DNA from: Nodosilinea sp. WJT8-NPBG4
GTDB taxonomy: Bacteria; Cyanobacteriota; Cyanobacteriia; Phormidesmidales; Phormidesmidaceae
NCBI GenBank assembly: GCA_019359285.1
Contig: JAHHHQ010000058.1
Span: forward strand, 1 to 64,000
Reading direction: 5' to 3'
DNA: 64,000 bases
Shown here: one piece after another, positions 1 through 64,000 of the stretch
Position numbering within the stretch: the first letter of the stretch is position 1
How the letters are laid out: each line of letters opens with the position of its first letter
Position numbers and translations under genes: made by a program
Notes under the pieces: model-generated
Databases searched by the model: none
The model's input: the letters and a program-made list of their open reading frames with translations, nothing else
Told to the model about the DNA's origin: nothing

Positions 1-1
1 G

Positions 2-106
2 ATTGAAAAATTCTGGGCTCGGCTAAAACACCATCTTCGCAAGACGCTCAGCGCTTTCGATACCCTCTGGGACGCTGTCGATGATGCCTTCAAAAAATTG
101 TCCTAA
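2..106 (+). pseudogene. 3' end of an IS630-type transposase (partial at window edge)
   Basis: The plus strand opens in an open frame ending in TAA at 104-106. Its 34 residues begin IEKFWARLKHHLRK and end DDAFKKLS. The IEKFW(A/S)xLK motif carries the last acidic residue of the DDE triad in IS630/Tc1-mariner transposases. The rest of the gene lies left of the window, so intactness cannot be judged. Its stop sits immediately beside the cas6 fragment on the other strand, so this IS probably inserted into cas6. The IS end is likely within about 107-128, near the TA-rich CATATAT that would fit the TA target preference of the family. Confidence 0.75.
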
Positions 107-316
107 CTATCCCGTCCACTGCAATATATGACCATTAATTGAATGAATTGCCACTCTAACATCAGAGATATGTAACTGTGGCTGTGAATGAGATATAGCA
201 GAATACAGGCCATACCCATGATCGACCGGGATTGCTTCGCCAAATACTCTAAAGCTTAACTCCACATAGGGCTGAACTTCACCAATCTCCCCTGTACAAG
301 ATGAGGGAGCCAACAT
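107..316 (-). pseudogene. cas6: 5' fragment of a CRISPR-associated Cas6 endoribonuclease
   Basis: The reading frame encodes about 60 residues containing VELSFRVFGEAIPVDHGYGL, then YSAISHSQPQLH and VAIHSINGH. This matches the N-terminus of the Cas6 family found in cyanobacterial type I (MYXAN-like) systems: a first beta strand, a (I/V)PxDHGYxLYxAxS segment and an LHxxxxVxIxxIxG segment. Cas6 cuts pre-crRNA within the repeat. The usual ~200-aa protein is cut short: the stop at 107-109 belongs to the neighbouring IS630 end, and the last five or so residues are probably IS-encoded. I chose the ATG at 314-316; a TTG at 392-394 in the same frame would add 26 residues. It lies directly downstream of tnsD on the same strand, the neighbourhood expected in a CRISPR-associated Tn7-like transposon. 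Family assignment is by pattern recognition. Confidence 0.65.
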
Positions 317-527
317 ATTGGTCGAATTGGTTGTAGGCTGGTTCAAGACCACAGGAAGTAAACCTGTAGAAACAATAAAAGTAATATAATTCAATAGATT
401 TATTTCAAGGTTTTTCCTTCAGAAAGATTTAGATTTAATAACGGTTCTTAGGAAGCTAGAAAAAATATACAAGGTCATTCATAAAACTTATGGCAAGGGA
501 AGATCGACGGCCAGAGTCCTAATGGTT

Positions 528-1505
528 TTAGATCCCTAAAATGGTTTTAGTTTGTGCGAACTTGGTGCCAAAAAAATCCTGTAAGGAGTCAGACAAAAAA
601 CTGATAAGTATGACGTGGATCACTCGCTCAATAGTTGCTGTCACATCACAGCCAAGTAAGCAATAAGCCAGATATTCCTCTAGTTTGCCGTAAGTCCCCG
701 GCTTAACGATATCCCAGAACTCCTGTTTGTAATAACGCAAAATCTCGTGTAGAAATGATTTTGCGTCAAAGCGCACTCTATCTCCTCGCTTTTTGGGGAT
801 GAAGCCTCCCTGCACGAGATAGTTCTGGTATTGATTTCGTAACCAGGGCAATCCTTGAAAGCTAATATCGCACTGCATAAGCAGTTCAATATTAGTCGCC
901 AGTTTCTTCAGGCATTGAATAGTTTCGGGAGCATAAACCTTCAATGACGACAGGACGCAATTTTCTAGATTGGCTGGTTCATGTTGAAGGTTATTTGTAA
1001 TTAAGGGGATGCGGCTTTCTATCAGAAAACAGTTATGTGGCAGGCATATGAATATTCCAGGGACTTGGTGCATGCGATGCCAATATGCCTCTCCGAAGTT
1101 GTTTATATCTTGTCGCACACAATCAGGACAAAACTTGAGAGACGTTTGCTTCAATTCGCTATGCTGGTAAAACTTAGCAATTTTGTAGATAGGTTCACTC
1201 AATTTCCCTCTCATGCACTTGCTCAATGACCAAGCTTCTGAACTTGTCAGCAATATCCTATAAAATGGATATAGAGTATGTTCCCATATCAATCTCTCAA
1301 AATTAAGAGTACTAGTTGAAGGGACTCTCTTGATTAAATGGTTTAAGTTGTTAGGTAGTGCAAGACTATAAAGTTGATTAGGATAATACTCTAATAGCTC
1401 AATTAGTGTCTGCTTAAAGCTTTTATTACCACTCCTGATGTGATAACGAGTAACAAGGCTATAAAATAACTCATCTGGATAGGGGTTTGGGAAAAAACTG
1501 AGCAT
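528..1505 (-). CDS. tnsD: TnsD/TniQ-family target-site selector, C-terminally truncated
   Basis: 325 residues beginning MLSFFPNPYPDELFYSLVTR, the typical TniQ-domain start. A zinc-binding pattern follows at about residues 125-162 (FCPDCVRQD, then CLPHNC). Near the C-terminus the segment IERVIHVILISFLSDSLQDF matches the conserved HPxRHLLLxxFL...xxFF region of long TnsD proteins. Such proteins usually run 450-600 residues, whereas this one stops soon after. A different frame continues to 475 with PLGLWPSIFPCHKFYE, resembling the next TnsD block (PFGxGPWPCLNxxC), so a frameshift is likely. TnsD proteins bind chromosomal attachment sites; with the insertion at glmS this would be the attTn7 selector. 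It starts 8 bp after tnsC. The alternative is a shorter TniQ used for RNA-guided targeting. Confidence 0.8.
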   Translation of the reverse strand: MLSFFPNPYPDELFYSLVTRYHIRSGNKSFKQTLIELLEYYPNQLYSLALPNNLNHLIKRVPSTSTLNFERLIWEHTLYPFYRILLTSSEAWSLSKCMRGKLSEPIYKIAKFYQHSELKQTSLKFCPDCVRQDINNFGEAYWHRMHQVPGIFICLPHNCFLIESRIPLITNNLQHEPANLENCVLSSLKVYAPETIQCLKKLATNIELLMQCDISFQGLPWLRNQYQNYLVQGGFIPKKRGDRVRFDAKSFLHEILRYYKQEFWDIVKPGTYGKLEEYLAYCLLGCDVTATIERVIHVILISFLSDSLQDFFGTKFAQTKTILGI

Positions 1506-1513
1506 AAAATTGG

Positions 1514-2290
1514 CTAGCTCAAAAAGTCTTCAACCGTCGCGTCCCGAACAATTCCTGCCTTATGTAAAGCTTCATAAGCAGAAACCTGAGCTTTCTTAGC
1601 CTCATCAACTATTTGCCGAATATCACCCTCTGTATATTTTGCTTTTGCCTTTCCAGTCTTTTCAGGCTTAGTGCTTGTAGCAGGGCTCTTTTCTCCCCTG
1701 AGAGCAAGTTCATAAGCCTCTTTAACTAAAACGGGGAAATCTTTCTCGTTCTTGGTATCGAAAACCATTTCAGCGCAGTGCTTCGCTAAAGCTGGTTCAA
1801 TGTCTAAACTCAGCAACTCTAAAATTAAAAGGCGCTTCGTTTGTAAGACGGCTGGAGACACCTCCTTTTTAGCTCGAACGAGTAAGCGAGCCTCTTGGAA
1901 ATTATTAGCTTCCATCTGCAATAAACACTGGGCTTGGTAAGAGGCAGTATTTATTGGTGCAATATCTTTAAAGTTAATTTGCCAATCTTTCTTTTCAGGA
2001 GAGCGAATATAATCAAGCATAGGTTTAACAAGGTTCAGGCTATCCTTAGCAACCTGGCGGATCAGCTCAACAGTAATAAGCTCATCACCTTGCAGAGCAA
2101 TAGCCCTCCACTGCACCATCTTAAAAAGCTTGACAGCAATATCTATAATTCCTTGGCATTCATGATAGAAGGCATCTTCAAGCTCTTGGCTAATAGGTGT
2201 ATGATTTTTTGTCCATTGGAAGTCCCACAGTCCCTCAACAAATAAAGACCAATCTCCGGACTTTTCAACCGTTCCATCCTCTTTTTTTTT
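1514..2290 (-). CDS. tnsC: TnsC C-terminal half, out of frame with the N-terminal half
   Basis: From the A9 tract onward this frame reads EDGTVEKSGDWSLFVEGLWD and continues through FQWTKNHTPIS to about 260 residues ending VRDATVEDFLS. The FVEGLWDFQWT stretch is the conserved TnsC region that follows the AAA+ domain; the charged C-terminal part is where TnsC contacts TnsA and TnsB in Tn7. It lacks a convincing start of its own, since the 5' part of this frame only shadows the upstream half. Joined to the other half with one A removed, the product would be about 569 residues, close to the 555 of E. coli TnsC. So this is one gene, either frameshifted or expressed by slippage. Confidence 0.75.
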   Translation of the reverse strand, partial: KKKEDGTVEKSGDWSLFVEGLWDFQWTKNHTPISQELEDAFYHECQGIIDIAVKLFKMVQWRAIALQGDELITVELIRQVAKDSLNLVKPMLDYIRSPEKKDWQINFKDIAPINTASYQAQCLLQMEANNFQEARLLVRAKKEVSPAVLQTKRLLILELLSLDIEPALAKHCAEMVFDTKNEKDFPVLVKEAYELALRGEKSPATSTKPEKTGKAKAKYTEGDIRQIVDEAKKAQVSAYEALHKAGIVRDATVEDFLS

Positions 2291-3224
2291 CGAACTGAGA
2301 CATTCTATCCCACAGAATTCCTGCTTTACCTGTAGCCCTTCTAGCATTTCTAAAAGTTCCTTGAAAGATAGAATACGCTTCACTAGTTCCTACACGAATA
2401 ACTGGAACGCCAATTATGTTATCCATTTTTACAAGGAAATTCAAAAGCTCATCTCGGTTTCGCCTCGCACTGACAAGATTTTGCATCTCATCAATGACTA
2501 GTACTCCTAGATGGTGTGTATGTGCTACCTGGGCAGCCTGAGCTAACATGTAATCTTCTGAGTTGCCCCTGGAACCGAATTTCTTAAAGTAGTTCGTGCC
2601 TAAAAGTTGGTCAACAGCAATAAAAATATCAATGCAAAGACCTTTGAGCGATCCCGCATGGGGGCAATCTACTTTAATCCAAACGAGTTGGTAGGTATTG
2701 TATTGGGGATGAAGAATGACCTGAGGATATAAATGGAGAATGTTGCTTAAGTTAGTTGTCTTCCCAATACCCGAAGGCCCTATTAAGGTCAGGCTTGAGG
2801 CAGAAGTTGGGACACTTACATAATTTTCTATTTCCTTTCCTGCTTTTGCTTCAATTGCACTGTATATCTGACATGCACGCTTTGCATAATTTGGTTCAGT
2901 AATATTCCTGCCAAGGTATCCTTCCATTAGCAAAGAGCAAACTAGTTTCTGAAGTTCAATAGTATTGTTTTGAGGATCGAAGTAGCGTGATAGCCTTTCG
3001 ATGCAGTGAAAACGGTATTGAGCTTCAAAACCTATCTCTTCAGGAGAGAATTCGGGAAGCCGTGTTACGAGTTCAATAAAGTCCTGGGTAGACAAAACTG
3101 CCGGAAGGGCCTGTATCATAGGATTTCTATTATACTCAGGCAGCTTATGGTCTCTATACTGAGCAACTACTGCCTGTACTCCATTAGGAAGCTGAACTAA
3201 CTCATCTTGAGGGATTTCGCCCAC
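2265..3224 (-). CDS. tnsC: TnsC N-terminal half: AAA+ ATPase transposition regulator
   Basis: 319 residues with a Walker A motif IGPSGIGKTT (about 148-157), a Walker B LGVLVIDEMQNL (239-250), and VGTSEAYSIFQGTFRNARRA, the TnsC sensor region. TnsC is the ATP-dependent adaptor that couples target selection (TnsD/TniQ) to the TnsA-TnsB transposase. The start is GTG at 3222-3224, with a strong GGGAGGAG ribosome-binding site 7 nt upstream, overlapping the tnsB 3' end by 23 bp. The frame ends at 2265 shortly after a run of nine A (T9 at 2282-2290 on the plus strand), where the conserved protein carries on in another frame. Confidence 0.85.
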   Translation of the reverse strand: MGEIPQDELVQLPNGVQAVVAQYRDHKLPEYNRNPMIQALPAVLSTQDFIELVTRLPEFSPEEIGFEAQYRFHCIERLSRYFDPQNNTIELQKLVCSLLMEGYLGRNITEPNYAKRACQIYSAIEAKAGKEIENYVSVPTSASSLTLIGPSGIGKTTNLSNILHLYPQVILHPQYNTYQLVWIKVDCPHAGSLKGLCIDIFIAVDQLLGTNYFKKFGSRGNSEDYMLAQAAQVAHTHHLGVLVIDEMQNLVSARRNRDELLNFLVKMDNIIGVPVIRVGTSEAYSIFQGTFRNARRATGKAGILWDRMSQFEKKRGWNG

Positions 3225-5499
3225 GTTTTTTCTCCTCCCGTTTTTGCCTTAGTAAGTCAAGATGGCTGGGTTGTAATGACTGTAATTTTTCTTGCACTTG
3301 TAGCTGTGATTCTTCCTCTTGCGAAGATCCATCACCAGGCTGTGCAGTTATTGGATCAATTTCAAAGCCTTCTGTCTCCTTCCTTGTACTCTTTTCAGCA
3401 GCTCTATTATCCCTAATATTAGAAACCTTTTGATGATTACTTAATGTCTCAATTGGAGCGTCAGTGGATTTTTCCGATTCCGCCACTATACTTTCAATCT
3501 CGGCAATCAAATCCACCTTTTCTTGTAGTTCTTTCTTATCATACTTTTGGTTATTGCGTTGCTCGAAGCTGAGCATGTATTCGATATCATAGAAGTTTTT
3601 TCCAGAGTAGCGATCTTCAGAATCTAGCAGAAAACATTTTTTGAATTCTCTACCATCAGATGAGACTAAATAAATAAAGTCCGGCTTTCTAATATCATAA
3701 GAAACAATCAGACTCTTCTCTGAAGTTGTGAGTAGGTTACTCCTTGCCCTTTCAAACCATTGTTCCTTCTCAGCCTTTGTGCAAGTGTAATACAATTCTT
3801 TGCCGTAAAGCTTTATGCCTTTTGCTGTGATAGTAGCCTTGCTAGTTGGCATAAGATTTAATTTTACAATTTCCTCGCTGAAAGATTTTAGCTTACCAGA
3901 CCTATTTGAAATTCCCCACTTCCAAAGTTCGATAGGAATGGTAGACACATCGTCTGCAATCATCTCTGCATCTCTTTGATATTTTGTTAAATTATGATGC
4001 CTATTATGAAATAATATAATTCGGATAATGATCTTAGTAAATGCATCTACGGTTAATCTGCCATCTAGCCTGTAGTCTTTTGCACCTCTCTGCCTAAAGT
4101 CAACATCTATATATCCTGGAACAAAAGGTTTGATGTGGCCATGGAATGTAGCAAAATGCCTTTCCACTAATCCTTTCCAGTCAGCCCTATAAGATGCAGC
4201 ATTTTCAACACGTATATGTAAATTAGGAATGAAATTATTTTCAATAGGCATTCCTAATAATTCACCTCGATCCCCCAAAATAGCGTCGGGTAAGTGATGT
4301 ACAGGCCAATCTTCCTCCGTAATTTCAATTCCATATTCACGACAGAAGTTCACTTTGTCTGCTGCTGCATTTGCCAGGGCCATCATCGCCCCTAACCAAG
4401 AAGGACCTTCTAAACCAACATAAATGCCCGCTATCATTCTGCTGAAAACATCAATAACCACATAAATGACGGGCCTTCCTATGATCCAATTTGAATTATA
4501 TTGGGAGATGAGATAAACATCAGCAATGGTTGCATCGATTTGAAAACGGGAACCAGGTCCTCGTGTTTCTCCTTTAGAGGTTCCTAGAATGGCTCGATTG
4601 TTCAGGGAAAAATTCTTAGACCCCTTACGCGACTTAATCGTCTTTTCCACATCGCTCTGATGTTCAACTTTATACCAGTACCTAAATTGTTCTAAGGTAG
4701 GTATCTCATCATGGGGTTTCAGGATGGACTTCATAACCCCATTTTCGTCATAACGAATATCTTCCTTATAATAAACTTTCACCATTTGCTCATAAGCATT
4801 TTTGAGTGTGTTCTTCTTTGGGGTATTGTAAAAGGTATTAATTGCTATTCTAAAAATACGACGATCCTGCTCCGTAACATTTTTACCTTCTCCTATGTCT
4901 GGGTCATTTCTATACTTTCTGGGCCTACCCCTTTTCTTGTTACCAGCTCCTTTGAGTTGACCTTTCCCAGACGAATTAGAATAGTCAGGTATTAAAGCAT
5001 TTGGAGTTTTACCTCTCTGCCAAAATCTACGCAGATATCCGTAAACAGTTTTCTCTATTAGTTTTTCTTTCTGTTTTCCTGCGTTATTATTTTCTACAAT
5101 TTCTTTCACTAAAGGACCACGAATATGTCTTTCATATATAGAAGGTTCTTGAACTACAATGGGTGCAATAATGTTCCAGGCTTTGTCTCGGCACTCTTTC
5201 TCTTTTATTGTTAAATGTTCATCCTGAATAATTCTTGCCCATGGATCTTTTGCTGTTTTAATAGCAATTCCTGTAGAAAGCGCTTCTAGTATTTCGGATA
5301 TTTTTCTTAAATGGGGAAATCCTTTTTTAGCTTCAATATTAAATACAAAAGCAAGAATGTATCCCTCGTCAATCCACAAAACTCGTTCGATTAAGCGCTC
5401 CGATGTTTGGGGCTTCTGATCAGATTCATCCGTTATGCATGCTGAAACAGTTTTTGTTTGCCACTCAATGAGGTCATTGACAAATAAAATTTTTTCCAT
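3202..5499 (-). CDS. tnsB: TnsB, DDE transposase of the Tn7-like element
   Basis: 765 residues from the ATG at 5497-5499; an earlier in-frame codon at 5544 would overlap tnsA further. It contains an N-terminal DNA-binding region and an RNase H-fold rve domain with the full acidic triad: D in RFQIDATIADV (about residue 322), D in AILGDRGELL (about 410) and E in WKGLVERHFA (about 446), the last two 36 residues apart. TnsB binds the repeats in the element ends and joins the 3' ends to target DNA. The basic tail (KKRGRNPSR) resembles the C-terminal segment that contacts TnsC. It overlaps tnsC by 23 bp and starts 5 bp after the tnsA stop, so the genes form one operon. All catalytic residues are present. 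Confidence 0.93.
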   Translation of the reverse strand: MEKILFVNDLIEWQTKTVSACITDESDQKPQTSERLIERVLWIDEGYILAFVFNIEAKKGFPHLRKISEILEALSTGIAIKTAKDPWARIIQDEHLTIKEKECRDKAWNIIAPIVVQEPSIYERHIRGPLVKEIVENNNAGKQKEKLIEKTVYGYLRRFWQRGKTPNALIPDYSNSSGKGQLKGAGNKKRGRPRKYRNDPDIGEGKNVTEQDRRIFRIAINTFYNTPKKNTLKNAYEQMVKVYYKEDIRYDENGVMKSILKPHDEIPTLEQFRYWYKVEHQSDVEKTIKSRKGSKNFSLNNRAILGTSKGETRGPGSRFQIDATIADVYLISQYNSNWIIGRPVIYVVIDVFSRMIAGIYVGLEGPSWLGAMMALANAAADKVNFCREYGIEITEEDWPVHHLPDAILGDRGELLGMPIENNFIPNLHIRVENAASYRADWKGLVERHFATFHGHIKPFVPGYIDVDFRQRGAKDYRLDGRLTVDAFTKIIIRIILFHNRHHNLTKYQRDAEMIADDVSTIPIELWKWGISNRSGKLKSFSEEIVKLNLMPTSKATITAKGIKLYGKELYYTCTKAEKEQWFERARSNLLTTSEKSLIVSYDIRKPDFIYLVSSDGREFKKCFLLDSEDRYSGKNFYDIEYMLSFEQRNNQKYDKKELQEKVDLIAEIESIVAESEKSTDAPIETLSNHQKVSNIRDNRAAEKSTRKETEGFEIDPITAQPGDGSSQEEESQLQVQEKLQSLQPSHLDLLRQKREEKKRGRNPSR

Positions 5500-5504
5500 G
5501 ATGA

Positions 5505-6350
5505 CTACTGCAATCCAACTAAAGGAGGTTTTCCTTGAAGCCAAATTTTCTTTATGGAATTTGTTGATATTTTACCTGTAATTTTGGTTTTATTCATATC
5601 TATCTCCACTTGCTTTCTGGCAAGTAAATACTTAAACAGACCAAAAAAAGTACCGTCTTCTAGATTATTTTCCTGATCAAGATTGTTCGCAATCTGTTGA
5701 ATAGGTGCATTTAGTTCTTGGAGTCTTTTTTTCAAAGTTTCCGCTAGAAGGTTCAGATTTTCCGTATCCATTTCTGGCGTGCCTTCCAACCAATAAGAGC
5801 CATGAATCCATTCAAGGTTATCTACAAGAACTTTAGGAATACCTTTCTCTGTTATTACTCCCCATTCAATTCCCTTAGCTTGGTAATAACGTCTTTCCAG
5901 CTCTAACCTCTCAATTACTCTCTTGTTGGCTAGTTCCTCAGAAGACTTAACGGTTCGTACGACTTGCCGCTTCTCTCCATTTTGGTTAAGAGTCAGCATA
6001 AAGTCAGTTGTCAGAATAAAAGGAACATCGGTCTCACGATCACAAGGATATTTCCATCCCATATCTTCTGCTATTTTCATAGCGAGTTCTAAATCGTCTA
6101 ACGGATACTGCTCTCTAATATCAACAACTTTGGAAGACCACTCAAAAAGATAGAACACTCTCCTTTCCTGATCAGACAGGAAGTGATGCCCTCGGTTCGT
6201 TTTCCAACCTGGTTCGCGGTGTGACCTTCCTTTGGAGGAAACATCGCGGACAGTTAGCCAGGGTCGGTAGGTTCCCCCCTCGCCTTGTCCACGACCTTCT
6301 TTGATATAACGATCTAACTTAGCCTGTGTCCAGGCCTGCCTAGCACTCAT
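5505..6350 (-). CDS. tnsA: TnsA endonuclease of the Tn7-like element
   Basis: 281 residues. The N-terminal part has the TnsA pattern RSHREPGWKTNRGHHFLSD followed by FYLFEWSSKV, TTDFML and VRTVKSS, giving a PD-(D/E)XK-type site with E70, D116 and K135, matching E63/D114/K132 of Tn7 TnsA. TnsA cleaves the 5' ends of the element so it leaves its donor by cut-and-paste, unlike TnsA-less type V-K elements that form cointegrates. It is a separate protein here, not fused to TnsB as in some type I-B CRISPR-associated transposons. First gene of the tns operon, with its start 182 bp inside the glmS-proximal end. Confidence 0.9.
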   Translation of the reverse strand: MSARQAWTQAKLDRYIKEGRGQGEGGTYRPWLTVRDVSSKGRSHREPGWKTNRGHHFLSDQERRVFYLFEWSSKVVDIREQYPLDDLELAMKIAEDMGWKYPCDRETDVPFILTTDFMLTLNQNGEKRQVVRTVKSSEELANKRVIERLELERRYYQAKGIEWGVITEKGIPKVLVDNLEWIHGSYWLEGTPEMDTENLNLLAETLKKRLQELNAPIQQIANNLDQENNLEDGTFFGLFKYLLARKQVEIDMNKTKITGKISTNSIKKIWLQGKPPLVGLQ

Positions 6351-6446
6351 AGCTCATTTAGCTCCCCTGAAAGTCACAAAAAAACTCTGGAATGGTTGCA
6401 CAGCATAGCTAGCGGGCACCTCTTCCAGAGATCTTAATCTGTATAG

Positions 6447-6532
6447 AACAATTGAACCAATAAGAATTGTTCAACCGTTTTATAAATTGTTTGACCGTCT
6501 TTTTAATTGTTTAACCGTTTTTTCACTCCACA
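6447..6532 (-). repeat. Transposon right end with TnsB-binding-site repeats
   Basis: Three direct copies of AATTGTTYRACCG start at 6465, 6485 and 6505, exactly 20 bp apart, each followed by a T-rich tail. A shorter relative (AATTGAACC) lies at 6450. The array ends in TTTCACTCCACA, a 5'-TGTGGAGTG terminus on the other strand. Tn7 ends carry about 22-bp TnsB sites packed side by side near the right end and finish in TGT/ACA. Position between tnsA and glmS supports this reading. TnsB binding itself is inferred. Confidence 0.75.
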
Positions 6533-6556
6533 CTAACCTCTCAGCGATAGGTTTTC

Positions 6557-8461
<1,905 letters not shown>

Positions 8462-8565
8462 AGCGTTGTCTCCTTAGGTAACTGCCTGGGTTACGGGCGG
8501 GTGTCTCGGGTCAGACTGACACTCTAGAATACACGCTGTCTCGGCAGGTGAGATCGGTAGGGCAT

Positions 8566-8672
8566 TTTAGAACCCCCCAGAATTGGGGGGCAGGGGGGCC
8601 GTTACAAAGAAGTCTTAATGGCCTGCTGAGAGCGAGCTGGCCCCCTAAATCCCCCAATTCTGGGGGACTTTG
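8566..8672. repeat. GC-rich inverted repeat pair 5' of the DUF559 gene
   Basis: Two related palindromes face each other: CCCCCCAGAATTGGGGGG with CAGGGGGGCC at about 8572-8600, and CCCCCTAAATCCCCCAATTC then TGGGGGACTTT at about 8641-8672. Each can fold alone, and the two pair as an inverted repeat. Intergenic repeats of this type are common in cyanobacteria. Between glmS and the DUF559 gene there is otherwise only the glmS leader. Confidence 0.7.
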
Positions 8673-8719
8673 AGTGGCACTGGGCATTCTTGCTAAAGGA
8701 AATTTTATTACTACCCACA

Positions 8720-9109
8720 ATGGCCAAAGACTCTCTAAGGATTCGTGGTACTACCCGATCAATTGAGCAAGCTGCTCGAGAGTTAAGGCAAAACCTTACC
8801 CCTGCTGAGACAAGACTGTGGAAAGCATTGCGAGGACGGCAATTGAACGGACTTAGGTTTCGATGCCAGCATCCTGTGGGACGATTCATTGTTGACTTTT
8901 ACTGCCCATCCTGCGAATTGGTCATTGAGGTCGATGGTGATATTCATAACCAGCAAGAAGCCAAAACCTACGACAGAGCTCGGACAGAGCATCTTCAAAA
9001 TTTTGGTTATCGCGTTTTGCGATTCTCAAACGCAGAGGTCGTAGATAATCTTGCTGTTGTTCTAAATCGCATTGCTCAGGTTGCGGAATCCCATCCTCCC
9101 CAGAATTGA
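8720..9109 (+). CDS. DUF559 family endonuclease-like protein
   Basis: About 129 residues from ATG 8720 (a TTG at 8690 in frame would add ten). It contains ARELRQNLTPAETRLWKALR, LRFRCQHPVGRFIVDFYCP and LVIEVDGDIHN, then YDRARTEHLQNFGYRVLRFS. This is the DUF559 fold, related to very-short-patch-repair/restriction nucleases, with plausible catalytic D (IVDFYC) and E-x-D (VIEVDG). No partner methylase or mutL/mutS-like gene is nearby. It stands alone between glmS and a GAF-EAL gene and is bracketed on both sides by GC-rich palindromic repeats, so it may be part of a small mobile or repeat-associated unit. Biological role unknown. Confidence 0.85.
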   Translation: MAKDSLRIRGTTRSIEQAARELRQNLTPAETRLWKALRGRQLNGLRFRCQHPVGRFIVDFYCPSCELVIEVDGDIHNQQEAKTYDRARTEHLQNFGYRVLRFSNAEVVDNLAVVLNRIAQVAESHPPQN

Positions 9110-9210
9110 GAGGTTAGGAAACCAAACAATAGCGGGTTACAAGGGTCTTCAAGGGCTTTCTCAAGCCATCTGTCCCCCTAAAACCCTCAATTTTGGCGAC
9201 CTTTCAGTAG
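9088..9210. repeat. Degenerate GC-rich repeats 3' of the DUF559 gene
   Basis: CCTCCCCAGAATTGAGAGG at about 9096-9114 and CCCCCTAAAACCCTCAATTT with TGGCGACCTTT at about 9174-9206 are weaker versions of the palindromes on the 5' side (CCCCCAATTCTGGGGG and GGGGGACTTT). The gene is therefore flanked by related repeats on both sides. Confidence 0.55.
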
Positions 9211-9268
9211 TGGGGCTGCAATTTCGAAACTTCTCAATCTTGGCTCTAACCTTGGCCAGCAGGCTGGT

Positions 9269-10528
9269 CTACTGAAACAGCGCTACGGTTTCGCAAATTG
9301 GTAAGGGACGCCCGAGCAGGTACCCCTGTGCTTTGTTGACGCGAAGCTGCTTCAGGGCGGCGCGTTCTGGGTCTGTCTCTACCCCTTCGGCGATGAGTTT
9401 GCTGCCACTTTCTTGGGCAAACCCGACTAGGGCGGCGGTTAGGGCGCGGCGGGTAAGGTCAGTATCAATATTGCGAATCAGTCCGATGTCGAGCTTAATG
9501 ATCTCTGGCTTGAGCTTGAGAATGTGCAGGAAACTCGCGTAGCCAGCTCCGGCATCGTCTACGGCCAGGCGAATGCCGCGATCGCGCAGGGGCTCCAGAG
9601 ATTGGCCGAACTGAGAATAGTCGGGGATGGGCACATGCTCGGTGACCTCCAGCACAATGCGATGGAGGGGAGCCTCGTGGAGGGCTCGATGGATAGCGCC
9701 ATTCAAGATGTTGTTAGGCGAGACGTTGATAGACAAATAGACGTCGTCGGGGAGGTGGTCAAAGCCTGTGAGCGCTTTGGCGATCGCCGCCATCTCCAGC
9801 TCTTCGCTCAGACCCACCTCAGCGGCCTCGTTAAACCACACATCAGGGCTGCGAATGGGCCGAGACCAAAACCGCGTCAGCGCCTCAAAGCCGATAATTT
9901 TGTCTTCGGTGAGCTCGACAATTGGCTGATAGACAGTGGTAAACGATTCAGACTCCAGCACTGAGACAATGCGCTGGCGCATCTCCCGGTGCTGGCGCTC
10001 GGCGTCTAGCTCTCGACCGATTTGGCGGGAGGTAAAATCAGCAAACAGGCGCATGATGGCCAGGTCGCGATCGCCCAGTGAGAAGTTGGGCCGAGTGCTA
10101 AAACAGCAGAACGTGCCATAGACCTGGCCATTCCCCATACGGATAGGCACGCTGAGGTGGGCTCCCACCGGCAGGGCCAGGGTGGCCGGTAGCTCCAGTG
10201 CCGCCGGAATGGCCGTGGCGTCTTGAATTATCTCTGGCAGCCGACCGTCGACAACCCGTTGGCAATAGCTCTCTTCGAGCGGGTCTGAGTCACCCACAGC
10301 GATCGGTGTATTTTCCAGGGCCGAATCTATATAGCGAAACTGGCGTCTACCGCCGGTAAATTCAGCGACAAACGCCACCTCCATGTCGAAGTGGATGCGA
10401 ATGGCGCATAGGGCATCGAGCACGACCTCATCGATCGATTCTGTCCCAGCACTAGACGCCGACAAAAGGACGTAGGGGATCAGCGATAACTTGTCAGCTA
10501 TCGGGTCCGGAATCGATTGCCCAACCAT
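9269..10528 (-). CDS. GAF-EAL protein, probable c-di-GMP phosphodiesterase
   Basis: 419 residues. An N-terminal GAF sensor (about 25-170, with PVGAHLSVPIRMGNGQVYGT) precedes a C-terminal EAL domain (about 185-419). EAL-domain signatures seen: GFEALTRFW, LSINVSPNNIL, VLEVTEH, AVDDAGAGYASF, IKLDIGLIRN, LIAEGVETD and QGYLLGRPLP. The metal and catalytic residues (E of EAL, N, E of EVTEH, DD, K, E of EGVE) are all present, so hydrolysis of c-di-GMP is likely. DDAGAGYA replaces the common DDFGTGYS in the lid loop. No GGDEF domain is present. It has no obvious operon partner; ligand of the GAF domain unknown. Probably cytoplasmic. Confidence 0.9.
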   Translation of the reverse strand: MVGQSIPDPIADKLSLIPYVLLSASSAGTESIDEVVLDALCAIRIHFDMEVAFVAEFTGGRRQFRYIDSALENTPIAVGDSDPLEESYCQRVVDGRLPEIIQDATAIPAALELPATLALPVGAHLSVPIRMGNGQVYGTFCCFSTRPNFSLGDRDLAIMRLFADFTSRQIGRELDAERQHREMRQRIVSVLESESFTTVYQPIVELTEDKIIGFEALTRFWSRPIRSPDVWFNEAAEVGLSEELEMAAIAKALTGFDHLPDDVYLSINVSPNNILNGAIHRALHEAPLHRIVLEVTEHVPIPDYSQFGQSLEPLRDRGIRLAVDDAGAGYASFLHILKLKPEIIKLDIGLIRNIDTDLTRRALTAALVGFAQESGSKLIAEGVETDPERAALKQLRVNKAQGYLLGRPLPICETVALFQ

Positions 10529-10995
10529 TAGCGGTACTCCAAACAGTATGCCGCAGCAGTACTTAAGACGATTTCAGCTTCAGATGGTTCTAGACATAAC
10601 CCGACAGCTTAGTTAGGCCGAGAGCATGGGTGTAGGTATTGGGTCAATCCCAGCCCTGTAGCCCAGCACCGCCGGCAGTCTCAACCGAGACCCTAAAGAC
10701 GAGAGGTTCCAGCCTAAAAGCGGCAGATCAGGGGGTCTGCTCATTGTGTATCACGTTGATACTATTATCGACTCGTTTAAGATGCCCAAATTTCTATAGA
10801 GAAGGAGAGTTTTGTCTATGCTAGCGCTGCGCTGCCTTAGGGGTGGAGATCCAGATCATTGACTTGGTAGTCTGTCACGTCTGAGGTGATGGGTCGGTAA
10901 GGGTTCAAGGTTTAAGGGGTACGGTCACGGTTTGCCTTAGACCTTAAATCCTGAACCCTAAGCCCCTAGAGCCCGTTACAACCCCTGGTGGAGGA
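10529..10995. repeat. Intergenic region with an imperfect inverted repeat
   Basis: 467 bp without a convincing gene. Arms GGGTTCAAGGTTTAAGG (10901-10917) and CCTTAAATCCTGAACCC (10942-10958) pair with two mismatches around a 24-nt loop. This is a repeat-like palindrome rather than a terminator, as no T-run follows. A ribosome-binding-like GAAGGAG precedes an ATG at 10818 that opens only 14 codons. I see nothing else. Confidence 0.5.
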
Positions 10996-13226
<2,231 letters not shown>

Positions 13227-13243
13227 GCGACGGGAATCTACCT

Positions 13244-13477
13244 ATGCGCACGCGTGTTTTTCAAAGCGGCAATTCCCAAGCGGTGCGAATTCCGAAGGAA
13301 CTTCAGTTTGAGCAGCTAGATGTGGAATACGACATTGAACGCCAAGGTGACACTCTAATTATTCGCCCAGTGGGAGCGCCATTAATCGATGTCTTGGAAC
13401 GGTTTGCCGCTTTTTCTGAAGACTTTATGACTGAGGGACGCCCAGCGCAATCTGATCAAAATCGAGACACGCTATGA
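13244..13477 (+). CDS. vapB: VapB-type antitoxin, AbrB/MazE fold
   Basis: 77 residues. MRTRVFQSGNSQAVRIPKEL is the swapped-hairpin AbrB DNA-binding domain of VapB antitoxins (K/RxFxxGNSQAVRxP). The C-terminal tail (LERFAAFSEDFMTEGRPAQS) is the expected toxin-wrapping segment. The stop overlaps the start of the PIN-domain toxin by 4 bp (ATGA), so the two are translationally coupled. It would neutralise the toxin and repress the operon. Confidence 0.93.
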   Translation: MRTRVFQSGNSQAVRIPKELQFEQLDVEYDIERQGDTLIIRPVGAPLIDVLERFAAFSEDFMTEGRPAQSDQNRDTL

Positions 13478-13884
13478 AATATATGCTCGATACCAATATC
13501 TGCATCTATTTAATGAAGCACCAGCCCCCTTCTGTCGCGAAACGTTTTGCAGAATGTCGTCAGGGTGATGTGGTGATCTCGTCGATTACGTTAGCTGAGT
13601 TGGAATACGGGGTTTACGTAAGCAGAGAAGCAGCTCGACTACAGAATCGACAGGCGCTCGATGCTCTGGTTGAGTTAATTCCAGTGGTAGCCTTTGATAC
13701 TGCCGCGGCGGCGGCTTATGCAGATGTGCGCGCTGCTACCCGCGATCGCCGCAGTGATGCTCTAGATAAGCTGATTGCCAGCCACGCTATTGGGCTCAAT
13801 CTCACCCTAGTTACCAACAACCTAGAAGACTTTCGCAGCTATCCAAATGTTGCTTTAGAAAATTGGGTGGATAGCCAAGACTAG
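13474..13884 (+). CDS. vapC: VapC toxin, PIN-domain ribonuclease
   Basis: 136 residues. PIN-domain acidic residues are all present: D in MLDTNICIYL, E in ITLAELEYGV, D in DALDKLIASHA, and D in VTNNLEDF. VapC toxins cleave tRNA or rRNA under metal control. The protein is intact and follows vapB with a 4-bp overlap. The pair sits between ligA and a prolyl oligopeptidase with no other mobile features. Confidence 0.93.
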   Translation: MKYMLDTNICIYLMKHQPPSVAKRFAECRQGDVVISSITLAELEYGVYVSREAARLQNRQALDALVELIPVVAFDTAAAAAYADVRAATRDRRSDALDKLIASHAIGLNLTLVTNNLEDFRSYPNVALENWVDSQD

Positions 13885-13920
13885 GGTGTAGATTCCTGAA
13901 TTAACGAAGGGCATGATTTC

Positions 13921-16044
13921 GTGCGCGATTCTCTACGCTTCTTGTTAGGGTTACTACTAGCCCTTGGTCTATCTCAAGCTCCTATGATTGCCAATTCCCT
14001 CACTTACCCCTCCAGCCCCCAGCACGACCAAGTCGATACCTACCATGGCGTGACGGTGCCCGACCCCTACCGCTGGCTCGAAGACCCGCAGTCGCCCGCC
14101 AGCCAGGAGTGGATTGAGGCCCAGAACCAGGTGACTTCGGCCTATTTAGAAGGGTTGTCGGGGCGGCAGACCATTAACGATCGCCTCACCCAGATCTGGA
14201 ACTACGAGCGCTACAGCACCCCCTTCAAGCGGGGCGGACGGTACTTTTACTTTAAAAACGACGGGCTGCAAAACCAGAGCGTGCTCTACACTCTGCCCAG
14301 TCTAGAGGCCGAGCCCCAAATGCTGCTCGACCCCAACACCCTGTCGGAGGATGGCACGGTTTCGCTCAGCGGCATGGAGGTGAGTGAGAACGGGGCCTAC
14401 ATGGCCTACGGTCTGTCGAGCGCGGGGTCAGACTGGGTCGAGTGGCGCGTGCGCGATATTGAAACTGGCGAAGACACCGACGACTTGCTGAAGTGGGTGA
14501 AGTTTTCGGGCGCGTCGTGGAGCCACGACCACCAGGGCTTTTTCTACAGTCGCTACGACGAGCCGGATGAGGCAAGCAAGCTAGAGGCGATCAACTACTA
14601 CCAGAAGCTCTACTACCATCGCCTGGGCACACCCCAAAGTGAAGACGTGCTGGTGTACGAGCGCCCCGATGAAAAAGAGTGGGGCTTTGGCGGCGGTGTC
14701 ACCGAAGACGGTCGCTATTTAATCATCTCGGTGTGGAAGGGGACTGACCCCAACAATCTGGTGTTTTACAAAGACCTGAGCAACCCAGAGAGCCCTGTGG
14801 TCGAGCTGATCTCTGAGTTTGAATCTAGCTACAGCTTTGTGGATAACGAGGGGTCGCTGTTTTGGTTTACGACTGATTTGGATGCTCCGAAGGGGCGGCT
14901 AATCGGGATCGATATTGCTCAGCCGGAGCGATCGCACTGGCAAGAGATCATTCCCGAAAGCGACGACACTCTGGAGGGGGTCGGCATTCTCAACCACCAG
15001 TTTGTGGCGGATTATCTCAAGGATGCCTACACTACGATCCGCATTTTCTCGCTGACTGGGGAGCTGGTGCGGGAGGTAGAGCTGCCGGGGATTGGCAGTG
15101 CTGGTGGCTTTGACGGCAAGCGGGAAGATACAGAAACTTTCTATAGCTTTACCAGCTTTACGGTGCCGCCCACGATCTATCGCTACGACATGATGACGGG
15201 GGAGAGTACCCTCTACCGCCAGCCCGAGGTGGATTTTGACCCCAGTGCCTACACTACGACTCAGGTGTTTTACACCAGCAAAGACGGCACTCGCATCCCG
15301 ATGTTTATTACCCACAAAACCGGGATTGAGCTGAACGGGCAGAACCAAACGCTGCTCTATGGCTACGGGGGCTTTAGCATTTCGCTGACGCCGTCGTTTT
15401 CGGTGAGTAACCTGGTGTGGATGGAGATGGGCGGCGTGTATGCGATGCCGAACCTGCGCGGCGGTGGTGAGTATGGTGAAGATTGGCACTTGGCGGGCAC
15501 GAAGCTGAATAAGCAGAACGTGTTTGATGACTTTATTGCGGCGGCGGAGTGGTTGATCTCTGAGGGTTATACGTCGGCGAAAAAGCTGGCGATCGCGGGG
15601 GGCAGCAACGGCGGCCTGCTGGTAGGGGCCTGCATGACCCAGCGCCCAGATCTGTTTGCGGCGGCGCTACCCGCTGTGGGGGTGATGGATATGCTGCGGT
15701 TTAACCAGTTCACCATTGGCTGGGCTTGGGAGTCGGACTATGGCTCGCCTCAGAATGAGGAGGAGTTTAGGGCGCTCTATGCCTATTCGCCGCTGCACAA
15801 TTTGGAGCCGGGAACGGCCTACCCGGCGACGCTGATTTCTACCGCCGACCACGACGATCGCGTGGTGCCGGCCCATAGCTTTAAGTTTGCGGCGGCGCTG
15901 CAAGCGGCCCACGGGGGCGAGGCTCCGGTGCTGATTCGCATTGAGACGAAGGCGGGACACGGGGCGGGCAAGCCAACGGCAAAGGTGATCGAAGAGGTGT
16001 CGGATAAGTGGGCGTTTTTGGCCGCGAACTTGGGAATGGCATAG
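13921..16044 (+). CDS. Prolyl oligopeptidase (S9A family), probably exported
   Basis: 707 residues from a GTG start. The N-terminus (RDSLRFLLGLLLALGLSQAP) is signal-peptide-like, followed by the family start YHGVTVPDPYRWLEDPQSPA. A seven-bladed propeller spans about 90-430. The alpha/beta hydrolase domain carries the triad: Ser in LAIAGGSNGGLLVGA, Asp in STADHDDRVVPAHS and His in ETKAGHGAGKPT. It cuts short peptides after proline. Cyanobacterial homologues often lack an export signal, so location in periplasm rather than cytoplasm is an inference from the hydrophobic N-terminus. Single-gene transcription unit. Confidence 0.93.
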   Translation: MRDSLRFLLGLLLALGLSQAPMIANSLTYPSSPQHDQVDTYHGVTVPDPYRWLEDPQSPASQEWIEAQNQVTSAYLEGLSGRQTINDRLTQIWNYERYSTPFKRGGRYFYFKNDGLQNQSVLYTLPSLEAEPQMLLDPNTLSEDGTVSLSGMEVSENGAYMAYGLSSAGSDWVEWRVRDIETGEDTDDLLKWVKFSGASWSHDHQGFFYSRYDEPDEASKLEAINYYQKLYYHRLGTPQSEDVLVYERPDEKEWGFGGGVTEDGRYLIISVWKGTDPNNLVFYKDLSNPESPVVELISEFESSYSFVDNEGSLFWFTTDLDAPKGRLIGIDIAQPERSHWQEIIPESDDTLEGVGILNHQFVADYLKDAYTTIRIFSLTGELVREVELPGIGSAGGFDGKREDTETFYSFTSFTVPPTIYRYDMMTGESTLYRQPEVDFDPSAYTTTQVFYTSKDGTRIPMFITHKTGIELNGQNQTLLYGYGGFSISLTPSFSVSNLVWMEMGGVYAMPNLRGGGEYGEDWHLAGTKLNKQNVFDDFIAAAEWLISEGYTSAKKLAIAGGSNGGLLVGACMTQRPDLFAAALPAVGVMDMLRFNQFTIGWAWESDYGSPQNEEEFRALYAYSPLHNLEPGTAYPATLISTADHDDRVVPAHSFKFAAALQAAHGGEAPVLIRIETKAGHGAGKPTAKVIEEVSDKWAFLAANLGMA

Positions 16045-16049
16045 GGAAC

Positions 16050-16112
16050 TAGGGGCAAACAACCGTTTGCCCCTACGGCAGACCCCTGCGAGGCAAACGG
16101 TTGTTTGCCCTC
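16050..16112. repeat. Two adjacent palindromic repeats (GTAGGGGC-type)
   Basis: TAGGGGCAAAC-AACC-GTTTGCCCCTA occupies 16050-16075, and a second copy in the opposite sense, GAGGCAAAC-GGTT-GTTTGCCCTC, occupies 16090-16112. They share the outer arms TAGGGGC/GCCCCTA with palindromes at 18911, 51326 and 58391. They follow the oligopeptidase stop and could also act as a transcription barrier. Confidence 0.7.
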
Positions 16113-16417
16113 ACAGGGATGGTCGGTTCAATTACACCCTCTAATGAGAATTTTGTCATTACACTAACGTGATATGCTTCACGATCGCGATCGCCAAACA
16201 AGCGCTGGTGAGTGTCAAGCATACGATCGCGAGTGTCTAAGATGCGCCCATAAGTGTCAAGCATGCGATCACGAGTGTCTAAGATGCGATCGCGATCGCT
16301 AAGCAAGTGCTGGTAGGTGTCAGGTACGCGATCACGATCGCCAGGAACACGACCGAGGTGCATCGTTGCACGGACGTACTCGACGACTGCAAAGAGTCGG
16401 TATATTAGTGACGACAT
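16073..16417 (-). CDS. Small heptad-repeat (coiled-coil) protein, unknown function
   Basis: 114 residues from an ATG at 16415-16417, preceded by a strong GGAGGG 7 nt upstream. After a hydrophobic start (SSLIYRLFAVVEYVRATMHL) come near-perfect seven-residue repeats of the form RDRMLDT/GRILDT/QRLFGD (about residues 25-70), a likely coiled coil. The DNA of the repeat is rich in HIP1 octamers. The last dozen codons run into a palindromic repeat, so the C-terminus may be acquired. The gene is divergent from, and only 22 bp from, the EAD-FGE gene. I do not recognise the family. It could be non-coding repeat DNA, but the ribosome-binding site argues for translation. Confidence 0.5.
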   Translation of the reverse strand: MSSLIYRLFAVVEYVRATMHLGRVPGDRDRVPDTYQHLLSDRDRILDTRDRMLDTYGRILDTRDRMLDTHQRLFGDRDREAYHVSVMTKFSLEGVIEPTIPVRANNRLPRRGLP

Positions 16418-16439
16418 GGTTTTACCCTCCGGCTGATAC

Positions 16440-17546
16440 ATGACTGACCCGGCTAAGCGCAGTCGCCTCTTTCGTCTGATAGCCCAACTGCCTCCAGCGC
16501 AGTTTGAAGAACTGATTTTTGCAACCCAGCCACCGCCGGGCAATGTATCACCGGGTAGTGCACCACAGGCTCTACGAGTGGGAGAGTTATTAGTCTGGGC
16601 AGAAAGCCCGATTGGATGTGGTTTAGAGGCACTGGCAAAACTTACCGCCGATATCTTTAGGCTAGAGGTGCCCGATTTCTCTCAAGCCGGTAGGCAGCAA
16701 GCACATGGTTCTTCACAGCCACCATCATCCAAGCCTGTGCAGGCGGTGTCGTTTGTCGGTACGGAGCCATCGGCCTATTTAGAGAATCTGAACCGGAACG
16801 TAGTGCTAGACATGGTGTACGTACCCGGCGGCACCTTTTGGATGGGTTCACCGGATAAAGAAGTGGGCCGGGATAATGATGATGAAGGTCCACAGCACAG
16901 AGTCAGAGTGCCTGAGTTCTACATGGGCAAGTATCCGGTGACACAGGTGCAGTGGTATGCTGTGTCGCTTTTAGAGCCCGTGCAGCAAGAGTTAAAGCCG
17001 CAGCCGTCTTGTTTTACGGGCGATCGCCACCCTGTTGAGCAAGTCTCCTGGAATGACGCGGTGGAATTTTGTGAGCGGGTATCTCGTCTTGCCGGTAAAC
17101 AGTATCGACTGCCCAGTGAGGCGGAATGGGAATATGCCTGTCGTGCAGGCACCAATACGCCGTTTTACTTTGGCGCTACCATCACCCCTGATTTAGCCAA
17201 CTACGACGGCAGCAAAAGCAATGGCGATGGACCGGCAGGTCTCTATCGAAAGCAAACGACTGAGGTGGGACAATTTCCGCCTAATGACTTTGGGCTGTAC
17301 GACATGCACGGCAATGTATGTGAGTGGTGCCAGGATGTGGGGCACAGCAGCTACGATGGAGCACCAACAAACGGTTCTGCTTGGAGGTCGGGCGGCAACC
17401 AAGACCTTCGAATTCTGCGGGGCGGTTCCTGGGGCAACAATCCTGTGCTCTACCGGTCGGCGGTCCGTTTCGGGAACGCGCCCAGCAGCATCTACAGCAG
17501 CGTTGGTTTTCGGGTGGTGTGCGGCGGCGCGAGCGGGCTCGTGTAG
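16440..17546 (+). CDS. Effector-associated-like domain fused to FGE-sulfatase/C-type-lectin fold; probable DGR target
   Basis: 368 residues. The N-terminal ~80 (LFRLIAQLPPAQFEELIFAT, then VGELLVWAESPIGCGLEALA) form a small helical domain like the effector-associated/death-like adaptors found on cyanobacterial NACHT, caspase and FGE proteins. After a linker comes a formylglycine-generating-enzyme-like domain (about 120-368): VYVPGGTFWMGSPD, YMGKYPVTQVQW, RLPSEAEWEYACRAGT, GLYDMHGNVCEWC, LRILRGGSWGNNP and VGFRVVCGG. The segment from SWGNNP to SSVGFRV is rich in NNC codons where relatives have Asn, as expected of a variable region diversified by adenine mutagenesis. Such proteins are thought to act as ligand-binding signalling receptors. 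No reverse transcriptase or template repeat is in the window. Confidence 0.85.
   Translation: MTDPAKRSRLFRLIAQLPPAQFEELIFATQPPPGNVSPGSAPQALRVGELLVWAESPIGCGLEALAKLTADIFRLEVPDFSQAGRQQAHGSSQPPSSKPVQAVSFVGTEPSAYLENLNRNVVLDMVYVPGGTFWMGSPDKEVGRDNDDEGPQHRVRVPEFYMGKYPVTQVQWYAVSLLEPVQQELKPQPSCFTGDRHPVEQVSWNDAVEFCERVSRLAGKQYRLPSEAEWEYACRAGTNTPFYFGATITPDLANYDGSKSNGDGPAGLYRKQTTEVGQFPPNDFGLYDMHGNVCEWCQDVGHSSYDGAPTNGSAWRSGGNQDLRILRGGSWGNNPVLYRSAVRFGNAPSSIYSSVGFRVVCGGASGLV
17412..17520 (+). other. Candidate DGR variable region (VR)
   Basis: At the 3' end of the FGE gene, the codons from 17433 to 17502 include thirteen NNC codons (GGC, AAC, CTC, TAC, GTC, TTC, AAC, AGC, AGC, ATC, TAC, AGC, AGC) separated by conserved CCT, CGG TCG GCG, CGT, GCG CCC. 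In typical DGR template repeats these positions are AAC. Random replacement of A with C retained gives exactly this pattern. The flanks CTGCGGGGCGGTTCCTGG and GGTTTTCGGGTG would be the constant VR borders. Confidence 0.7.
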
Positions 17547-17761
17547 CCCTTTATCCTGTCGCCCATCTCCACAGCATCGGCTTTTCTGAACCCCGTACCG
17601 ATCGCAAATCTCGGCTCGACCCCACCACTGGCCAACCCATGCGCATTCTCACCAAATGGATATGCCACTGAGCTGCCCTCCGATTCCGGTTTTTAAAGGA
17701 CAGTTAAACAGGTGGATCACTCATTCTTTTTAGAATATCTATGGCGGATTACCGTAGGCCC

Positions 17762-18448
17762 ATGAGTACAGATCTTCCCCCTACCCCCGACAGTCGCAGC
17801 GAGCTGGTGCAGTTCATTCTGCTGGCGCGCGATCGCGGCTCCTCCGACGAGTTCATCAGCAGACTGCTGCGCGACTACGGCTGGCCTACCCGCGAAGTAG
17901 AGCGCGCCTTCTTTGAAGTGTACGAAGAACTGGTGGGCCGCCCACTGCCTACGCCGCGCGGCGGCTCGGGCGAGCTAGCGCGCGATGCCTTCTTTTATTT
18001 ATTGGCTTTTGTCACCCTGGGCATCTGGATTCAGGCGCTCGGTGAAATGGCCTTTATCTTCATCAACCACCTGATTCCCGACAGTTTAAACAACTACTAC
18101 GGCGACCCCTCCTGGCAGGTGGCCTTTGCCCTGGCGCGGCTGCTGGTGGCCTACCCGGTATACCTGGGGCTGATGCGGCAGATCAACCGTGACCTAGCGG
18201 CCCACCGCGAAAAGCATTTCTCGGAGGTGCGCAAGGTGCTCACTTACCTGACCCTGCTGATCGCCACCATCATTGCCATTGGTGCCGTGATTGCCTTTTT
18301 GACCTCGTTTTTGCGGGGCGAGTTGACGCCGCGCTTTTTGCTCAAGGTGCTGGTAGTGCTGGTGCTCGACGGCGGGGTGCTGTGGTACTACTTCGACTGG
18401 ATTCGGCGCAAGCCTGCCCCTAAGGTTCTAAATTTGGCCCATGAATAA
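17762..18448 (+). CDS. DUF5671-type integral membrane protein
   Basis: About 228 residues from ATG 17762 (an ATG at 17741 adds seven). An N-terminal soluble segment (ELVQFILLARDRGSSDEFIS...RDYGWPTREVERAF) looks like the small helical module that precedes DUF5671 membrane domains. Four or five hydrophobic segments follow (for example FFYLLAFVTLGIWIQALGEM, LTYLTLLIATIIAIGAVIAF, VLVVLVLDGGVLWYYF). No enzymatic motif seen. Its 3' end overlaps the next gene by 8 bp, so the two are probably co-expressed. Function unknown. Confidence 0.75.
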   Translation: MSTDLPPTPDSRSELVQFILLARDRGSSDEFISRLLRDYGWPTREVERAFFEVYEELVGRPLPTPRGGSGELARDAFFYLLAFVTLGIWIQALGEMAFIFINHLIPDSLNNYYGDPSWQVAFALARLLVAYPVYLGLMRQINRDLAAHREKHFSEVRKVLTYLTLLIATIIAIGAVIAFLTSFLRGELTPRFLLKVLVVLVLDGGVLWYYFDWIRRKPAPKVLNLAHE

Positions 18449-18890
18449 GACGTTTGACAATCAGACATTTGATCGGGCGTTTGCAGCGGTGGCCACGGCG
18501 GCAGTAGGGCTGGCGATTGTTGCTGGCTTCTGGGTGCTGGGTACACCAGGACGGCAGCGTGAAATCGCCGCCGATCGCCAGCGGTTGCAGGATGTAGCAT
18601 CGATCGCCCAGCGCCTCCACGAGCAATATCTGGCCGATGACGATAGCTTTGAGCTGCCCGCTACCCTGGATGCGATCGAACTGCGCAATGACCCGCTGAC
18701 GAACCAGCCCTACGAATATGAGCGGCTGAGCGATCGCGACTTTAACCTCTGTGCCACCTTCGACACTGATAGCAGCACCCACCGCCTCAGCGCTCAGGAG
18801 TCAAACCCCGATGCAGAGCGATGGCAGCACCCTGAAGGGCGGCACTGCTTTGAGTTTGATGTGGCGGAGTACCCGACCTTGGTGTACTGA
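18441..18890 (+). CDS. Single-pass membrane protein of unknown function
   Basis: 149 residues overlapping the preceding membrane gene by 8 bp. One N-terminal transmembrane segment (FAAVATAAVGLAIVAGFWVL) is followed by a soluble domain containing RQREIAADRQRLQDVASIAQ, NDPLTNQPYEYERLSDRDFN and LCATFDTDS. The pattern 'xDPxTxxPYEYxxxxxxxFxLCAxF' looks pseudopilin-like (DPxTGxPYxY), which I have seen in cyanobacterial hypothetical proteins of this length. Role unknown; likely works with its membrane-protein neighbour. Confidence 0.7.
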   Translation: MNKTFDNQTFDRAFAAVATAAVGLAIVAGFWVLGTPGRQREIAADRQRLQDVASIAQRLHEQYLADDDSFELPATLDAIELRNDPLTNQPYEYERLSDRDFNLCATFDTDSSTHRLSAQESNPDAERWQHPEGRHCFEFDVAEYPTLVY

Positions 18891-18910
18891 TCGGCTGGCT
18901 AACGGCAATT

Positions 18911-18934
18911 GTAGAGGCGCAAGCCTTGCGCCCC
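18911..18934. repeat. Palindromic repeat GTAGAGGCGCAAG...
   Basis: GTAGAGGCGCAAG-CCTTGCGCCCC is a palindrome of the same family as those at 16050, 51326 and 58391, with the right outer arm eroded. It lies in the 125-bp convergent gap before pfkA. Confidence 0.55.
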
Positions 18935-19015
18935 AATGCAGCGTTTGTTGCTGTAGCCAATCGGGGTCTGGGCACAGGTTAGGGCTGGCAAATGCCATTT
19001 TTCCCTACGGGTGTC

Positions 19016-20233
19016 TCAGGCTAACACCGAGACTTCCTGAATCTCCTGCATCACCGCTTTCGGGTCGGGCAGCGTATCGGGATCGCCCACATAGATGCCC
19101 AGGGACCTGGCCACTTTCACCATGGTGCTGTCGGTTTCGACCGGGCTGGGGCAGGTGCCGTGCAGGTGGCACTCGCGCACGGTGGCAATCACATCGCTGA
19201 GGTCTTTGGAGCGGACGCGGCCCGCTTCCCACACCACCAAGCGGTTGTAGCGGCCTTCGGCGATTAGATCCACGGCTTTGCGGCCAAAGGCCGAGGCCAG
19301 CAGGCGATCGCTGGCGGTGGGGATGCCGCTGCGCTGAATATGGCCTAGCACCATGGCACGGGTTTCGACGCGATCCATGTCGCAGTAGGCGGTGTCGCCG
19401 GTTTGGCAGAGGGTGCGGCTGCGATCGGCGATCGCCGTAGCTAGAGATTCGCCAATCAGGTGCTTGGGTTTGCCGTCCTCGCCGTGGACGCCCTCGGCCA
19501 CCACCACCAGGGCAAACTTGCGGCCCCGCTGTCGCAGATCGGCAATGTGCTGGCAGATCTGGGTGACCACAAGGGGGCTCAGATCAGGCACCAGTTCGGG
19601 AATGAGAATGACGTCGGCCCCGCCCGCAATGCCGCCGTGGAGAGCTAAATGCCCGGCATCGCGACCCATCACTTCGACCACCATGACGCGATCGTGGCTG
19701 GCGGCGGTAAAGGTGAGGTCGTAAAGGGCGCTGTTTACCGTCTGCACCGCCGTGTTAAACCCGATGGATTTTTCGGTAAACGGTACGTCGTTGTCGATGG
19801 TTTTGGGAATGCCAATCAGGTTCCAACCGCCGCGCTGGGCCAGGTCATAGATGATGTCGAGGCTGCCGTCGCCGCCGATCGCGATCAGGGCGTCAAGGTT
19901 GAGTTTCTCGTAGCCCGCCAAAATTTTGCTGATCTGATCAGGCCCGTCGAAGCGGCTTTTGCTGAGCGAGCCCAAGATGGTGCCGCTAAGAAATTGCAGC
20001 ACGTCAAGCCCCTGCAAAATACCGGGGATATCGTAGCCGTGGTCGGTAAGCAGTAAGTGATCAGGCTCGTACTGACCTTCGGCCACCTGCATAAAGCCAT
20101 CGGTGCTATAGGGTATGCCAATGACATCCCACCCGCGCCGGTTAGCGCATTTAACCACTGCTCGAATAACGGCGTTGAGACCGGGGCAGTCGCCGCCGCT
20201 AGTGAGAATGCCAATGCGCTGAATGGATGTCAT
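19016..20233 (-). CDS. pfkA: 6-phosphofructokinase (PfkA family)
   Basis: 405 residues. Motifs: GILTSGGDCPGLNAVIR (phosphate-donor loop), IAIGGDGSLDI, GIPKTIDNDV (catalytic Asp region), VMVVEVMGRDAGHLALHGG and VETRAMVLGHIQRSG. It phosphorylates fructose-6-phosphate to fructose-1,6-bisphosphate in glycolysis. GGDGS favours ATP over pyrophosphate, but the Lys in PKTIDND is shared with group III and PPi-type enzymes, so donor specificity cannot be settled from sequence. The length exceeds the 320-aa bacterial PfkA because of a C-terminal extension common in this clade. Single gene. Confidence 0.92.
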   Translation of the reverse strand: MTSIQRIGILTSGGDCPGLNAVIRAVVKCANRRGWDVIGIPYSTDGFMQVAEGQYEPDHLLLTDHGYDIPGILQGLDVLQFLSGTILGSLSKSRFDGPDQISKILAGYEKLNLDALIAIGGDGSLDIIYDLAQRGGWNLIGIPKTIDNDVPFTEKSIGFNTAVQTVNSALYDLTFTAASHDRVMVVEVMGRDAGHLALHGGIAGGADVILIPELVPDLSPLVVTQICQHIADLRQRGRKFALVVVAEGVHGEDGKPKHLIGESLATAIADRSRTLCQTGDTAYCDMDRVETRAMVLGHIQRSGIPTASDRLLASAFGRKAVDLIAEGRYNRLVVWEAGRVRSKDLSDVIATVRECHLHGTCPSPVETDSTMVKVARSLGIYVGDPDTLPDPKAVMQEIQEVSVLA

Positions 20234-20326
20234 AGAACGGTGTCCGAAAGGCTGATCTCCTCAATCCTCAAGCTAATCGAGCCTTGAGAATTACCTTCTT
20301 CAACAGTCTTAACGGAGAATAATCTT

Positions 20327-20815
20327 CTACATACACAGGTTGGTAGACCACTCTTGGGAGCCCCGGTCGGGTTGGCAGCGCACTTGGCTGCCGGCCCAGT
20401 CGAGCCGCCACTGGTCGCCCTCGGGCACAAACTCTAGGCGGTAGCGCGCGCCGTTAACAGAGTCATCGGCGAGGCCGGTTTGCGTGAGAATCACCAGAGA
20501 CTGATCGTCGGTTTGCTCTACCAGTTCAACCTTTTCCTCAAAGTTGCCTTCCCCCGGCTCGGTGCTGCCAAAGGCGGCAAGGGCTACTTCGGTGGGCTCT
20601 TCGCCGACGGCCCCACCAGGCACGGGCACTTCGGTGTAGTCGGCGCGATCGCCAGCGACGACGGCATCACTGTCTGGTGCGTCGGCGACGGGGGCTTCGG
20701 CTTCGGTGGTGGTGTCTGCCTCAGTGTCTGGGGTGGTGGCCGTGGGCTGACAGGCGACCAAGGTGATCAACAGTGCACTGGCGGCTAGGGCAGAAAGGAC
20801 GAAGGTTTTAAGCAT
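20327..20815 (-). CDS. Putative lipoprotein
   Basis: 162 residues with a signal peptide ending in the lipobox LITLVAC (Cys22), then a Thr/Glu/Asp-rich spacer (TEADTTTEAEAPVADAPDSD) and a folded C-terminal domain with YRLEFVPEGDQWRLDWAGSQ and a Cys pair (VRCQPDRGSQ...NLCM). The C-terminal half resembles small cyanobacterial lipoproteins of unknown role. It would be lipid-anchored at the outer face of the plasma membrane or outer membrane. It lies 93 bp upstream of pfkA on the same strand, perhaps separately transcribed. Confidence 0.8.
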   Translation of the reverse strand: MLKTFVLSALAASALLITLVACQPTATTPDTEADTTTEAEAPVADAPDSDAVVAGDRADYTEVPVPGGAVGEEPTEVALAAFGSTEPGEGNFEEKVELVEQTDDQSLVILTQTGLADDSVNGARYRLEFVPEGDQWRLDWAGSQVRCQPDRGSQEWSTNLCM

Positions 20816-21228
20816 GCTTTTATTTCGGTAAGGGCTTAGTGATGTATTTAGGACAACAAAATACTGAGAATATAGGACGATAACGGCTCTGCGAACGCCG
20901 TTGTTAATTACCGAAACCTTTAGTCAGCGAAAAACTTTAGTGAGCGAGAGTTAGAAATCAAGTATTAGATAACGCAGGATAGCCGTCTCGGCAATTCAAA
21001 AGCAGGCAAGCTGCCCAGCTACAAAATGGTGAGGTGGAAGGCGGGCGATCGCATCCCAAACACACCTCAGAAATATCATTATCCCACAATGAGACTCAAT
21101 TGTATTTTAATTGGTCTCATTTGAATGCTTAGCAGACTTATTATAAGACTGTTGAGATGCAAAGAAGTTCCGCCTCGGTTCAGGGTCACTCAGAGGGATG
21201 CTTTTTGAGCTAGACCGCTTACTATGGC
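20816..21228. promoter_or_regulatory. 413-bp intergenic region with a GAGAC/GTCTC palindrome
   Basis: No gene is apparent. AATGAGACTCAATT (21088-21101) and AATTGGTCTCATT (21109-21121) form a near-perfect inverted repeat around TATTTT. They are followed by GCAGACTTATTATAAGACTG (21129-21148) with two further AGAC/GTCT-like half-sites. Placed 110-140 nt before an unknown gene, it could be an operator or a mobile-element end. The motif recurs elsewhere in the window. Confidence 0.5.
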
Positions 21229-22335
21229 ATGAGTTCAAACAGCCATTTCACCCAAAAGGGTCTACTTTCCATGACTTTGCCCTTTGACGCTGCCCCAAGC
21301 CAGGTGCGAATTGAGCGATTTTGGCAGCTGCCCGCCAGCTTTGGCATGGAGCGCAATGCCTACCACAATTATCTAAACGAGATCGTCAGCGATCGCTATG
21401 CGTTGATCAAGGGGTTGCAACTGCTGCGCGACGAGCTGCAATTTGCTGGGGCCAGCCCGACGGACATTCAGGCCTGCGGAGCCGACATGAATTTACCCAG
21501 CGCGGTGACAACGCTGGCCTATACAAACTGCGGCGATCGCATCCACCAGGGCGAAGCGACGAAGCGCTATCGCGATGTGGTAGCCTCTCGGTTTGCGACC
21601 CTATCGGAGATTGGTGAACTCAAGCTGGAGGCGTTTTTCCCCGCCGGGGGTGGCACCGACAATGGAGCTACCCTGGCCCACGTTACCGTAGCTCACGAGC
21701 TGGATGAGAAGCTCAAGCGGCGGGTCTATGAGGGCAACCCGGAGTCGATTTCCCTGGTGGCGATCGATCTCAAAACCCACGTGGGGCGCATTCAAGAAGA
21801 TGGCAAGCAGGTCTATGGCAAAACCCGCGAGTCTCCCTGGCGGGAACCTCGAGCGGCTTGTGGTGCGATCGTGGGGGCACTGACGAATTATCAGTCAGAG
21901 AATTTGATTCACCGCCGCATTCGCAACGATTTAGGAGAGCGCAATTTTCAGTTTCTATCTACCCAAGAAATTTTGACTGATGAAGGGGTCGATATCACCA
22001 TGGCGGTAGCGGCGGCGATCGTGGCGATTCGCGGCATTCGCAATACGGCGCTGGCCCTAGGACAAGAAATGGATGAGCGCGGCTTGGGCCATTTGACTGC
22101 CAGCACAACGGTGAACCGCCCCTCCCGGGATGACCTGGTAATTTATCTAGCTCGCGCGACGGTCTTCAACGGCATGGTGCGCATTCAAAGTTTGGGCACG
22201 GAGGCCAAACACTACGGAGGCAAGCTGGTGGGATACGCCGGAGAAAAGCGGCTCCAGATGCGCTACGACGACTGGGATGTTGAAGATGTGCCAGTCGAAG
22301 AAATTCCCTACAAGGTGCGGCTGTCGGGATTGTAA
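21229..22335 (+). CDS. Conserved hypothetical protein, 368 aa
   Basis: I do not recognise this protein. Start ATG 21229, or ATG 21271 (MTLPFDAAPSQVRIERFWQL) preceded by AAAGGG; the latter looks more natural. It is soluble, with no transmembrane or signal segments. Features seen: MERNAYHNYLNEIVSDRYAL, ACGADMNLPSAVTTLAYTNC, LEAFFPAGGGTDNGATLAHV, a central charged region, then an Ala-rich helix (VDITMAVAAAIVAIRGIRNT) and a C-terminal LGTEAKHYGGKLVGYAGEKR. A palindrome lies upstream and a hairpin immediately downstream. It is between pfkA and the fad cluster and shares strand with neither. Codon use matches the core genome. Confidence 0.6.
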   Translation: MSSNSHFTQKGLLSMTLPFDAAPSQVRIERFWQLPASFGMERNAYHNYLNEIVSDRYALIKGLQLLRDELQFAGASPTDIQACGADMNLPSAVTTLAYTNCGDRIHQGEATKRYRDVVASRFATLSEIGELKLEAFFPAGGGTDNGATLAHVTVAHELDEKLKRRVYEGNPESISLVAIDLKTHVGRIQEDGKQVYGKTRESPWREPRAACGAIVGALTNYQSENLIHRRIRNDLGERNFQFLSTQEILTDEGVDITMAVAAAIVAIRGIRNTALALGQEMDERGLGHLTASTTVNRPSRDDLVIYLARATVFNGMVRIQSLGTEAKHYGGKLVGYAGEKRLQMRYDDWDVEDVPVEEIPYKVRLSGL

Positions 22336-22383
22336 TAGGTGGCTGGTCGGTTCAGCGGCACCAGCTTGCCTTTAATCTTATTT

Positions 22384-22413
22384 TGGGACTCTCTTGAATC
22401 CAAAAGAGTCCCA
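22384..22413 (+). terminator. Hairpin after the 368-aa gene
   Basis: TGGGACTCTCTTG-AATC-CAAAAGAGTCCCA, 13-bp arms with one mismatch, begins 48 nt after the stop. No long T-run follows, so it may be a rho-independent-like or repeat hairpin between convergent genes. GTGAGTCTCAATAC just after it repeats the GAGAC motif seen upstream of the gene. Confidence 0.45.
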
Positions 22414-22454
22414 GATAGGTTTTCGTGAGTCTCAATACAAGAAGGACTTCATCC

Positions 22455-24791
22455 TCAATTAGACAGCAACGGCTGTGGTAGATCAATCAGATCCACTTTG
22501 CTGCCGGCCCCATACTCGTCAAAGGTGAAGGCATCGACCTGGATGGCGTCTTTACGGGCTTCATTTGCTACCGTCAGCAAATCCCATTCGATCTGGGTGA
22601 GCAGACCCGCCCGATGGGCTAGGGTCTCCAGAGATTCCGTTTGATTTGTGCTATCGATGGATAGCTGCCCGTCGCGGACAGCATCTTTGAAGCGACGGTG
22701 AATGGTGTCGGCCTGATGGCTGAGGCTGAGGGCTTGCTCTAGGCGGCCCAAGGCTTCGGTGGGGTCAGTGGGCAGATAGATGCCAGAGGTGAGGCGATCG
22801 CGCATGCCCCCCATCGTTTGCAAATCCTTCGCCACCTGGTGCCCCAGGCGATCGGCGGGAAGAGTCGCTAGAGGATTCAGCCGCAACCCCAGCAGCATCA
22901 ACGGTTTGACCAGGGCACCCGCGACAGGCAGCGACAGGTTGCTGACAATGCCCTCAAAGGCGGTTTGAATTTGAACAAGGCCATATTGGGCTGCCCATTC
23001 TACCGTTGCCAGGTCGGCGTCGGGTCGCCCTTCGGCCTCAAACCGGCGCAGCACGGCGCTAGTCAGGTAGAGCCAGGAAAGGGCATCGGCGTAGCGGCCA
23101 GTGATGTTTTCGTGACGCTTGAGGCTGCCGCCGTAGCAGATTAGAGCGATATCGGTGAGGACGGCGAAGGTGGCAGAGGCCCAGGAGAGTTTGCGGGAGT
23201 AGCGGGCGGTGGGGCCGCTGACGGGAGCTTTGGCCAGTCGCCCCTGGGTGAGGCCCAGCCCAATGGATCGCCCAACATTGTGAATAAACGCGCCAACATG
23301 GCCCCACAGCAGCTGGTCAAAGGCAACCCAATCGCTGTCGTAGAGAGCCTGAATTTCGTCGTAGAGATAGGGGTGGCAGCGGATGACGCCCTGACCGAAG
23401 ATCATCAAGGTGCGGGTGAGAATGTTGGCCCCCTCGACGGTGACGGCGATGGGGATGGCGGTATAGACGTTAGCCAGCAGGTTGCGCGGCCCCCGACAAA
23501 TGCCAGAACCGCCGAGGATATCCATGCCGTCGTTGACGATGGCGCGAGCTAGCTCGGTGCTTTGGTACTTTGCGATCGCGCTCACCACCGCCGGCTGCGC
23601 CCCACTATCTACAGCGCCACAGGTGTAGAGGCGAGCGGCATCGACGACATAGGTTAAACCGGCAATGCGGGCCAGAGGTTCTTCGACACCCTCGAAGCGA
23701 CCGATGGGCAAGCCGAACTGCTGGCGCACAACGCTGTGAGCGCTGGCCACCCGCGCCACCAGCTTGGCCACCCCCGTACATGTGGCGGGGAAGCTAATGC
23801 CTCGCCCGGCCGCCAGAGTCTGCATCAGCATCTTCCAGCCCTGGCCTGCCTGGGCAACGCCGCCGATGATCTGGTCGATGGGCAGCACTACATCGTGGCC
23901 CTCAATGGGGGAGTTAAAGAAGGGGACGCCCATGGGGTCGTGGCGATGGTCGATGACGACGCCCTGAGTTTCTCTCGGCACCAGGGCGCAGGTGATGCCC
24001 ACGTCATGCCCCAGACCCAGCAGATTGTCGGGGTCGTAGAGGCGAAAGGCGAGGCCGATCAGGGTGGCGATCGCCCCCAGCGTGATATACCGCTTCTTCC
24101 AGTTCAGCCGCAGATATAGCTGGCCGTCTTCTCCTTTAAATACTTCACCGCGAGAGGTGAGGCTGGCGGCATCAGACCCAGCCAGGGGCTCGGTCAGGGC
24201 AAAGCAGGGAATTTCTTCGCCAATTGCTAGTCGGGGCAGGTAGCGCGCCTTTTGCTCGGGCGTTCCATAGCGCAACAACAGCTTGGCTGGCCCCAATGAG
24301 TTGGTTACGCCGACTGTTGCTACATGGGTGAAGGAGCGGGAGGCCAGCTTCACCATCACAGCGCTGTAGGCCAGGTTCGAGAAGCCCAGGCCGCCAAACT
24401 CCTGAGGAATCATCATGCCGAAGAACTTCTCGTGCTTGAGAAACTTCCACACCTCGGGGGGCAGGTCTTTGCGCTGGTAGATCTCCCAGTCAGTCGCCAG
24501 CTGGCAAACCTGCTCCACCGGCCCATCGAGAAAGGTTTGCACGTCAGGCGGCACCTGGGGGTAGGGCTCGTTGAGCAGCCGTTGCCAGTCGGGCTGGCCA
24601 GAGAAGAATTCTCCCTCGACCCAGACTTGGCCTGCCTCGATCGCGGCCCGCTCGGTATCGGAGATTTTGGGCAGCTGTTTGCGAGCAACTTTGCCAAGCG
24701 GGGTTGAAATAAGACTTCGCCGGAGCGAAGGGACAGCGATTAAAAGGATAAGGATAATGGTGAGGGACAGAAGAAGTGTAGGTAGGAGCAT
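22455..24791 (-). CDS. fadE: Acyl-CoA dehydrogenase, FadE type
   Basis: 778 residues, about the length of E. coli FadE (814). An N-terminal membrane segment (LLPTLLLSLTIILILLIAVP) is followed by the acyl-CoA dehydrogenase domains: FFGMMIPQEFGGLGFSNLAY, CFALTEPLAGSDAASL (FAD/substrate loop), LAAGRGISFPATCTG and MDILGGSGICRGPRNLLANV, plus a C-terminal FadE extension. It catalyses the first oxidation of acyl-CoA to enoyl-CoA with FAD, probably at the membrane. Last gene of a minus-strand fadD-fadN-fadA-fadE cluster, an order like Bacillus fadN-fadA-fadE. Electron acceptor genes (etfAB) are not in the window. Confidence 0.93.
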   Translation of the reverse strand: MLLPTLLLSLTIILILLIAVPSLRRSLISTPLGKVARKQLPKISDTERAAIEAGQVWVEGEFFSGQPDWQRLLNEPYPQVPPDVQTFLDGPVEQVCQLATDWEIYQRKDLPPEVWKFLKHEKFFGMMIPQEFGGLGFSNLAYSAVMVKLASRSFTHVATVGVTNSLGPAKLLLRYGTPEQKARYLPRLAIGEEIPCFALTEPLAGSDAASLTSRGEVFKGEDGQLYLRLNWKKRYITLGAIATLIGLAFRLYDPDNLLGLGHDVGITCALVPRETQGVVIDHRHDPMGVPFFNSPIEGHDVVLPIDQIIGGVAQAGQGWKMLMQTLAAGRGISFPATCTGVAKLVARVASAHSVVRQQFGLPIGRFEGVEEPLARIAGLTYVVDAARLYTCGAVDSGAQPAVVSAIAKYQSTELARAIVNDGMDILGGSGICRGPRNLLANVYTAIPIAVTVEGANILTRTLMIFGQGVIRCHPYLYDEIQALYDSDWVAFDQLLWGHVGAFIHNVGRSIGLGLTQGRLAKAPVSGPTARYSRKLSWASATFAVLTDIALICYGGSLKRHENITGRYADALSWLYLTSAVLRRFEAEGRPDADLATVEWAAQYGLVQIQTAFEGIVSNLSLPVAGALVKPLMLLGLRLNPLATLPADRLGHQVAKDLQTMGGMRDRLTSGIYLPTDPTEALGRLEQALSLSHQADTIHRRFKDAVRDGQLSIDSTNQTESLETLAHRAGLLTQIEWDLLTVANEARKDAIQVDAFTFDEYGAGSKVDLIDLPQPLLSN

Positions 24792-25004
24792 AGTGGGCCT
24801 TGGGTGGTGGGAAGTTTTGAATTGGGGGAGGGTGCAGGGAGAAGAGTTTTGAGTTTTGAATTGCGGAGGGAGGAGAGCTTTGTAAGTTAGGCATCTTGCC
24901 TAATCGTGGACAGCCGAGACGGCTATCCCACCCTGTTGAGGCTTTGCTTGTTAGGTTTTGCTACGCGCCACCCAACCTACGCAACAACTCAAAACTCAAC
25001 ATTT

Positions 25005-26189
25005 TCATCGCACTAAGTTCTCAAATACCCCCGCTGCCCCCATGCCGCCGCCGACGCACATGGTCACCAGCCCATAGCGCGTGCCGCGTCGCTGCATTTC
25101 ATGGAGCAGAGTGGCGGTGAGCTTGGCACCGGAGCAGCCGAGGGGGTGCCCAAGGGCGATCGCACCGCCGTTGACGTTAACAATCTCTTCGTTCAAACCC
25201 AGTTCACGAATGACGGCGAGAGATTGAGCTGCGAAGGCTTCATTGAGCTCAATCAGGCCGATGTCGTCGAGGGTGAGGCCGACCTGCTTCAGCACTTTGG
25301 GGATGGCGGCGATGGGGCCAATGCCCATGATCTCGGGGGGCACTCCGGCGACGGCGAAGCCGAGCAGGCGACCCAGGGGCTGGAGACCGAGTTCGCGGAG
25401 GGTATTTTCGCCCATGACGACGGTAGCGGCGGCTCCGTCAGACATTTGGGAGGATGTCCCAGCGGTGACGGTGCCCTTGGCTTTGAAGACGGGTTTGAGC
25501 TGGGCCAGTGCCTCCAGGCTGGTGTCGGCGCGGGGGCCTTCGTCGGTGTCGAAGGTCAGCTCATGGGTGTGGGCCTGGCCGTCGAGGTACTCGGTGGTGC
25601 GCACGGTGACGGGGACGATTTCGGCTTTGAACCGACCGGATGCCTGGGCGGCAAGGGCTTTTTGGTGCGATCGCAGCCCAAAAGCATCCTGGTCGGCGCG
25701 GGAAACCTGGAAGCGATCGGCGACTTTCTCGGCGGTGAGGCCCATGGGAATGTAGGCGTCGGGCATCTCCCCAAACAGCTCGGTGCTAGGAGAAAACTGG
25801 TGCCCGCCCATGGGGATGATGCTCATAGACTCGACGCCGCCCGCTACGATCACATCGGCCTGGCCCCAGGCAATGGCTTGGGTGGCCATGGCAATAGATT
25901 GCAACCCCGAGGCACACAGTCTATTAACAGTGCAACCGGAGACCGAGTCGGGCAAACCCGCTCGCAAAGCAATTAGCCGGCCCAGGTTATACCCTTGCTC
26001 GGCCTCGGGCATGGCGCAGCCCATGATCACATCATCGATGTGGTCAGAGACAAGGGCGGGAATGTGAGCGATCGCGCCCCTTAAAGCCGCAGCTCCCAAA
26101 TCGTCGGGGCTGGTGTGGCGAAGGGTGCCTCGGGGCGCTTTGCCCACGGCGGTGCGGACGGTGCTGACGATGTAGGCGGTGGTGTTCAT
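25005..26189 (-). CDS. fadA: Acetyl-CoA C-acyltransferase (3-ketoacyl-CoA thiolase)
   Basis: 394 residues with the three thiolase signatures: [19 protein letters not shown] (acyl-accepting Cys at about 92), [20 protein letters not shown] (His) and [18 protein letters not shown] (second Cys). The N-terminal [20 protein letters not shown] is typical of degradative thiolases. It cleaves 3-ketoacyl-CoA to acetyl-CoA and a shortened acyl-CoA, the last step of the cycle. It sits between fadN and fadE with spacings of about 110 and 215 bp that hold low-complexity repeats. Confidence 0.94.
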
Positions 26190-26198
26190 GGCTAGAGT

Positions 26199-26270
26199 CT
26201 GGGATGAGGGGATGGGGGGATGAGGGAGATAGGGAAGATAAGGGAGATGAGGGGGGGGTTAGGTTAAAAT
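26199..26270. repeat. Purine-rich low-complexity repeat in the fadN-fadA gap
   Basis: Irregular tandem units of GGGGAT/GGGAGATA/GAGGG on the plus strand (for example GAGGGAGATAGGGAAGATAA). Related runs occur at 28690-28760, 28826-28870 and, weakly, 24800-24880, all inside the fad cluster. Confidence 0.6.
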
Positions 26271-26300
26271 CTTCCTCACCTTCCTCGCCTCTCCACTTCC

Positions 26301-28673
26301 CTAGTTCCTTAGGGGTTTCTTCGTCTTCAACATGTGCAGTAGGCGCTCTTTGGTCTTGGGTTCGTCGATTAGCGGCAGGAAATTGTCGCGTTCGAGGTTC
26401 AGTAGGTAGGTCTCATCCACGGCGGCGGGGACGGTGAGGTCACCGCCGGTGAGGACGTAGGCGAGGCGGTTAGCGAGGCTGCGATCGTAGTCGCTGATAT
26501 AGCTACCCGCGTGCATGACGTAGGCCATGTGTTCGAGGATGGCGCGGGCGGGTTGGCCGAGGACGGGGATGGGCTGGCGGGGCGGGGGCGCGTAGCCCAT
26601 GTGGTGCAGGCAGAGCACTTCTTGTTTGGCGGCGTAGAGGCGGCGATCGCCATTCATCACGATCTGGGTGGTAGCGGGCAAGAAGCCTAGCTCGATGCCT
26701 TCGTGGGCACTGTTAGAGACTTGGGCCATGCCGACGGTGCGAAATACCTGCTTCAGCCAGGGCAGAATGTCGGCGGGTTCGTCGGAGATGGCGCGCTGAC
26801 CGGCCCAGCGGGCGAGACGCATGAGGCCGCCCCCAGCGGGAATGAGCCCGACGCCGAGTTCCACCAGACCGATGTAGGTTTCGGCGTCGGCGACCACGTG
26901 GGGGCAGGCCATAGCGAGTTCGCAGCCGCCCCCCAGCGCCCGCCCCTGAATAGCAGCAACCACGGGTTTAGGGAAGTAGTAAATGCGCTGCACCAGGGTC
27001 TGGACGTCATGGAGCAGCTTGGCAATGGTGCGATGGTTGCGGTTGAGGGGGTTGAGGTTTTCCCACTGGGCGATTTTGCCCACCTCAGCCAGGTTGATGC
27101 CGACGCAGAAGTTGGGGCCTTCATTACCGATCACCATGCCGTGGTAGTTGTCGTGGGCGGCCAGCCAGTCGAGGGCGGCACCCAAGCCCTCGACCACTTT
27201 GGTGCTGAGGGTGTTGGCCTTAGAGCGAAACTCGAACAGCGTAACCCCGTCTCCGGCATCGAGTAAAGCGGCCTCGCTGTTGTGCCATAGCGGTGTCTTA
27301 GCCTTTAAATCGACTAGATGGAGTTCATGGCTAGGAATTTCTAGGGAGACATAGCTTTCACCGGGCACATAGACGGTGGGCGTGGTGATAGCCGGGTCGG
27401 CACTGTAGAAGCCCGTAGCGCCAGTTGCCTGCATGGGCTTTAACCAGGAGGGCAGCGTTAGCCCAGCTTGGGTCATGTCCTGAATGACCCGGTCAAGACC
27501 TAGGGCATCCCAGATGGCGAAGGGCCCCATCTCCCAGCCAAAGCCCCAGGACATGGCGCGATCGATGTCAGCCGGGCTGTCGGCAATTTCGGGGATGCGG
27601 TTAGCGCTGTAGGCCAGGGTTTCAAGCATGGTCTGGCGGAAGAAATCTCCGGCGCGACTCCGCTCTTTATATAAACGACGCAGCCGTTCAGCTAAATCCT
27701 GTTTCTTCAGCCCGTCCAAATTCCCCAGGTTGACCGGGCACGGCGAGTCATAGCCAAAGGTTTGAGGGTTCAGCGAGCGAATCTCGCCATCTACTTTTTT
27801 GTAAAAACCCTGACCTGACTTGGCCCCCAGGGTGCCAGTAGCCACCAGCTTGCGCATCAGCTCGGGGGGCTGAAACAGCTCGCGCCGCTCGTCGTGGGGA
27901 ATGGCGGGATAGAGGTTATCGGCGACATAGAGCAGCGTGTCGAGCCCCACCAAATCTGCTGTGCGGAAGGTGGCCGATTTGGGTCGCCCTACCAGACTGC
28001 CGGTGAGGGTGTCGATCTCTTCGATGGTGTAATCGCCGCGAATAAAGGAGCGCAAACCCAGCATCGACACAAAAACGCCGATGCGGTTGGCAATGAAGTT
28101 GGGGGTATCTTTGGCAACAACGATGCCTTTGCCCAGGCGATCGCGACCAAACGCGGCTACGCGATTGATCACGGCAGAGTCGGTATCGGCGGTGGGAATG
28201 AGTTCTAGCAGTTTTAGGTAGCGGGGCGGGTTAAAGAAGTGGGTACCCAAAAACCGCTTTCTGAAGGATTTTGATCGCCCCTCAGCCACTTGGCGAATCA
28301 GCAGCCCGCTGGTGTTGGTAGAAATCACTGCGTTTGGGCCAACGGTGCGCTCAATCCGCGCAAACAACTCCTGCTTGACAGTGAGGTTTTCGACCACCGC
28401 TTCAATCACCCAATCTACCGTGGACAGGCGATCGAAATGTTCTTCGTAGTTGCCTAGAATGACGCGCTTCACCGCTTGCTGACTGTAGAAAATTGGCGGC
28501 GACTGCTTGCAAGCTTTTTTGAAGGCTCCTTCTACCAGGTCGTTTTTGCTGCCTTTTTGAGAGGGCAGTTCTAATAGGTGAACCGTGAGCCCGGCATTGG
28601 CCAGGTGAGCCGCAATTTGGGTACCCATGACCCCGGCTCCGAGGACAGCAGCGGTTTGGAAGGGTGTTTGCAT
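26301..28673 (-). CDS. fadN: 3-hydroxyacyl-CoA dehydrogenase/enoyl-CoA hydratase bifunctional protein
   Basis: 790 residues from ATG 28671-28673 with GGAGCC 5 nt upstream; an upstream in-frame codon at 28820 would translate repeat DNA. The N-terminal half is a hydroxyacyl-CoA dehydrogenase (AAVLGAGVMGTQIAAHLANA NAD loop; VISTNTSGLLIRQVAEG; FLGTHFFNPPRYLKLLELIP). The C-terminal half is an enoyl-CoA hydratase (GMVIGNEGPNFCVGINLAEV, VVAAIQGRALGGGCELAMAC, LVELGVGLIPAGGGLMRLAR). This dehydrogenase-first order matches Bacillus FadN (789 aa) and is the reverse of E. coli FadB. It performs the hydration and second oxidation of beta-oxidation. Confidence 0.93.
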   Translation of the reverse strand: MQTPFQTAAVLGAGVMGTQIAAHLANAGLTVHLLELPSQKGSKNDLVEGAFKKACKQSPPIFYSQQAVKRVILGNYEEHFDRLSTVDWVIEAVVENLTVKQELFARIERTVGPNAVISTNTSGLLIRQVAEGRSKSFRKRFLGTHFFNPPRYLKLLELIPTADTDSAVINRVAAFGRDRLGKGIVVAKDTPNFIANRIGVFVSMLGLRSFIRGDYTIEEIDTLTGSLVGRPKSATFRTADLVGLDTLLYVADNLYPAIPHDERRELFQPPELMRKLVATGTLGAKSGQGFYKKVDGEIRSLNPQTFGYDSPCPVNLGNLDGLKKQDLAERLRRLYKERSRAGDFFRQTMLETLAYSANRIPEIADSPADIDRAMSWGFGWEMGPFAIWDALGLDRVIQDMTQAGLTLPSWLKPMQATGATGFYSADPAITTPTVYVPGESYVSLEIPSHELHLVDLKAKTPLWHNSEAALLDAGDGVTLFEFRSKANTLSTKVVEGLGAALDWLAAHDNYHGMVIGNEGPNFCVGINLAEVGKIAQWENLNPLNRNHRTIAKLLHDVQTLVQRIYYFPKPVVAAIQGRALGGGCELAMACPHVVADAETYIGLVELGVGLIPAGGGLMRLARWAGQRAISDEPADILPWLKQVFRTVGMAQVSNSAHEGIELGFLPATTQIVMNGDRRLYAAKQEVLCLHHMGYAPPPRQPIPVLGQPARAILEHMAYVMHAGSYISDYDRSLANRLAYVLTGGDLTVPAAVDETYLLNLERDNFLPLIDEPKTKERLLHMLKTKKPLRN

Positions 28674-28684
28674 GGTTGGCTCCT

Positions 28685-28765
28685 TGATTTGGCGTAGTTG
28701 GAGGGGAGGTAGGGGAGGTGAGGGAGATAAGGAAGGTAAGGAAGGTAGGGAGTGATGGCTTATTC
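28685..28765. repeat. Purine-rich low-complexity repeat upstream of fadN
   Basis: GGAGGGGAGGTAGGGGAGGT, then GAGGGAGATAAGGAAGGTAA and similar units. It shares composition with 26199-26270. It fills the fadD-fadN gap, and a reverse-oriented relative at 28826-28870 encodes the Gly/Glu/Asp-rich tail of the fadD product. Confidence 0.55.
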
Positions 28766-28783
28766 TGATCTTTAGATCGCCTT

Positions 28784-30844
28784 CTAGTAGCGCATTAGCG
28801 ATCGCGCATACACCGGACAAGCTTCCCCATCCCCTCCATCCCCCTCATCTCCCGTCTCCCCCTTAGTACCTCCCTCCCCATACAACCGCTCCACCACCTC
28901 GTCTAGCCCCTCGCTTTGATCAACTAGGGCAAATTTGCGCACGGTGGACCAGTAGGGAAAATGGCAGTTGGCGGTGTCGATCAGGCTTTGGTAGAGGGCG
29001 TTGATGCGGGGATGGTGCCACCAGTCGGGTTGGGTTAGATCAAGGTCCCAATTCTCAACTTGGTGGCGCAGGGCATCTAGGTCAGGCACGATCACCATGG
29101 CGCAGAACTTGTGGTTAGCGCCGACGGTGATGGCCTTAGCCACCAGGGGGGAGGCCAGTAATTCCTGCTCTAGGGGGCGGGGGGAAACGTATTTGCCGGT
29201 GCAGAGTTTGAATAAAGCTTTCTTCACCCCGGTGATGGTGAGAAAGCCGTCGGCATCAAGGGTGCCGAAGTCGCCGGTGTGTAGCCAGCCATCGGGGGTG
29301 AGGGCGGCGGCGGTGGCGGCGGGGTCATGGTAGTAGCCCTGCATGAGAAAGGGTGCGCGCACCAGAACTTCTTGGTCAGCAGCGAGGGCAATCTCAACGC
29401 CAGGAATGGGCAGGCCGACGGTGCCAGGTCGGTTATAGCCAGCGCGAGTGTAGGTGAGGACGCCGCTGGTTTCGGTGAGGCCGTAGCCTTGATAGACCGG
29501 CACCCCCGCCGCCGAGAAAAACTTGACGAGATTGCTAGATAGGGCGGCACCGCCACAGATACAGGCTTTGAGCCGGCCACCAAACACCTCGCGCCATTTG
29601 ATAAATACGAGTCGTTCGGCCAGCTGCATTTGCAGACGGTAGAGCTTTTGCGGCGGCTGACTGGGATCGAACCGAGCCGTGAGATTGATGGCCCATTGCA
29701 GCACCCGCCGATCGAAATGGCTGAGGTGGTTAACCTGATCGAGAATGCGCTCATGCACTTTTTCTAATAGCCGAGGCACGGTAATTAACAAGGTGGGCTT
29801 GACCCGGCGCAGGTGCTTGATCAGGTGGTTGGGGTCAGAGAAATAAATGCTGTGGCCCCAGGCCAGGTGGCCATACAAAAACACACGGGCAAAGATGTGG
29901 TTGAGGGGCAAAAACAGCAGGGCCACTTCGTCGGGGCCGGTTTGGAGGTTGGGGTAGCTAGAAAACGAAGCTAGTACGTTGGCCGCGATCGCCTCATGGC
30001 TGAGCATTACCCCCTTAGGGCGCTTGGTTTCGCTGGCAATGTAGATGATGGTGGCTAGATCGGCGGGTGTGATCGCATTTTCTAAAGCCTGAACGGCCTC
30101 AGCTGACCACCGCTGTCGTCCCCGCTCACGCATCTCGGCTAACGCGCACACTCGCAACGCCTGGGGCACCGGCGGACATGGCTGCTGAATAGGCGTTTCA
30201 CAGAGTAAATGGGGAATTTGTAAACAGGTTTCAGAGGCCGGTATCGGCAGCGCTGCGTCCGAGACTGACTCACTGCCGCCGGTCTGCTCGGCCTGCCAAC
30301 TATCGGGCACCTCGGCCAAAATCACAGTTTTTAGAGTGGGCACTTCCCATAGGTAGGGGCGAATTTGGTCGAACAAAGCGGGGTTAGAAACCACCAGCAG
30401 CGGCGCTTCGACCTCTTGCAAAATTAGCAGAATGTTTTCGATGGTCTGGGTAAGGTCGATGGGCACGTTAACAAACCCAGCCAGCAGGGTGCCAAGGTCA
30501 GCGATCGCAAACCCCACATCGCTGTGCATCATCAGAGCAACGCGATCGCCCCGGTGCAAGTCAAAGGTCTCTAACCCCAGAGCAAATTCTTCTACCGCCC
30601 GACGAAAGGCCTCGGTAGAAAAGGATTGCCAACTTCCCTTGCGCCATTGGTTGAGGGCGCGATCGTTGGCAATGGCTAAGCCATCCGCACCATCAAGCAA
30701 AGACGGTAGAGTGCGGTGAAGGATGGTGGGACTGGCACATGCACTTCCCGTAGGGATACTCGATTCGAGTTGGTTTCTGGTTTTGGGATGCCACAGGCTA
30801 TACGCTTCGCGAAGCGCGAGATTGAAGAGAGTTGGGGTAGTCAT
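28784..30844 (-). CDS. Long-chain acyl-CoA synthetase-like AMP-binding protein
   Basis: 686 residues, related to FadD/Aas-type ligases: VFGGRLKACICGGAALSSNL, VPVYQGYGLTETSGVLTYTR, DGWLHTGDFGTLDADGFLTI, and GKYVSPRPLEQELLASPLVA with the catalytic-Lys region. These would activate fatty acids to acyl-CoA at the head of the beta-oxidation cluster. The ATP phosphate-binding loop is odd: YIASETKRPKGVMLSH stands where the family has YTSGTTGxPKGVMLSH, losing the Ser-Gly and one Thr and Gly. Activity may be reduced or the role changed. About 60 extra residues lie around 185-255, and the last 20-25 residues (GETGDEGDGGDGE) come from purine-rich repeat DNA. Confidence 0.85.
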   Translation of the reverse strand: MTTPTLFNLALREAYSLWHPKTRNQLESSIPTGSACASPTILHRTLPSLLDGADGLAIANDRALNQWRKGSWQSFSTEAFRRAVEEFALGLETFDLHRGDRVALMMHSDVGFAIADLGTLLAGFVNVPIDLTQTIENILLILQEVEAPLLVVSNPALFDQIRPYLWEVPTLKTVILAEVPDSWQAEQTGGSESVSDAALPIPASETCLQIPHLLCETPIQQPCPPVPQALRVCALAEMRERGRQRWSAEAVQALENAITPADLATIIYIASETKRPKGVMLSHEAIAANVLASFSSYPNLQTGPDEVALLFLPLNHIFARVFLYGHLAWGHSIYFSDPNHLIKHLRRVKPTLLITVPRLLEKVHERILDQVNHLSHFDRRVLQWAINLTARFDPSQPPQKLYRLQMQLAERLVFIKWREVFGGRLKACICGGAALSSNLVKFFSAAGVPVYQGYGLTETSGVLTYTRAGYNRPGTVGLPIPGVEIALAADQEVLVRAPFLMQGYYHDPAATAAALTPDGWLHTGDFGTLDADGFLTITGVKKALFKLCTGKYVSPRPLEQELLASPLVAKAITVGANHKFCAMVIVPDLDALRHQVENWDLDLTQPDWWHHPRINALYQSLIDTANCHFPYWSTVRKFALVDQSEGLDEVVERLYGEGGTKGETGDEGDGGDGEACPVYARSLMRY

Positions 30845-31640
30845 AGCGGCTGGGAAGTGAGGGGATGTAGACCGAAAGCGGTGACCCGTTCGCGTTTATT
30901 TGACCTGAGTAACTAAATTAAGGATGGAGACACTACCAAACGGTTTCCTTCGCCAGAAACGACGGAGGAATGAGAAGAATGGACAAACCGACGGCTAACT
31001 ACCTTAAGTAAGCTAACTACCGTATTTAATGACCTTGAAGCGGGGGCGATAGCTAAAGGATTAGGCCTGATGCGTTAGGGCATAGATCCCTTAGCCTATT
31101 ACCTGATGATCTAAAAACAGCAATCAAAAATCAGATGCTATGCACTTTACCAATCATTTCAGCACCGGTTTTATTCAATGCTTACCAATAATTGATTGAA
31201 ACTAGTGCAGCGCCTCTACCTCTCCAATTGCTTTTAGCTGTCTGGTCGCTGACTCAAGGGAGCCAGATTCTATTAGGTGTTTCCACAAAAAAGCCCATTA
31301 GCTCCTTTGAAGACATTCGTTGTTTCGTTAATTATAGCTTTCCAGTTTTTGCCCCACCCATAATTGAAATCTATCGCAAATAACTTTTGTAAAGAAGCGG
31401 ACTAACAGGCACTCTAGCTAGGCGTAAACGCTCAGGCTACTTATCAAATGCGTTGCCAAACCCTCTGGGATCACGAGAAAAAGACAGGAAAGTTCAACTT
31501 TCCATACTGCTCTCTCAGTCTCTACGCTCTGCAAGGGATAGAAACAACCGGGCTTAAATTGCAGGTCTCCAAGGCAGATTGCCTATACCCAAGGAAATGA
31601 ACCTGGCAGACTTATGATTTTGCTCTAGTTAAATCTCATC

Positions 31641-31896
31641 TTGAGACTTAGGCACCTAGATGCTGGTCTTGTCCTAAGACTTTAGAGACTTGACACTGAG
31701 AGTGGCTGCTTTTTAGGTTTTTGGAAGAGAGGGTGATGGAGGGGCGGAACGGTTCAAAGGGCGATCGCAGCCACGCGACTTCTGCTCTTTAGCTTCAGCT
31801 AAAGAGCAGAAGTCGATTAGATAGTCCTACAGCGAGACTTACAGGTCTCTTAAATAGTCTTGCAAAGTAACTTAAAAGACCAGTGATGAGACTTTA
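31641..31896. repeat. Cluster of GAGACTT/AAGTCTC motifs
   Basis: At least eight motif copies in both orientations: TTGAGACTTA (31641), GGTCTTG (31665), TAAGACTTTAGAGACTT (31675), GCGAGACTTA (31832), GGTCTCTTAA (31844), AGTCTT (31856), TTAAAAGACC (31872) and TGAGACTTTA (31887). Spacing is irregular. Such arrays occur at transposon ends and at multi-site operators; the owner is unknown. Confidence 0.5.
31776..31815. repeat. Perfect 19-bp-arm palindrome
   Basis: CGACTTCTGCTCTTTAGCT, two bases TC, then the exact reverse complement AGCTAAAGAGCAGAAGTCG. No T-run follows. It sits inside the GAGACTT motif cluster. Confidence 0.75.
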
Positions 31897-32165
31897 CTCT
31901 ATCAGTGATTTCGGCAATGGCACCGTGAGTCAAGCTGAGGCGCATCAGCTATCCTTGTGTGGTGATAAAGCGGCACCTCCTAGGCTTCCGCACCTTCAAT
32001 CAAGACGCCTTTACGAAGCTCCAGAAGGCTCGAAAATTTAGTCCAAAATTAGTCCGCCGAAAATCTAGCCTGCCTGAAGCTCTTTATCTATAATTACTTC
32101 AGGTGTTTGATTGTTTGCGTGATAGGCAACTATTCAAGCCCGTCATCCCTTGTCCCTGTTTGTGA

Positions 32166-32208
32166 CTGAAACCATAAGTTGTCTATTTTGGACAACTTAT
32201 GGTTTCAG
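32166..32208. repeat. Perfect 18-bp-arm palindrome before IS701 remnant
   Basis: CTGAAACCATAAGTTGTC, loop TATTTTG, then GACAACTTATGGTTTCAG. It lies about 90 bp before the transposase remnant and may be a terminator or part of the element's non-coding end. Confidence 0.7.
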
Positions 32209-32259
32209 GAGTTTGCCCATGGCTGTAAGCACCCCTTAACACATCAAAGCAAGCGAGTC

Positions 32260-32840
32260 TCGCGTTTGCCGCGGGCCTCGCTTTATCCGAGGGTTGTTAT
32301 GGCAAACGCCGTGCCCAACGCTATTGGCAACTGACCGCAGATAAAGATGTCTTGACCCTTGGCCCCGACCTGGATAGTCATGACGTGGATGGATAGGATC
32401 TCCTACAAGCCGGTCGGAGACCTGTACGGCCTGAAAAACTGGGTGGAATATGGCTTCAAGCAAAGCAAGAGTGAACTCGGATGGGCTGACTGTCGCATGA
32501 CTGACTATGCTGCAATTGAAAAGTGGTGGGAGATTGTCATAAGCGCCTATTGGATTGTCACCTTGCACACACCACCAATGCGTCCTGACGGAACTAACCC
32601 TCCGAAACGAGATACCTTAGGTGTTATCTTATCGTTTACCCAAAATTCAGCCTGGGGTGCAGGGAATGGATAGAAGAACTGGCTCAATAACCTTCGCCTC
32701 ATTCTGTTGCCCTGGGTGAGTTCGAATCTGCTACAACCTTGGCTGGAGTTCTTCCCAGTTCCCCAGTTGGAGAAAGGGTTTCAGACGCTCATCGGGTTCA
32801 TGAATCTGTTTCCAGGTGCGTCTGTAACTCCCTCACAAAT
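32260..32840 (+). pseudogene. IS701-like DDE transposase remnant
   Basis: Pieces of one transposase lie in different frames: YGKRRAQRYWQLTADKD (about 32297-32346); then VGDLYGLKNWVEYGFKQSKS and ELGWADCRMTDY, IEKWWEIVISAYWIVTL (32410-32570); then NWLNNLRLILLPWV and LEFFPVPQLEKGFQTLIGF (about 32675-32805). The order and the WVEYGFKQxKxELGWxDxRxT block match the C-terminal half of IS701-family transposases. Frameshifts and loss of the N-terminal half make it inactive. Confidence 0.75.
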
Positions 32841-33082
32841 ACTTTCCTCTGCCTAGAGTCATTGAAGAGCGCTATTGCAATCGAAGGTATTGTCCTAGGA
32901 CGACATAGAGGGAAAGTGTGTTTACCGTACTACTACTAATGCCAGCTGCTCACAGCAATCCCTCTTTAGTCACTCTGGCTAAGCATAAAGCCAACGATAA
33001 AGGCTAAAACAAACGGTGCTGCAATCATTTAGAATAGGTTGGTGATCACGGGTAATGCTCTCTAGGTCGTCTTTAAAGGTGG

Positions 33083-34975
33083 TTAATAACCGCTGCGATC
33101 GCGCTCTCCAATCCCAAGAATGGCCTGATTATAGCGTTCGGCCGCTAGCAAGGCCTGAATGCCGTGCTTTTCGCACAGGTCTGAAAACTGCTGTAACGCC
33201 TGCCTGCGCTCTTCGAGGGTGCGGTCTTCAAAATTGGGAGAGCCTGCCATTGTAGCCAGCAGTGGCTGGAAGCCCAGACAGGCTAAACCATAGATCAACT
33301 GCTTTGACAGCCGAGCCTCGGGTTTGACTGGCCCATTTTTGGGGTCTATATCGGCACTGCCGGGGCAAAAGTAGCCGCCGTGGGTGTCAATTTTGCCCCT
33401 AAAGTAAGCGAAAGTGAGCTTGACGTAATCCCAAAAGTTCAGCGATTGCTTGCCCAGGGCATGGCTCAAAACACCCACTAGTTTTTGATCGGGGAGGGCC
33501 TCTTGATAGTCGGTGCAGTCAAAGACGGTGAACAATTCTGCAATAGGCTTTTGGGTTGGCACTAGCAGTTCAATTTGCCTGTCGAGCAACGAAGTCTTGG
33601 GTAGGGTATACAGGTACTTCAGGTACGACGACGCTTTCACGGTTTGTATCGTTTCTGCTGTGTCCGCTTCCTCTGATTCTGGCAGAGTGATGACTTCAGA
33701 GCTGGGTGCAATGCCTTGAGTGGCAAACTGCGATCGCGTTGTCATATCCAGAAGCTTGCCAGTCTCTGGGGCAAGGTTGACAATGCCGTACTGGTTAGCA
33801 GCACTGGGCTGGACTGTACTAGCCTCGGGCAACTTCACCACCACGTTTCCGAGGCGATAGCCTCCCTCGCGGGTACGAGCTGGAAAGCTTGCGTAGTTAG
33901 CTGCCGTAGAGGCCAGCTTTAAGGCCATATCGCCTTCGTTGCTAAATAGGTAGGTCTCCTCAAAGCGCCGCAGGGACGAGGTGAGAAAGTTAGCCCGGCT
34001 AGAAATGATTGTTTCTGCTGGGATGTCGGGTGCTACCAACACCAGTCGCCCCAAGGCAAAAACATGGCCGATATTAGGCGAAGGAGCCTTAGCCTTACCC
34101 AAGCCTAGGTTGGTATATCCAACTGAGTTTTCATCAAACACGTCCGACAAAATCCGCACAGTATTGGTGACCACAAAGCCCCCCATGCTGTGCCCAATAA
34201 ATGACAGCTTGACGCGGCCGCCTTTTAACCCACCAATCTCCACAATGGCCTTATCCAGCTGGCGCATGAATTCCACCAGGTCTGGCACCCCAAAGTTAGT
34301 GGCCCGGTAAGCATCTCGCAAGTAGCCCACAACGCGTAGAAGAAACAGCGTCAGGACAGTGGATAGTGCAAGGGTCGCTGAAACCAGCAAGATAACGCCA
34401 GTGATGGTAAAGGCCGTAGACCCCGACCACTGGGTAGTCAATGACACCACGCTCAACCCCAGCAAGGCCGCAAGCGCCAGCACCACAATTACTTTTAAGA
34501 CGATAGGCAAAGACCTGCGCGCGGCCCCAAGCTTGCTGCTTAATGAATCGTTGCCAAAGCCTTTGATCTGCTCAGAGGGCCACCGATAACCAATAAAGAC
34601 TAAGCCCTGGGGTCTACGATCGCAGTTTTTGACAATATGATTACGAATATCTTGGTACCACCCCTTTACACCACCGCCCTGCTTTAGCTGATTTTCATCG
34701 GTAGCAAACTCGCCCAGAGCGGTGTTGTAACCATGAATAGCAATTAAAAGTTCTGGGCAGTCTTGGGCACACAGAAATTCAGCAATCTGCTTGATGGCGG
34801 GCTCTGGATCGGAAACAGAGTACACTTTATCTTCGACGTTGTTAGGAGCCGTACTACCTACGAAGTAGGCTGGAAGATCTGCACAATTAGTAGCTGGTAG
34901 TTCAGATTTTGTTACCGGAATTGACTTGATATCAATTAAATAAGACCCATTTAATTGAGTCATGGTTTTGTGCAC
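33083..34975 (-). CDS. Alpha/beta hydrolase (DUF900-like) with inserted membrane hairpin
   Basis: 630 residues. The hydrolase core has an oxyanion-type strand ELLIAIHGYNTALGEF (about 75-90) and a nucleophile elbow VKLSFIGHSMGGFVVTNTVR (about 255-275). Between them lie two hydrophobic segments, VLKVIVVLALAALLGLSVVS and FTITGVILLVSATLALSTVL, which should form a transmembrane hairpin (about 160-215). An Asp in VLVAPDIPAETIISS is a candidate triad member. The C-terminal 250 residues are family-specific with no recognised domain. Substrate unknown; probably a membrane-bound esterase or lipase-like enzyme. Start MHKTMTQ or the Met four codons later. Alone on its strand. Confidence 0.75.
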   Translation of the reverse strand: MHKTMTQLNGSYLIDIKSIPVTKSELPATNCADLPAYFVGSTAPNNVEDKVYSVSDPEPAIKQIAEFLCAQDCPELLIAIHGYNTALGEFATDENQLKQGGGVKGWYQDIRNHIVKNCDRRPQGLVFIGYRWPSEQIKGFGNDSLSSKLGAARRSLPIVLKVIVVLALAALLGLSVVSLTTQWSGSTAFTITGVILLVSATLALSTVLTLFLLRVVGYLRDAYRATNFGVPDLVEFMRQLDKAIVEIGGLKGGRVKLSFIGHSMGGFVVTNTVRILSDVFDENSVGYTNLGLGKAKAPSPNIGHVFALGRLVLVAPDIPAETIISSRANFLTSSLRRFEETYLFSNEGDMALKLASTAANYASFPARTREGGYRLGNVVVKLPEASTVQPSAANQYGIVNLAPETGKLLDMTTRSQFATQGIAPSSEVITLPESEEADTAETIQTVKASSYLKYLYTLPKTSLLDRQIELLVPTQKPIAELFTVFDCTDYQEALPDQKLVGVLSHALGKQSLNFWDYVKLTFAYFRGKIDTHGGYFCPGSADIDPKNGPVKPEARLSKQLIYGLACLGFQPLLATMAGSPNFEDRTLEERRQALQQFSDLCEKHGIQALLAAERYNQAILGIGERDRSGY

Positions 34976-35733
34976 CTACTCAGTACTTTAGGCTTTACAG
35001 GGAAATTTAAAATCATTGAGCTGAACCCCTCGCTGGCCTGATTTTTCTAGATTATAGGGCGATATTGTGAGTCAGCAGGTTTTCGCTCGAGTTGCTTAAC
35101 TAGATGATGATTGCATATGCTGAGGCGAGAAGTGGTAATCGAGAGACCAAAACTTAACTATGATCTCTGGCTACTATGAAAGCTACTTTTCCTCAAGCGA
35201 TGGATAGGTAGCGTAGTCAGGACTATAGGCCTCAGAGACACCATTACTTATTTGACTGACACAAGGCCGAAAAGCGTTGACATCTCGTAGGTTAGCTGAC
35301 ACCCAGTAAAACCCAATAGGATTCAGGTTATCACCTTACTTATTGTGGTTTGTTGGCACAGATAAATTAGAAGTCATACATCTGACAATTAGTACATTTC
35401 AATAACAAGAAATCTGACACTGTAGAAACGAGATGGAGGGGCATGGGGTTTAGGGGTGATGTGCGATCGCTTTGATTTCGCCGATCGATTTAGGATTCCA
35501 GAGATTGGCGGGTGATGGAGAGCCCTCCTACGGCGGGCGATCGCACTACAGGAGAGGGCTGTGAAGGTTTGCTGCTCTGGAGTTCTCGTTTGTCGTTCCA
35601 GACAAGGCAACATAATCCCGATCGCTTCGCACCAGACAAATGATGCTTGAGATTACATTCCTGTCCAAAAGGGAAGTCGCCGACGTATTATCACGAGAAC
35701 AACGCCTTCGAAACACTTGTTCGTTCCTAGTGA
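34976..35733. other. 758-bp intergenic region, nothing recognised
   Basis: Divergent spacer between the hydrolase and the monooxygenase. It contains a few HIP1 octamers near 35460-35550 and short open frames without ribosome-binding sites or recognisable products. Promoters for both flanking genes should be here, but I cannot place them with confidence. Confidence 0.4.
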
Positions 35734-35739
35734 GTGCGA

Positions 35740-37059
35740 ATGATCGACACTTCATCTCAGATCATTGTGATTGTTGGCGCGGGGCCAGCCGGACTATTGC
35801 TGGCCCACTACCTCCTGCGCCGGGGCTATCGCGTGCAGATCTACGATCGCCGCCCCGATCCGCGCCAGATTGCACCTGACCAACAGCGGTCGTTCCCCAT
35901 TTCTCTGCAACACCGGGGGCGGCGAGCCTTGCAAAACATTCCAGGGTTAGAAGAGGCGATCGCTGAATACAGCGTCATGTGTCGAGGTACCTATGTACAT
36001 CGCAAAAGCAAGGCCCGCTGCATTCCGCGTAAACACCCCATTCTCACCGTCGATCGCAACCGGCTGGTGCTAGTGCTGCTAGAGCAGCTTGTCGCTCGCT
36101 ACCCTGAGCCAACGCAGCTGAGCCTCACCTTTGACTGCCCTTGCCAGGGGGTCGATAGCCAGGCCCAAACCGTGAGCTTTCAAGCCGCCGATGGCCAAAG
36201 CTTTAGCGTCAACTACGATCGCTTGATTGGTGCCGATGGGGCCAAGTCTTGTGTCAGAGCCGCGCTGGTAGCTGAGCATGGCCTTAACTGCCAACAAGCC
36301 TTTGTGCCCGATGCCTATAAATCGATCTTTCTAGCGCGCACCAACCGATCACAAGGCGTTGAGTTGGCCCCAGATTTTATCCACGCCTGCAATATCGGGG
36401 GCGATGCGCGCATTCTGCTAGCTCCGCAGCCAGGCGACCAAATGCACGGAGCCTTTATTTTTAGTGCTAAAAACAGCCCGTTTGGTAGGCTAAAGACCAA
36501 AGCCGATGTGCTGGACTATTTTGCTACCCAGCTACCCACCTTTCGCCCACTGCTCAGCGAGGCCGAAGCCGAGGCTCTGCTGCAACGCCCTACGGCCCGA
36601 TTGACGACATTGACATGCGATCGCTTTCACCAGGGCGATCGCATTCTAATTTTGGGTGATGCCGCCCATGCCGTTTCGCCCTCCATTGGCCAGGGTTGCA
36701 ACTCAGCCCTGCAGGATGTGGAATGGGTTAATCAGTTACTCGACCAGTATCAGGATGATTGGTCGCAGGTGTTGCCCCAGTTTTCTCAGCAGCGGGTAAT
36801 CGAGGCCCATGCCCTGCGAGATTTGTCAGACTATTCCTTTCCGCGCAGCAAAGCATTAGTGCTTGAGTTTTTTCTGCGGCTCACTGTGGGTCGCAAGCTT
36901 CACCAGTGGTTTCCCCAACGGTTTTCGCCCTTTGTGTTTGACCTCGTTTTAGATACAGATTTGAATTACTCAGAGGTGCTGCGACTCAGCGAAGGGTGGA
37001 TCAACAAGGTCAAGCGATCGATGGCGGCAACCGCATCAGCGCCTGAGGTTACCAGTTGA
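35740..37059 (+). CDS. FAD-dependent monooxygenase, kynurenine 3-monooxygenase-like
   Basis: About 439 residues from ATG 35740 (GTG 35734 in frame). Motifs: IIVIVGAGPAGLLLAHYLLR (Rossmann FAD loop), YDRLIGADGAKSCVR (DG motif region) and GDRILILGDAAHAVSPSIGQ with GCNSALQDVEW (GD motif and KMO-type GQGxNxxxxD). The overall layout, including a C-terminal helical region after RDLSDYSFPRSKALVLEFFL, resembles KMO-like proteins of cyanobacteria and plants. Substrate uncertain: no other kynurenine-pathway gene is nearby. Followed 48 bp later by a GIY-YIG gene on the same strand. Confidence 0.85.
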   Translation: MIDTSSQIIVIVGAGPAGLLLAHYLLRRGYRVQIYDRRPDPRQIAPDQQRSFPISLQHRGRRALQNIPGLEEAIAEYSVMCRGTYVHRKSKARCIPRKHPILTVDRNRLVLVLLEQLVARYPEPTQLSLTFDCPCQGVDSQAQTVSFQAADGQSFSVNYDRLIGADGAKSCVRAALVAEHGLNCQQAFVPDAYKSIFLARTNRSQGVELAPDFIHACNIGGDARILLAPQPGDQMHGAFIFSAKNSPFGRLKTKADVLDYFATQLPTFRPLLSEAEAEALLQRPTARLTTLTCDRFHQGDRILILGDAAHAVSPSIGQGCNSALQDVEWVNQLLDQYQDDWSQVLPQFSQQRVIEAHALRDLSDYSFPRSKALVLEFFLRLTVGRKLHQWFPQRFSPFVFDLVLDTDLNYSEVLRLSEGWINKVKRSMAATASAPEVTS

Positions 37060-37106
37060 GGTGATTAGGACGATAATGAAGCCTAGTTATCCACGAAGGC
37101 AAGCCT

Positions 37107-37763
37107 GTGACCTCCGAAAAATCAGACGCGCCAAAGGCGATTGAACATCAGAACGTCCCCGTTGAGCATCGCAGTCTCCACGACTTTTTGTATAGCGCCG
37201 CCGACGAACACGCGGCTGATACCGCTGCCGCCCCACCTACGGCTTCTACCGGCAATAGCCCCCTACCCGTTGCCAACTGGTGCGACCAAACCGAGGATGC
37301 CAAGGTCACCGGGGTCTATGCCGTGCTCGACCGCGACGGTCAGACTCAGTTTATTGGTATCTCTCGTAATGTCTCCCTATCGTTGCGCAGCCATTTGCTC
37401 GAAAAAGGGGAAGCGGTCTGTGCCCTGGTCACGGTGCAACCCTTTAGCTTTCCGAATCGAGAGGTGATGGCGGCCCTGCGGGATGAATGGATTGCCGCAT
37501 TGCCCAGCCCCCCGCCCGGCAATGTCGACGGCACCTGGGATGGCACCGTGGGTAAAGCCGCTACCCAGGCTATGTCTGCCGCCGAACGGGAAGCCTACGA
37601 AGCCAAAAAGCTCAAGCTTCGTCGCGCCATGGCCGATAGCTCACTGGCGAAAGAGCAGGATGCAGCCCAGGCTGCTGACCCTAAAGCAGACCTGACCGCC
37701 GCGATGACCGATGACAACTGGAGTGCCCTAATTCGCGATCAAACTGAGCAAACTCAGTCATAA
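37107..37763 (+). CDS. GIY-YIG domain protein
   Basis: 218 residues from GTG 37107. VTGVYAVLDRDGQTQFIGIS followed by RNVSLSLRSHL is a GIY-YIG nuclease-like fold (GVY...FIG with conserved Arg), at about residues 68-125. The first Tyr/Gly motif is GVY-FIG, a substitution seen in cyanobacterial and plastid relatives that may not cut DNA. The C-terminal third (MSAAEREAYEAKKLKLRRAM) is helical and acidic. It is 48 bp after the monooxygenase and ends before a strong bidirectional terminator. Role unknown. Confidence 0.85.
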   Translation: MTSEKSDAPKAIEHQNVPVEHRSLHDFLYSAADEHAADTAAAPPTASTGNSPLPVANWCDQTEDAKVTGVYAVLDRDGQTQFIGISRNVSLSLRSHLLEKGEAVCALVTVQPFSFPNREVMAALRDEWIAALPSPPPGNVDGTWDGTVGKAATQAMSAAEREAYEAKKLKLRRAMADSSLAKEQDAAQAADPKADLTAAMTDDNWSALIRDQTEQTQS

Positions 37764-37808
37764 TCCCTGAAGTGCAGTCGTTGCATAGGTTGGGTAATGA
37801 ACAACCAC

Positions 37809-37850
37809 AAAAGATGGGGAGCACTCGAAAAAGGTGCTCCCCATCTTTAT
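37809..37850. terminator. Bidirectional rho-independent terminator
   Basis: AAAGATGGGGAGCAC (37810-37824), loop TCGAAAAAG, then GTGCTCCCCATCTTT (37834-37848): 15-bp perfect arms with A- and T-rich flanks. It lies between the convergent GIY-YIG and repeat-protein genes and can serve both. Confidence 0.9.
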
Positions 37851-37872
37851 GTATTACTGAGAATCAAAGGAA

Positions 37873-38778
37873 CTAAAGCATCCCTTGATTCTCCTGGATT
37901 TTTTGCTCAATTAAAGGATCTGTCCAACCCTCTGGCTTCGTACTAGATGAGGGTTTCTCTAGGGACGTTTTTGCTGCTGAAGCTGCGCTACTGGCAGCAT
38001 TTTTGGCTTTTTGAGATGTTTGATCGATGGTGTTTTTGATCGCAGGCTTTAGATCATCATTAATTGCTCTTTTGGCAGAATCTGTGACCCCGCGAACGTC
38101 TGCTTCATCAATCTTGCCTTTTACAGACTGGCTTACGCCACGAACGTCTGCTTCGTCGATTTTGCCTTGCACAGACTGGGTTACGCCGCGAACATCTGCT
38201 TCGTCAATTTTGCCTTTTACAGATTGGGTTACGCCACGAACATCTGCTTCATCAATTTTGCCCTGCACAGACTGGGTTACGCCACGAATATCTGCTTCGT
38301 CAATTTTGCCTTGAATAGATTGACTAACACCGCGGACATCCGCTTCGTTGATTTTCTGCTTTGCAGACTCAGCTAGCCCTTTGACATCGGTTTCATCAAT
38401 CTTTGCTTTAACGCTATCAAGGGTGTCTCCAACCTGATGGGTAACGCTTTCAGCCGCATCCTTGATTGAACCCGCCATATTTTCTACTTGGTGATCCATG
38501 CCTGTAGCGGCTTGATCACCAATGGCTGCACCTGCGATCGCGCCACCTACAGCGCCAATGGCTGCGCCCACTTTACCGCCCACCATTCTACCGACTACCG
38601 CGCCTGCAACACTACCACCGGTTGCGCCAACAGCTTTGGCTACGGTATGCTCACCGCTTTGCTTTTTTTCGGCTTCCTCTGTCTGCTCAGATTGGGTAGC
38701 AGGGAAGTCGGTGGCCTGAATTACAATCCTTTCTTCAGGCATTCCAGATGGATTTTGATTACTGCTTGTACTGGTCAT
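37873..38778 (-). CDS. Glycine-zipper plus 16-residue tandem repeat protein (LEA-like)
   Basis: 301 residues. An acidic/polar start is followed by a glycine-zipper segment (about 45-88: VGATGGSVAGAVVGRMVGGK, VGAAIGAVGGAIAGAAIGD), which may associate with membranes. Residues about 128-239 are seven tandem 16-mers with consensus DEADVRGVTQSVKGKI. The tail is Ser/Ala/Lys-rich. The pattern (amphipathic, Cys-free, Asp/Lys/Gly-rich) resembles LEA/CsbD-like stress proteins, but I do not recognise a named family. The 48-bp DNA units are nearly identical in the middle, so copy number probably varies by recombination. A terminator lies 24 bp after the stop. Confidence 0.8.
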   Translation of the reverse strand: MTSTSSNQNPSGMPEERIVIQATDFPATQSEQTEEAEKKQSGEHTVAKAVGATGGSVAGAVVGRMVGGKVGAAIGAVGGAIAGAAIGDQAATGMDHQVENMAGSIKDAAESVTHQVGDTLDSVKAKIDETDVKGLAESAKQKINEADVRGVSQSIQGKIDEADIRGVTQSVQGKIDEADVRGVTQSVKGKIDEADVRGVTQSVQGKIDEADVRGVSQSVKGKIDEADVRGVTDSAKRAINDDLKPAIKNTIDQTSQKAKNAASSAASAAKTSLEKPSSSTKPEGWTDPLIEQKIQENQGML

Positions 38779-39236
38779 GAAGCAAATTCTCCTTGAAAGA
38801 TAACTTTCTCTTATTTCTATCTAGAGCCTATCAATCAAGACCAAGCAATGTATCGTCTCAAGGATGAGTCTTTCTAGAAGCTATCTCAGCCAATGGTTAT
38901 AGGCTTTGCTACCAATTTAGCCTCCTGATGCTCAACCAATCATTCCCTGACATTACCAATAGTTTCCAATGTTGATGTAGTAGGGATTCTGAAGGAATTA
39001 GGCCAGATGAACCCAAAATCTTAAGGGCTAATAAGCTTTATTAATGAATTCCGGGTTGATTGGAGCAGAACGAATGGGGCGATCGCTATGGTGGACGATC
39101 GCGTGCTTTGGCTCCACCGTTTGCACAGAGCCACAAGTAGGGCGAGTTGACGCCATAGCCAGCTCGAGATCGCGGTTATGGGTGAATCGAACGTGACGAA
39201 TGAGTTGCCAATTATTCTCTTAGAGCAGTTTCAGGC
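38779..39236. other. Intergenic region, nothing recognised
   Basis: 458 bp between the repeat-protein gene and a Uma2 remnant. It contains HIP1-like octamers near 39080-39105. Upstream parts of the Uma2 gene may lie here, but are too decayed for me to align. Confidence 0.35.
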
Positions 39237-39380
39237 AATGAGCGCGGCAAATGGGAGCTAACGCCTTATGCCCAAGGGGAAACAATTCAGCTTAGTAGCG
39301 TTGACCTACAATTTCCTATTGAGCAGTTGTATGAAGATGTTGAGCTAGCTAACAATGCTGAGTCGTCAGGGGACTTTTAA
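39237..39380 (+). pseudogene. C-terminal remnant of a Uma2/DUF820 family endonuclease-like gene
   Basis: An open frame ending in TAA at 39378-39380 reads NERGKWELTPYAQGETIQLS, then SVDLQFPIEQLYEDVEL. This matches the C-terminal strand-turn-helix of Uma2 proteins (GxWxLxxY...G..I.L.S.....P...LYE.VE), which are very abundant in cyanobacteria. The N-terminal nuclease core is missing or scrambled. A fossil gene. Confidence 0.65.
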
Positions 39381-39462
39381 CCCCCCTTTTTATAGCCGCT
39401 TGCGGCTTCCCATGAGGCAGGGGAGCAGCAGATGGCTACAGCAAACCGCTTCTCAAACACTA

Positions 39463-39495
39463 AAAAGCCCTCCGTCAGGCTGGCGGAGGGCTTTT
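39463..39495 (-). terminator. Rho-independent terminator of the 118-aa gene
   Basis: AAAAGCCCTCCG (39463-39474) pairs with CGGAGGGCTTTT (39484-39495), loop TCAGGCTGG. On the minus strand it follows the stop at 39514 by 18 nt and ends in a T-run. Confidence 0.88.
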
Positions 39496-39513
39496 GTCAG
39501 TATCGCAAGCAAT

Positions 39514-39870
39514 CTAATCCATCACAGAGGTGGTGGAGAGCACCCGCCGCTGGGAGCCCCGGCGAGAGCCACCGGCCATTTCATACTCAGGGCTGCGGCG
39601 ACCATACTGAGCGGCCACCGCCGCCAGCATGCGTTCGGTTAGTTTAGAGAGGGCGGCTTCTTCAAGCAGCATGTCGTTATAGACCTGGTCTACATTAGAG
39701 AGCAAGCGGTTGTAGGTGGCAATTCTTTCGCGCACGCGGTCAATACTATTGTTAAACTCTTGCACCGACATGCCGTAGCCCAGGTCAAGATCGGATGCGA
39801 TCGCAGCCATGCTGGCCGCGCGCCGTTCGGCTTTTACTACTACTTGAGAACTACGCTTTTTGCGTGCCAT
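39514..39870 (-). CDS. Conserved cyanobacterial hypothetical protein, 118 aa
   Basis: 118 residues, basic N-terminus (ARKKRSSQVVVKAERRAASM), then a helical region SVQEFNNSIDRVRERIATYN and LEEAALSKLTERMLAAVAAQ, ending in a Gly/Arg/Ser-rich tail (GGSRRGSQRRVLSTT). No cysteines, no membrane segment. I do not recognise a named family; the shape suggests a small coiled-coil, possibly nucleic-acid-binding protein. GGGGGTATCACC lies before the ATG. It has its own terminator, so it is a monocistronic unit. Confidence 0.75.
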   Translation of the reverse strand: MARKKRSSQVVVKAERRAASMAAIASDLDLGYGMSVQEFNNSIDRVRERIATYNRLLSNVDQVYNDMLLEEAALSKLTERMLAAVAAQYGRRSPEYEMAGGSRRGSQRRVLSTTSVMD

Positions 39871-40392
39871 GGTGATACCCCCTTAGGTAGCTGGTGAATA
39901 GTGTTGGTATGGCCGCCAACTCTTCTAAGGTATTCATTGGAAACAGGCAAATATCACCGTGAAAATATCGAACTTTTAGTACTTTTTTAGAATTTCATCA
40001 CCATTACTTTCAGTAGCTTTACGACCAAAAATTCTCTCTTGTAGGGGTGTAGGCGAAGCCAAGCCAGAAGTCTTATAGAGGGTAGGCTGCTCGAGTGAAA
40101 ACCATTTCAGCTCGGCAGCAAACATAGATTGCAAACGTTTATACCCTCGTTGCACAGGCATAAAGCAACGCTAGATCGCAGGAAGCATAGATTGCAGCCG
40201 CTTATACATTTACAGCAAAGCTATAAAGCAACGCTGAAACCCTTTGAGTATTGATAATTCACGTTTATAGTTGAGTTGGTTAGATATAAGCTGTTGCTGC
40301 AATGCTTTAATGCCGAGCAAGTCTAGATTGAGCTTGGGCAGCAAAAGGCGAAAGATCTGAGCATAGTCGGCGTAGCAATAAGGTAAGCAGGC
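39871..40392. repeat. Leader region of the NACHT gene with a 63-bp imperfect duplication
   Basis: CATAGATTGCAAACGTTTATAC at 40123 recurs as CATAGATTGCAGCCGCTTATAC at 40186, and both are followed by CATAAAGCAACGCT-type sequence, giving a 63-bp period. On the minus strand the repeat would encode YKRLQSM twice, next to residues KALQQQLISNQLNYKRELS, so this may be a decayed antisense gene. No intact gene seen. Confidence 0.5.
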
Positions 40393-42609
40393 ATGGCATT
40401 GCTCGAAAGTGCGATCGGCGGAATTGCTGTAACGGTGATAGAGACCACCCTTAAAGCTGGTGGAGCTGTGGCTGGCCAAATCAAAGGAGCCTACAACGAA
40501 ACTCAGGCCAAGCAAAAAGCCCTTGAGGCAGCGCAAAACTATGTGCAGCGCTACGACCAGCGCCACTGCCAGGTCAAGGTCATGCCAGGGCTGATGAAGG
40601 AGCCGCTGCCCTTGGAAGACATCTACACCGCTGTCAAACTGCTAGACGACAGGAGCATCCAATACTTTGCCGCTGTGGATGATTTGGAAGCCACCTACCG
40701 CGCCAAGGGTAGACGCAGTTTTGGATTTAGCGAATCTCCACGACAAGACGGCATTCAAGTCGCCAATAATGAGCAATACCTGATGGTGCTGGGTGGCCCT
40801 GGCATTGGCAAATCGACCTTTCTACGAAAAATTGGGCTAGAGGCGCTGCGCAAGAATGGGCAGATTCAGCGCGGCTGCATTCCGGTACTCATTGAGCTAA
40901 AGGAACTGCGGGATGAAGCCATTGACCTCAAGCAAAAGATCGCCGCTGAGTTTGCCACCTGTGGTTTTCCAGAGGCAGAAGCCTTTGCCGGAGCCTCATT
41001 AGCTCAAGGCAAGCTGCTAGTGCTGCTGGATGGGCTAGACGAAGTGCCCACCCAAAACCTCAACCGCGTAGTGGAGCACATCGAAACTTTTGTCGATGCT
41101 CACAGCAATAATGCCTTTGTGGCCTCTTGCCGCATTGCTGCCTATCGCGGTAGCCACGGTATATGCTTTAAGTGCTTTACCGATGTCACCCTAGCAGAGT
41201 TTGACGACGAGCAAATTGAACAATTTATTCGCCGCTGGTTTCGCTCGGCCCTCGACTTAGAGAGCGGCACTGCCGATAAATATTGGGAGCTGCTGCAAAA
41301 AAACGAAAACAAAGCCACCAAAGAGCTAGCCCAAACCCCTCTGCTGCTGACCTTTTTGTGCCTAGTTTATGACCGGCAGCAAACGCTTCCTACCCAGCGC
41401 AGCGCTCTCTACGGCAAGGCTCTAGATATTTTGCTGTCTGAGTGGTCCGCCCAAAAGCGCCTAGAGCAAGACCCCATTTACGAGGGCTTTCACCCAGACT
41501 TAGAAAAGGTGCTGCTGGCCCAAATTGCTTATAACAGCTTTGAGCAAGACCAGCTTTTCTTTCTCAAAGACGACATTACCTACCGCATTGGCAAGTTTTT
41601 GGAAGATACCTTAAATGTTTCCAAACACCTTGATGGGGCCTCTGTTCTACGGGCCATTGAGCGCCAACAGGGTGTTCTGGTCGAGCGAGCAACTGATATC
41701 TACTCGTTTTCTCACCTAACATTGCAAGAATATCTCACCGCATTCCATATCAAGGAAGAGGGGTTAGATACAGAACTGATTGTCTGCCACTTAGCCGATG
41801 AACGCTGGCGAGAGGTGTTTTTGCTGGTGACAGGGTTACTAGGCAATAAAGCCATTGAGTTCTTAACGGCCATCGAAGTAACGGCTCGTATCTACATCGA
41901 GACGTATCCAAAACTGATCGCGTTAATTCAATGGGCTAATACCAGCACTGTAGATTCAAGAGGACAATATAAACCTGTCGTCAAACGAGCGACTGCTATC
42001 GCCATCTACAGCGCCATCTACAGCGCCAGCGCCATGGACATCGATATTTACAGCGCCCTTGACAGCGCCAGCGCCAGTGCCAGTGCTATCTACAGCGCCA
42101 TCGATACCGCCAGCGCCAGCGCCATCGACAGCGCTATCTACAGCGCCAGCGCCAGCGCCATTACCATCAACATCGCCATCGACATCGCCAGAGCTAGTGA
42201 CACTGACATCGCCAGAGCTAGTGACATAGACATCGCCATCGCCAGCGCCATCGACAGCGCTAGTGACATCGACATTGACAGCGCCAGCGCCAGCATTTTT
42301 GTTGCAATATTTAGCAATCCCAAATTTGCAGAACTACCGAATCAGCTAGAGCATATGGCTCAAACCATGCCTGACAGAGATGCACCAGGTAGTGCCTGGC
42401 AAAATTGGGCTGATGAGCTAGAAACCCTGTGGCTAGACGCCCTTGACATTACCCAAGAAAATCTGACCTTTGACAGGGCAGAAGCAGAAGCCCTGCAAAA
42501 TTATCTCTACGCCATAGAGCTTTTGCTGCGGTGCAAAGCTTCCGCTGTGCGCATACCCAAACAAGCCTGGGCCGAGCTGGAAGATCGCTTACTCACTTAC
42601 CCCAGCTAA
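40393..42609 (+). CDS. NACHT-domain STAND NTPase with (DI/AS)n low-complexity region
   Basis: 738 residues. Walker A VLGGPGIGKSTFLRKI (about 132-147), Walker B GKLLVLLDGLDEVPTQNLNR (206-225), sensor VASCRIAAYRG, and NACHT-associated helices ending FSHLTLQEYLTAFHI. Residues about 534-634 are an extraordinary repeat of Ala-Ser, Ile-Asp and Tyr-Ser-Ala dipeptide-like units (for example DIARASDTDIARASDIDIAI). After it comes a C-terminal helical domain (PNQLEHMAQTMPDRDAPGSA...). NACHT proteins of bacteria act as regulated switches, several in phage defence. The N-terminal ~110 residues (TLKAGGAVAGQIKGAYNETQ...) are the likely effector or signalling part, with no enzymatic motif visible. Stands alone. 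Confidence 0.88.
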   Translation: MALLESAIGGIAVTVIETTLKAGGAVAGQIKGAYNETQAKQKALEAAQNYVQRYDQRHCQVKVMPGLMKEPLPLEDIYTAVKLLDDRSIQYFAAVDDLEATYRAKGRRSFGFSESPRQDGIQVANNEQYLMVLGGPGIGKSTFLRKIGLEALRKNGQIQRGCIPVLIELKELRDEAIDLKQKIAAEFATCGFPEAEAFAGASLAQGKLLVLLDGLDEVPTQNLNRVVEHIETFVDAHSNNAFVASCRIAAYRGSHGICFKCFTDVTLAEFDDEQIEQFIRRWFRSALDLESGTADKYWELLQKNENKATKELAQTPLLLTFLCLVYDRQQTLPTQRSALYGKALDILLSEWSAQKRLEQDPIYEGFHPDLEKVLLAQIAYNSFEQDQLFFLKDDITYRIGKFLEDTLNVSKHLDGASVLRAIERQQGVLVERATDIYSFSHLTLQEYLTAFHIKEEGLDTELIVCHLADERWREVFLLVTGLLGNKAIEFLTAIEVTARIYIETYPKLIALIQWANTSTVDSRGQYKPVVKRATAIAIYSAIYSASAMDIDIYSALDSASASASAIYSAIDTASASAIDSAIYSASASAITINIAIDIARASDTDIARASDIDIAIASAIDSASDIDIDSASASIFVAIFSNPKFAELPNQLEHMAQTMPDRDAPGSAWQNWADELETLWLDALDITQENLTFDRAEAEALQNYLYAIELLLRCKASAVRIPKQAWAELEDRLLTYPS
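41992..42295 (+). repeat. Hexanucleotide-like coding repeat in the NACHT gene
   Basis: About 300 bp composed largely of GCCAGC, GACATC, GCCATC and TACAGC units, in frame with the NACHT protein. Unit order is irregular, but each block of six encodes Ala-Ser, Asp-Ile, Ala-Ile or Tyr-Ser. Confidence 0.85.
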
Positions 42610-42848
42610 CACAGAGGCACCCGGTAAAATTAAAGCACTACGCCCTCTGGTAAACTCTATCGCCGAGACCAAAGTTGTCGGCATTACGCATAATTGTCAT
42701 TGCGAGTCTAGTCGGCGCTGATACACCGCATGGTGCCGGAACAATAGCGAAACTGAGGAAATCGAATTAGAAAAAGGAAGATGATGGAGTTCCACAATGA
42801 GCAGGTGCAGATCTGATTCCTGAATCTTTTTAATTGAGAATGTTGCCC

Positions 42849-43748
42849 ATGGATCGAACTGTCTCAGTGCTTGACCATCGGGAGATGAATCCAACAGAAG
42901 GATTGCTGCCCCAACCAGCGGTATTAACCAGCTCCGGCTGGGACGGCATTCACCTAGAGCTGTATCAGCAGCCGAAGTTTTCTATCGCAGACCATCAGCA
43001 CACCCTGCACGCGATCGCCCTAGGCTTCCCTAATGCATCGGGCCAGACGCCCACTGGGTATCGCTGGCTAGACGGCAAGCGCCACCGAGAAGATCGCCCA
43101 TCAGGCGGCATTGCGGTTATTCCGGCCGGCATTACCCACCGCTGTAGCTGGGATAGCGCGGCACAATTCATTGTGCTGGCGCTGGAGCCCGACCTGCTGC
43201 AACAAATGGGGCAGGATTGGGTGAAGGCCGATCGCATTGAGCTGAGGCCACAGTTTATGGAAGCTAGCGATGGGTTGATTACCACGGTAATGTCGACGTT
43301 CAAAACCGAGGCCGAATTGGGTGGTCTAGGCAGCCCACTTCTAGTAGATAGCCTAAAAACAACCTTAGCCATTCATCTGCTGCGCCACTACTGCACCACA
43401 CAGCCTCGACTGGCCAGCATTACCGGGGGGTTATCTCAGGCGCAGCGAAATCAGGTTAAGGCCTATGTTGACGCCCACCTACACCAGGAGCTGACGCTAG
43501 TAGAGCTAGCCGCGATCGCCCGACTGAGCCCAGCCTACTTTGCCCGCCTGTTCAAGCACAGCGAAGGCATCACCCCGCACCAATACATTCTGCAACGGCG
43601 GGTTGAACGTGCCCAGTTTTGGCTACGGCACAGCCCCTTAGGCCTTGCCGAGATTGCCGCCAAGGTTGGCTTTTGCGATCAAAGTCATCTGACTCGCTGG
43701 TTCAAACGCCTGGCGGGAGCTACCCCAACCCAGTTTCGCCAACGTTGA
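42849..43748 (+). CDS. AraC-family transcriptional regulator
   Basis: About 299 residues from ATG 42849 (ATG 42840 also in frame). The N-terminal cupin-like sensing domain (about 30-170, with IAVIPAGITHRCSW) is followed by two helix-turn-helix motifs: LTLVELAAIARLSPAYFARL and LAEIAAKVGFCDQSHLTRWF, ending GATPTQFRQR. It probably controls neighbouring genes in response to a small molecule; a dienelactone-hydrolase gene starts 93 bp downstream on the same strand. Effector unknown. Confidence 0.92.
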   Translation: MDRTVSVLDHREMNPTEGLLPQPAVLTSSGWDGIHLELYQQPKFSIADHQHTLHAIALGFPNASGQTPTGYRWLDGKRHREDRPSGGIAVIPAGITHRCSWDSAAQFIVLALEPDLLQQMGQDWVKADRIELRPQFMEASDGLITTVMSTFKTEAELGGLGSPLLVDSLKTTLAIHLLRHYCTTQPRLASITGGLSQAQRNQVKAYVDAHLHQELTLVELAAIARLSPAYFARLFKHSEGITPHQYILQRRVERAQFWLRHSPLGLAEIAAKVGFCDQSHLTRWFKRLAGATPTQFRQR

Positions 43749-43841
43749 TCGCAAGAATGTCCTAAAGGTTCACCGCTTTGTTCTAGAGCTTGGCCCAGCC
43801 AACTTTCTAAGCTGGCCATAATGCTTTCTAGAGAACCTACT

Positions 43842-44591
43842 ATGCCGGTTGAACAAGCTGATGTCACCGTGGCCACCCCCGATGGCCACATGCCCGCTTT
43901 TTTGTGCAAACCAACGCGATCGGGCCGTTTCCCGGCTGTTTTGCTGCTGATGGAAGGCTTTGGCTTAACCGCCCATATTCGCGAAGTGGCGACCCGGATA
44001 GCTGAGGAAGGCTATGTGGTGCTGGCCCCAGATTTGTATTACCGCGAATCGGCCGACCATACCTTTGGCTACGACCAAGTCACCGCCGCGATGGACATGA
44101 TGTGGCAGCTGGATTTTGGCCAGCCGATTGAGGCCGACCTTAAGGCCGCGATCGCCTATCTCAAATCGCGCCCCGACGTCGACCGCATTGGCGTCACCGG
44201 ATTTTGTCTAGGAGGAGGGCTGAGCTTTCTCGCCGCCTGCCGCTTTTCAGCCGATATTGCCGCCGCTGCCCCGTTTTACGGCATGGTGCTAGATGAGTGG
44301 ATCGACGCGGTGCAAGACATTACTGTGCCGATGCTGTTGTTTTTTGGCGGTCAAGATCCATTTATTGGGGGCGATCGCGTGCGGCAAATCGAGACTCGGT
44401 TCCAGCAGCTTGGCAAAACCTACACCCTACAGCTGTACCCAGACGCCAATCACGGTTTCTTTTGCCATGAGCGAGAATCCTACCATCCCGCCGCCGCTAA
44501 GCACGCCTGGCAAACACTGATGGACTTTTTTCAGCAGCACTTAAAGCCGTCGCTATGTTCCAACCAAAATGATGCAACCTCACTGTTGTAG
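43842..44591 (+). CDS. Dienelactone hydrolase family protein
   Basis: About 249 residues from ATG 43842 (an ATG at 43821 adds seven). The hydrolase has VLLLMEGFGLTAHIREVATR, a cysteine nucleophile in IGVTGFCLGGGLSFLAACRF, Asp in FFGGQDPFIGGD and His in PDANHGFFCHER, the dienelactone-hydrolase Cys-Asp-His triad. In aromatic degraders this family opens dienelactones; in cyanobacteria the substrate is usually unknown. It overlaps the tail of the convergent MFS gene by 12 bp and follows an AraC regulator, which may control it. Confidence 0.9.
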   Translation: MPVEQADVTVATPDGHMPAFLCKPTRSGRFPAVLLLMEGFGLTAHIREVATRIAEEGYVVLAPDLYYRESADHTFGYDQVTAAMDMMWQLDFGQPIEADLKAAIAYLKSRPDVDRIGVTGFCLGGGLSFLAACRFSADIAAAAPFYGMVLDEWIDAVQDITVPMLLFFGGQDPFIGGDRVRQIETRFQQLGKTYTLQLYPDANHGFFCHERESYHPAAAKHAWQTLMDFFQQHLKPSLCSNQNDATSLL

Positions 44592-45911
44592 AGCCTCAAT
44601 TTCGACATTCTCTGCGTAGCGCCTTTGATAGGTCACTGACAGATTGCGGTAAGCGCGCGATCGCATCGCCAGCACCGTTACCACCAGCCCCACGCAGCCG
44701 GTCAACGTAAACAACAGGGCAATGCCGCGATCGGTGCCGGTGCCAAACCAGGAACCAATTAAATCAACCCCGGCCCCAGTGGTCATAAAGGGAATAAACA
44801 AAAATTGGGCGATCGGGCCAATCATAAATGCGGTGAGCGGAGAAGCCGCCTGCTCAATACTTTGGGCAAAGCCAAACACCCGTCCCTGACGCTCCAGCGG
44901 AATCATCGTTTGCAAAATCAGTTGTTCCGATGCTTCAACCACAGGAATCAAGCATAGGTATACAAATAAACCTACCCCCAGCAAAATAATCGACGGCTGA
45001 ATCGTGAAACCCATCGCGACTATCCACATCACAATGTTGGATAGAAACATGGTTTGCAGAGGGCTTTTGCCCAAGCCAAATCGGGCGACCGCCAACCCGC
45101 CGACAATAAACCCTAAACTCAAGACCCCCCACACAATGCCCCAAACCTGCACCGACACCAGAGATAGCCCGTAGGCATCCATCAGCGACATAAAAACGCC
45201 GCCCAAAAAGTTGTTGAAGCAGTTAAAGAAAATCAGCGCAAACAAACCCGGCACCAGACGAATCACCTGAATTGTGCCTTGAATATCAATGTGATCAGGT
45301 TTCGCCCCGGTCTGAATAATTCGCTGTTCAGGAATAGCAATAGTACACAAATGGAGAATGGTCAGAACGCTGAGCGCGATCGCAATCACCAGCATCCAGT
45401 ACATACCCAAAAACCCGATCGCCAGCCCGCTCATAACCGAGGCCGCCAAAAAAGCCACCCCATTGACGGTGCCCACCAGGCCATTGGCTTTGTCCCTTCC
45501 TGACTCAGGAATCAGCACCGTTACCAGAGTTGGCAGAGCAATGGTGCGCAGGTTGCCGGCGATCGCCCCCATCAGCGCCAAAACAATAAATCCCCACAGA
45601 ATAGGGCTAGACGCGTCGGCAAAAACAGCCGCTGGCGTAGACACATAAATTAGATAAGCGAGAGCATACATCACCAGCGAAACAATGCTGGAAATCAGCA
45701 GGGCTGTTTTTTTACGGTAGCGATCGACCAGCGAACCCAAGAAAAAGCCGGAAACAGCGACGGTGACCAGATATATCCCGGCCATTACCGAGGTGGCCAG
45801 CACCGACTGAGTTTGCAGGTAAACCCAAAACGTGATCCCAAACCAAACTAAGGTGTTGGTCAGGATCGCCACCAATGAGTTCGCCAAAATGACATAGAAA
45901 ACGGGTTTCAT
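44580..45911 (-). CDS. Major facilitator superfamily transporter
   Basis: 443 residues with about twelve hydrophobic segments and the MFS loop GFFLGSLVDRYRKKTALLIS (G-x-L-x-D-R-x-R-K-K) after TM2. VTVLIPESGRDKANGLVGTV and ERQGRVFGFAQSIEQAASPL are typical of MFS exporters of the macrolide/enterobactin-efflux type (TIGR00900-like). Likely a proton-driven exporter in the plasma membrane; substrate unknown. Its 3' end overlaps the dienelactone-hydrolase gene by 12 bp in convergent arrangement. Confidence 0.88.
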   Translation of the reverse strand: MKPVFYVILANSLVAILTNTLVWFGITFWVYLQTQSVLATSVMAGIYLVTVAVSGFFLGSLVDRYRKKTALLISSIVSLVMYALAYLIYVSTPAAVFADASSPILWGFIVLALMGAIAGNLRTIALPTLVTVLIPESGRDKANGLVGTVNGVAFLAASVMSGLAIGFLGMYWMLVIAIALSVLTILHLCTIAIPEQRIIQTGAKPDHIDIQGTIQVIRLVPGLFALIFFNCFNNFLGGVFMSLMDAYGLSLVSVQVWGIVWGVLSLGFIVGGLAVARFGLGKSPLQTMFLSNIVMWIVAMGFTIQPSIILLGVGLFVYLCLIPVVEASEQLILQTMIPLERQGRVFGFAQSIEQAASPLTAFMIGPIAQFLFIPFMTTGAGVDLIGSWFGTGTDRGIALLFTLTGCVGLVVTVLAMRSRAYRNLSVTYQRRYAENVEIEALQQ

Positions 45912-46135
45912 TTAATCTTCTTCACACCACCTACGATTTAAATTGTGTCAGTCAGGGCTGCAACTAAGTTTGACTCGAATAAGACAAGGGGTGAGACAGA
46001 CGGTCTTTGCCCAAGAGCATTGAAGCAATCAACCTGGATCTAGCATCACACCGCTCCTGACCTGGTTTTTGCGAATCTATCAAAGCATCAATAACAAGTT
46101 TGTAGCATGCATACTACATCATAGTGCGGCAAGTT

Positions 46136-46345
46136 CCCTTGCCCCTTGGCAAAGGTGGAAGGGTGCTAAAGTCCCTCTCCCATCCTGGGAGAGGGATTTA
46201 GGGAGAGGGCAAACCTCAGCAGAGAGTAAGCCGCCTCTCGCTAGCTCTACCCTCCATCCCCCGACCCCTTCCTCCCAAGCTGGGAGGAAGGGGAGCCGGC
46301 ACCCTCAAAGTTCCTCTCCTATCCAGGAAGCGGAGAAGAGGACAG
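46136..46345. repeat. Cluster of CCCTCTCCC...GGGAGAGGG palindromic repeats
   Basis: GTCCCTCTCCC-ATCCT-GGGAGAGGGA (about 46171-46196) and CCCCTTCCTCCC-AAGCT-GGGAGGAAGGGG (about 46264-46293) are palindromes of one family, with GGCAAAGGTGGAAGGG and TCCTCTCCTATCCAGGA as weaker relatives. The same family recurs at 50285-50355, so the large LamG-LGFP gene is bracketed by it. Confidence 0.7.
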
Positions 46346-46559
46346 CCCAAAATTACCCGCACGGGTAATTAGCAATGCCCTTCAGCAGCGCCTAGGATTT
46401 TGTCATGAAATGCTTACAGGGAAACGCATCATTCCCTGCTTGAGGGCCGCTTCAGCCAAGCCTTTCTGCATCTACAGCCCTAGCCCACCCCAAAAGCTTT
46501 TATCACCTCTCCCCTCAACAAAAGCCTCGGGGAACTTGCCCACCCAAGGAGATTTTTCC

Positions 46560-47258
46560 ATGGCCGATCTCGTCGTCAACTACTCCCTCGCCAGCGCCAC
46601 CACCCTCGCCAACCCCGACGGCACCCTGCCCGCCATTCTCACTAACTCCACCGAAGCCGCCGGGCCAGGCGCAACCACCCTTGGCACCCTCGACAAAGCC
46701 CTCCACTTCGACACCGGGGCCTCCATTCAAACCACCCTGTCGCCAGAGGCCATTACCCCCAACCGCTTCTGCATTCGCGTCGCCTTTTCGGCCAACGGGC
46801 CAGTCACCACCCGGCAAAACCTGGTCGAGTCGACTGCCCTACCCTTTGCGATGTTTTTAGAGCCCGGCAGCGCCGCCGATCGCTTCAATCTGGTCGTTGC
46901 CGTGGCCAATAGCCAGGTCGACTGGGCGATCGCCCACACCACCAACCGCGTTGCCCTCACCCTCAACACCTGGTATGTCGTCAGCCTCGTCTACGATCTC
47001 AACACCCTCGCCCTCATAGTCGATGGCACCGTCCACGCCGTCACCGCCTTCCCCAACGGCGGCCTCCAGGAAGGCACTGGCGACAAACTGTGGATTGGCG
47101 CCTGGGTCGATGGCCTGCGCTGGTCCTTTAAGGGCGACATTGCCGCCGTGCAGGTCTACAGCGCTCGAAACCACCCTCGACGCCAAGCGCTCTACCCCCG
47201 AGTGGTTTCTCACCCACAAACACAACGCGATTCGGCCTACGCTCAACCTCGGCAATAA
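46560..47258 (+). CDS. LamG-type lectin domain, N-terminal part of a frameshifted LamG-LGFP protein
   Basis: Start ATG 46560 with AAGGAG 9 nt upstream; no signal peptide (ADLVVNYSLASATTLANPDG). Residues 1-200 form a concanavalin-like LamG fold: LDKALHFDTGASIQTTLSPE, LNTWYVVSLVYDLNTLALIV, KLWIGAWVDGLRWSFKGDIA, AVQVYSA. Homology ends at VQVYSA (about 47163); the remaining 30 codons to the stop at 47258 are out of frame. The downstream frame takes over at once with LETTLDAKRSTPEW. One base too many, or two missing, would restore a single ~1170-residue product. Either a real disruption or a sequencing error. Confidence 0.75.
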   Translation: MADLVVNYSLASATTLANPDGTLPAILTNSTEAAGPGATTLGTLDKALHFDTGASIQTTLSPEAITPNRFCIRVAFSANGPVTTRQNLVESTALPFAMFLEPGSAADRFNLVVAVANSQVDWAIAHTTNRVALTLNTWYVVSLVYDLNTLALIVDGTVHAVTAFPNGGLQEGTGDKLWIGAWVDGLRWSFKGDIAAVQVYSARNHPRRQALYPRVVSHPQTQRDSAYAQPRQ

Positions 47259-50073
47259 AGTCTCAGACTTTTACTTCGACAGTGCCATCTCCAGCTACGT
47301 GCAGCCCTTCGAAGGTGGCCTGATTTCCTACACCGCCACCCACGGCGTCGCCTTTGAAATGCACGGCTCTATCCACGCTCTCTACCAGGGCGACTCAAAC
47401 CTGCGCCGCAACCTCGGGGCTCCCGCCAGCGACGAAATCAACGGTCGCCGGGCCGGGTCGCGCAAGAGTGTCTTTGCCCAGGGCTGCATTTACTGGTCGC
47501 CCCAAACTGGTGCAGTGCCCGTGCTCGGTCGCCTCTACCTCGACTACGAAATGCTGGGCGAAGGGGCCAGTGCGATCGGTCTGCCCACCACCGCCCAAAC
47601 CACCGTGCCTGGTGGCGTTATGCAGCAGTTTCAGGGGGGCCGCATGTATTACCGCAGCGGGGCCTCCAATGCCTTTGAGGTGCACGGCTCCATTCTCGGC
47701 AAGTACGACGCCACCTGGGGCGTCACCCGCTGGGGCTTCCCCGTCAGCCACGAGAGCGACGTGCGCCGCGACAGTCAGGTGATCGGCAAAGTTAGCCACT
47801 TTGAGAGCTGCACGATTTATTGGAGCGGGGCCACCGGCGCCCACATTATCTATGGCGACATTCGCCGCAAATACCTCGAAGCGGGCGGTCCCCAGGGGGC
47901 GTTGGGCTTCCCCACTTCGTCAGAAGAAGACATCCCCGGTGTGTCTGGCCCCGCCCGCTACAACACCTTTCAGCAGGGCAGCATTCTCTGGTTTAACGGC
48001 CAGCTCCATGTCTGCTACCCCTTCCGGTTCTTCATTGGCCGGGTCGACACCAAAGAAGAAGACCGCGACTTTCTCGATGTCGATGGCCAAAACGACCTCT
48101 ACTGCCGCATTGCCATCACCGTGAATGGCCACCGCGTTTATGACAAGAAACTGCCCGAGGGCGACAAGCACTTCAGCAGCGCCAACATCAAAGACGTTAA
48201 CTTCAACGTGCCCTACGCGGTGCTGCCCGGCGACCCCAACCTCAACGTGCAGTTCCAGGTCGAAATTTGGGAGTGCGACTCGGGCAACCTGTTCGGCGGC
48301 GACGATGACTTGCTGGGCCGCTTCACCAAAGACCTCAACATTCGCAACGCCTGGGGCCTGCGCGACAACGCCAACGGCATCTTTAGGGCCAGCAACTTTG
48401 GCCCTTGGATGAACTTTATGGACTGGTCGATTAAGCCCCAGCTGGGGGCCAATACGCCTCTCGACTTCTTCTCGGCCATCAACCGGGGCACCCCCACCGT
48501 CGATTTTCGAGAATACGCTGCCGCCTTTGGCGATGTCGACCCCGACTGGGAGCTTGACTTTGGCCTAATCGACGACGGCCTCAAGGCGCTGTTCTACGAG
48601 CTGGTGGTGAAGGGCGTCGCTGCCGGAGGCAACTGCTTTGGCATGGCCACCGAGGCCATCTACGCCTACAAAGACATGAGCCGCCTCAGCCGCCCCCTCA
48701 GCCGCTTTAGCAACTGGGCCGAGGTCGAGAACGACTTTAACGTGCGCCACGCTTATCAGGTGGGGGCCGATGCGGTCTGGTGGTTTGTGGGCCAGTTCCT
48801 CAGCGGCAAAACCCACAACCCAGTCAGCGTCTTTAACGACACCTGGGATGCCCATAACCGGGGCCTCAACCCTGTGATTTGCCTATCGCAAAACTATGAC
48901 TTTAGCGGTGCACCCCACTGCATCACCCCGATCGCTTGGCGCAACACCGGCAGTGAAATGCAGATCGATGTGTTTGACCCCAACTCGGGCAGCAGCATCC
49001 GGCGCATTGTCATCGACCCGGCTCACAACACCTTCCGCTACGAGAATGGCCGGGTTTACGAAGGCGGTGAATGGAGCGGGGGCCGCCTGCACTACATGCC
49101 CTTCTCGGTGCTCAACCACCGCCAGCGGACACCCGTTTGGGATGCGATTATGCTGCTGCTGGGCGGCGTGGTGCTGATTTTGGGCGATAGCGCCGAAACC
49201 CTCAGCCTCACCGACGAAAACGGCAATAACCTTAACGCCTTCAAAGACACCTCCCGCAAAGTCGAGAACCTGTCCGGCAAGTTTGTGCCCTTCCCTGGCT
49301 TCTTCGGCAACAACCCGATTAAAGGCGAGCTGCTGTTGGGTATGCGACCAAAGCGATCGCGCTTGATTCCTCTCGACAACGTGCTGCTCGATTCGGTGCA
49401 GCTCAACAACGTCAGCAACCTGGGCCGCAACTTGGGTACGACGCTGTCTACTAACGTTAACCCCAACCTCAATGTCGACCTCGGAGCGGCTCGATTCCGC
49501 GATCGCGCCGTGCTTGACGCCATCCAGCGCGTGCAGCAGCCCACCGACCTCGACAGCTGGGTGCACACCCTGCAAGGGGTTAACGCTGGCCGGTTGCAGT
49601 ATTACTTAAAGCGTCCGCTTCAGGCGCTGCAAGTGGGGGGTGCCATTCGGCCCAGCGATCGCATCACCATGACGGCCGCCCGTCTGCAAACCGTCGATAA
49701 CGAGTTCAAAGTTGTGGCCCAAAACGCCAACACTTACACGCTATCGGCAGTGTCTAAACTTGGGGCCGGCCGCGACTTCGTCAAAGTCACCGTCGAGAAC
49801 GTGCCCGCCGAGGCCAACCAAGAGCTGAAGATCAACCTCCAGCCTGGCCTCAACACGATGGATGTAGTCTCTAACGGTGCCCCCTTTAACGCCACCGTCA
49901 CCTACGAAGGGCGCGTCAACGACAAACCCCTCCGCAGTCAATACACCGTCCCCATGGCCCAAGGCATGCGGCTCACCGCCCCCAACCTCGAAGACGTAGG
50001 CACCCTCAAGGTCAGCGGCATCGAGCGCATCCTGGGCGAAGTGCGCGCTACCCAGCTAATTCAGGGGCAATAG
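47164..50073 (+). CDS. LGFP-repeat protein with cysteine-peptidase-like domain (continuation of the LamG gene)
   Basis: About 969 residues in the frame that continues the LamG part. LGFP-type repeats come first: LRRNLGAPASDEI, SAIGLPTTAQTTVPGGVMQQ, TRWGFPVSHESDVRRD and GALGFPTSSEEDIPG, each with a QGxxYW/ILWF strand; these are cell-wall-associated repeats best known from actinobacteria. A beta-rich C2-like region follows. Then comes GGNCFGMATEAIYAYKDM, GAPHCITPIAW and DVFDPNSG, a plausible Cys-His-Asp set of a papain-like fold (inference). A hydrophobic stretch VWDAIMLLLGGVVLILG lies beyond, and the C-terminus is Asn-rich and beta-rich. No signal peptide, so cell location is unclear. Confidence 0.75.
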   Translation, partial: LETTLDAKRSTPEWFLTHKHNAIRPTLNLGNKVSDFYFDSAISSYVQPFEGGLISYTATHGVAFEMHGSIHALYQGDSNLRRNLGAPASDEINGRRAGSRKSVFAQGCIYWSPQTGAVPVLGRLYLDYEMLGEGASAIGLPTTAQTTVPGGVMQQFQGGRMYYRSGASNAFEVHGSILGKYDATWGVTRWGFPVSHESDVRRDSQVIGKVSHFESCTIYWSGATGAHIIYGDIRRKYLEAGGPQGALGFPTSSEEDIPGVSGPARYNTFQQGSILWFNGQLHVCYPFRFFIGRVDTKEEDRDFLDVDGQNDLYCRIAITVNGHRVYDKKLPEGDKHFSSANIKDVNFNVPYAVLPGDPNLNVQFQVEIWECDSGNLFGGDDDLLGRFTKDLNIRNAWGLRDNANGIFRASNFGPWMNFMDWSIKPQLGANTPLDFFSAINRGTPTVDFREYAAAFGDVDPDWELDFGLIDDGLKALFYELVVKGVAAGGNCFGMATEAIYAYKDMSRLSRPLSRFSNWAEVENDFNVRHAYQVGADAVWWFVGQFLSGKTHNPVSVFNDTWDAHNRGLNPVICLSQNYDFSGAPHCITPIAWRNTGSEMQIDVFDPNSGSSIRRIVIDPAHNTFRYENGRVYEGGEWSGGRLHYMPFSVLNHRQRTPVWDAIMLLLGGVVLILGDSAETLSLTDENGNNLNAFKDTSRKVENLSGKFVPFPGFFGNNPIKGELLLGMRPKRSRLIPLDNVLLDSVQLNNVSNLGRNLGTTLSTNVNPNLNVDLGAARFRDRAVLDAIQRVQQPTDLDSWVHTLQGVNAGRLQYYLKRPLQALQVGGAIRPSDRITMTAARLQTVDNEFKVVAQNANTYTLSAVSKLGAGRDFVKVTVENVPAEANQELKINLQPGLNTMDVVSNGAPFNATVTYEGRVNDKPLRSQYTVPMAQGMRLTAPNLEDVGTLKVSGIERILGEVRATQLIQGQ

Positions 50074-50284
50074 GGCTGCTCAAGGTTTGCTTCAAAGGAA
50101 ATTAGATACCTGCTGATCTCCTTCTGCCCCTTAAAGAAAGGGTTAAGAAGGGCCTTCAAAACTCCAGGAACAGCGATGGCTAATTTAACCATCGCTTTTT
50201 TCTTAAATAAAACTCACAGCAAGCAAACGTCGATGGCAAAGCCCTTGCTGACCCACCCTGCGGGAAGCAAGCTACATCCCCTAG

Positions 50285-50355
50285 CCCCTTCTCCCAGATT
50301 GGGAGAAGGGGAGCCGGAATGGCTCAAAGCCCCTCTCCCAAAATTGGGAGAGGGG
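50285..50355. repeat. CCCCTTCTCCC/GGGAGAAGGGG palindromic repeats
   Basis: CCCCTTCTCCC-AGATT-GGGAGAAGGGG (50285-50311) and CCCCTCTCCC-AAAATT-GGGAGAGGGG (50330-50355), the same family as 46136-46345. Confidence 0.8.
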
Positions 50356-50425
50356 TTTGGGGAGAGAGCAGAGAGGAATATCGCCGCTGCGCTTAAATAG
50401 AGAATCCTGCCCTCCACAAAATGCA

Positions 50426-51265
50426 ATGGCCGCCGAAACGGAATTTGCCCAATTGTGGCAGTCCAGCCTGCCTGGCGTTGAGCTGTTCAATGCCCAGCTC
50501 TATCACCACACCTTTGCCAAGCACATGCACGAGGCCTACACCATTGGCTTCACCCATGTGGGCCTAGGCGGCTTTTTCTACCGAGGTGGTCATCACTATG
50601 CTCAACCCGGCAGCTTCAAACTGATTCATCCGGGCGAAGTGCATACCGGGCAGGTGCAGGCTGAGGCCGGCTGGGGCTTTCGCAACCTCTACATCAGCGT
50701 GCCAAAAATGCAGCAGATTTTGGCTCAGCTAGAGTGTCCGGGGCTGCCCTACTTTGCGATCGCCTTACAGACCAGCACCGATGCCGTTGGGCAGGCGATG
50801 TTTAGCCGATTGTTTGTCGCCCTTAGTCAGCCCACGCTTCAGCTAGAGCGAGACTCTCTGCTGCTGGAGTTGATGGCCTATTTAATTGATCGCTATGGCG
50901 ATCGAAAGCGCCGATGGCAGCGGCCAGAGCCTAACAGCGCTTTGGCCCAAGTGCAAACCTACTTAGAAACCCACTACGCCGACAATATTTCTATCGACAC
51001 CCTGGCGCGGCTGGTGGGGCTGAGCCCTTTCTATTTAATTCGCAGCTTTCGGCAGCAGGTGGGGTTGCCGCCCCACAGCTATCAGCGCCACTGGCAGTTA
51101 GTGCAGGCTAAGCGATCGCTCCATACCAACCAATCGATCGCTGATATTGCGATCGCCCACGGCTTCTACGACCAAAGCCACCTCAACCGTGTCTTCAAGC
51201 AGACCTTTGGCGTCACCCCCGGCCAATACCGTCAGGGCAATTCTGTCCAAGACTACGGCTTCTGA
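50426..51265 (+). CDS. AraC-family transcriptional regulator upstream of benE
   Basis: About 279 residues from ATG 50426; an in-frame codon at 50357 would translate repeat DNA. An AraC-type arabinose-binding-like sensing domain (HTFAKHMHEAYTIGFTHVGL, LIHPGEVHTGQVQ) precedes two helix-turn-helix motifs: ISIDTLARLVGLSPFYLIRS and IADIAIAHGFYDQSHLNRVF, ending QTFGVTPGQYRQ. It reads into benE 143 bp downstream on the same strand, so it probably regulates that transporter. This fold (AraC_binding plus HTH_18) is common next to amino-acid or aromatic transporters. Confidence 0.92.
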   Translation: MAAETEFAQLWQSSLPGVELFNAQLYHHTFAKHMHEAYTIGFTHVGLGGFFYRGGHHYAQPGSFKLIHPGEVHTGQVQAEAGWGFRNLYISVPKMQQILAQLECPGLPYFAIALQTSTDAVGQAMFSRLFVALSQPTLQLERDSLLLELMAYLIDRYGDRKRRWQRPEPNSALAQVQTYLETHYADNISIDTLARLVGLSPFYLIRSFRQQVGLPPHSYQRHWQLVQAKRSLHTNQSIADIAIAHGFYDQSHLNRVFKQTFGVTPGQYRQGNSVQDYGF

Positions 51266-51325
51266 GCCTCGGTAGGCTGGCTATGCAATCCGAATTCAAA
51301 GACTTCAATTGGAAGTAAATACCTC

Positions 51326-51353
51326 GTAGGGGTACAGCTTGCTGCACCCCTAC
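51326..51353. repeat. Palindromic repeat GTAGGGGTACAGC...GCACCCCTAC
   Basis: GTAGGGGTACAGC-TT-GCTGCACCCCTAC, one mismatch, between the AraC gene and benE. Same outer arms as copies at 16050, 18911 and 58391. Confidence 0.75.
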
Positions 51354-51408
51354 AAACACAAGAATAACAAACAGAATTCGGCGGAAGATCTACCTTTGGG
51401 CGAAAAAT

Positions 51409-52584
51409 ATGGTGGCTAAAGGTATATTCAACGACATTTCTCTCTCAGCGATCATTGCGGGTTTTGTCACCGTGCTAGTCGGCTTCACCAGTTCAGTGGT
51501 GATTGTGTTCCAGGCTGCCCAAGCACTCAATGCCACCCCAGCAGAAATTGCCTCCTGGATGTGGGCCTTGGGACTAGGCATGGGCCTCACCTGCATTGGC
51601 CTTTCCCTGCGCTACCGCGCCCCCGTCGTCACCGCCTGGTCTACCCCTGGCGCTGCCCTGCTGATTACCTCCGCTGCGGGGGTGCCCATGACCGAAGCGA
51701 TCGGGGCCTTTCTGGTATCCGGGGTGCTGATTACCCTGGCTGGGTTCACCGGCTGGTTTGAGCGGCTGATAAACCGCATTCCCCTATCTTTGGCGGCGGG
51801 CATGCTGGCCGGGGTACTGCTGCGCTTTGGGCTAGATGTATTCACCGCCATGCAGACCCAGTTTGCGATGACCTTTGCCATGTTTTGCACCTACCTGGCA
51901 ATGCGCCGAGCAAAACCTCGCTATGCCGTGGTGGCAGCGCTGGTGGTGGGGATGGCGATCGCTGCCCTGCAAAACATGATCCAGTTCGACACCGTTACCC
52001 TACAACTGGCCCGCCCCGTTTTGATCACCCCGCAGTTCTCCCTAGGGGCCATCATCGGTGTCGCCCTGCCACTGTTTATGGTCACCATGGCCTCCCAAAA
52101 CATACCGGGAGTCGCCGTGCTGCGGGCATCTGGCTACGCCTCAGTCCCCATCTCTCCCATCATCGGCTGGACGGGGGCAGCGACGGTAATCCTCGCGCCC
52201 TTTGGAGGCTTTGCGCTGAATTTAGCCGCCATCACCGCCGCCATCTGCATGGGGCGCGAAGCCCATGAAGACCCTAATAAACGGTATGTAGCGGCGATCG
52301 CCGCTGGCTTCTTCTACCTACTCATCGGCTTTTTTGGTGCCACCGTCGGCGCAGTATTTGCCGCCTTTCCCCAGGAGCTAGTATTGGCGATCGCCGGCCT
52401 AGCCCTGCTCGGCACCATCGGCAACGGTCTCTTCACCGCCCTGCATGACGAAACCCAGCGCGAACCGGCCCTGATTACCTTCCTTGTCACCGCCTCCGGT
52501 GTCACCCTCTTTGGCATCGGCTCCGCCTTCTGGGGCCTCATCGCTGGAATCCTCGCCCTCCTCCTGACCACCAAACGCACCTAA
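51409..52584 (+). CDS. benE: BenE-family benzoate/H+ symporter
   Basis: 391 residues with about eleven to twelve hydrophobic segments. Family signatures: ISLSAIIAGFVTVLVGFTSS, VVTAWSTPGAALL, ALPLFMVTMASQNIPGVAVL and APFGGFALNLAAITAAICMG. BenE proteins import benzoate with protons across the plasma membrane. No benzoate-degradation genes are in the window, so the true substrate in this cyanobacterium is open. Start chosen at the ATG 51409. The preceding AraC-type gene is the likely regulator. Confidence 0.92.
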   Translation: MVAKGIFNDISLSAIIAGFVTVLVGFTSSVVIVFQAAQALNATPAEIASWMWALGLGMGLTCIGLSLRYRAPVVTAWSTPGAALLITSAAGVPMTEAIGAFLVSGVLITLAGFTGWFERLINRIPLSLAAGMLAGVLLRFGLDVFTAMQTQFAMTFAMFCTYLAMRRAKPRYAVVAALVVGMAIAALQNMIQFDTVTLQLARPVLITPQFSLGAIIGVALPLFMVTMASQNIPGVAVLRASGYASVPISPIIGWTGAATVILAPFGGFALNLAAITAAICMGREAHEDPNKRYVAAIAAGFFYLLIGFFGATVGAVFAAFPQELVLAIAGLALLGTIGNGLFTALHDETQREPALITFLVTASGVTLFGIGSAFWGLIAGILALLLTTKRT

Positions 52585-52632
52585 AACTATCCTTACCCTC
52601 CTACTCTCCCACCCTCTTACCCTCCCACTCCC

Positions 52633-53328
52633 CTACCCCCTCACCCGCCGCCGCTCAAACTCTCGCAGTCGCCGCTCAAACTGCTGCCAGTGACCATCCA
52701 TATCGTCCAGCGAAACTTCAAACAACTGGGCCGGTTGATCCGTAAGGGCGATCGCCACCAGCCCCTTTTGCACCGTCAACCCAAAGTCTGCATAGACCTG
52801 ATGCGCCGCCTGCCGATAGGCCGCAATCTGCAAAAAATAATCTCCCAACCATTGGGGTTGCTTGGGCCGCAAGGCCGTCTTCCAGTCGCACAGGTGCAAC
52901 TCACCCTTCACCACCACCAGCGCATCTGGAATGCCCACAAAACCCGCCGGGTGCCACACCGCTCCTTCCACCAGCAGCACCTCATCTACCTGGTCAAGCA
53001 CCGGCAAAATCGACTCCCAATAGCCCACCAAATCAGCCGGAATTTCTACCGTTGCGCTGTTGAGGTAGGCCGCAATCTGTTTGTGCAGCCGCGTACCCGC
53101 CGAAGATGCCTTGCCCGAAATTTGTTGGGCTGATTCAATTCCAACCCGCTGCCGCCAGCGCTGCAGGGCCTCACGCGATTCCTGAGGTTTGGTAGCCGAC
53201 AACACGGTGGTCACACCGGGATAGCAGCACCCCTCCACCTCGTAGAGCATTTTGCGTTGGCCCCGCCCGGCCTCTTGGCCATCGCGGCGCACCCGTTTAG
53301 CCACATAGCGAGGAAGCTGATGCACCAT
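52633..53328 (-). CDS. PD-(D/E)XK nuclease superfamily protein, MGME1-like
   Basis: 231 residues. YPGVTTVLSATKPQESREAL resembles the start of MGME1/Cas4-like exonucleases; SAGTRLHKQIAAYL carries the conserved Gly-Thr-x-x-His. The catalytic core is EGAVWHPAGFVGIPDALVVV and ELHLCDWKTA, giving D (GIPD) and D-x-K (CDWK), then a Gln/Tyr helix (DYFLQIAAYRQAAHQ). Likely a metal-dependent DNA exonuclease acting in repair. Single gene, with no recB/addA-like partner nearby. Confidence 0.85.
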   Translation of the reverse strand: MVHQLPRYVAKRVRRDGQEAGRGQRKMLYEVEGCCYPGVTTVLSATKPQESREALQRWRQRVGIESAQQISGKASSAGTRLHKQIAAYLNSATVEIPADLVGYWESILPVLDQVDEVLLVEGAVWHPAGFVGIPDALVVVKGELHLCDWKTALRPKQPQWLGDYFLQIAAYRQAAHQVYADFGLTVQKGLVAIALTDQPAQLFEVSLDDMDGHWQQFERRLREFERRRVRG

Positions 53329-53655
53329 AGTTCACTTAGTAATGACGCTGAAATTGTAGCCACCAACTCGCCTTTCACGAGAGCAGGATATCATCTCAAG
53401 TCTCACGACGCTTCCTGCAAGACTAAAGAAAAGCTGCGTTGGTCTCAAAATAAGACAAACTCATTTTGACAGAACGGGGTGAGAATCAGGTGTGAGCTAC
53501 AGCAGGTGAATCTAGGGCAGGACAGCCTAAACGGGTGTCTCTAGACTAGAGACACCTGCACAAGTTTATTGCGCGATCGCCTGTGTTAGAAAACCAGCAG
53601 CGATCGCACTAGCTCAAACGCATCCTTGGGAAGGCTTTTGTGCAAACCCTGACGC
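53329..53655. repeat. 327-bp intergenic region with GAGAC motifs and a palindrome
   Basis: TCTCAAGTCTCACG (53394), GCAAGACTAAAG (53417) and GGTCTCAAAATAAGACAAAC (53441) repeat the motif seen near 21090 and 31640-31896. GGTGTCTCTAG-A-CTAGAGACACC (53534-53556) is a perfect 11-bp-arm palindrome. No gene seen. Confidence 0.5.
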
Positions 53656-53904
53656 TTAGATTTCTAAGCCTTTTTTGGTTTGTTTAAGCTGCTTATACAG
53701 CGACCTAATTTGCTCAAAAGCCTCATCCGGCGAGAGCTTGCCGCCAGTTTGTAACCCTGAAATGTAGCCTACCCTGTTGGCAAACTCTTGTAGGTTGGCG
53801 TTAAAAACAAGCTGTTGAGGCGAAAACGTACCGTAGTAAGAGCTTTTTGGAGAAATGAATTGATCCAGATCGCGTCGATTGTTAGTAGAGCCAGAATAGG
53901 ACAT
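53656..53904 (-). CDS. Small conserved cyanobacterial protein, 82 aa
   Basis: 82 residues: NRRDLDQFISPKSSYYGTFS, then PQQLVFNANLQEFANRVGYI, LQTGGKLSPDEAFEQIRSLY and KQLKQTKKGLEI. The pattern (short disordered start, 'YxGxFxPxxLxFNANLQEFAxRVxYI', acidic-basic helix) is one I associate with a conserved cyanobacterial protein of unknown function (DUF7219-like, low certainty). No membrane or enzymatic signature. It follows a GAGAC-rich spacer and precedes trmFO on the same strand with 130 bp between. Confidence 0.75.
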   Translation of the reverse strand: MSYSGSTNNRRDLDQFISPKSSYYGTFSPQQLVFNANLQEFANRVGYISGLQTGGKLSPDEAFEQIRSLYKQLKQTKKGLEI

Positions 53905-54034
53905 AGGGCATAAATAACCTTCTCTTAAACAAACCTGAATTTTCCTTTAATCTAGACACGATAGCCTAGCCCCTCAGGTTTTTGCAACGAAGATTATTGC
54001 AAATCTACCCTTGGAACTAGAGCTACGGCCCCGC

Positions 54035-55420
54035 TTAAGCCGTAGCCATCAGCGAACTCTGGACCAAATCAAGACCGTGCTCGCTGGCCCAGGTATGGAG
54101 ATCGTTAAAGGCGCGATCACGGTACTGTCCATAGCGTTCCCGTTTGTTGCGCACCTTCACCGGCAGCGGCGGCAAAATGCCAAAGTTGGGCGGCATCGGC
54201 TGAAAGTGCTTCGGCTCCGCCGAGGTAATAAAGTCAACCAGCGCTCCCAGCATCATTGTCACCGGCAAACTTAGCCGCTCTTGGCCCAGGGCCAGACGAA
54301 CCGCATTGGTTCCAGCGAGCCAGCCTCCGGCCACCGCCGCCGTATAGCCCTCAGTGCCCACCAGTTGCCCCGCCGCCAGCAGCGTGGGCCGCGCCTTAAA
54401 CTGCAGCGTGTTGTGCAGCAGCTCCGGCGAATTCAAAAACGTGTTGCGGTGCATCACGCCCATGCGCACAAACTCAGCGTTCTCCAAACCTGGAATCAGC
54501 CGAAACACCCGCGCCTGTTCGCCCCAGCGCAGGTTGGTTTGAAAGCCCACCATATTCCACAGCTGGCCGCTTTTGTCCTCCTGGCGTAGCTGCACCACGG
54601 CATAAGGTTTTTTACTCTTATTCTCTGGGTCTTTGAAATCGCCCAGGCGCGCGTCGAATAGACCCACCGGCTTGAGCGGGCCGTAGCGCATGGTGTCTTC
54701 GCCGCGCCGCGCCATTTCTTCAATCGGCAGACAGGCCTCAAAAAATTTGGCGGTTTCCCGCTCAAAGTCCTTGAGTTCGGCCTGTTCGGCGTTGCACAGC
54801 TCAGTCCAAAAGTGGAGGTACTGCTCTCGGTTCATGGGGCAGTTGAGGTAGGCGGCCTCACCGCGATCGTAGCGCGAGGCCATAAACGCCACCGACTGGT
54901 CGATGCTGTCACCCACCACAATGGGGCTAGCAGCATCAAAAAAGCTCATGTAGCCCTGGCCGGTGAACCGCTCTAGCTCCACCGACAGTGCGTCGCTGGT
55001 CAGGGGGCCGGTGGTCAGCACCACAATGCCGTCGTCGGGAATGCTCGTCACCTCGTCACGCCGCAGCTCAATCAGCGGGTGCCGCTCTAGGGTTTCGGTC
55101 AGGTCTTGGCTAAAGATGCCGCGATCGACCGCCAGGGCACCGCCTGCTGGCACCTGGTGCTGGTCGGCTTTGCCGATCACTACTGAGCCAAGCTGGCGCA
55201 GCTCTTCGTGGAGCAGACCCGAGGCGCGATCGCTTGCCATTGCCCCAAAAGAGTTGCTGCACACCAGCTCGGCCACATGCTCGCTGTGGTGCGCAGGGGA
55301 TTTTTTATGGGGACGCATTTCGTGCAGCACCACGGGCACCCCGGCCTGGGCAATCTGCCAGGCGGCCTCGGTACCGGCCAGCCCGCCGCCGATCACATGA
55401 ATGGGGTCTGGGGTTTGCAC
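54035..55420 (-). CDS. trmFO: Methylenetetrahydrofolate--tRNA-(uracil-5-)-methyltransferase
   Basis: 461 residues. [20 protein letters not shown] (FAD loop), [30 protein letters not shown] (conserved Cys), [20 protein letters not shown], and [20 protein letters not shown] are diagnostic of TrmFO. It makes 5-methyluridine at position 54 of tRNA using methylenetetrahydrofolate and FADH2. Length and ends are normal. A core gene; its upstream side is a prophage remnant. Confidence 0.96.
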
Positions 55421-55778
55421 TGCGTAGCCCTCAAAACTCAGCTTTTAGTGATCAAGTGCTTCTAGACCAGTCAACTAGATTAGCGACTTCTTCAACTCCT
55501 TATAGAGTAGCCTGCAAGTGTAGCCATGCAGTAGGCCCGATCGCTGGAAAAAGTTCTTACCGGCTGCTTTCCACTCGTCGCGCTTCTTCTCTAGTTCGAT
55601 CGCATGTCCGGTTTTTGTCGTCTTGGTTTCAATCTGGACGGTGGCCCACTGCCAGAACGTCACTCGACAGAACTTGCATCCCATCGGCTTCTTCTTCTCT
55701 GCATCTTTCCTAGACTTCTTTGGTCTTCGCTGCTTCGTCGGTGCTATGCCTCCGCTGGTGCCACTACGGGGCATGTCG

Positions 55779-56041
55779 ACGGCTGCGATGTGAGCGTTAG
55801 CACTCTCCAACATTGGAAGGAGCAACCAGCGATCGCCACGGCTTACCGAAAGGGCAGAATTGAAGCAACGAGCAACATCGCCGAGTGCCTGTATACCCTG
55901 GCTTTCGGCAGCGATGTAGCCTCCTGCATTTTCTGGTTGAAGGCTCAAGCTGGTTGGAGCGATCGCCCCCAACCGGAAGCAACGGCCCAAGCTGAGGTTC
56001 ACATTTACCTGCCGGACAATGGGCGCGGTGTCCCTGCCTAA
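55779..56041 (+). pseudogene. Phage terminase small subunit remnant
   Basis: The frame reads VSVSTLQHWKEQPAIATAYR, then KGRIEATSNIAECLYTLAFG, CIFWLKAQAGWSDRPQPEAT, and ends at 56041. A start within a helix-turn-helix, a helical middle and the LYxxAxG...xxFWLKxQxGW block resemble small terminase subunits of tailed phages. The N-terminal part is not recognisable in this frame and no suitable start exists, so it is likely truncated. A terminase large-subunit fragment follows 840 bp later. Confidence 0.55.
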
Positions 56042-56325
56042 TGCAGTGATGGGGTGAATTGGTTGAAGGATGCGTTGGCGAAGCCTTTCAATAGGGAATC
56101 GCAACCCTCGACCAAGCCGACGGTAACAGCACAAGGCAGAGCAGAAGCAAACCCGGTCAGGTGTCCACGCCTGCACCATTCACCTATCGACTTAGCCGGG
56201 TACTCCCCCCCCACCCCTCGCCACATTTTCTTAGGAGAGCCGCAAAATTTTTGTGGATTTTCAGTTTTTTCTTGGCTTTGACCTTGGCCTGATTGCCCTG
56301 CCTCTTCTTGGCATTCACATGCTTG

Positions 56326-56397
56326 ACGCAACAAAAAGGAACAATATACAGTCAAAAACTAACGCAACAGAAGGGAACAATATACAGGCAAAGACTA
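56326..56397. repeat. Two tandem 36-bp repeats upstream of the coiled-coil gene
   Basis: ACGCAACAAAAAGGAACAAT with ATACAGTCAAAAACTA at 56326, and ACGCAACAGAAGGGAACAAT with ATACAGGCAAAGACTA at 56362, differing at four positions. They end 7 bp before an ATG at 56405. They look like iterons or paired operator sites. Confidence 0.75.
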
Positions 56398-56404
56398 ACG
56401 TACT

Positions 56405-56767
56405 ATGTTACCAGCCGTTTTCAGCATGAGTGAAGTTGAAGGTTCTAATTTAGATTTTTCGATGGAAGACTACGAAAAACAAATAATTGAATTTCGCCAA
56501 CGAATAATGGAAATTCGCCGACAAATTGGAGAATGCAGAAAAATTGCTAAAGAAAGAAGAGGAGATCTGCAAGCTACTCTTGAACGTTTAGATCAAGAGA
56601 GCTGGAAGCAAGAACAGGCGACAAACGAACGCGAAATAGCAAAAGCAAAGAATGAAATATCAAGTCACAAGTGCGGGCTGGCCTATATAGAAGGTTTTAC
56701 AGCAGGTTTTCAAACTGAAGTATTAGAACTTTTGCCCGAGTTCTTTGACTCATTTAACGCAAAATGA
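56405..56767 (+). CDS. Small coiled-coil protein within the prophage remnant
   Basis: 120 residues (or 113 from ATG 56426). After a short start, KQIIEFRQRIMEIRRQIGEC...KERRGDLQATLERLDQESWK and REIAKAKNEISSHKCGLAYI form a long coiled coil, ending EVLELLPEFFDSFNAK. The gene is AT-rich with codon use unlike the core genes, so probably acquired. It lies between terminase fragments and directly after two 36-bp repeats. Unknown family; a phage-encoded accessory or immunity protein is possible but unproven. Confidence 0.65.
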   Translation: MLPAVFSMSEVEGSNLDFSMEDYEKQIIEFRQRIMEIRRQIGECRKIAKERRGDLQATLERLDQESWKQEQATNEREIAKAKNEISSHKCGLAYIEGFTAGFQTEVLELLPEFFDSFNAK

Positions 56768-56880
56768 CAGAAAAAATAAGCTTCAAAGATAATTAAGGCA
56801 AAGGATATGTTACATAACGGAGTAATGCTTATAAGGCAGTCTCAATAAGAGTGGAGAATTGAAAAAATGCCAATTGAATC

Positions 56881-57229
56881 GTGCCTCAAACCATAGAACT
56901 ACGCCCCCAACCTGGCCCCCAGACATTAGCACTCGCCAGCTCCGCCGACTTCGTGATCTTCGGCGGCGGTGCAGGCGGCGGCAAAAGCTGGACAATCTTA
57001 CTCGAAGCGCTGCGGCACATCAAAAACCCGGCATTCAATGCCACATTCTTTAGGCGCTCCTACCCCATGATCAAGAACCCAGGGGGCCTATGGGACGCCA
57101 GCTAGCGGTGTTCCCCCTAGCTGGCGGTATTCCGCAAGTAAGCTCCTTAAAGTGGACGTTTCCGAGCGGTGCCTATGCTGTGATGCGGCACCTCAAGAAC
57201 GATGCGGCGGCTCTGGAATGGCAGGGACT
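56881..57229 (+). pseudogene. Phage terminase large subunit, N-terminal remnant with frameshift
   Basis: From GTG 56881: a Walker A motif DFVIFGGGAGGGKSWTILLE, then NATFFRRSYPMIKNPGGLWD, stopping at 57105. In another frame the homology continues: VFPLAGGIPQVSSLKWTFPS, AYAVMRHLKNDAAALEWQGL, to a stop at 57229. Order and motifs match large terminase subunits (packaging ATPase) of tailed phages, of which about 110 residues remain from the usual 450-550. Not functional. Confidence 0.75.
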
Positions 57230-57315
57230 GTAGATGCCCCGACTTCCTTAAGAAGGGGGTTGGGGATCAATCTTAATTAAGGGCGAAGGAGTCTTTCCTT
57301 TACAGATCTCCTACG

Positions 57316-58344
57316 TTAGACCATTTTCCAAGTCATCGCTTCCCCGGCCCGCAACGGCACCAGTCCATCATCGACAAAAGGCAACTCATCGGGAATGCGC
57401 CAGGTCGTTTTGTTCAGGGTAATGCGATCGCTATTCCTTGGCAGCTGATAAAAGTCTGGCCCATAAAAGCTAGCGAACGCCTCTAGTTTTTCGAGGGCAT
57501 CAACACTCTCAAACGCCTCTGCATACAATTCCATAGCGTGCAACGCCGAAAAACACCCTGCACAACCACAGGCACTTTCTTTGCCATTGCGGGGATGAGG
57601 GGCGCTATCGGTGCCCAGAAAAAACTTAGAATTGCCCGAGGTAGCCGCCTGCAAAAGCGCCTGCCGGTGGGTTTCGCGCTTCAAAATGGGCAGGCAGTAG
57701 TAATGGGGACGCAGGCCCCCTTGAAACAGACTATTACGGTTAAACAAGAGATGTTGGGGGGTGATTGTGGCCGCGATATTGTCCGTCGCTAAGACAAATT
57801 CCACCGCTTCTGAGGTGGTAATGTGCTCCAGCACCACGCGCAATTGAGGAAATCGCTGTTTCAAAGAAATCAAGTGTTTCTCAATAAACACCTTCTCGCG
57901 ATCGAACATATCAACCGCTGAGTCGGTCACCTCCCCATGGAGCAGTAGCGGCATGTTGACCTGCTGCATCGCCTCAAAGACGCGATCGCAACGGCTGATC
58001 TCCGTAACGCCAGCATCTGAGTTGGTTGTCGCCCCTGCAGGGTAATACTTCACCGCTTTGACAAACTGAGCCGCCTTGGCCGCCATGATCTCTTCGGGGC
58101 GAGTGTTGTCGGTGAGGTAGAGGGTCATCAGCGGCTCAAACTGCTGGCCCGCCGGCACCGCCGCCAGAATGCGATCGCGGTAAGCCGCTGCCTCATCTAC
58201 CGTGCGAACTGGGGGCTTCAGATTGGGCATCACGATCGCCCGAGCAAACTGCCGCACCGTGTGGGGCAAAACCGCCTTCAGCGCCGCGCCGTCGCGCAGA
58301 TGCAGGTGCCAGTCGTCGGGTCGAGTCAGTGTCAGCGTTTCCAT
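57316..58344 (-). CDS. pyrC: Dihydroorotase
   Basis: 342 residues from ATG 58342-58344 (an ATG at 58362 adds six). [20 protein letters not shown] has the metal-binding Hx[21 protein letters not shown] includes the Lys that is carboxylated; [10 protein letters not shown] and [14 protein letters not shown] supply further His ligands; [20 protein letters not shown] is the catalytic Asp block. This is the class II (E. coli-type, 348 aa) enzyme that closes carbamoyl-aspartate to dihydroorotate in pyrimidine synthesis. Intact core gene. Confidence 0.96.
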
Positions 58345-58390
58345 GGTTTTATCATATTGCAAACGTCCATTAGCTTAAGCCAGGTTCGAC

Positions 58391-58419
58391 GTAGGGGCAT
58401 TGCAGTGCAATGCCCCTAC
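58391..58419. repeat. Perfect palindromic repeat GTAGGGGCATTGCA...
   Basis: GTAGGGGCATTGCA-G-TGCAATGCCCCTAC, 14-bp perfect arms, between pyrC and the Hsp70-like gene. Same family as 16050, 18911 and 51326. Confidence 0.85.
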
Positions 58420-58445
58420 CAGAGGATTCCGCCTGCCAAAGGGTC

Positions 58446-60032
58446 CTAACTCAGCCGCACCACAGCTTCGTTATCTAGCAGCGTATTGCCGGTGAGAATG
58501 TCTTCCACTGTGATCATCAGCAGCCGATCGCGATCGACCCGAAACAGCACCCGCACCCGATCGCTGCCCGGAAACCCCGGCGGGTTGAGCTGAGCAATCG
58601 TGCGTGCCCCCTCGCGATCGTTCAGCGGCTGCACTGAGGGGGCATCACCGCTGAGCTGGCGCGTCACCAGACGACCATTCTCGAAGTAAACCTCCGTTTG
58701 GGTGCTGGCGGCCCCCAGCTCGCCCACAATCAGCTCAATGCTGGGCTGCTTTTCCATTGAGGCTCCCAGCGTAATTTCGACCGGGGCAGACATGGGGTAG
58801 GGCTGTCCCTGATTAAGAATGGGGTGCCAACTGTGGCGATTGTTGCGCCGATCCCAGTAGCGAATGCCGTAGCTGTGGTAGAGAAAATCTTCGACGGCAA
58901 GCCCTTGGGCAATTTGCAGGGCTCCCTGGGCCACGGCCTCAAAGGGGCGATCGCACCTCACCCGCTCCGCCCCAAACCGCTCTGTTACCCACCGCTGTAC
59001 TGCTGGAATCTGAGCCGTGCCCCCTACCAGCAGCACCGCATCGATCGCATCCGAGTCGATGCCCTGGCGCTGCCCCTGCTGAAGCACCTGGGTCAGCCCC
59101 TTCTCCAACCGCTCAAAGAACTGGTTCTGGGCGAGAATCTCCTCGAACTGGTCGCGGGTGAGAGCCAGGTCGTAGGTGTCAAAGGTCTCGTCGTCAAAGT
59201 AGGCTTCTGCCGCCTCGGTATGCTCCGAAAGCGCGATCTTGAGCCGCTCTGCCAGCCGCTGCACCACTGCCCCCCCCGAAATGCCCTGGGTTTGAAAGTA
59301 ATCCACGAGCCACTGGTCAATGTCGGCCCCACCCAGGTTTTCGCCCGCCTTGGCCAGCACTCGCGCCACCTCCGGCTTTTGAGCGCTGGTTTGCTCTGCC
59401 CCCTGGCCCCGCCACTTGAGCAAAAACCCTACCGGCTTTTGGGCGGGGGCCACCAGCCGCACCAGAGACCAATCCAGCGTGCCGCCGCCAAAATCGAACA
59501 CCAGCAGGGTTTGCTCCCCCGTCAGCCCATAGCCCAGCGCGGCGGCGGTGGGTTCGTCGAGCAGCCGCACTTCTTTAAAATCCAGTGCGGTTGCCACATC
59601 CCCTAGCCACAGGCGGTAGGCCTCGAAGCTATCGACGGGCACCGTCAGCACCAAGCTGTCGTCTTCCCCAGCTACGGCGCGCACTTGGGTCAAGAGCGAT
59701 CGCAAAAACCATTCCCCTAGCTGCTCAAAGGAGAGCGATTCCCCATCGATATCGGGCAGAAACCCTTGTAGCGGCGTACCAATGCCGCGCTTGATATTGG
59801 CAAAAAATCGAGGATCGGTCGGGATGTCGAGGCCGCGATCGCGCACCGCCTGCCCTACCACCACTCCATCGGCCTGGGGCTTTTCCACATAGACCAAACT
59901 GGGCACCAGCGGCGGTACCGTGGCCAGGCTCAAGCTCAGCCCCGGTAACGCCACCGTCTCTGGACTTTCCGAGACTGGGTTCCAGCGAGCAATGACGGTG
60001 TTGCTGGTGCCAAAATCAACCGCTATAGCCAT
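58446..60032 (-). CDS. Hsp70/DnaK-family protein, non-canonical
   Basis: 528 residues, shorter than DnaK (about 635). Nucleotide-binding motifs: AIAVDFGTSNTVIARWN (phosphate 1), RLLDEPTAAALGYGL, LLVFDFGGGTLDWSLVRLV (phosphate 2), DAVLLVGGTAQIPAVQRWV (adenosine). A reduced substrate-binding-like beta region follows and the helical lid is absent. This type is widespread in cyanobacteria beside true DnaKs and may be a specialised chaperone. Starts at ATG 60032. Not in an operon with dnaJ or grpE. Confidence 0.88.
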   Translation of the reverse strand: MAIAVDFGTSNTVIARWNPVSESPETVALPGLSLSLATVPPLVPSLVYVEKPQADGVVVGQAVRDRGLDIPTDPRFFANIKRGIGTPLQGFLPDIDGESLSFEQLGEWFLRSLLTQVRAVAGEDDSLVLTVPVDSFEAYRLWLGDVATALDFKEVRLLDEPTAAALGYGLTGEQTLLVFDFGGGTLDWSLVRLVAPAQKPVGFLLKWRGQGAEQTSAQKPEVARVLAKAGENLGGADIDQWLVDYFQTQGISGGAVVQRLAERLKIALSEHTEAAEAYFDDETFDTYDLALTRDQFEEILAQNQFFERLEKGLTQVLQQGQRQGIDSDAIDAVLLVGGTAQIPAVQRWVTERFGAERVRCDRPFEAVAQGALQIAQGLAVEDFLYHSYGIRYWDRRNNRHSWHPILNQGQPYPMSAPVEITLGASMEKQPSIELIVGELGAASTQTEVYFENGRLVTRQLSGDAPSVQPLNDREGARTIAQLNPPGFPGSDRVRVLFRVDRDRLLMITVEDILTGNTLLDNEAVVRLS

Positions 60033-60243
60033 GGTTTTAGAAAAAACAACACGGTGCTACTCATCCTACCGGGAGTGGGTGTCGCTCGGTGCAGTGCAGC
60101 CAGCTCAAGGCTCCTTTGCCCGACGTTAGCAACAGCATGGCGACAGTCATAGTTGCAAGCTCACTCAGCAAGCGTTCTACTAGAAAGGCCTACCCCTGGG
60201 GTTAGCATTCTGCCACCCCAAACCAAAAGCCAACCTCTCAAAT

Positions 60244-60852
60244 ATGTCTGATTCTGATTCCTCCCTGTCAAAAACTTCAGCCTTGGCACCCTGGCGCAGC
60301 GCCTTAGCTCGCGCTCTGCACCGCAACCGTAGCCGCCCCTACAGTCGCTATTTTCAGCTCGCCACTATCACCCCCGAGGGCCGACCTGCCAACCGCACCG
60401 TTGTGTTTCGCGGCTGGTTGCCCGACAGCAACACTCTCACCCTAGTCACTGACCAGCGCAGCGCTAAGGTTGCCGATATCGCCGCTCACCCTTGGGCCGA
60501 AGCCTGCTGGTACTTCACCGACACCCGTGAGCAGTTTCGCCTGGCGGGCTCTATTCAGGTAGTGACTGCTGAGGCCGATCCCGCTCTATTCCAGGCTCGA
60601 CAGAATTCTTGGGAAGCCCTCTCCGACAACGCCCGCCAGCAATTCTACTGGCCCCACCCGGCCCAGCACCGCACCGCCGAGGCCGACTTTTCGCCTAAAG
60701 AAATTCAGACAACGCCTCCCGCTGAATTTTGTCTAGTGCTGCTAAAGCCTGACCAAGTTGACCACCTAGAGCTACGCGGCGAACCTCAAAACCGCACCCT
60801 TTACGACCACCAACCCGACGGCATCTGGCAGGTTAAAGCAGTGAATCCTTAG
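60244..60852 (+). CDS. PPOX-type FMN-binding flavoprotein (Alr4036 family)
   Basis: 202 residues. APWRSALARALHRNRSRPYS, then YFQLATITPEGRPANRTVVF, LTLVTDQRSAKVADIAAHPW, and AEACWYFTDTREQFRLAGSI match the pyridoxamine-phosphate-oxidase-like Alr4036 domain, with WPHPAQHRTAEA near the C-terminus. It probably binds FMN; whether it oxidises pyridoxamine phosphate is unclear, since true PdxH residues at the C-terminus (RxPxR-type) are absent. Single gene. Confidence 0.9.
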   Translation: MSDSDSSLSKTSALAPWRSALARALHRNRSRPYSRYFQLATITPEGRPANRTVVFRGWLPDSNTLTLVTDQRSAKVADIAAHPWAEACWYFTDTREQFRLAGSIQVVTAEADPALFQARQNSWEALSDNARQQFYWPHPAQHRTAEADFSPKEIQTTPPAEFCLVLLKPDQVDHLELRGEPQNRTLYDHQPDGIWQVKAVNP

Positions 60853-60959
60853 CCTCATCATGCTTAACTGGCGCTTTGAAACATATCCGCAACACAGAAA
60901 ATTTGCGCCGATGGAGGGACGTTAGACTGTGATACAAAGAATAATTCTGGGCCAGCGAG

Positions 60960-61208
60960 ATGGATATTCAACTGAAGAAGTGGGGCAATAGCCTCGGTTT
61001 GCAAATTCCCCATCGCCTGGCAGAAAGCTTTGGGTGGGATGAAAACTCCACAGTGGAGATTTTAGAAGTAGATGGGGCACTGGTGATTCGCAAAAAGGCG
61101 GCGCTGACCTTAAATGAATTGTTAGCCAGTATTCCTGCTGATTTTCAATACCCCAATGATGTTCACGATTTTACCGATGGTCTTGCCCAAGGGCAAGAGC
61201 TTCTTTAA
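60960..61208 (+). CDS. mazE: MazE-type antitoxin, AbrB fold
   Basis: 82 residues. MDIQLKKWGNSLGLQIPHRL is the AbrB/MazE hairpin (KWGNSxGxxIP), followed by STVEILEVDGALVIRKK and a C-terminal acidic tail (PNDVHDFTDGLAQGQELL) for toxin binding. The mazF-like toxin starts 15 bp downstream. It should repress the pair's promoter together with the toxin. Confidence 0.93.
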   Translation: MDIQLKKWGNSLGLQIPHRLAESFGWDENSTVEILEVDGALVIRKKAALTLNELLASIPADFQYPNDVHDFTDGLAQGQELL

Positions 61209-61223
61209 CCAAGGAAAACAGTG

Positions 61224-61565
61224 ATGGAGCTTCGCCGAGGTGAGGTGATTCGCGTAAATTTGAACCCCACCCAAGGCCGGGAACAAATGGGAGACGCCCG
61301 CCCGTGCTTGGTGTTAAGCCAGACAGTGTTTAATGCTTCTAGGGGCGGCATTGTCATTGTCTCGCCGATTACTAGCACCGTGAAGCCGGAGATTAAGACC
61401 CTAATTCTGATACCAGCCGGGTTTAAGGTCAGCGGCTCTGTAATTGCGGAACAGGTGCGTACATTAGATCTGAGTCAGCGCTGGTGGCGAAGTACCGAAG
61501 ACTGTTTGCCGTCTTCGGTGGTTGATCAAGTGGTGGCAACCCTAAACCTAATAATTGGTGGATAG
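61224..61565 (+). CDS. mazF: MazF/PemK-type endoribonuclease toxin
   Basis: 113 residues from ATG 61224 (GTG 61221 also possible), with AAGGA 8 nt upstream. MELRRGEVIRVNLNPTQGRE, RPCLVLSQTVFN, GIVIVSPITSTV and SGSVIAEQVRTLDLSQRWWR are the MazF fold with the conserved Arg, Thr and QxRxLD. It cuts single-stranded RNA at specific short sites. Complete pair with the upstream mazE. Confidence 0.94.
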   Translation: MELRRGEVIRVNLNPTQGREQMGDARPCLVLSQTVFNASRGGIVIVSPITSTVKPEIKTLILIPAGFKVSGSVIAEQVRTLDLSQRWWRSTEDCLPSSVVDQVVATLNLIIGG

Positions 61566-61641
61566 TCTCATCCCCTAGCTAGCTCAAGGAATATCAAAGG
61601 AGCTGGGAAGCCGTTATCGTGCTTTTTGTGGTTGCGATCGC

Positions 61642-62886
61642 TTAACTGGCTTGGCGGCTCAACCGTCGATCGAGCCATGCTAAGACTCCCAGGGCAGGCA
61701 GCACTGTCACCATTAGCCCCAGCCAAAACCCGTGGGCGATCGCATCTCCCTGATCGAGTGCCCAGCCGCCCACGGGTGGGCCGATTAGGTAGCCCACGGC
61801 CCAGCACATTGAGTTGACCGACAGGTAGACGCCGCGCAGGGGCTCAGGAGCGATCGCTGCCACCAGCGCCGAGCCAATCGGCGTATAGGCCACCATCGCC
61901 AACGCCATTACCCCTAGGGCCAGCCCGCTCCACACCAGAGGCAAGTCTCCTGTCCCCGACTGCCACACCAGGCCAAACCCCAGCCCCCACAGCACCGCCG
62001 ACACCATTAGCCCCTGGGCGGGGCGGTAGCGGTTGAGCCAGCGAGCCATAGGCAACTGGGCGATCGCCGCCAGCACCACATGGCCCGTAAACAGCAGGCT
62101 CAGCGTGCCCTCGCTGACTGCCTGCTCGCCCCCCGCAAATCGATTTAGATAGAGGGGCAGCGTGCTCTGAATCTGGGCCAGATAGCCCGTGAACAGCACG
62201 TTGACCAGGGCGTAGACCATCAGGGTCCTGTCTCTGAGGGCCTGACCCCAGCCCTGTAAGAGCGATCGCGTCCCATTTCCTGCCGGGCGCGTCTCGGCAA
62301 TGGCGGCATAGATAATGCCAAAAAACAGCAGAAACGTAACGCCATCGATGGCAAACAGCGCTCGGTAAGCTCCGGTGAGCGAGATCAGTGCCCCCCCAGC
62401 AATTACCCCTACTCCTAGACCCAGGTTGTCGGCCAGGCGCACCAGGGCGTAGGCTTCGTTGCGCTGCTCTGGGGTCGTAATGTCTGCCGCCACCGACTCC
62501 GCCGCCGGCCAGTAAAGCCCGACACCAAAGCCCATCAGCAAGTTGCCCGCCAAAAATATCCAGAAATCATTGGCCAGCACCAGCACCCCATCTGCCGCCG
62601 CCGACACCAGGGCCGACGCCAACAGCGTCGGTCGCCGCCCCACCGTCGGCGAGTCAGCCATCGACCCGCCCAAAAACCGCCCTGCCATGCCCGCCACTGA
62701 GCCCAGACCAATGCCGAGGCCCACCTGAGTGGCTGTTAGCCCCACCTGTTCAGTAAAAAAAATCGGCGCGTAGAACAGCGTAAAACCAATGCCCACCTGC
62801 GACAGCAGCCGTCCGCTCGCCAAAATCCACACCCGGTGGTCAAGATTGGGCAGCCATCCCTTGAGCCAGCGTTTTAAGAATGCCAT
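61642..62886 (-). CDS. Major facilitator superfamily exporter
   Basis: About 414 residues from ATG 62884-62886. Twelve hydrophobic segments; GRFLGGSMADSPTVGRRPTL is the MFS loop after TM2 (G-x-x-x-D), and LMGFGVGLYWPAAESVAADI resembles drug-efflux MFS proteins. AIAPEPLRGVYLSVNSMCWA with GYLIGPPVGGWAL sits in the second half. Substrate unknown. Its start overlaps the stop of a 59-aa membrane protein (TGATG), so the two form an operon. Confidence 0.88.
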   Translation of the reverse strand: MAFLKRWLKGWLPNLDHRVWILASGRLLSQVGIGFTLFYAPIFFTEQVGLTATQVGLGIGLGSVAGMAGRFLGGSMADSPTVGRRPTLLASALVSAAADGVLVLANDFWIFLAGNLLMGFGVGLYWPAAESVAADITTPEQRNEAYALVRLADNLGLGVGVIAGGALISLTGAYRALFAIDGVTFLLFFGIIYAAIAETRPAGNGTRSLLQGWGQALRDRTLMVYALVNVLFTGYLAQIQSTLPLYLNRFAGGEQAVSEGTLSLLFTGHVVLAAIAQLPMARWLNRYRPAQGLMVSAVLWGLGFGLVWQSGTGDLPLVWSGLALGVMALAMVAYTPIGSALVAAIAPEPLRGVYLSVNSMCWAVGYLIGPPVGGWALDQGDAIAHGFWLGLMVTVLPALGVLAWLDRRLSRQAS

Positions 62887-63065
62887 CATTGCAGCTGCCG
62901 GGGTCGCCGTAGGGCGTCCACCAAAGCCACTGTGCCGCCCACCATCCCCCAAACAATCCACAGGCCCAGATCGTAGCCCTTGCGCTGGGCCACCTGGGCT
63001 GCCACCAGCCCAATCACGCAGTGCAAGAACATGGGTAAATAGACCAGCGGCAACGAATCAGCCAT
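62886..63065 (-). CDS. Small membrane protein co-transcribed with the MFS exporter
   Basis: 59 residues from ATG 63063-63065 (an in-frame Met at 63083 adds six). Two hydrophobic segments, LPMFLHCVIGLVAAQVAQRK and YDLGLWIVWGMVGGTVALVD, followed by a basic tail (ALRRPRQLQ). Its TGA overlaps the ATG of the downstream MFS gene, suggesting translational coupling. Unknown function; perhaps a small subunit or assembly factor for the transporter. Confidence 0.7.
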   Translation of the reverse strand: MADSLPLVYLPMFLHCVIGLVAAQVAQRKGYDLGLWIVWGMVGGTVALVDALRRPRQLQ

Positions 63066-63208
63066 TTTGGTGCAACCCAGCAAAAAATCAGCAAACGGGC
63101 GAAAGCTGGGGCGATCGCATTACTTACCTTACACGCAGGGCTAGACCTATGCTGTGAAGGGCACTGCTCGCTGCCGCCGGATTATAGTCTGCCGAGAGAA
63201 ATATCACC

Positions 63209-64000
63209 GTGGCTACTGGACTTTTTGTGGGGCTGATCACCCTCGACTGCATCTATCGCGTCGAGCACGTACCCAGCAGCGATGAAAAACTGGTCGCTGA
63301 GGAGAGCCTGCTGGTGGCGGGCGGGCCAGCTACCAACGCCGCGATCGCCTTCGCCGCACTGGGCAACCGAGCCAGGTTGGCCGGTGCCCTGGGTCAGCAT
63401 CCCCTGACCGATCTAATTCGGGCCGACTTGGCCACCTACGGAGTTGAGATTGTGGATCTCATGCCTCAGCTGCGATCGCCACCGCCGCTTTCTACAATTC
63501 TCGTCACCGCTGCCACAGGCGATCGCGCTGTTGTCTCCCGCAATGCCGTCGAGCGACAGGCCGACCCTGCCACGGCTCTAGACTTACTCACCGATGTCGA
63601 TATTCTTCTGATCGACGGCCATCAAATGGCAAGCAGTTACAGTGTTGCGATCGCCGCCCAGTCCTCAGCTATCCCCATAGTCATCGATGCGGGTAGCTGG
63701 AAGCCTGGCTTCGACCGCGTTTTGCCTCTCGCCACCAGCGTCATTGCCGCCGCCAAATTTCAGCTGCCAAGCCAGCCCGATACCCTAGCCGCCCTCAGCG
63801 CCCTGGGCATTCCCGAAGTCGCCACCACCCACGGCCCCAGCCCCATTCACTTTTGCGATCGAGGAACCGCTGGTACCTTACCCGTTCCCCAAGTCACCGT
63901 CCAAGACACCCTAGGGGCCGGAGACATTTTCCACGGTGCCTTTTGCCACTACCGCCTGCATGCCCCCTTCCCCGACGCCCTCACCCAGGCCGCCCAGGTC
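63209..64000 (+). CDS. PfkB-family carbohydrate kinase (3' end beyond window)
   Basis: Open from GTG 63209 to the window edge, 264 codons without a stop. ATGLFVGLITLDCIYRVEHV and LLVAGGPATNAAIAFAALGN are the ribokinase/PfkB N-terminal signature (GGxxxNxAxAxAxLG). VTVQDTLGAGDIFHGAFCHY near the edge is the C-terminal DTxGAGD signature with the catalytic Asp. Substrate (ribose, fructose, adenosine or other) cannot be assigned. About 30 residues are probably missing. Divergent from the small membrane gene, with 143 bp between starts. Confidence 0.9.
   Translation, partial: MATGLFVGLITLDCIYRVEHVPSSDEKLVAEESLLVAGGPATNAAIAFAALGNRARLAGALGQHPLTDLIRADLATYGVEIVDLMPQLRSPPPLSTILVTAATGDRAVVSRNAVERQADPATALDLLTDVDILLIDGHQMASSYSVAIAAQSSAIPIVIDAGSWKPGFDRVLPLATSVIAAAKFQLPSQPDTLAALSALGIPEVATTHGPSPIHFCDRGTAGTLPVPQVTVQDTLGAGDIFHGAFCHYRLHAPFPDALTQAAQV

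What the first reader, a model, noticed from the sequence alone, without database searches (positions are those of the whole stretch)
46560..50073. LamG-LGFP-cysteine-peptidase-like protein lacking a signal peptide
A LamG lectin domain, at least four LGFP wall-binding repeats, and a GNCFGM...PHCITPIAW...FDPNSG region with a plausible Cys-His-Asp set make an unusual architecture for a cyanobacterium, with no export signal and an internal hydrophobic stretch. It could be a contact-dependent or injected effector, or be acquired from actinobacteria.
Basis: partly seen in the sequence, partly recalled or inferred. Interest (0 to 1): 0.6.

Follow-up and report, generated by a model that had tools for sequence, protein, structure and literature searches.

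The report
Broken copy of glycan-binding cysteine peptidase
This cyanobacterial gene is a recently broken copy of a rare, uncatalogued protein that joins sugar- and wall-binding domains to a papain-like enzyme core, has no standard export signal, and occurs intact in bacteria of four phyla.

Summary
A 14-base deletion at 47163/47164 puts the LamG part (46560-47258) and the LGFP/Cys part (in frame to 50073) in different frames. Six relatives in the same genus carry the sequence intact, with LamG fused to the rest (1,176-1,181 aa). Intact homologues with the same order (LamG, LGFP repeats, C2-like stretch, Cys domain, beta tail) occur in other cyanobacteria, a Betaproteobacteria MAG, Gilvibacter (Bacteroidota) and a Nitriliruptorales MAG (Actinomycetota). 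None has a signal peptide, and an upstream in-frame stop excludes a hidden one in several. The Cys domain has no Pfam or NCBIfam family. Cys, His and Asp-Pro-Asn are conserved, and an AlphaFold model (pLDDT 74) resembles papain-like peptidases (staphopain, ComA, cathepsins; best Z 6.9). A wider set of exported relatives shares the motifs (profile-profile E 2e-14). Injection by a contractile system is not supported: Gilvibacter has no sheath gene, and no injection gene lies beside any copy (nearest about 30 kb). An actinobacterial donor is not supported by the tree. Best reading: a leaderless, glycan-binding, papain-like cysteine hydrolase, damaged in this genome. Function and export route are untested.

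The parts
46546..46551 (+). ribosome-binding-like AAGGAG before the real start
   Evidence: conserved in all seven aligned same-genus copies
46560..47258 (+). first half-gene: LamG (ConA-like lectin) ORF from ATG 46560; ends at TAA because of the frameshift
   Evidence: Pfam PF13385 over 46734-47162, E 9e-10; ORF table
47163..47164 (+). junction of a 14-base deletion (frameshift) relative to six intact relatives
   Evidence: DNA alignment
47164..50073 (+). second half-gene, true reading frame; the mechanical ORF runs 47023-50073, but 47023-47163 is out-of-frame LamG sequence
   Evidence: homology to relatives begins at ORF residue 47-48
47260..48000 (+). LGFP repeats (motifs at 47413, 47575, 47731, 47902)
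   Evidence: PF08310, 5 stretches, E 2.7e-45; solved relative C. glutamicum PS1 6swz, E 1e-26
48013..48430 (+). C2-like stretch (W-x-D-x-G...GDDDLLG motif)
   Evidence: motif only; conserved across homologues; no Pfam hit, low-confidence model
48457..49119 (+). papain-like Cys domain, no Pfam or NCBIfam family
   Evidence: model mb40f67bf269e pLDDT 74; VIA-align hits dominated by papain-like proteases
48634..48636 (+). putative catalytic Cys (GNC-F-G)
   Evidence: invariant in 16 core members, Ser in one distant member
48916..48918 (+). putative catalytic His (P-H-C-I)
   Evidence: invariant in 16 core members, Tyr in one distant member
48976..48978 (+). putative catalytic Asp (D-P-N)
   Evidence: 90% or more conserved
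49129..49185 (+). conserved hydrophobic stretch TPVWDAIMLLLGGVVLILG
   Evidence: aligns with strand-like, less hydrophobic sequence in distant members; low pLDDT
49555..50070 (+). C-terminal beta-rich region
   Evidence: strands in the full-length model of the intact Tildeniella copy, residues 1005-1176

Best explanation
Window 46560-50073 is a recently inactivated copy of a conserved, leaderless, multidomain papain-like cysteine hydrolase. The intact protein reads LamG lectin, LGFP repeats, C2-like stretch, papain-like domain, beta tail. The lectin and LGFP parts would hold the protein on a glycan or cell-wall surface, and the Cys-His-Asp domain would cut a peptide or amide bond there (inferred). 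It would reach that surface by a non-Sec route or by release on lysis (inferred). Here a 14-base deletion separates the lectin part from the enzyme part, so the full protein cannot be made. Shown: the frameshift, the intact relatives, the absent leader, motif conservation and a papain-like model. Inferred: catalysis, substrate, site of action.
For: 14-base deletion against six intact relatives. Homologues with the same architecture in four phyla. Core Cys and His invariant and Asp/Asn nearly so in 16 members. Profile-profile match to a wider family that includes exported proteins with the motifs aligned (E 2e-14). Model topology and about 39 of the 50 VIA-align rows being papain-like, the top eight included, best Z 6.9. 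Excess of non-synonymous changes unique to the window copy (14 non-syn to 32 syn against 34 to 178 in the others, Fisher one-sided p 0.02; LamG alone 5:4 against 8:32, p 0.04).
Against: Best Z is under 8, which the tool calls middling, and Foldseek itself had no significant hit. No activity data. The deletion could be an assembly fault, since no reads were seen. The relaxed-constraint signal is weak and counts few changes. Without a leader, the extracellular role of the binding domains is unproven.
Confidence: 0.65

Rival explanations
1. It is cargo of a contractile injection system (CIS): the leaderless protein is loaded and fired into or out of cells.
For: No leader. Among 11 intact LamG-type carriers, 10 have a sheath match and 10 a tube match; this genome, with the broken copy, has neither. 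One carrier, G018, has a full CIS cluster about 30 kb from the gene.
Against: Gilvibacter, an intact carrier, has no sheath, and its lone tube-like gene sits beside a glycosyl hydrolase with no CIS genes around it. G008 has no tube gene. About half of the sampled cyanobacteria have these genes anyway (31 and 30 of 58). No CIS gene lies beside any copy. The LamG-less relatives G058, G073 and G967 lack both.
Confidence: 0.12
2. The protein works inside the cell, for example as a self-directed or maturation protease, and the binding domains bind internal glycans or proteins.
For: No signal peptide in any homologue, including diderm and monoderm hosts; no linked exporter.
Against: LamG and LGFP are otherwise domains of surface and wall proteins (established knowledge; PMC2447325 describes LGFP in cell-surface proteins). 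Distant relatives are exported: T9SS tail, lipoprotein or PG-binding types.
Confidence: 0.2
3. The Cys domain is a non-catalytic papain-like fold and the protein is an adhesin.
For: One distant cyanobacterial member (L037) has Ser and Tyr in place of Cys and His.
Against: Cys and His are invariant in all 16 core members across phyla.
Confidence: 0.1
4. The two ORFs are two separate working genes, or joined by a programmed frameshift, and not a broken gene.
For: Both frames stay open, and the downstream part is still up to 96% identical to relatives.
Against: All six same-genus relatives have a single fused frame; the deletion is unique to this copy; changes look mildly relaxed.
Confidence: 0.08

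Closest known systems
Staphopain and other clan CA (papain-like) cysteine peptidases (1cv8, 1pxv, cathepsins)
   Same: Order of Cys, His, Asp/Asn; Cys at the start of the core helix; VIA-align Z up to 6.9 over 133 residues
   Different: No sequence similarity found (8% identity); embedded in a LamG/LGFP protein; extra helices between Cys and His
C39 bacteriocin-processing peptidases (ComA peptidase domain 5xe9, PCAT1)
   Same: Cys...His...Asp-Pro order and VIA-align Z 5.9 over 121 residues
   Different: No transporter fused or adjacent; no Pfam C39 hit
LGFP-repeat proteins of Corynebacterium (PS1/mycoloyltransferase A, 6sx4, 6swz)
   Same: LGFP repeats, E 1e-26
   Different: No esterase domain; no signal peptide; host has no mycolic-acid wall
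Uncatalogued exported papain-like relatives (L053 lipoprotein type, L042 T9SS type, L037 PG-binding type, Rhodococcus plasmid L105)
   Same: G-[NHS]-C-x-G and H-x-x-x-P-Y...Y-D-x-N-x-P motifs; profile-profile E 2e-14
   Different: Several carry export signals or sorting domains, and they lack LGFP/LamG

Membership tests
Papain-like (clan CA) cysteine peptidases | Cys, His, Asp/Asn in that order, conserved | tested here: met
Papain-like (clan CA) cysteine peptidases | papain-like fold | tested here: inconclusive
   model pLDDT 74; most top VIA-align rows papain-like, best Z 6.9, below the tool's caution line of 8
Papain-like (clan CA) cysteine peptidases | thiol-dependent activity | not testable with these tools
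   needs an enzyme assay
Peptidase family C39 | match to the family profile | tested here: not met
   no Pfam hit for any of 12 members at E up to 10 except an unrelated one
LGFP-repeat proteins | LGFP repeats over the curated cut-off | tested here: met
   153 bits against 22, 5 stretches
Laminin_G_3 / ConA-like lectin domain | profile match over cut-off | tested here: met
   39.3 bits against 27.6, on the first half-gene only
CIS cargo | encoded in or beside a CIS cluster | tested here: not met
   neighbourhoods of 15 loci clustered and adjacent genes of five scanned; G018 has a cluster only about 30 kb away
CIS cargo | host genome has a CIS | tested here: not met
   absent in this genome and in Gilvibacter, present in most other carriers
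Sec-exported surface protein | N-terminal signal peptide | tested here: not met
   no hydrophobic N-terminus in any of 10 full-length homologues; G008, CCT1 and Gilvibacter have an in-frame stop 4-5 codons upstream of the start

The most novel reading that the evidence does not exclude
A leaderless, glycan-binding papain-like cysteine protease is delivered by contractile injection systems in bacteria of several phyla, and loss of the injection system in this strain went with loss of its cargo gene.
Probability: 0.08. Interest if true: 0.7.

Novelty: new variant of a known kind. Interest (0 to 1): 0.4.

Why it matters
It points to a papain-like domain family missing from Pfam and NCBIfam that spans at least four phyla, with exported members and one leaderless LGFP branch. 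How a leaderless protein with surface-binding domains is used is a testable open question. For the window itself, the main lesson is that the gene is broken.

Tried and rejected
Plasmid and phage collections: no relative of the Cys domain itself. Viral contigs: none in four scans. PADLOC: no hit. PHROGs: only the LGFP repeats of endolysins (E 4.5e-29) and weak LamG-like matches. PDB by sequence: only LGFP proteins with a real match. Foldseek with the full-length model returned LGFP proteins and then a long list of clostridial neurotoxin binding domains at TM about 0.14 normalised by query and rmsd about 20; I read this as the shared jelly-roll lectin fold of LamG in a poor multidomain model (pLDDT 59) and draw nothing from it. 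Foldseek with the Cys domain alone had no hit below E 0.001. The Bacteroidota weak hits at E about 1e-4 to 1e-3 matching model positions 34-99 look like PurL false matches: L044 reads as PurL, and the others share size and position but were not read. CIS cargo and an actinobacterial origin were tested and not supported. No base rate of CIS genes outside cyanobacteria was measured.

Full report
The observation. The domains are there: LamG passes its Pfam cut-off (39.3 bits against 27.6) and the LGFP repeats strongly so (153 against 22). The Cys, His and Asp-Pro-Asn motifs lie at 48628, 48913 and 48973. But the LamG frame ends at 47258, and the LGFP/Cys frame is a different one, so the span 46560-50073 is not a single ORF.

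Why. In 58 related genomes, six of the same genus carry a close copy (92-96% identical over query residues 47-1016) with LamG in the same frame. A DNA alignment shows that the window copy lacks 14 bases at 47163/47164 and that all six relatives have them. Changes unique to the window copy lean to non-synonymous (14 to 32, against 34 to 178 in the others; Fisher one-sided p 0.02; LamG alone p 0.04). This fits a recent loss of constraint but rests on few changes. I could not see reads, so an assembly fault is not excluded.

The intact protein. Full-length homologues of 1,172-1,192 aa share the same order of parts in Nodosilinea and Tildeniella, two other cyanobacteria (G034; G153, whose first part lies outside the stretch fetched), a Betaproteobacteria MAG, Gilvibacter sediminis and a Nitriliruptorales MAG. 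A LamG-less branch with LGFP repeats occurs in three cyanobacteria and one actinobacterial genome, the last on a contig cut at its start. The family is rare: 12 of 389 cyanobacterial genomes, one of them a weak match, and one to four of about 400 in each of three other phyla once the PurL-like matches are set aside. The tree puts the Nodosilinea copies next to the Betaproteobacteria MAG, and the other cyanobacterial LamG-type copies elsewhere, with the Nitriliruptorales MAG at modest support (82/90). Transfer between phyla is likely, but an actinobacterial donor is not shown; the MAG could also be mis-binned.

No leader. None of the ten full-length homologues has a hydrophobic N-terminus. In G008, CCT1 and Gilvibacter an in-frame stop lies four or five codons before the start, so a missed signal peptide is excluded there.

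The Cys domain. No Pfam or NCBIfam family matches it. Across 16 core members Cys and His are invariant and Asp and Asn nearly so. A second set of proteins, among them ones with a lipoprotein-type leader, a T9SS tail or PG-binding domains, matches by profile comparison (98.3%, E 2e-14) with the motifs aligned. The predicted structure (pLDDT 74, 21 sequences) has Cys at the start of a long helix, His at the start of a strand and Asp at the end of the next one, as papain-like enzymes do. VIA-align ranks staphopain first (Z 6.9, rmsd 3.8, 133 aligned), with Mac-1/IdeC, a papain-like toxin, the ComA C39 domain, UfSP and cathepsins following. Z is middling, but about 39 of the 50 rows are this fold. 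I could not measure distances because coordinates are not released.

The hydrophobic stretch (49129-49185) is conserved, with a mean hydropathy near 1.8-2.0. In distant members its place is taken by less hydrophobic, strand-like sequence ahead of the T-D-x-x-G motif. I therefore favour a strand of the following beta domain over a membrane helix; this is inference.

Injection. Of 11 intact LamG-type carriers, 10 have a contractile sheath gene and 10 a tube gene; this genome has neither. That is suggestive, but half of the sampled cyanobacteria have these genes (31 and 30 of 58), Gilvibacter has no sheath and only a lone tube-like gene, and no copy sits beside injection genes. In G018 the CIS cluster is about 30 kb away. 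I rate this reading unlikely.

Mechanism. Most likely the intact protein anchors on glycan or wall through LamG and LGFP and cleaves a peptide or amide bond with its Cys-His-Asp centre. Its route out of the cytosol is unknown. In this strain the link between anchor and enzyme is cut.

Noticed in passing
L093 (G018 C7 1-19999), 7023-15545: Contractile injection cluster (two sheaths, gp19 tube, CIS_tube with LysM, baseplate hub, PAAR) about 30 kb upstream of the intact orthologue; absent from the window genome.
   Followed up: partly
window 40393-42609: NACHT NTPase with NCH2 tail upstream, in the same cluster as a gene in the same place in two relatives (G018, G021).
   Followed up: no
L037 568-3006: Cyanobacterial relative with PG-binding and SH3 domains whose Cys and His are replaced by Ser and Tyr: probably inactive.
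   Followed up: partly
L053, L105, L042, L043, L052: A wider papain-like family (G-[NHS]-C-x-G ... H-x-x-x-P-Y ... Y-D-x-N-x-P) without Pfam or NCBIfam entry, also on Rhodococcus plasmids.
   Followed up: partly
L063 7638-8312: Gilvibacter gene next to the homologue with a weak match to permuted papain-like Peptidase_C92.
   Followed up: no
L097 7155-9144: Lone gp19-like tube gene beside a glycosyl hydrolase 47 that is split over two ORFs in Gilvibacter.
   Followed up: no
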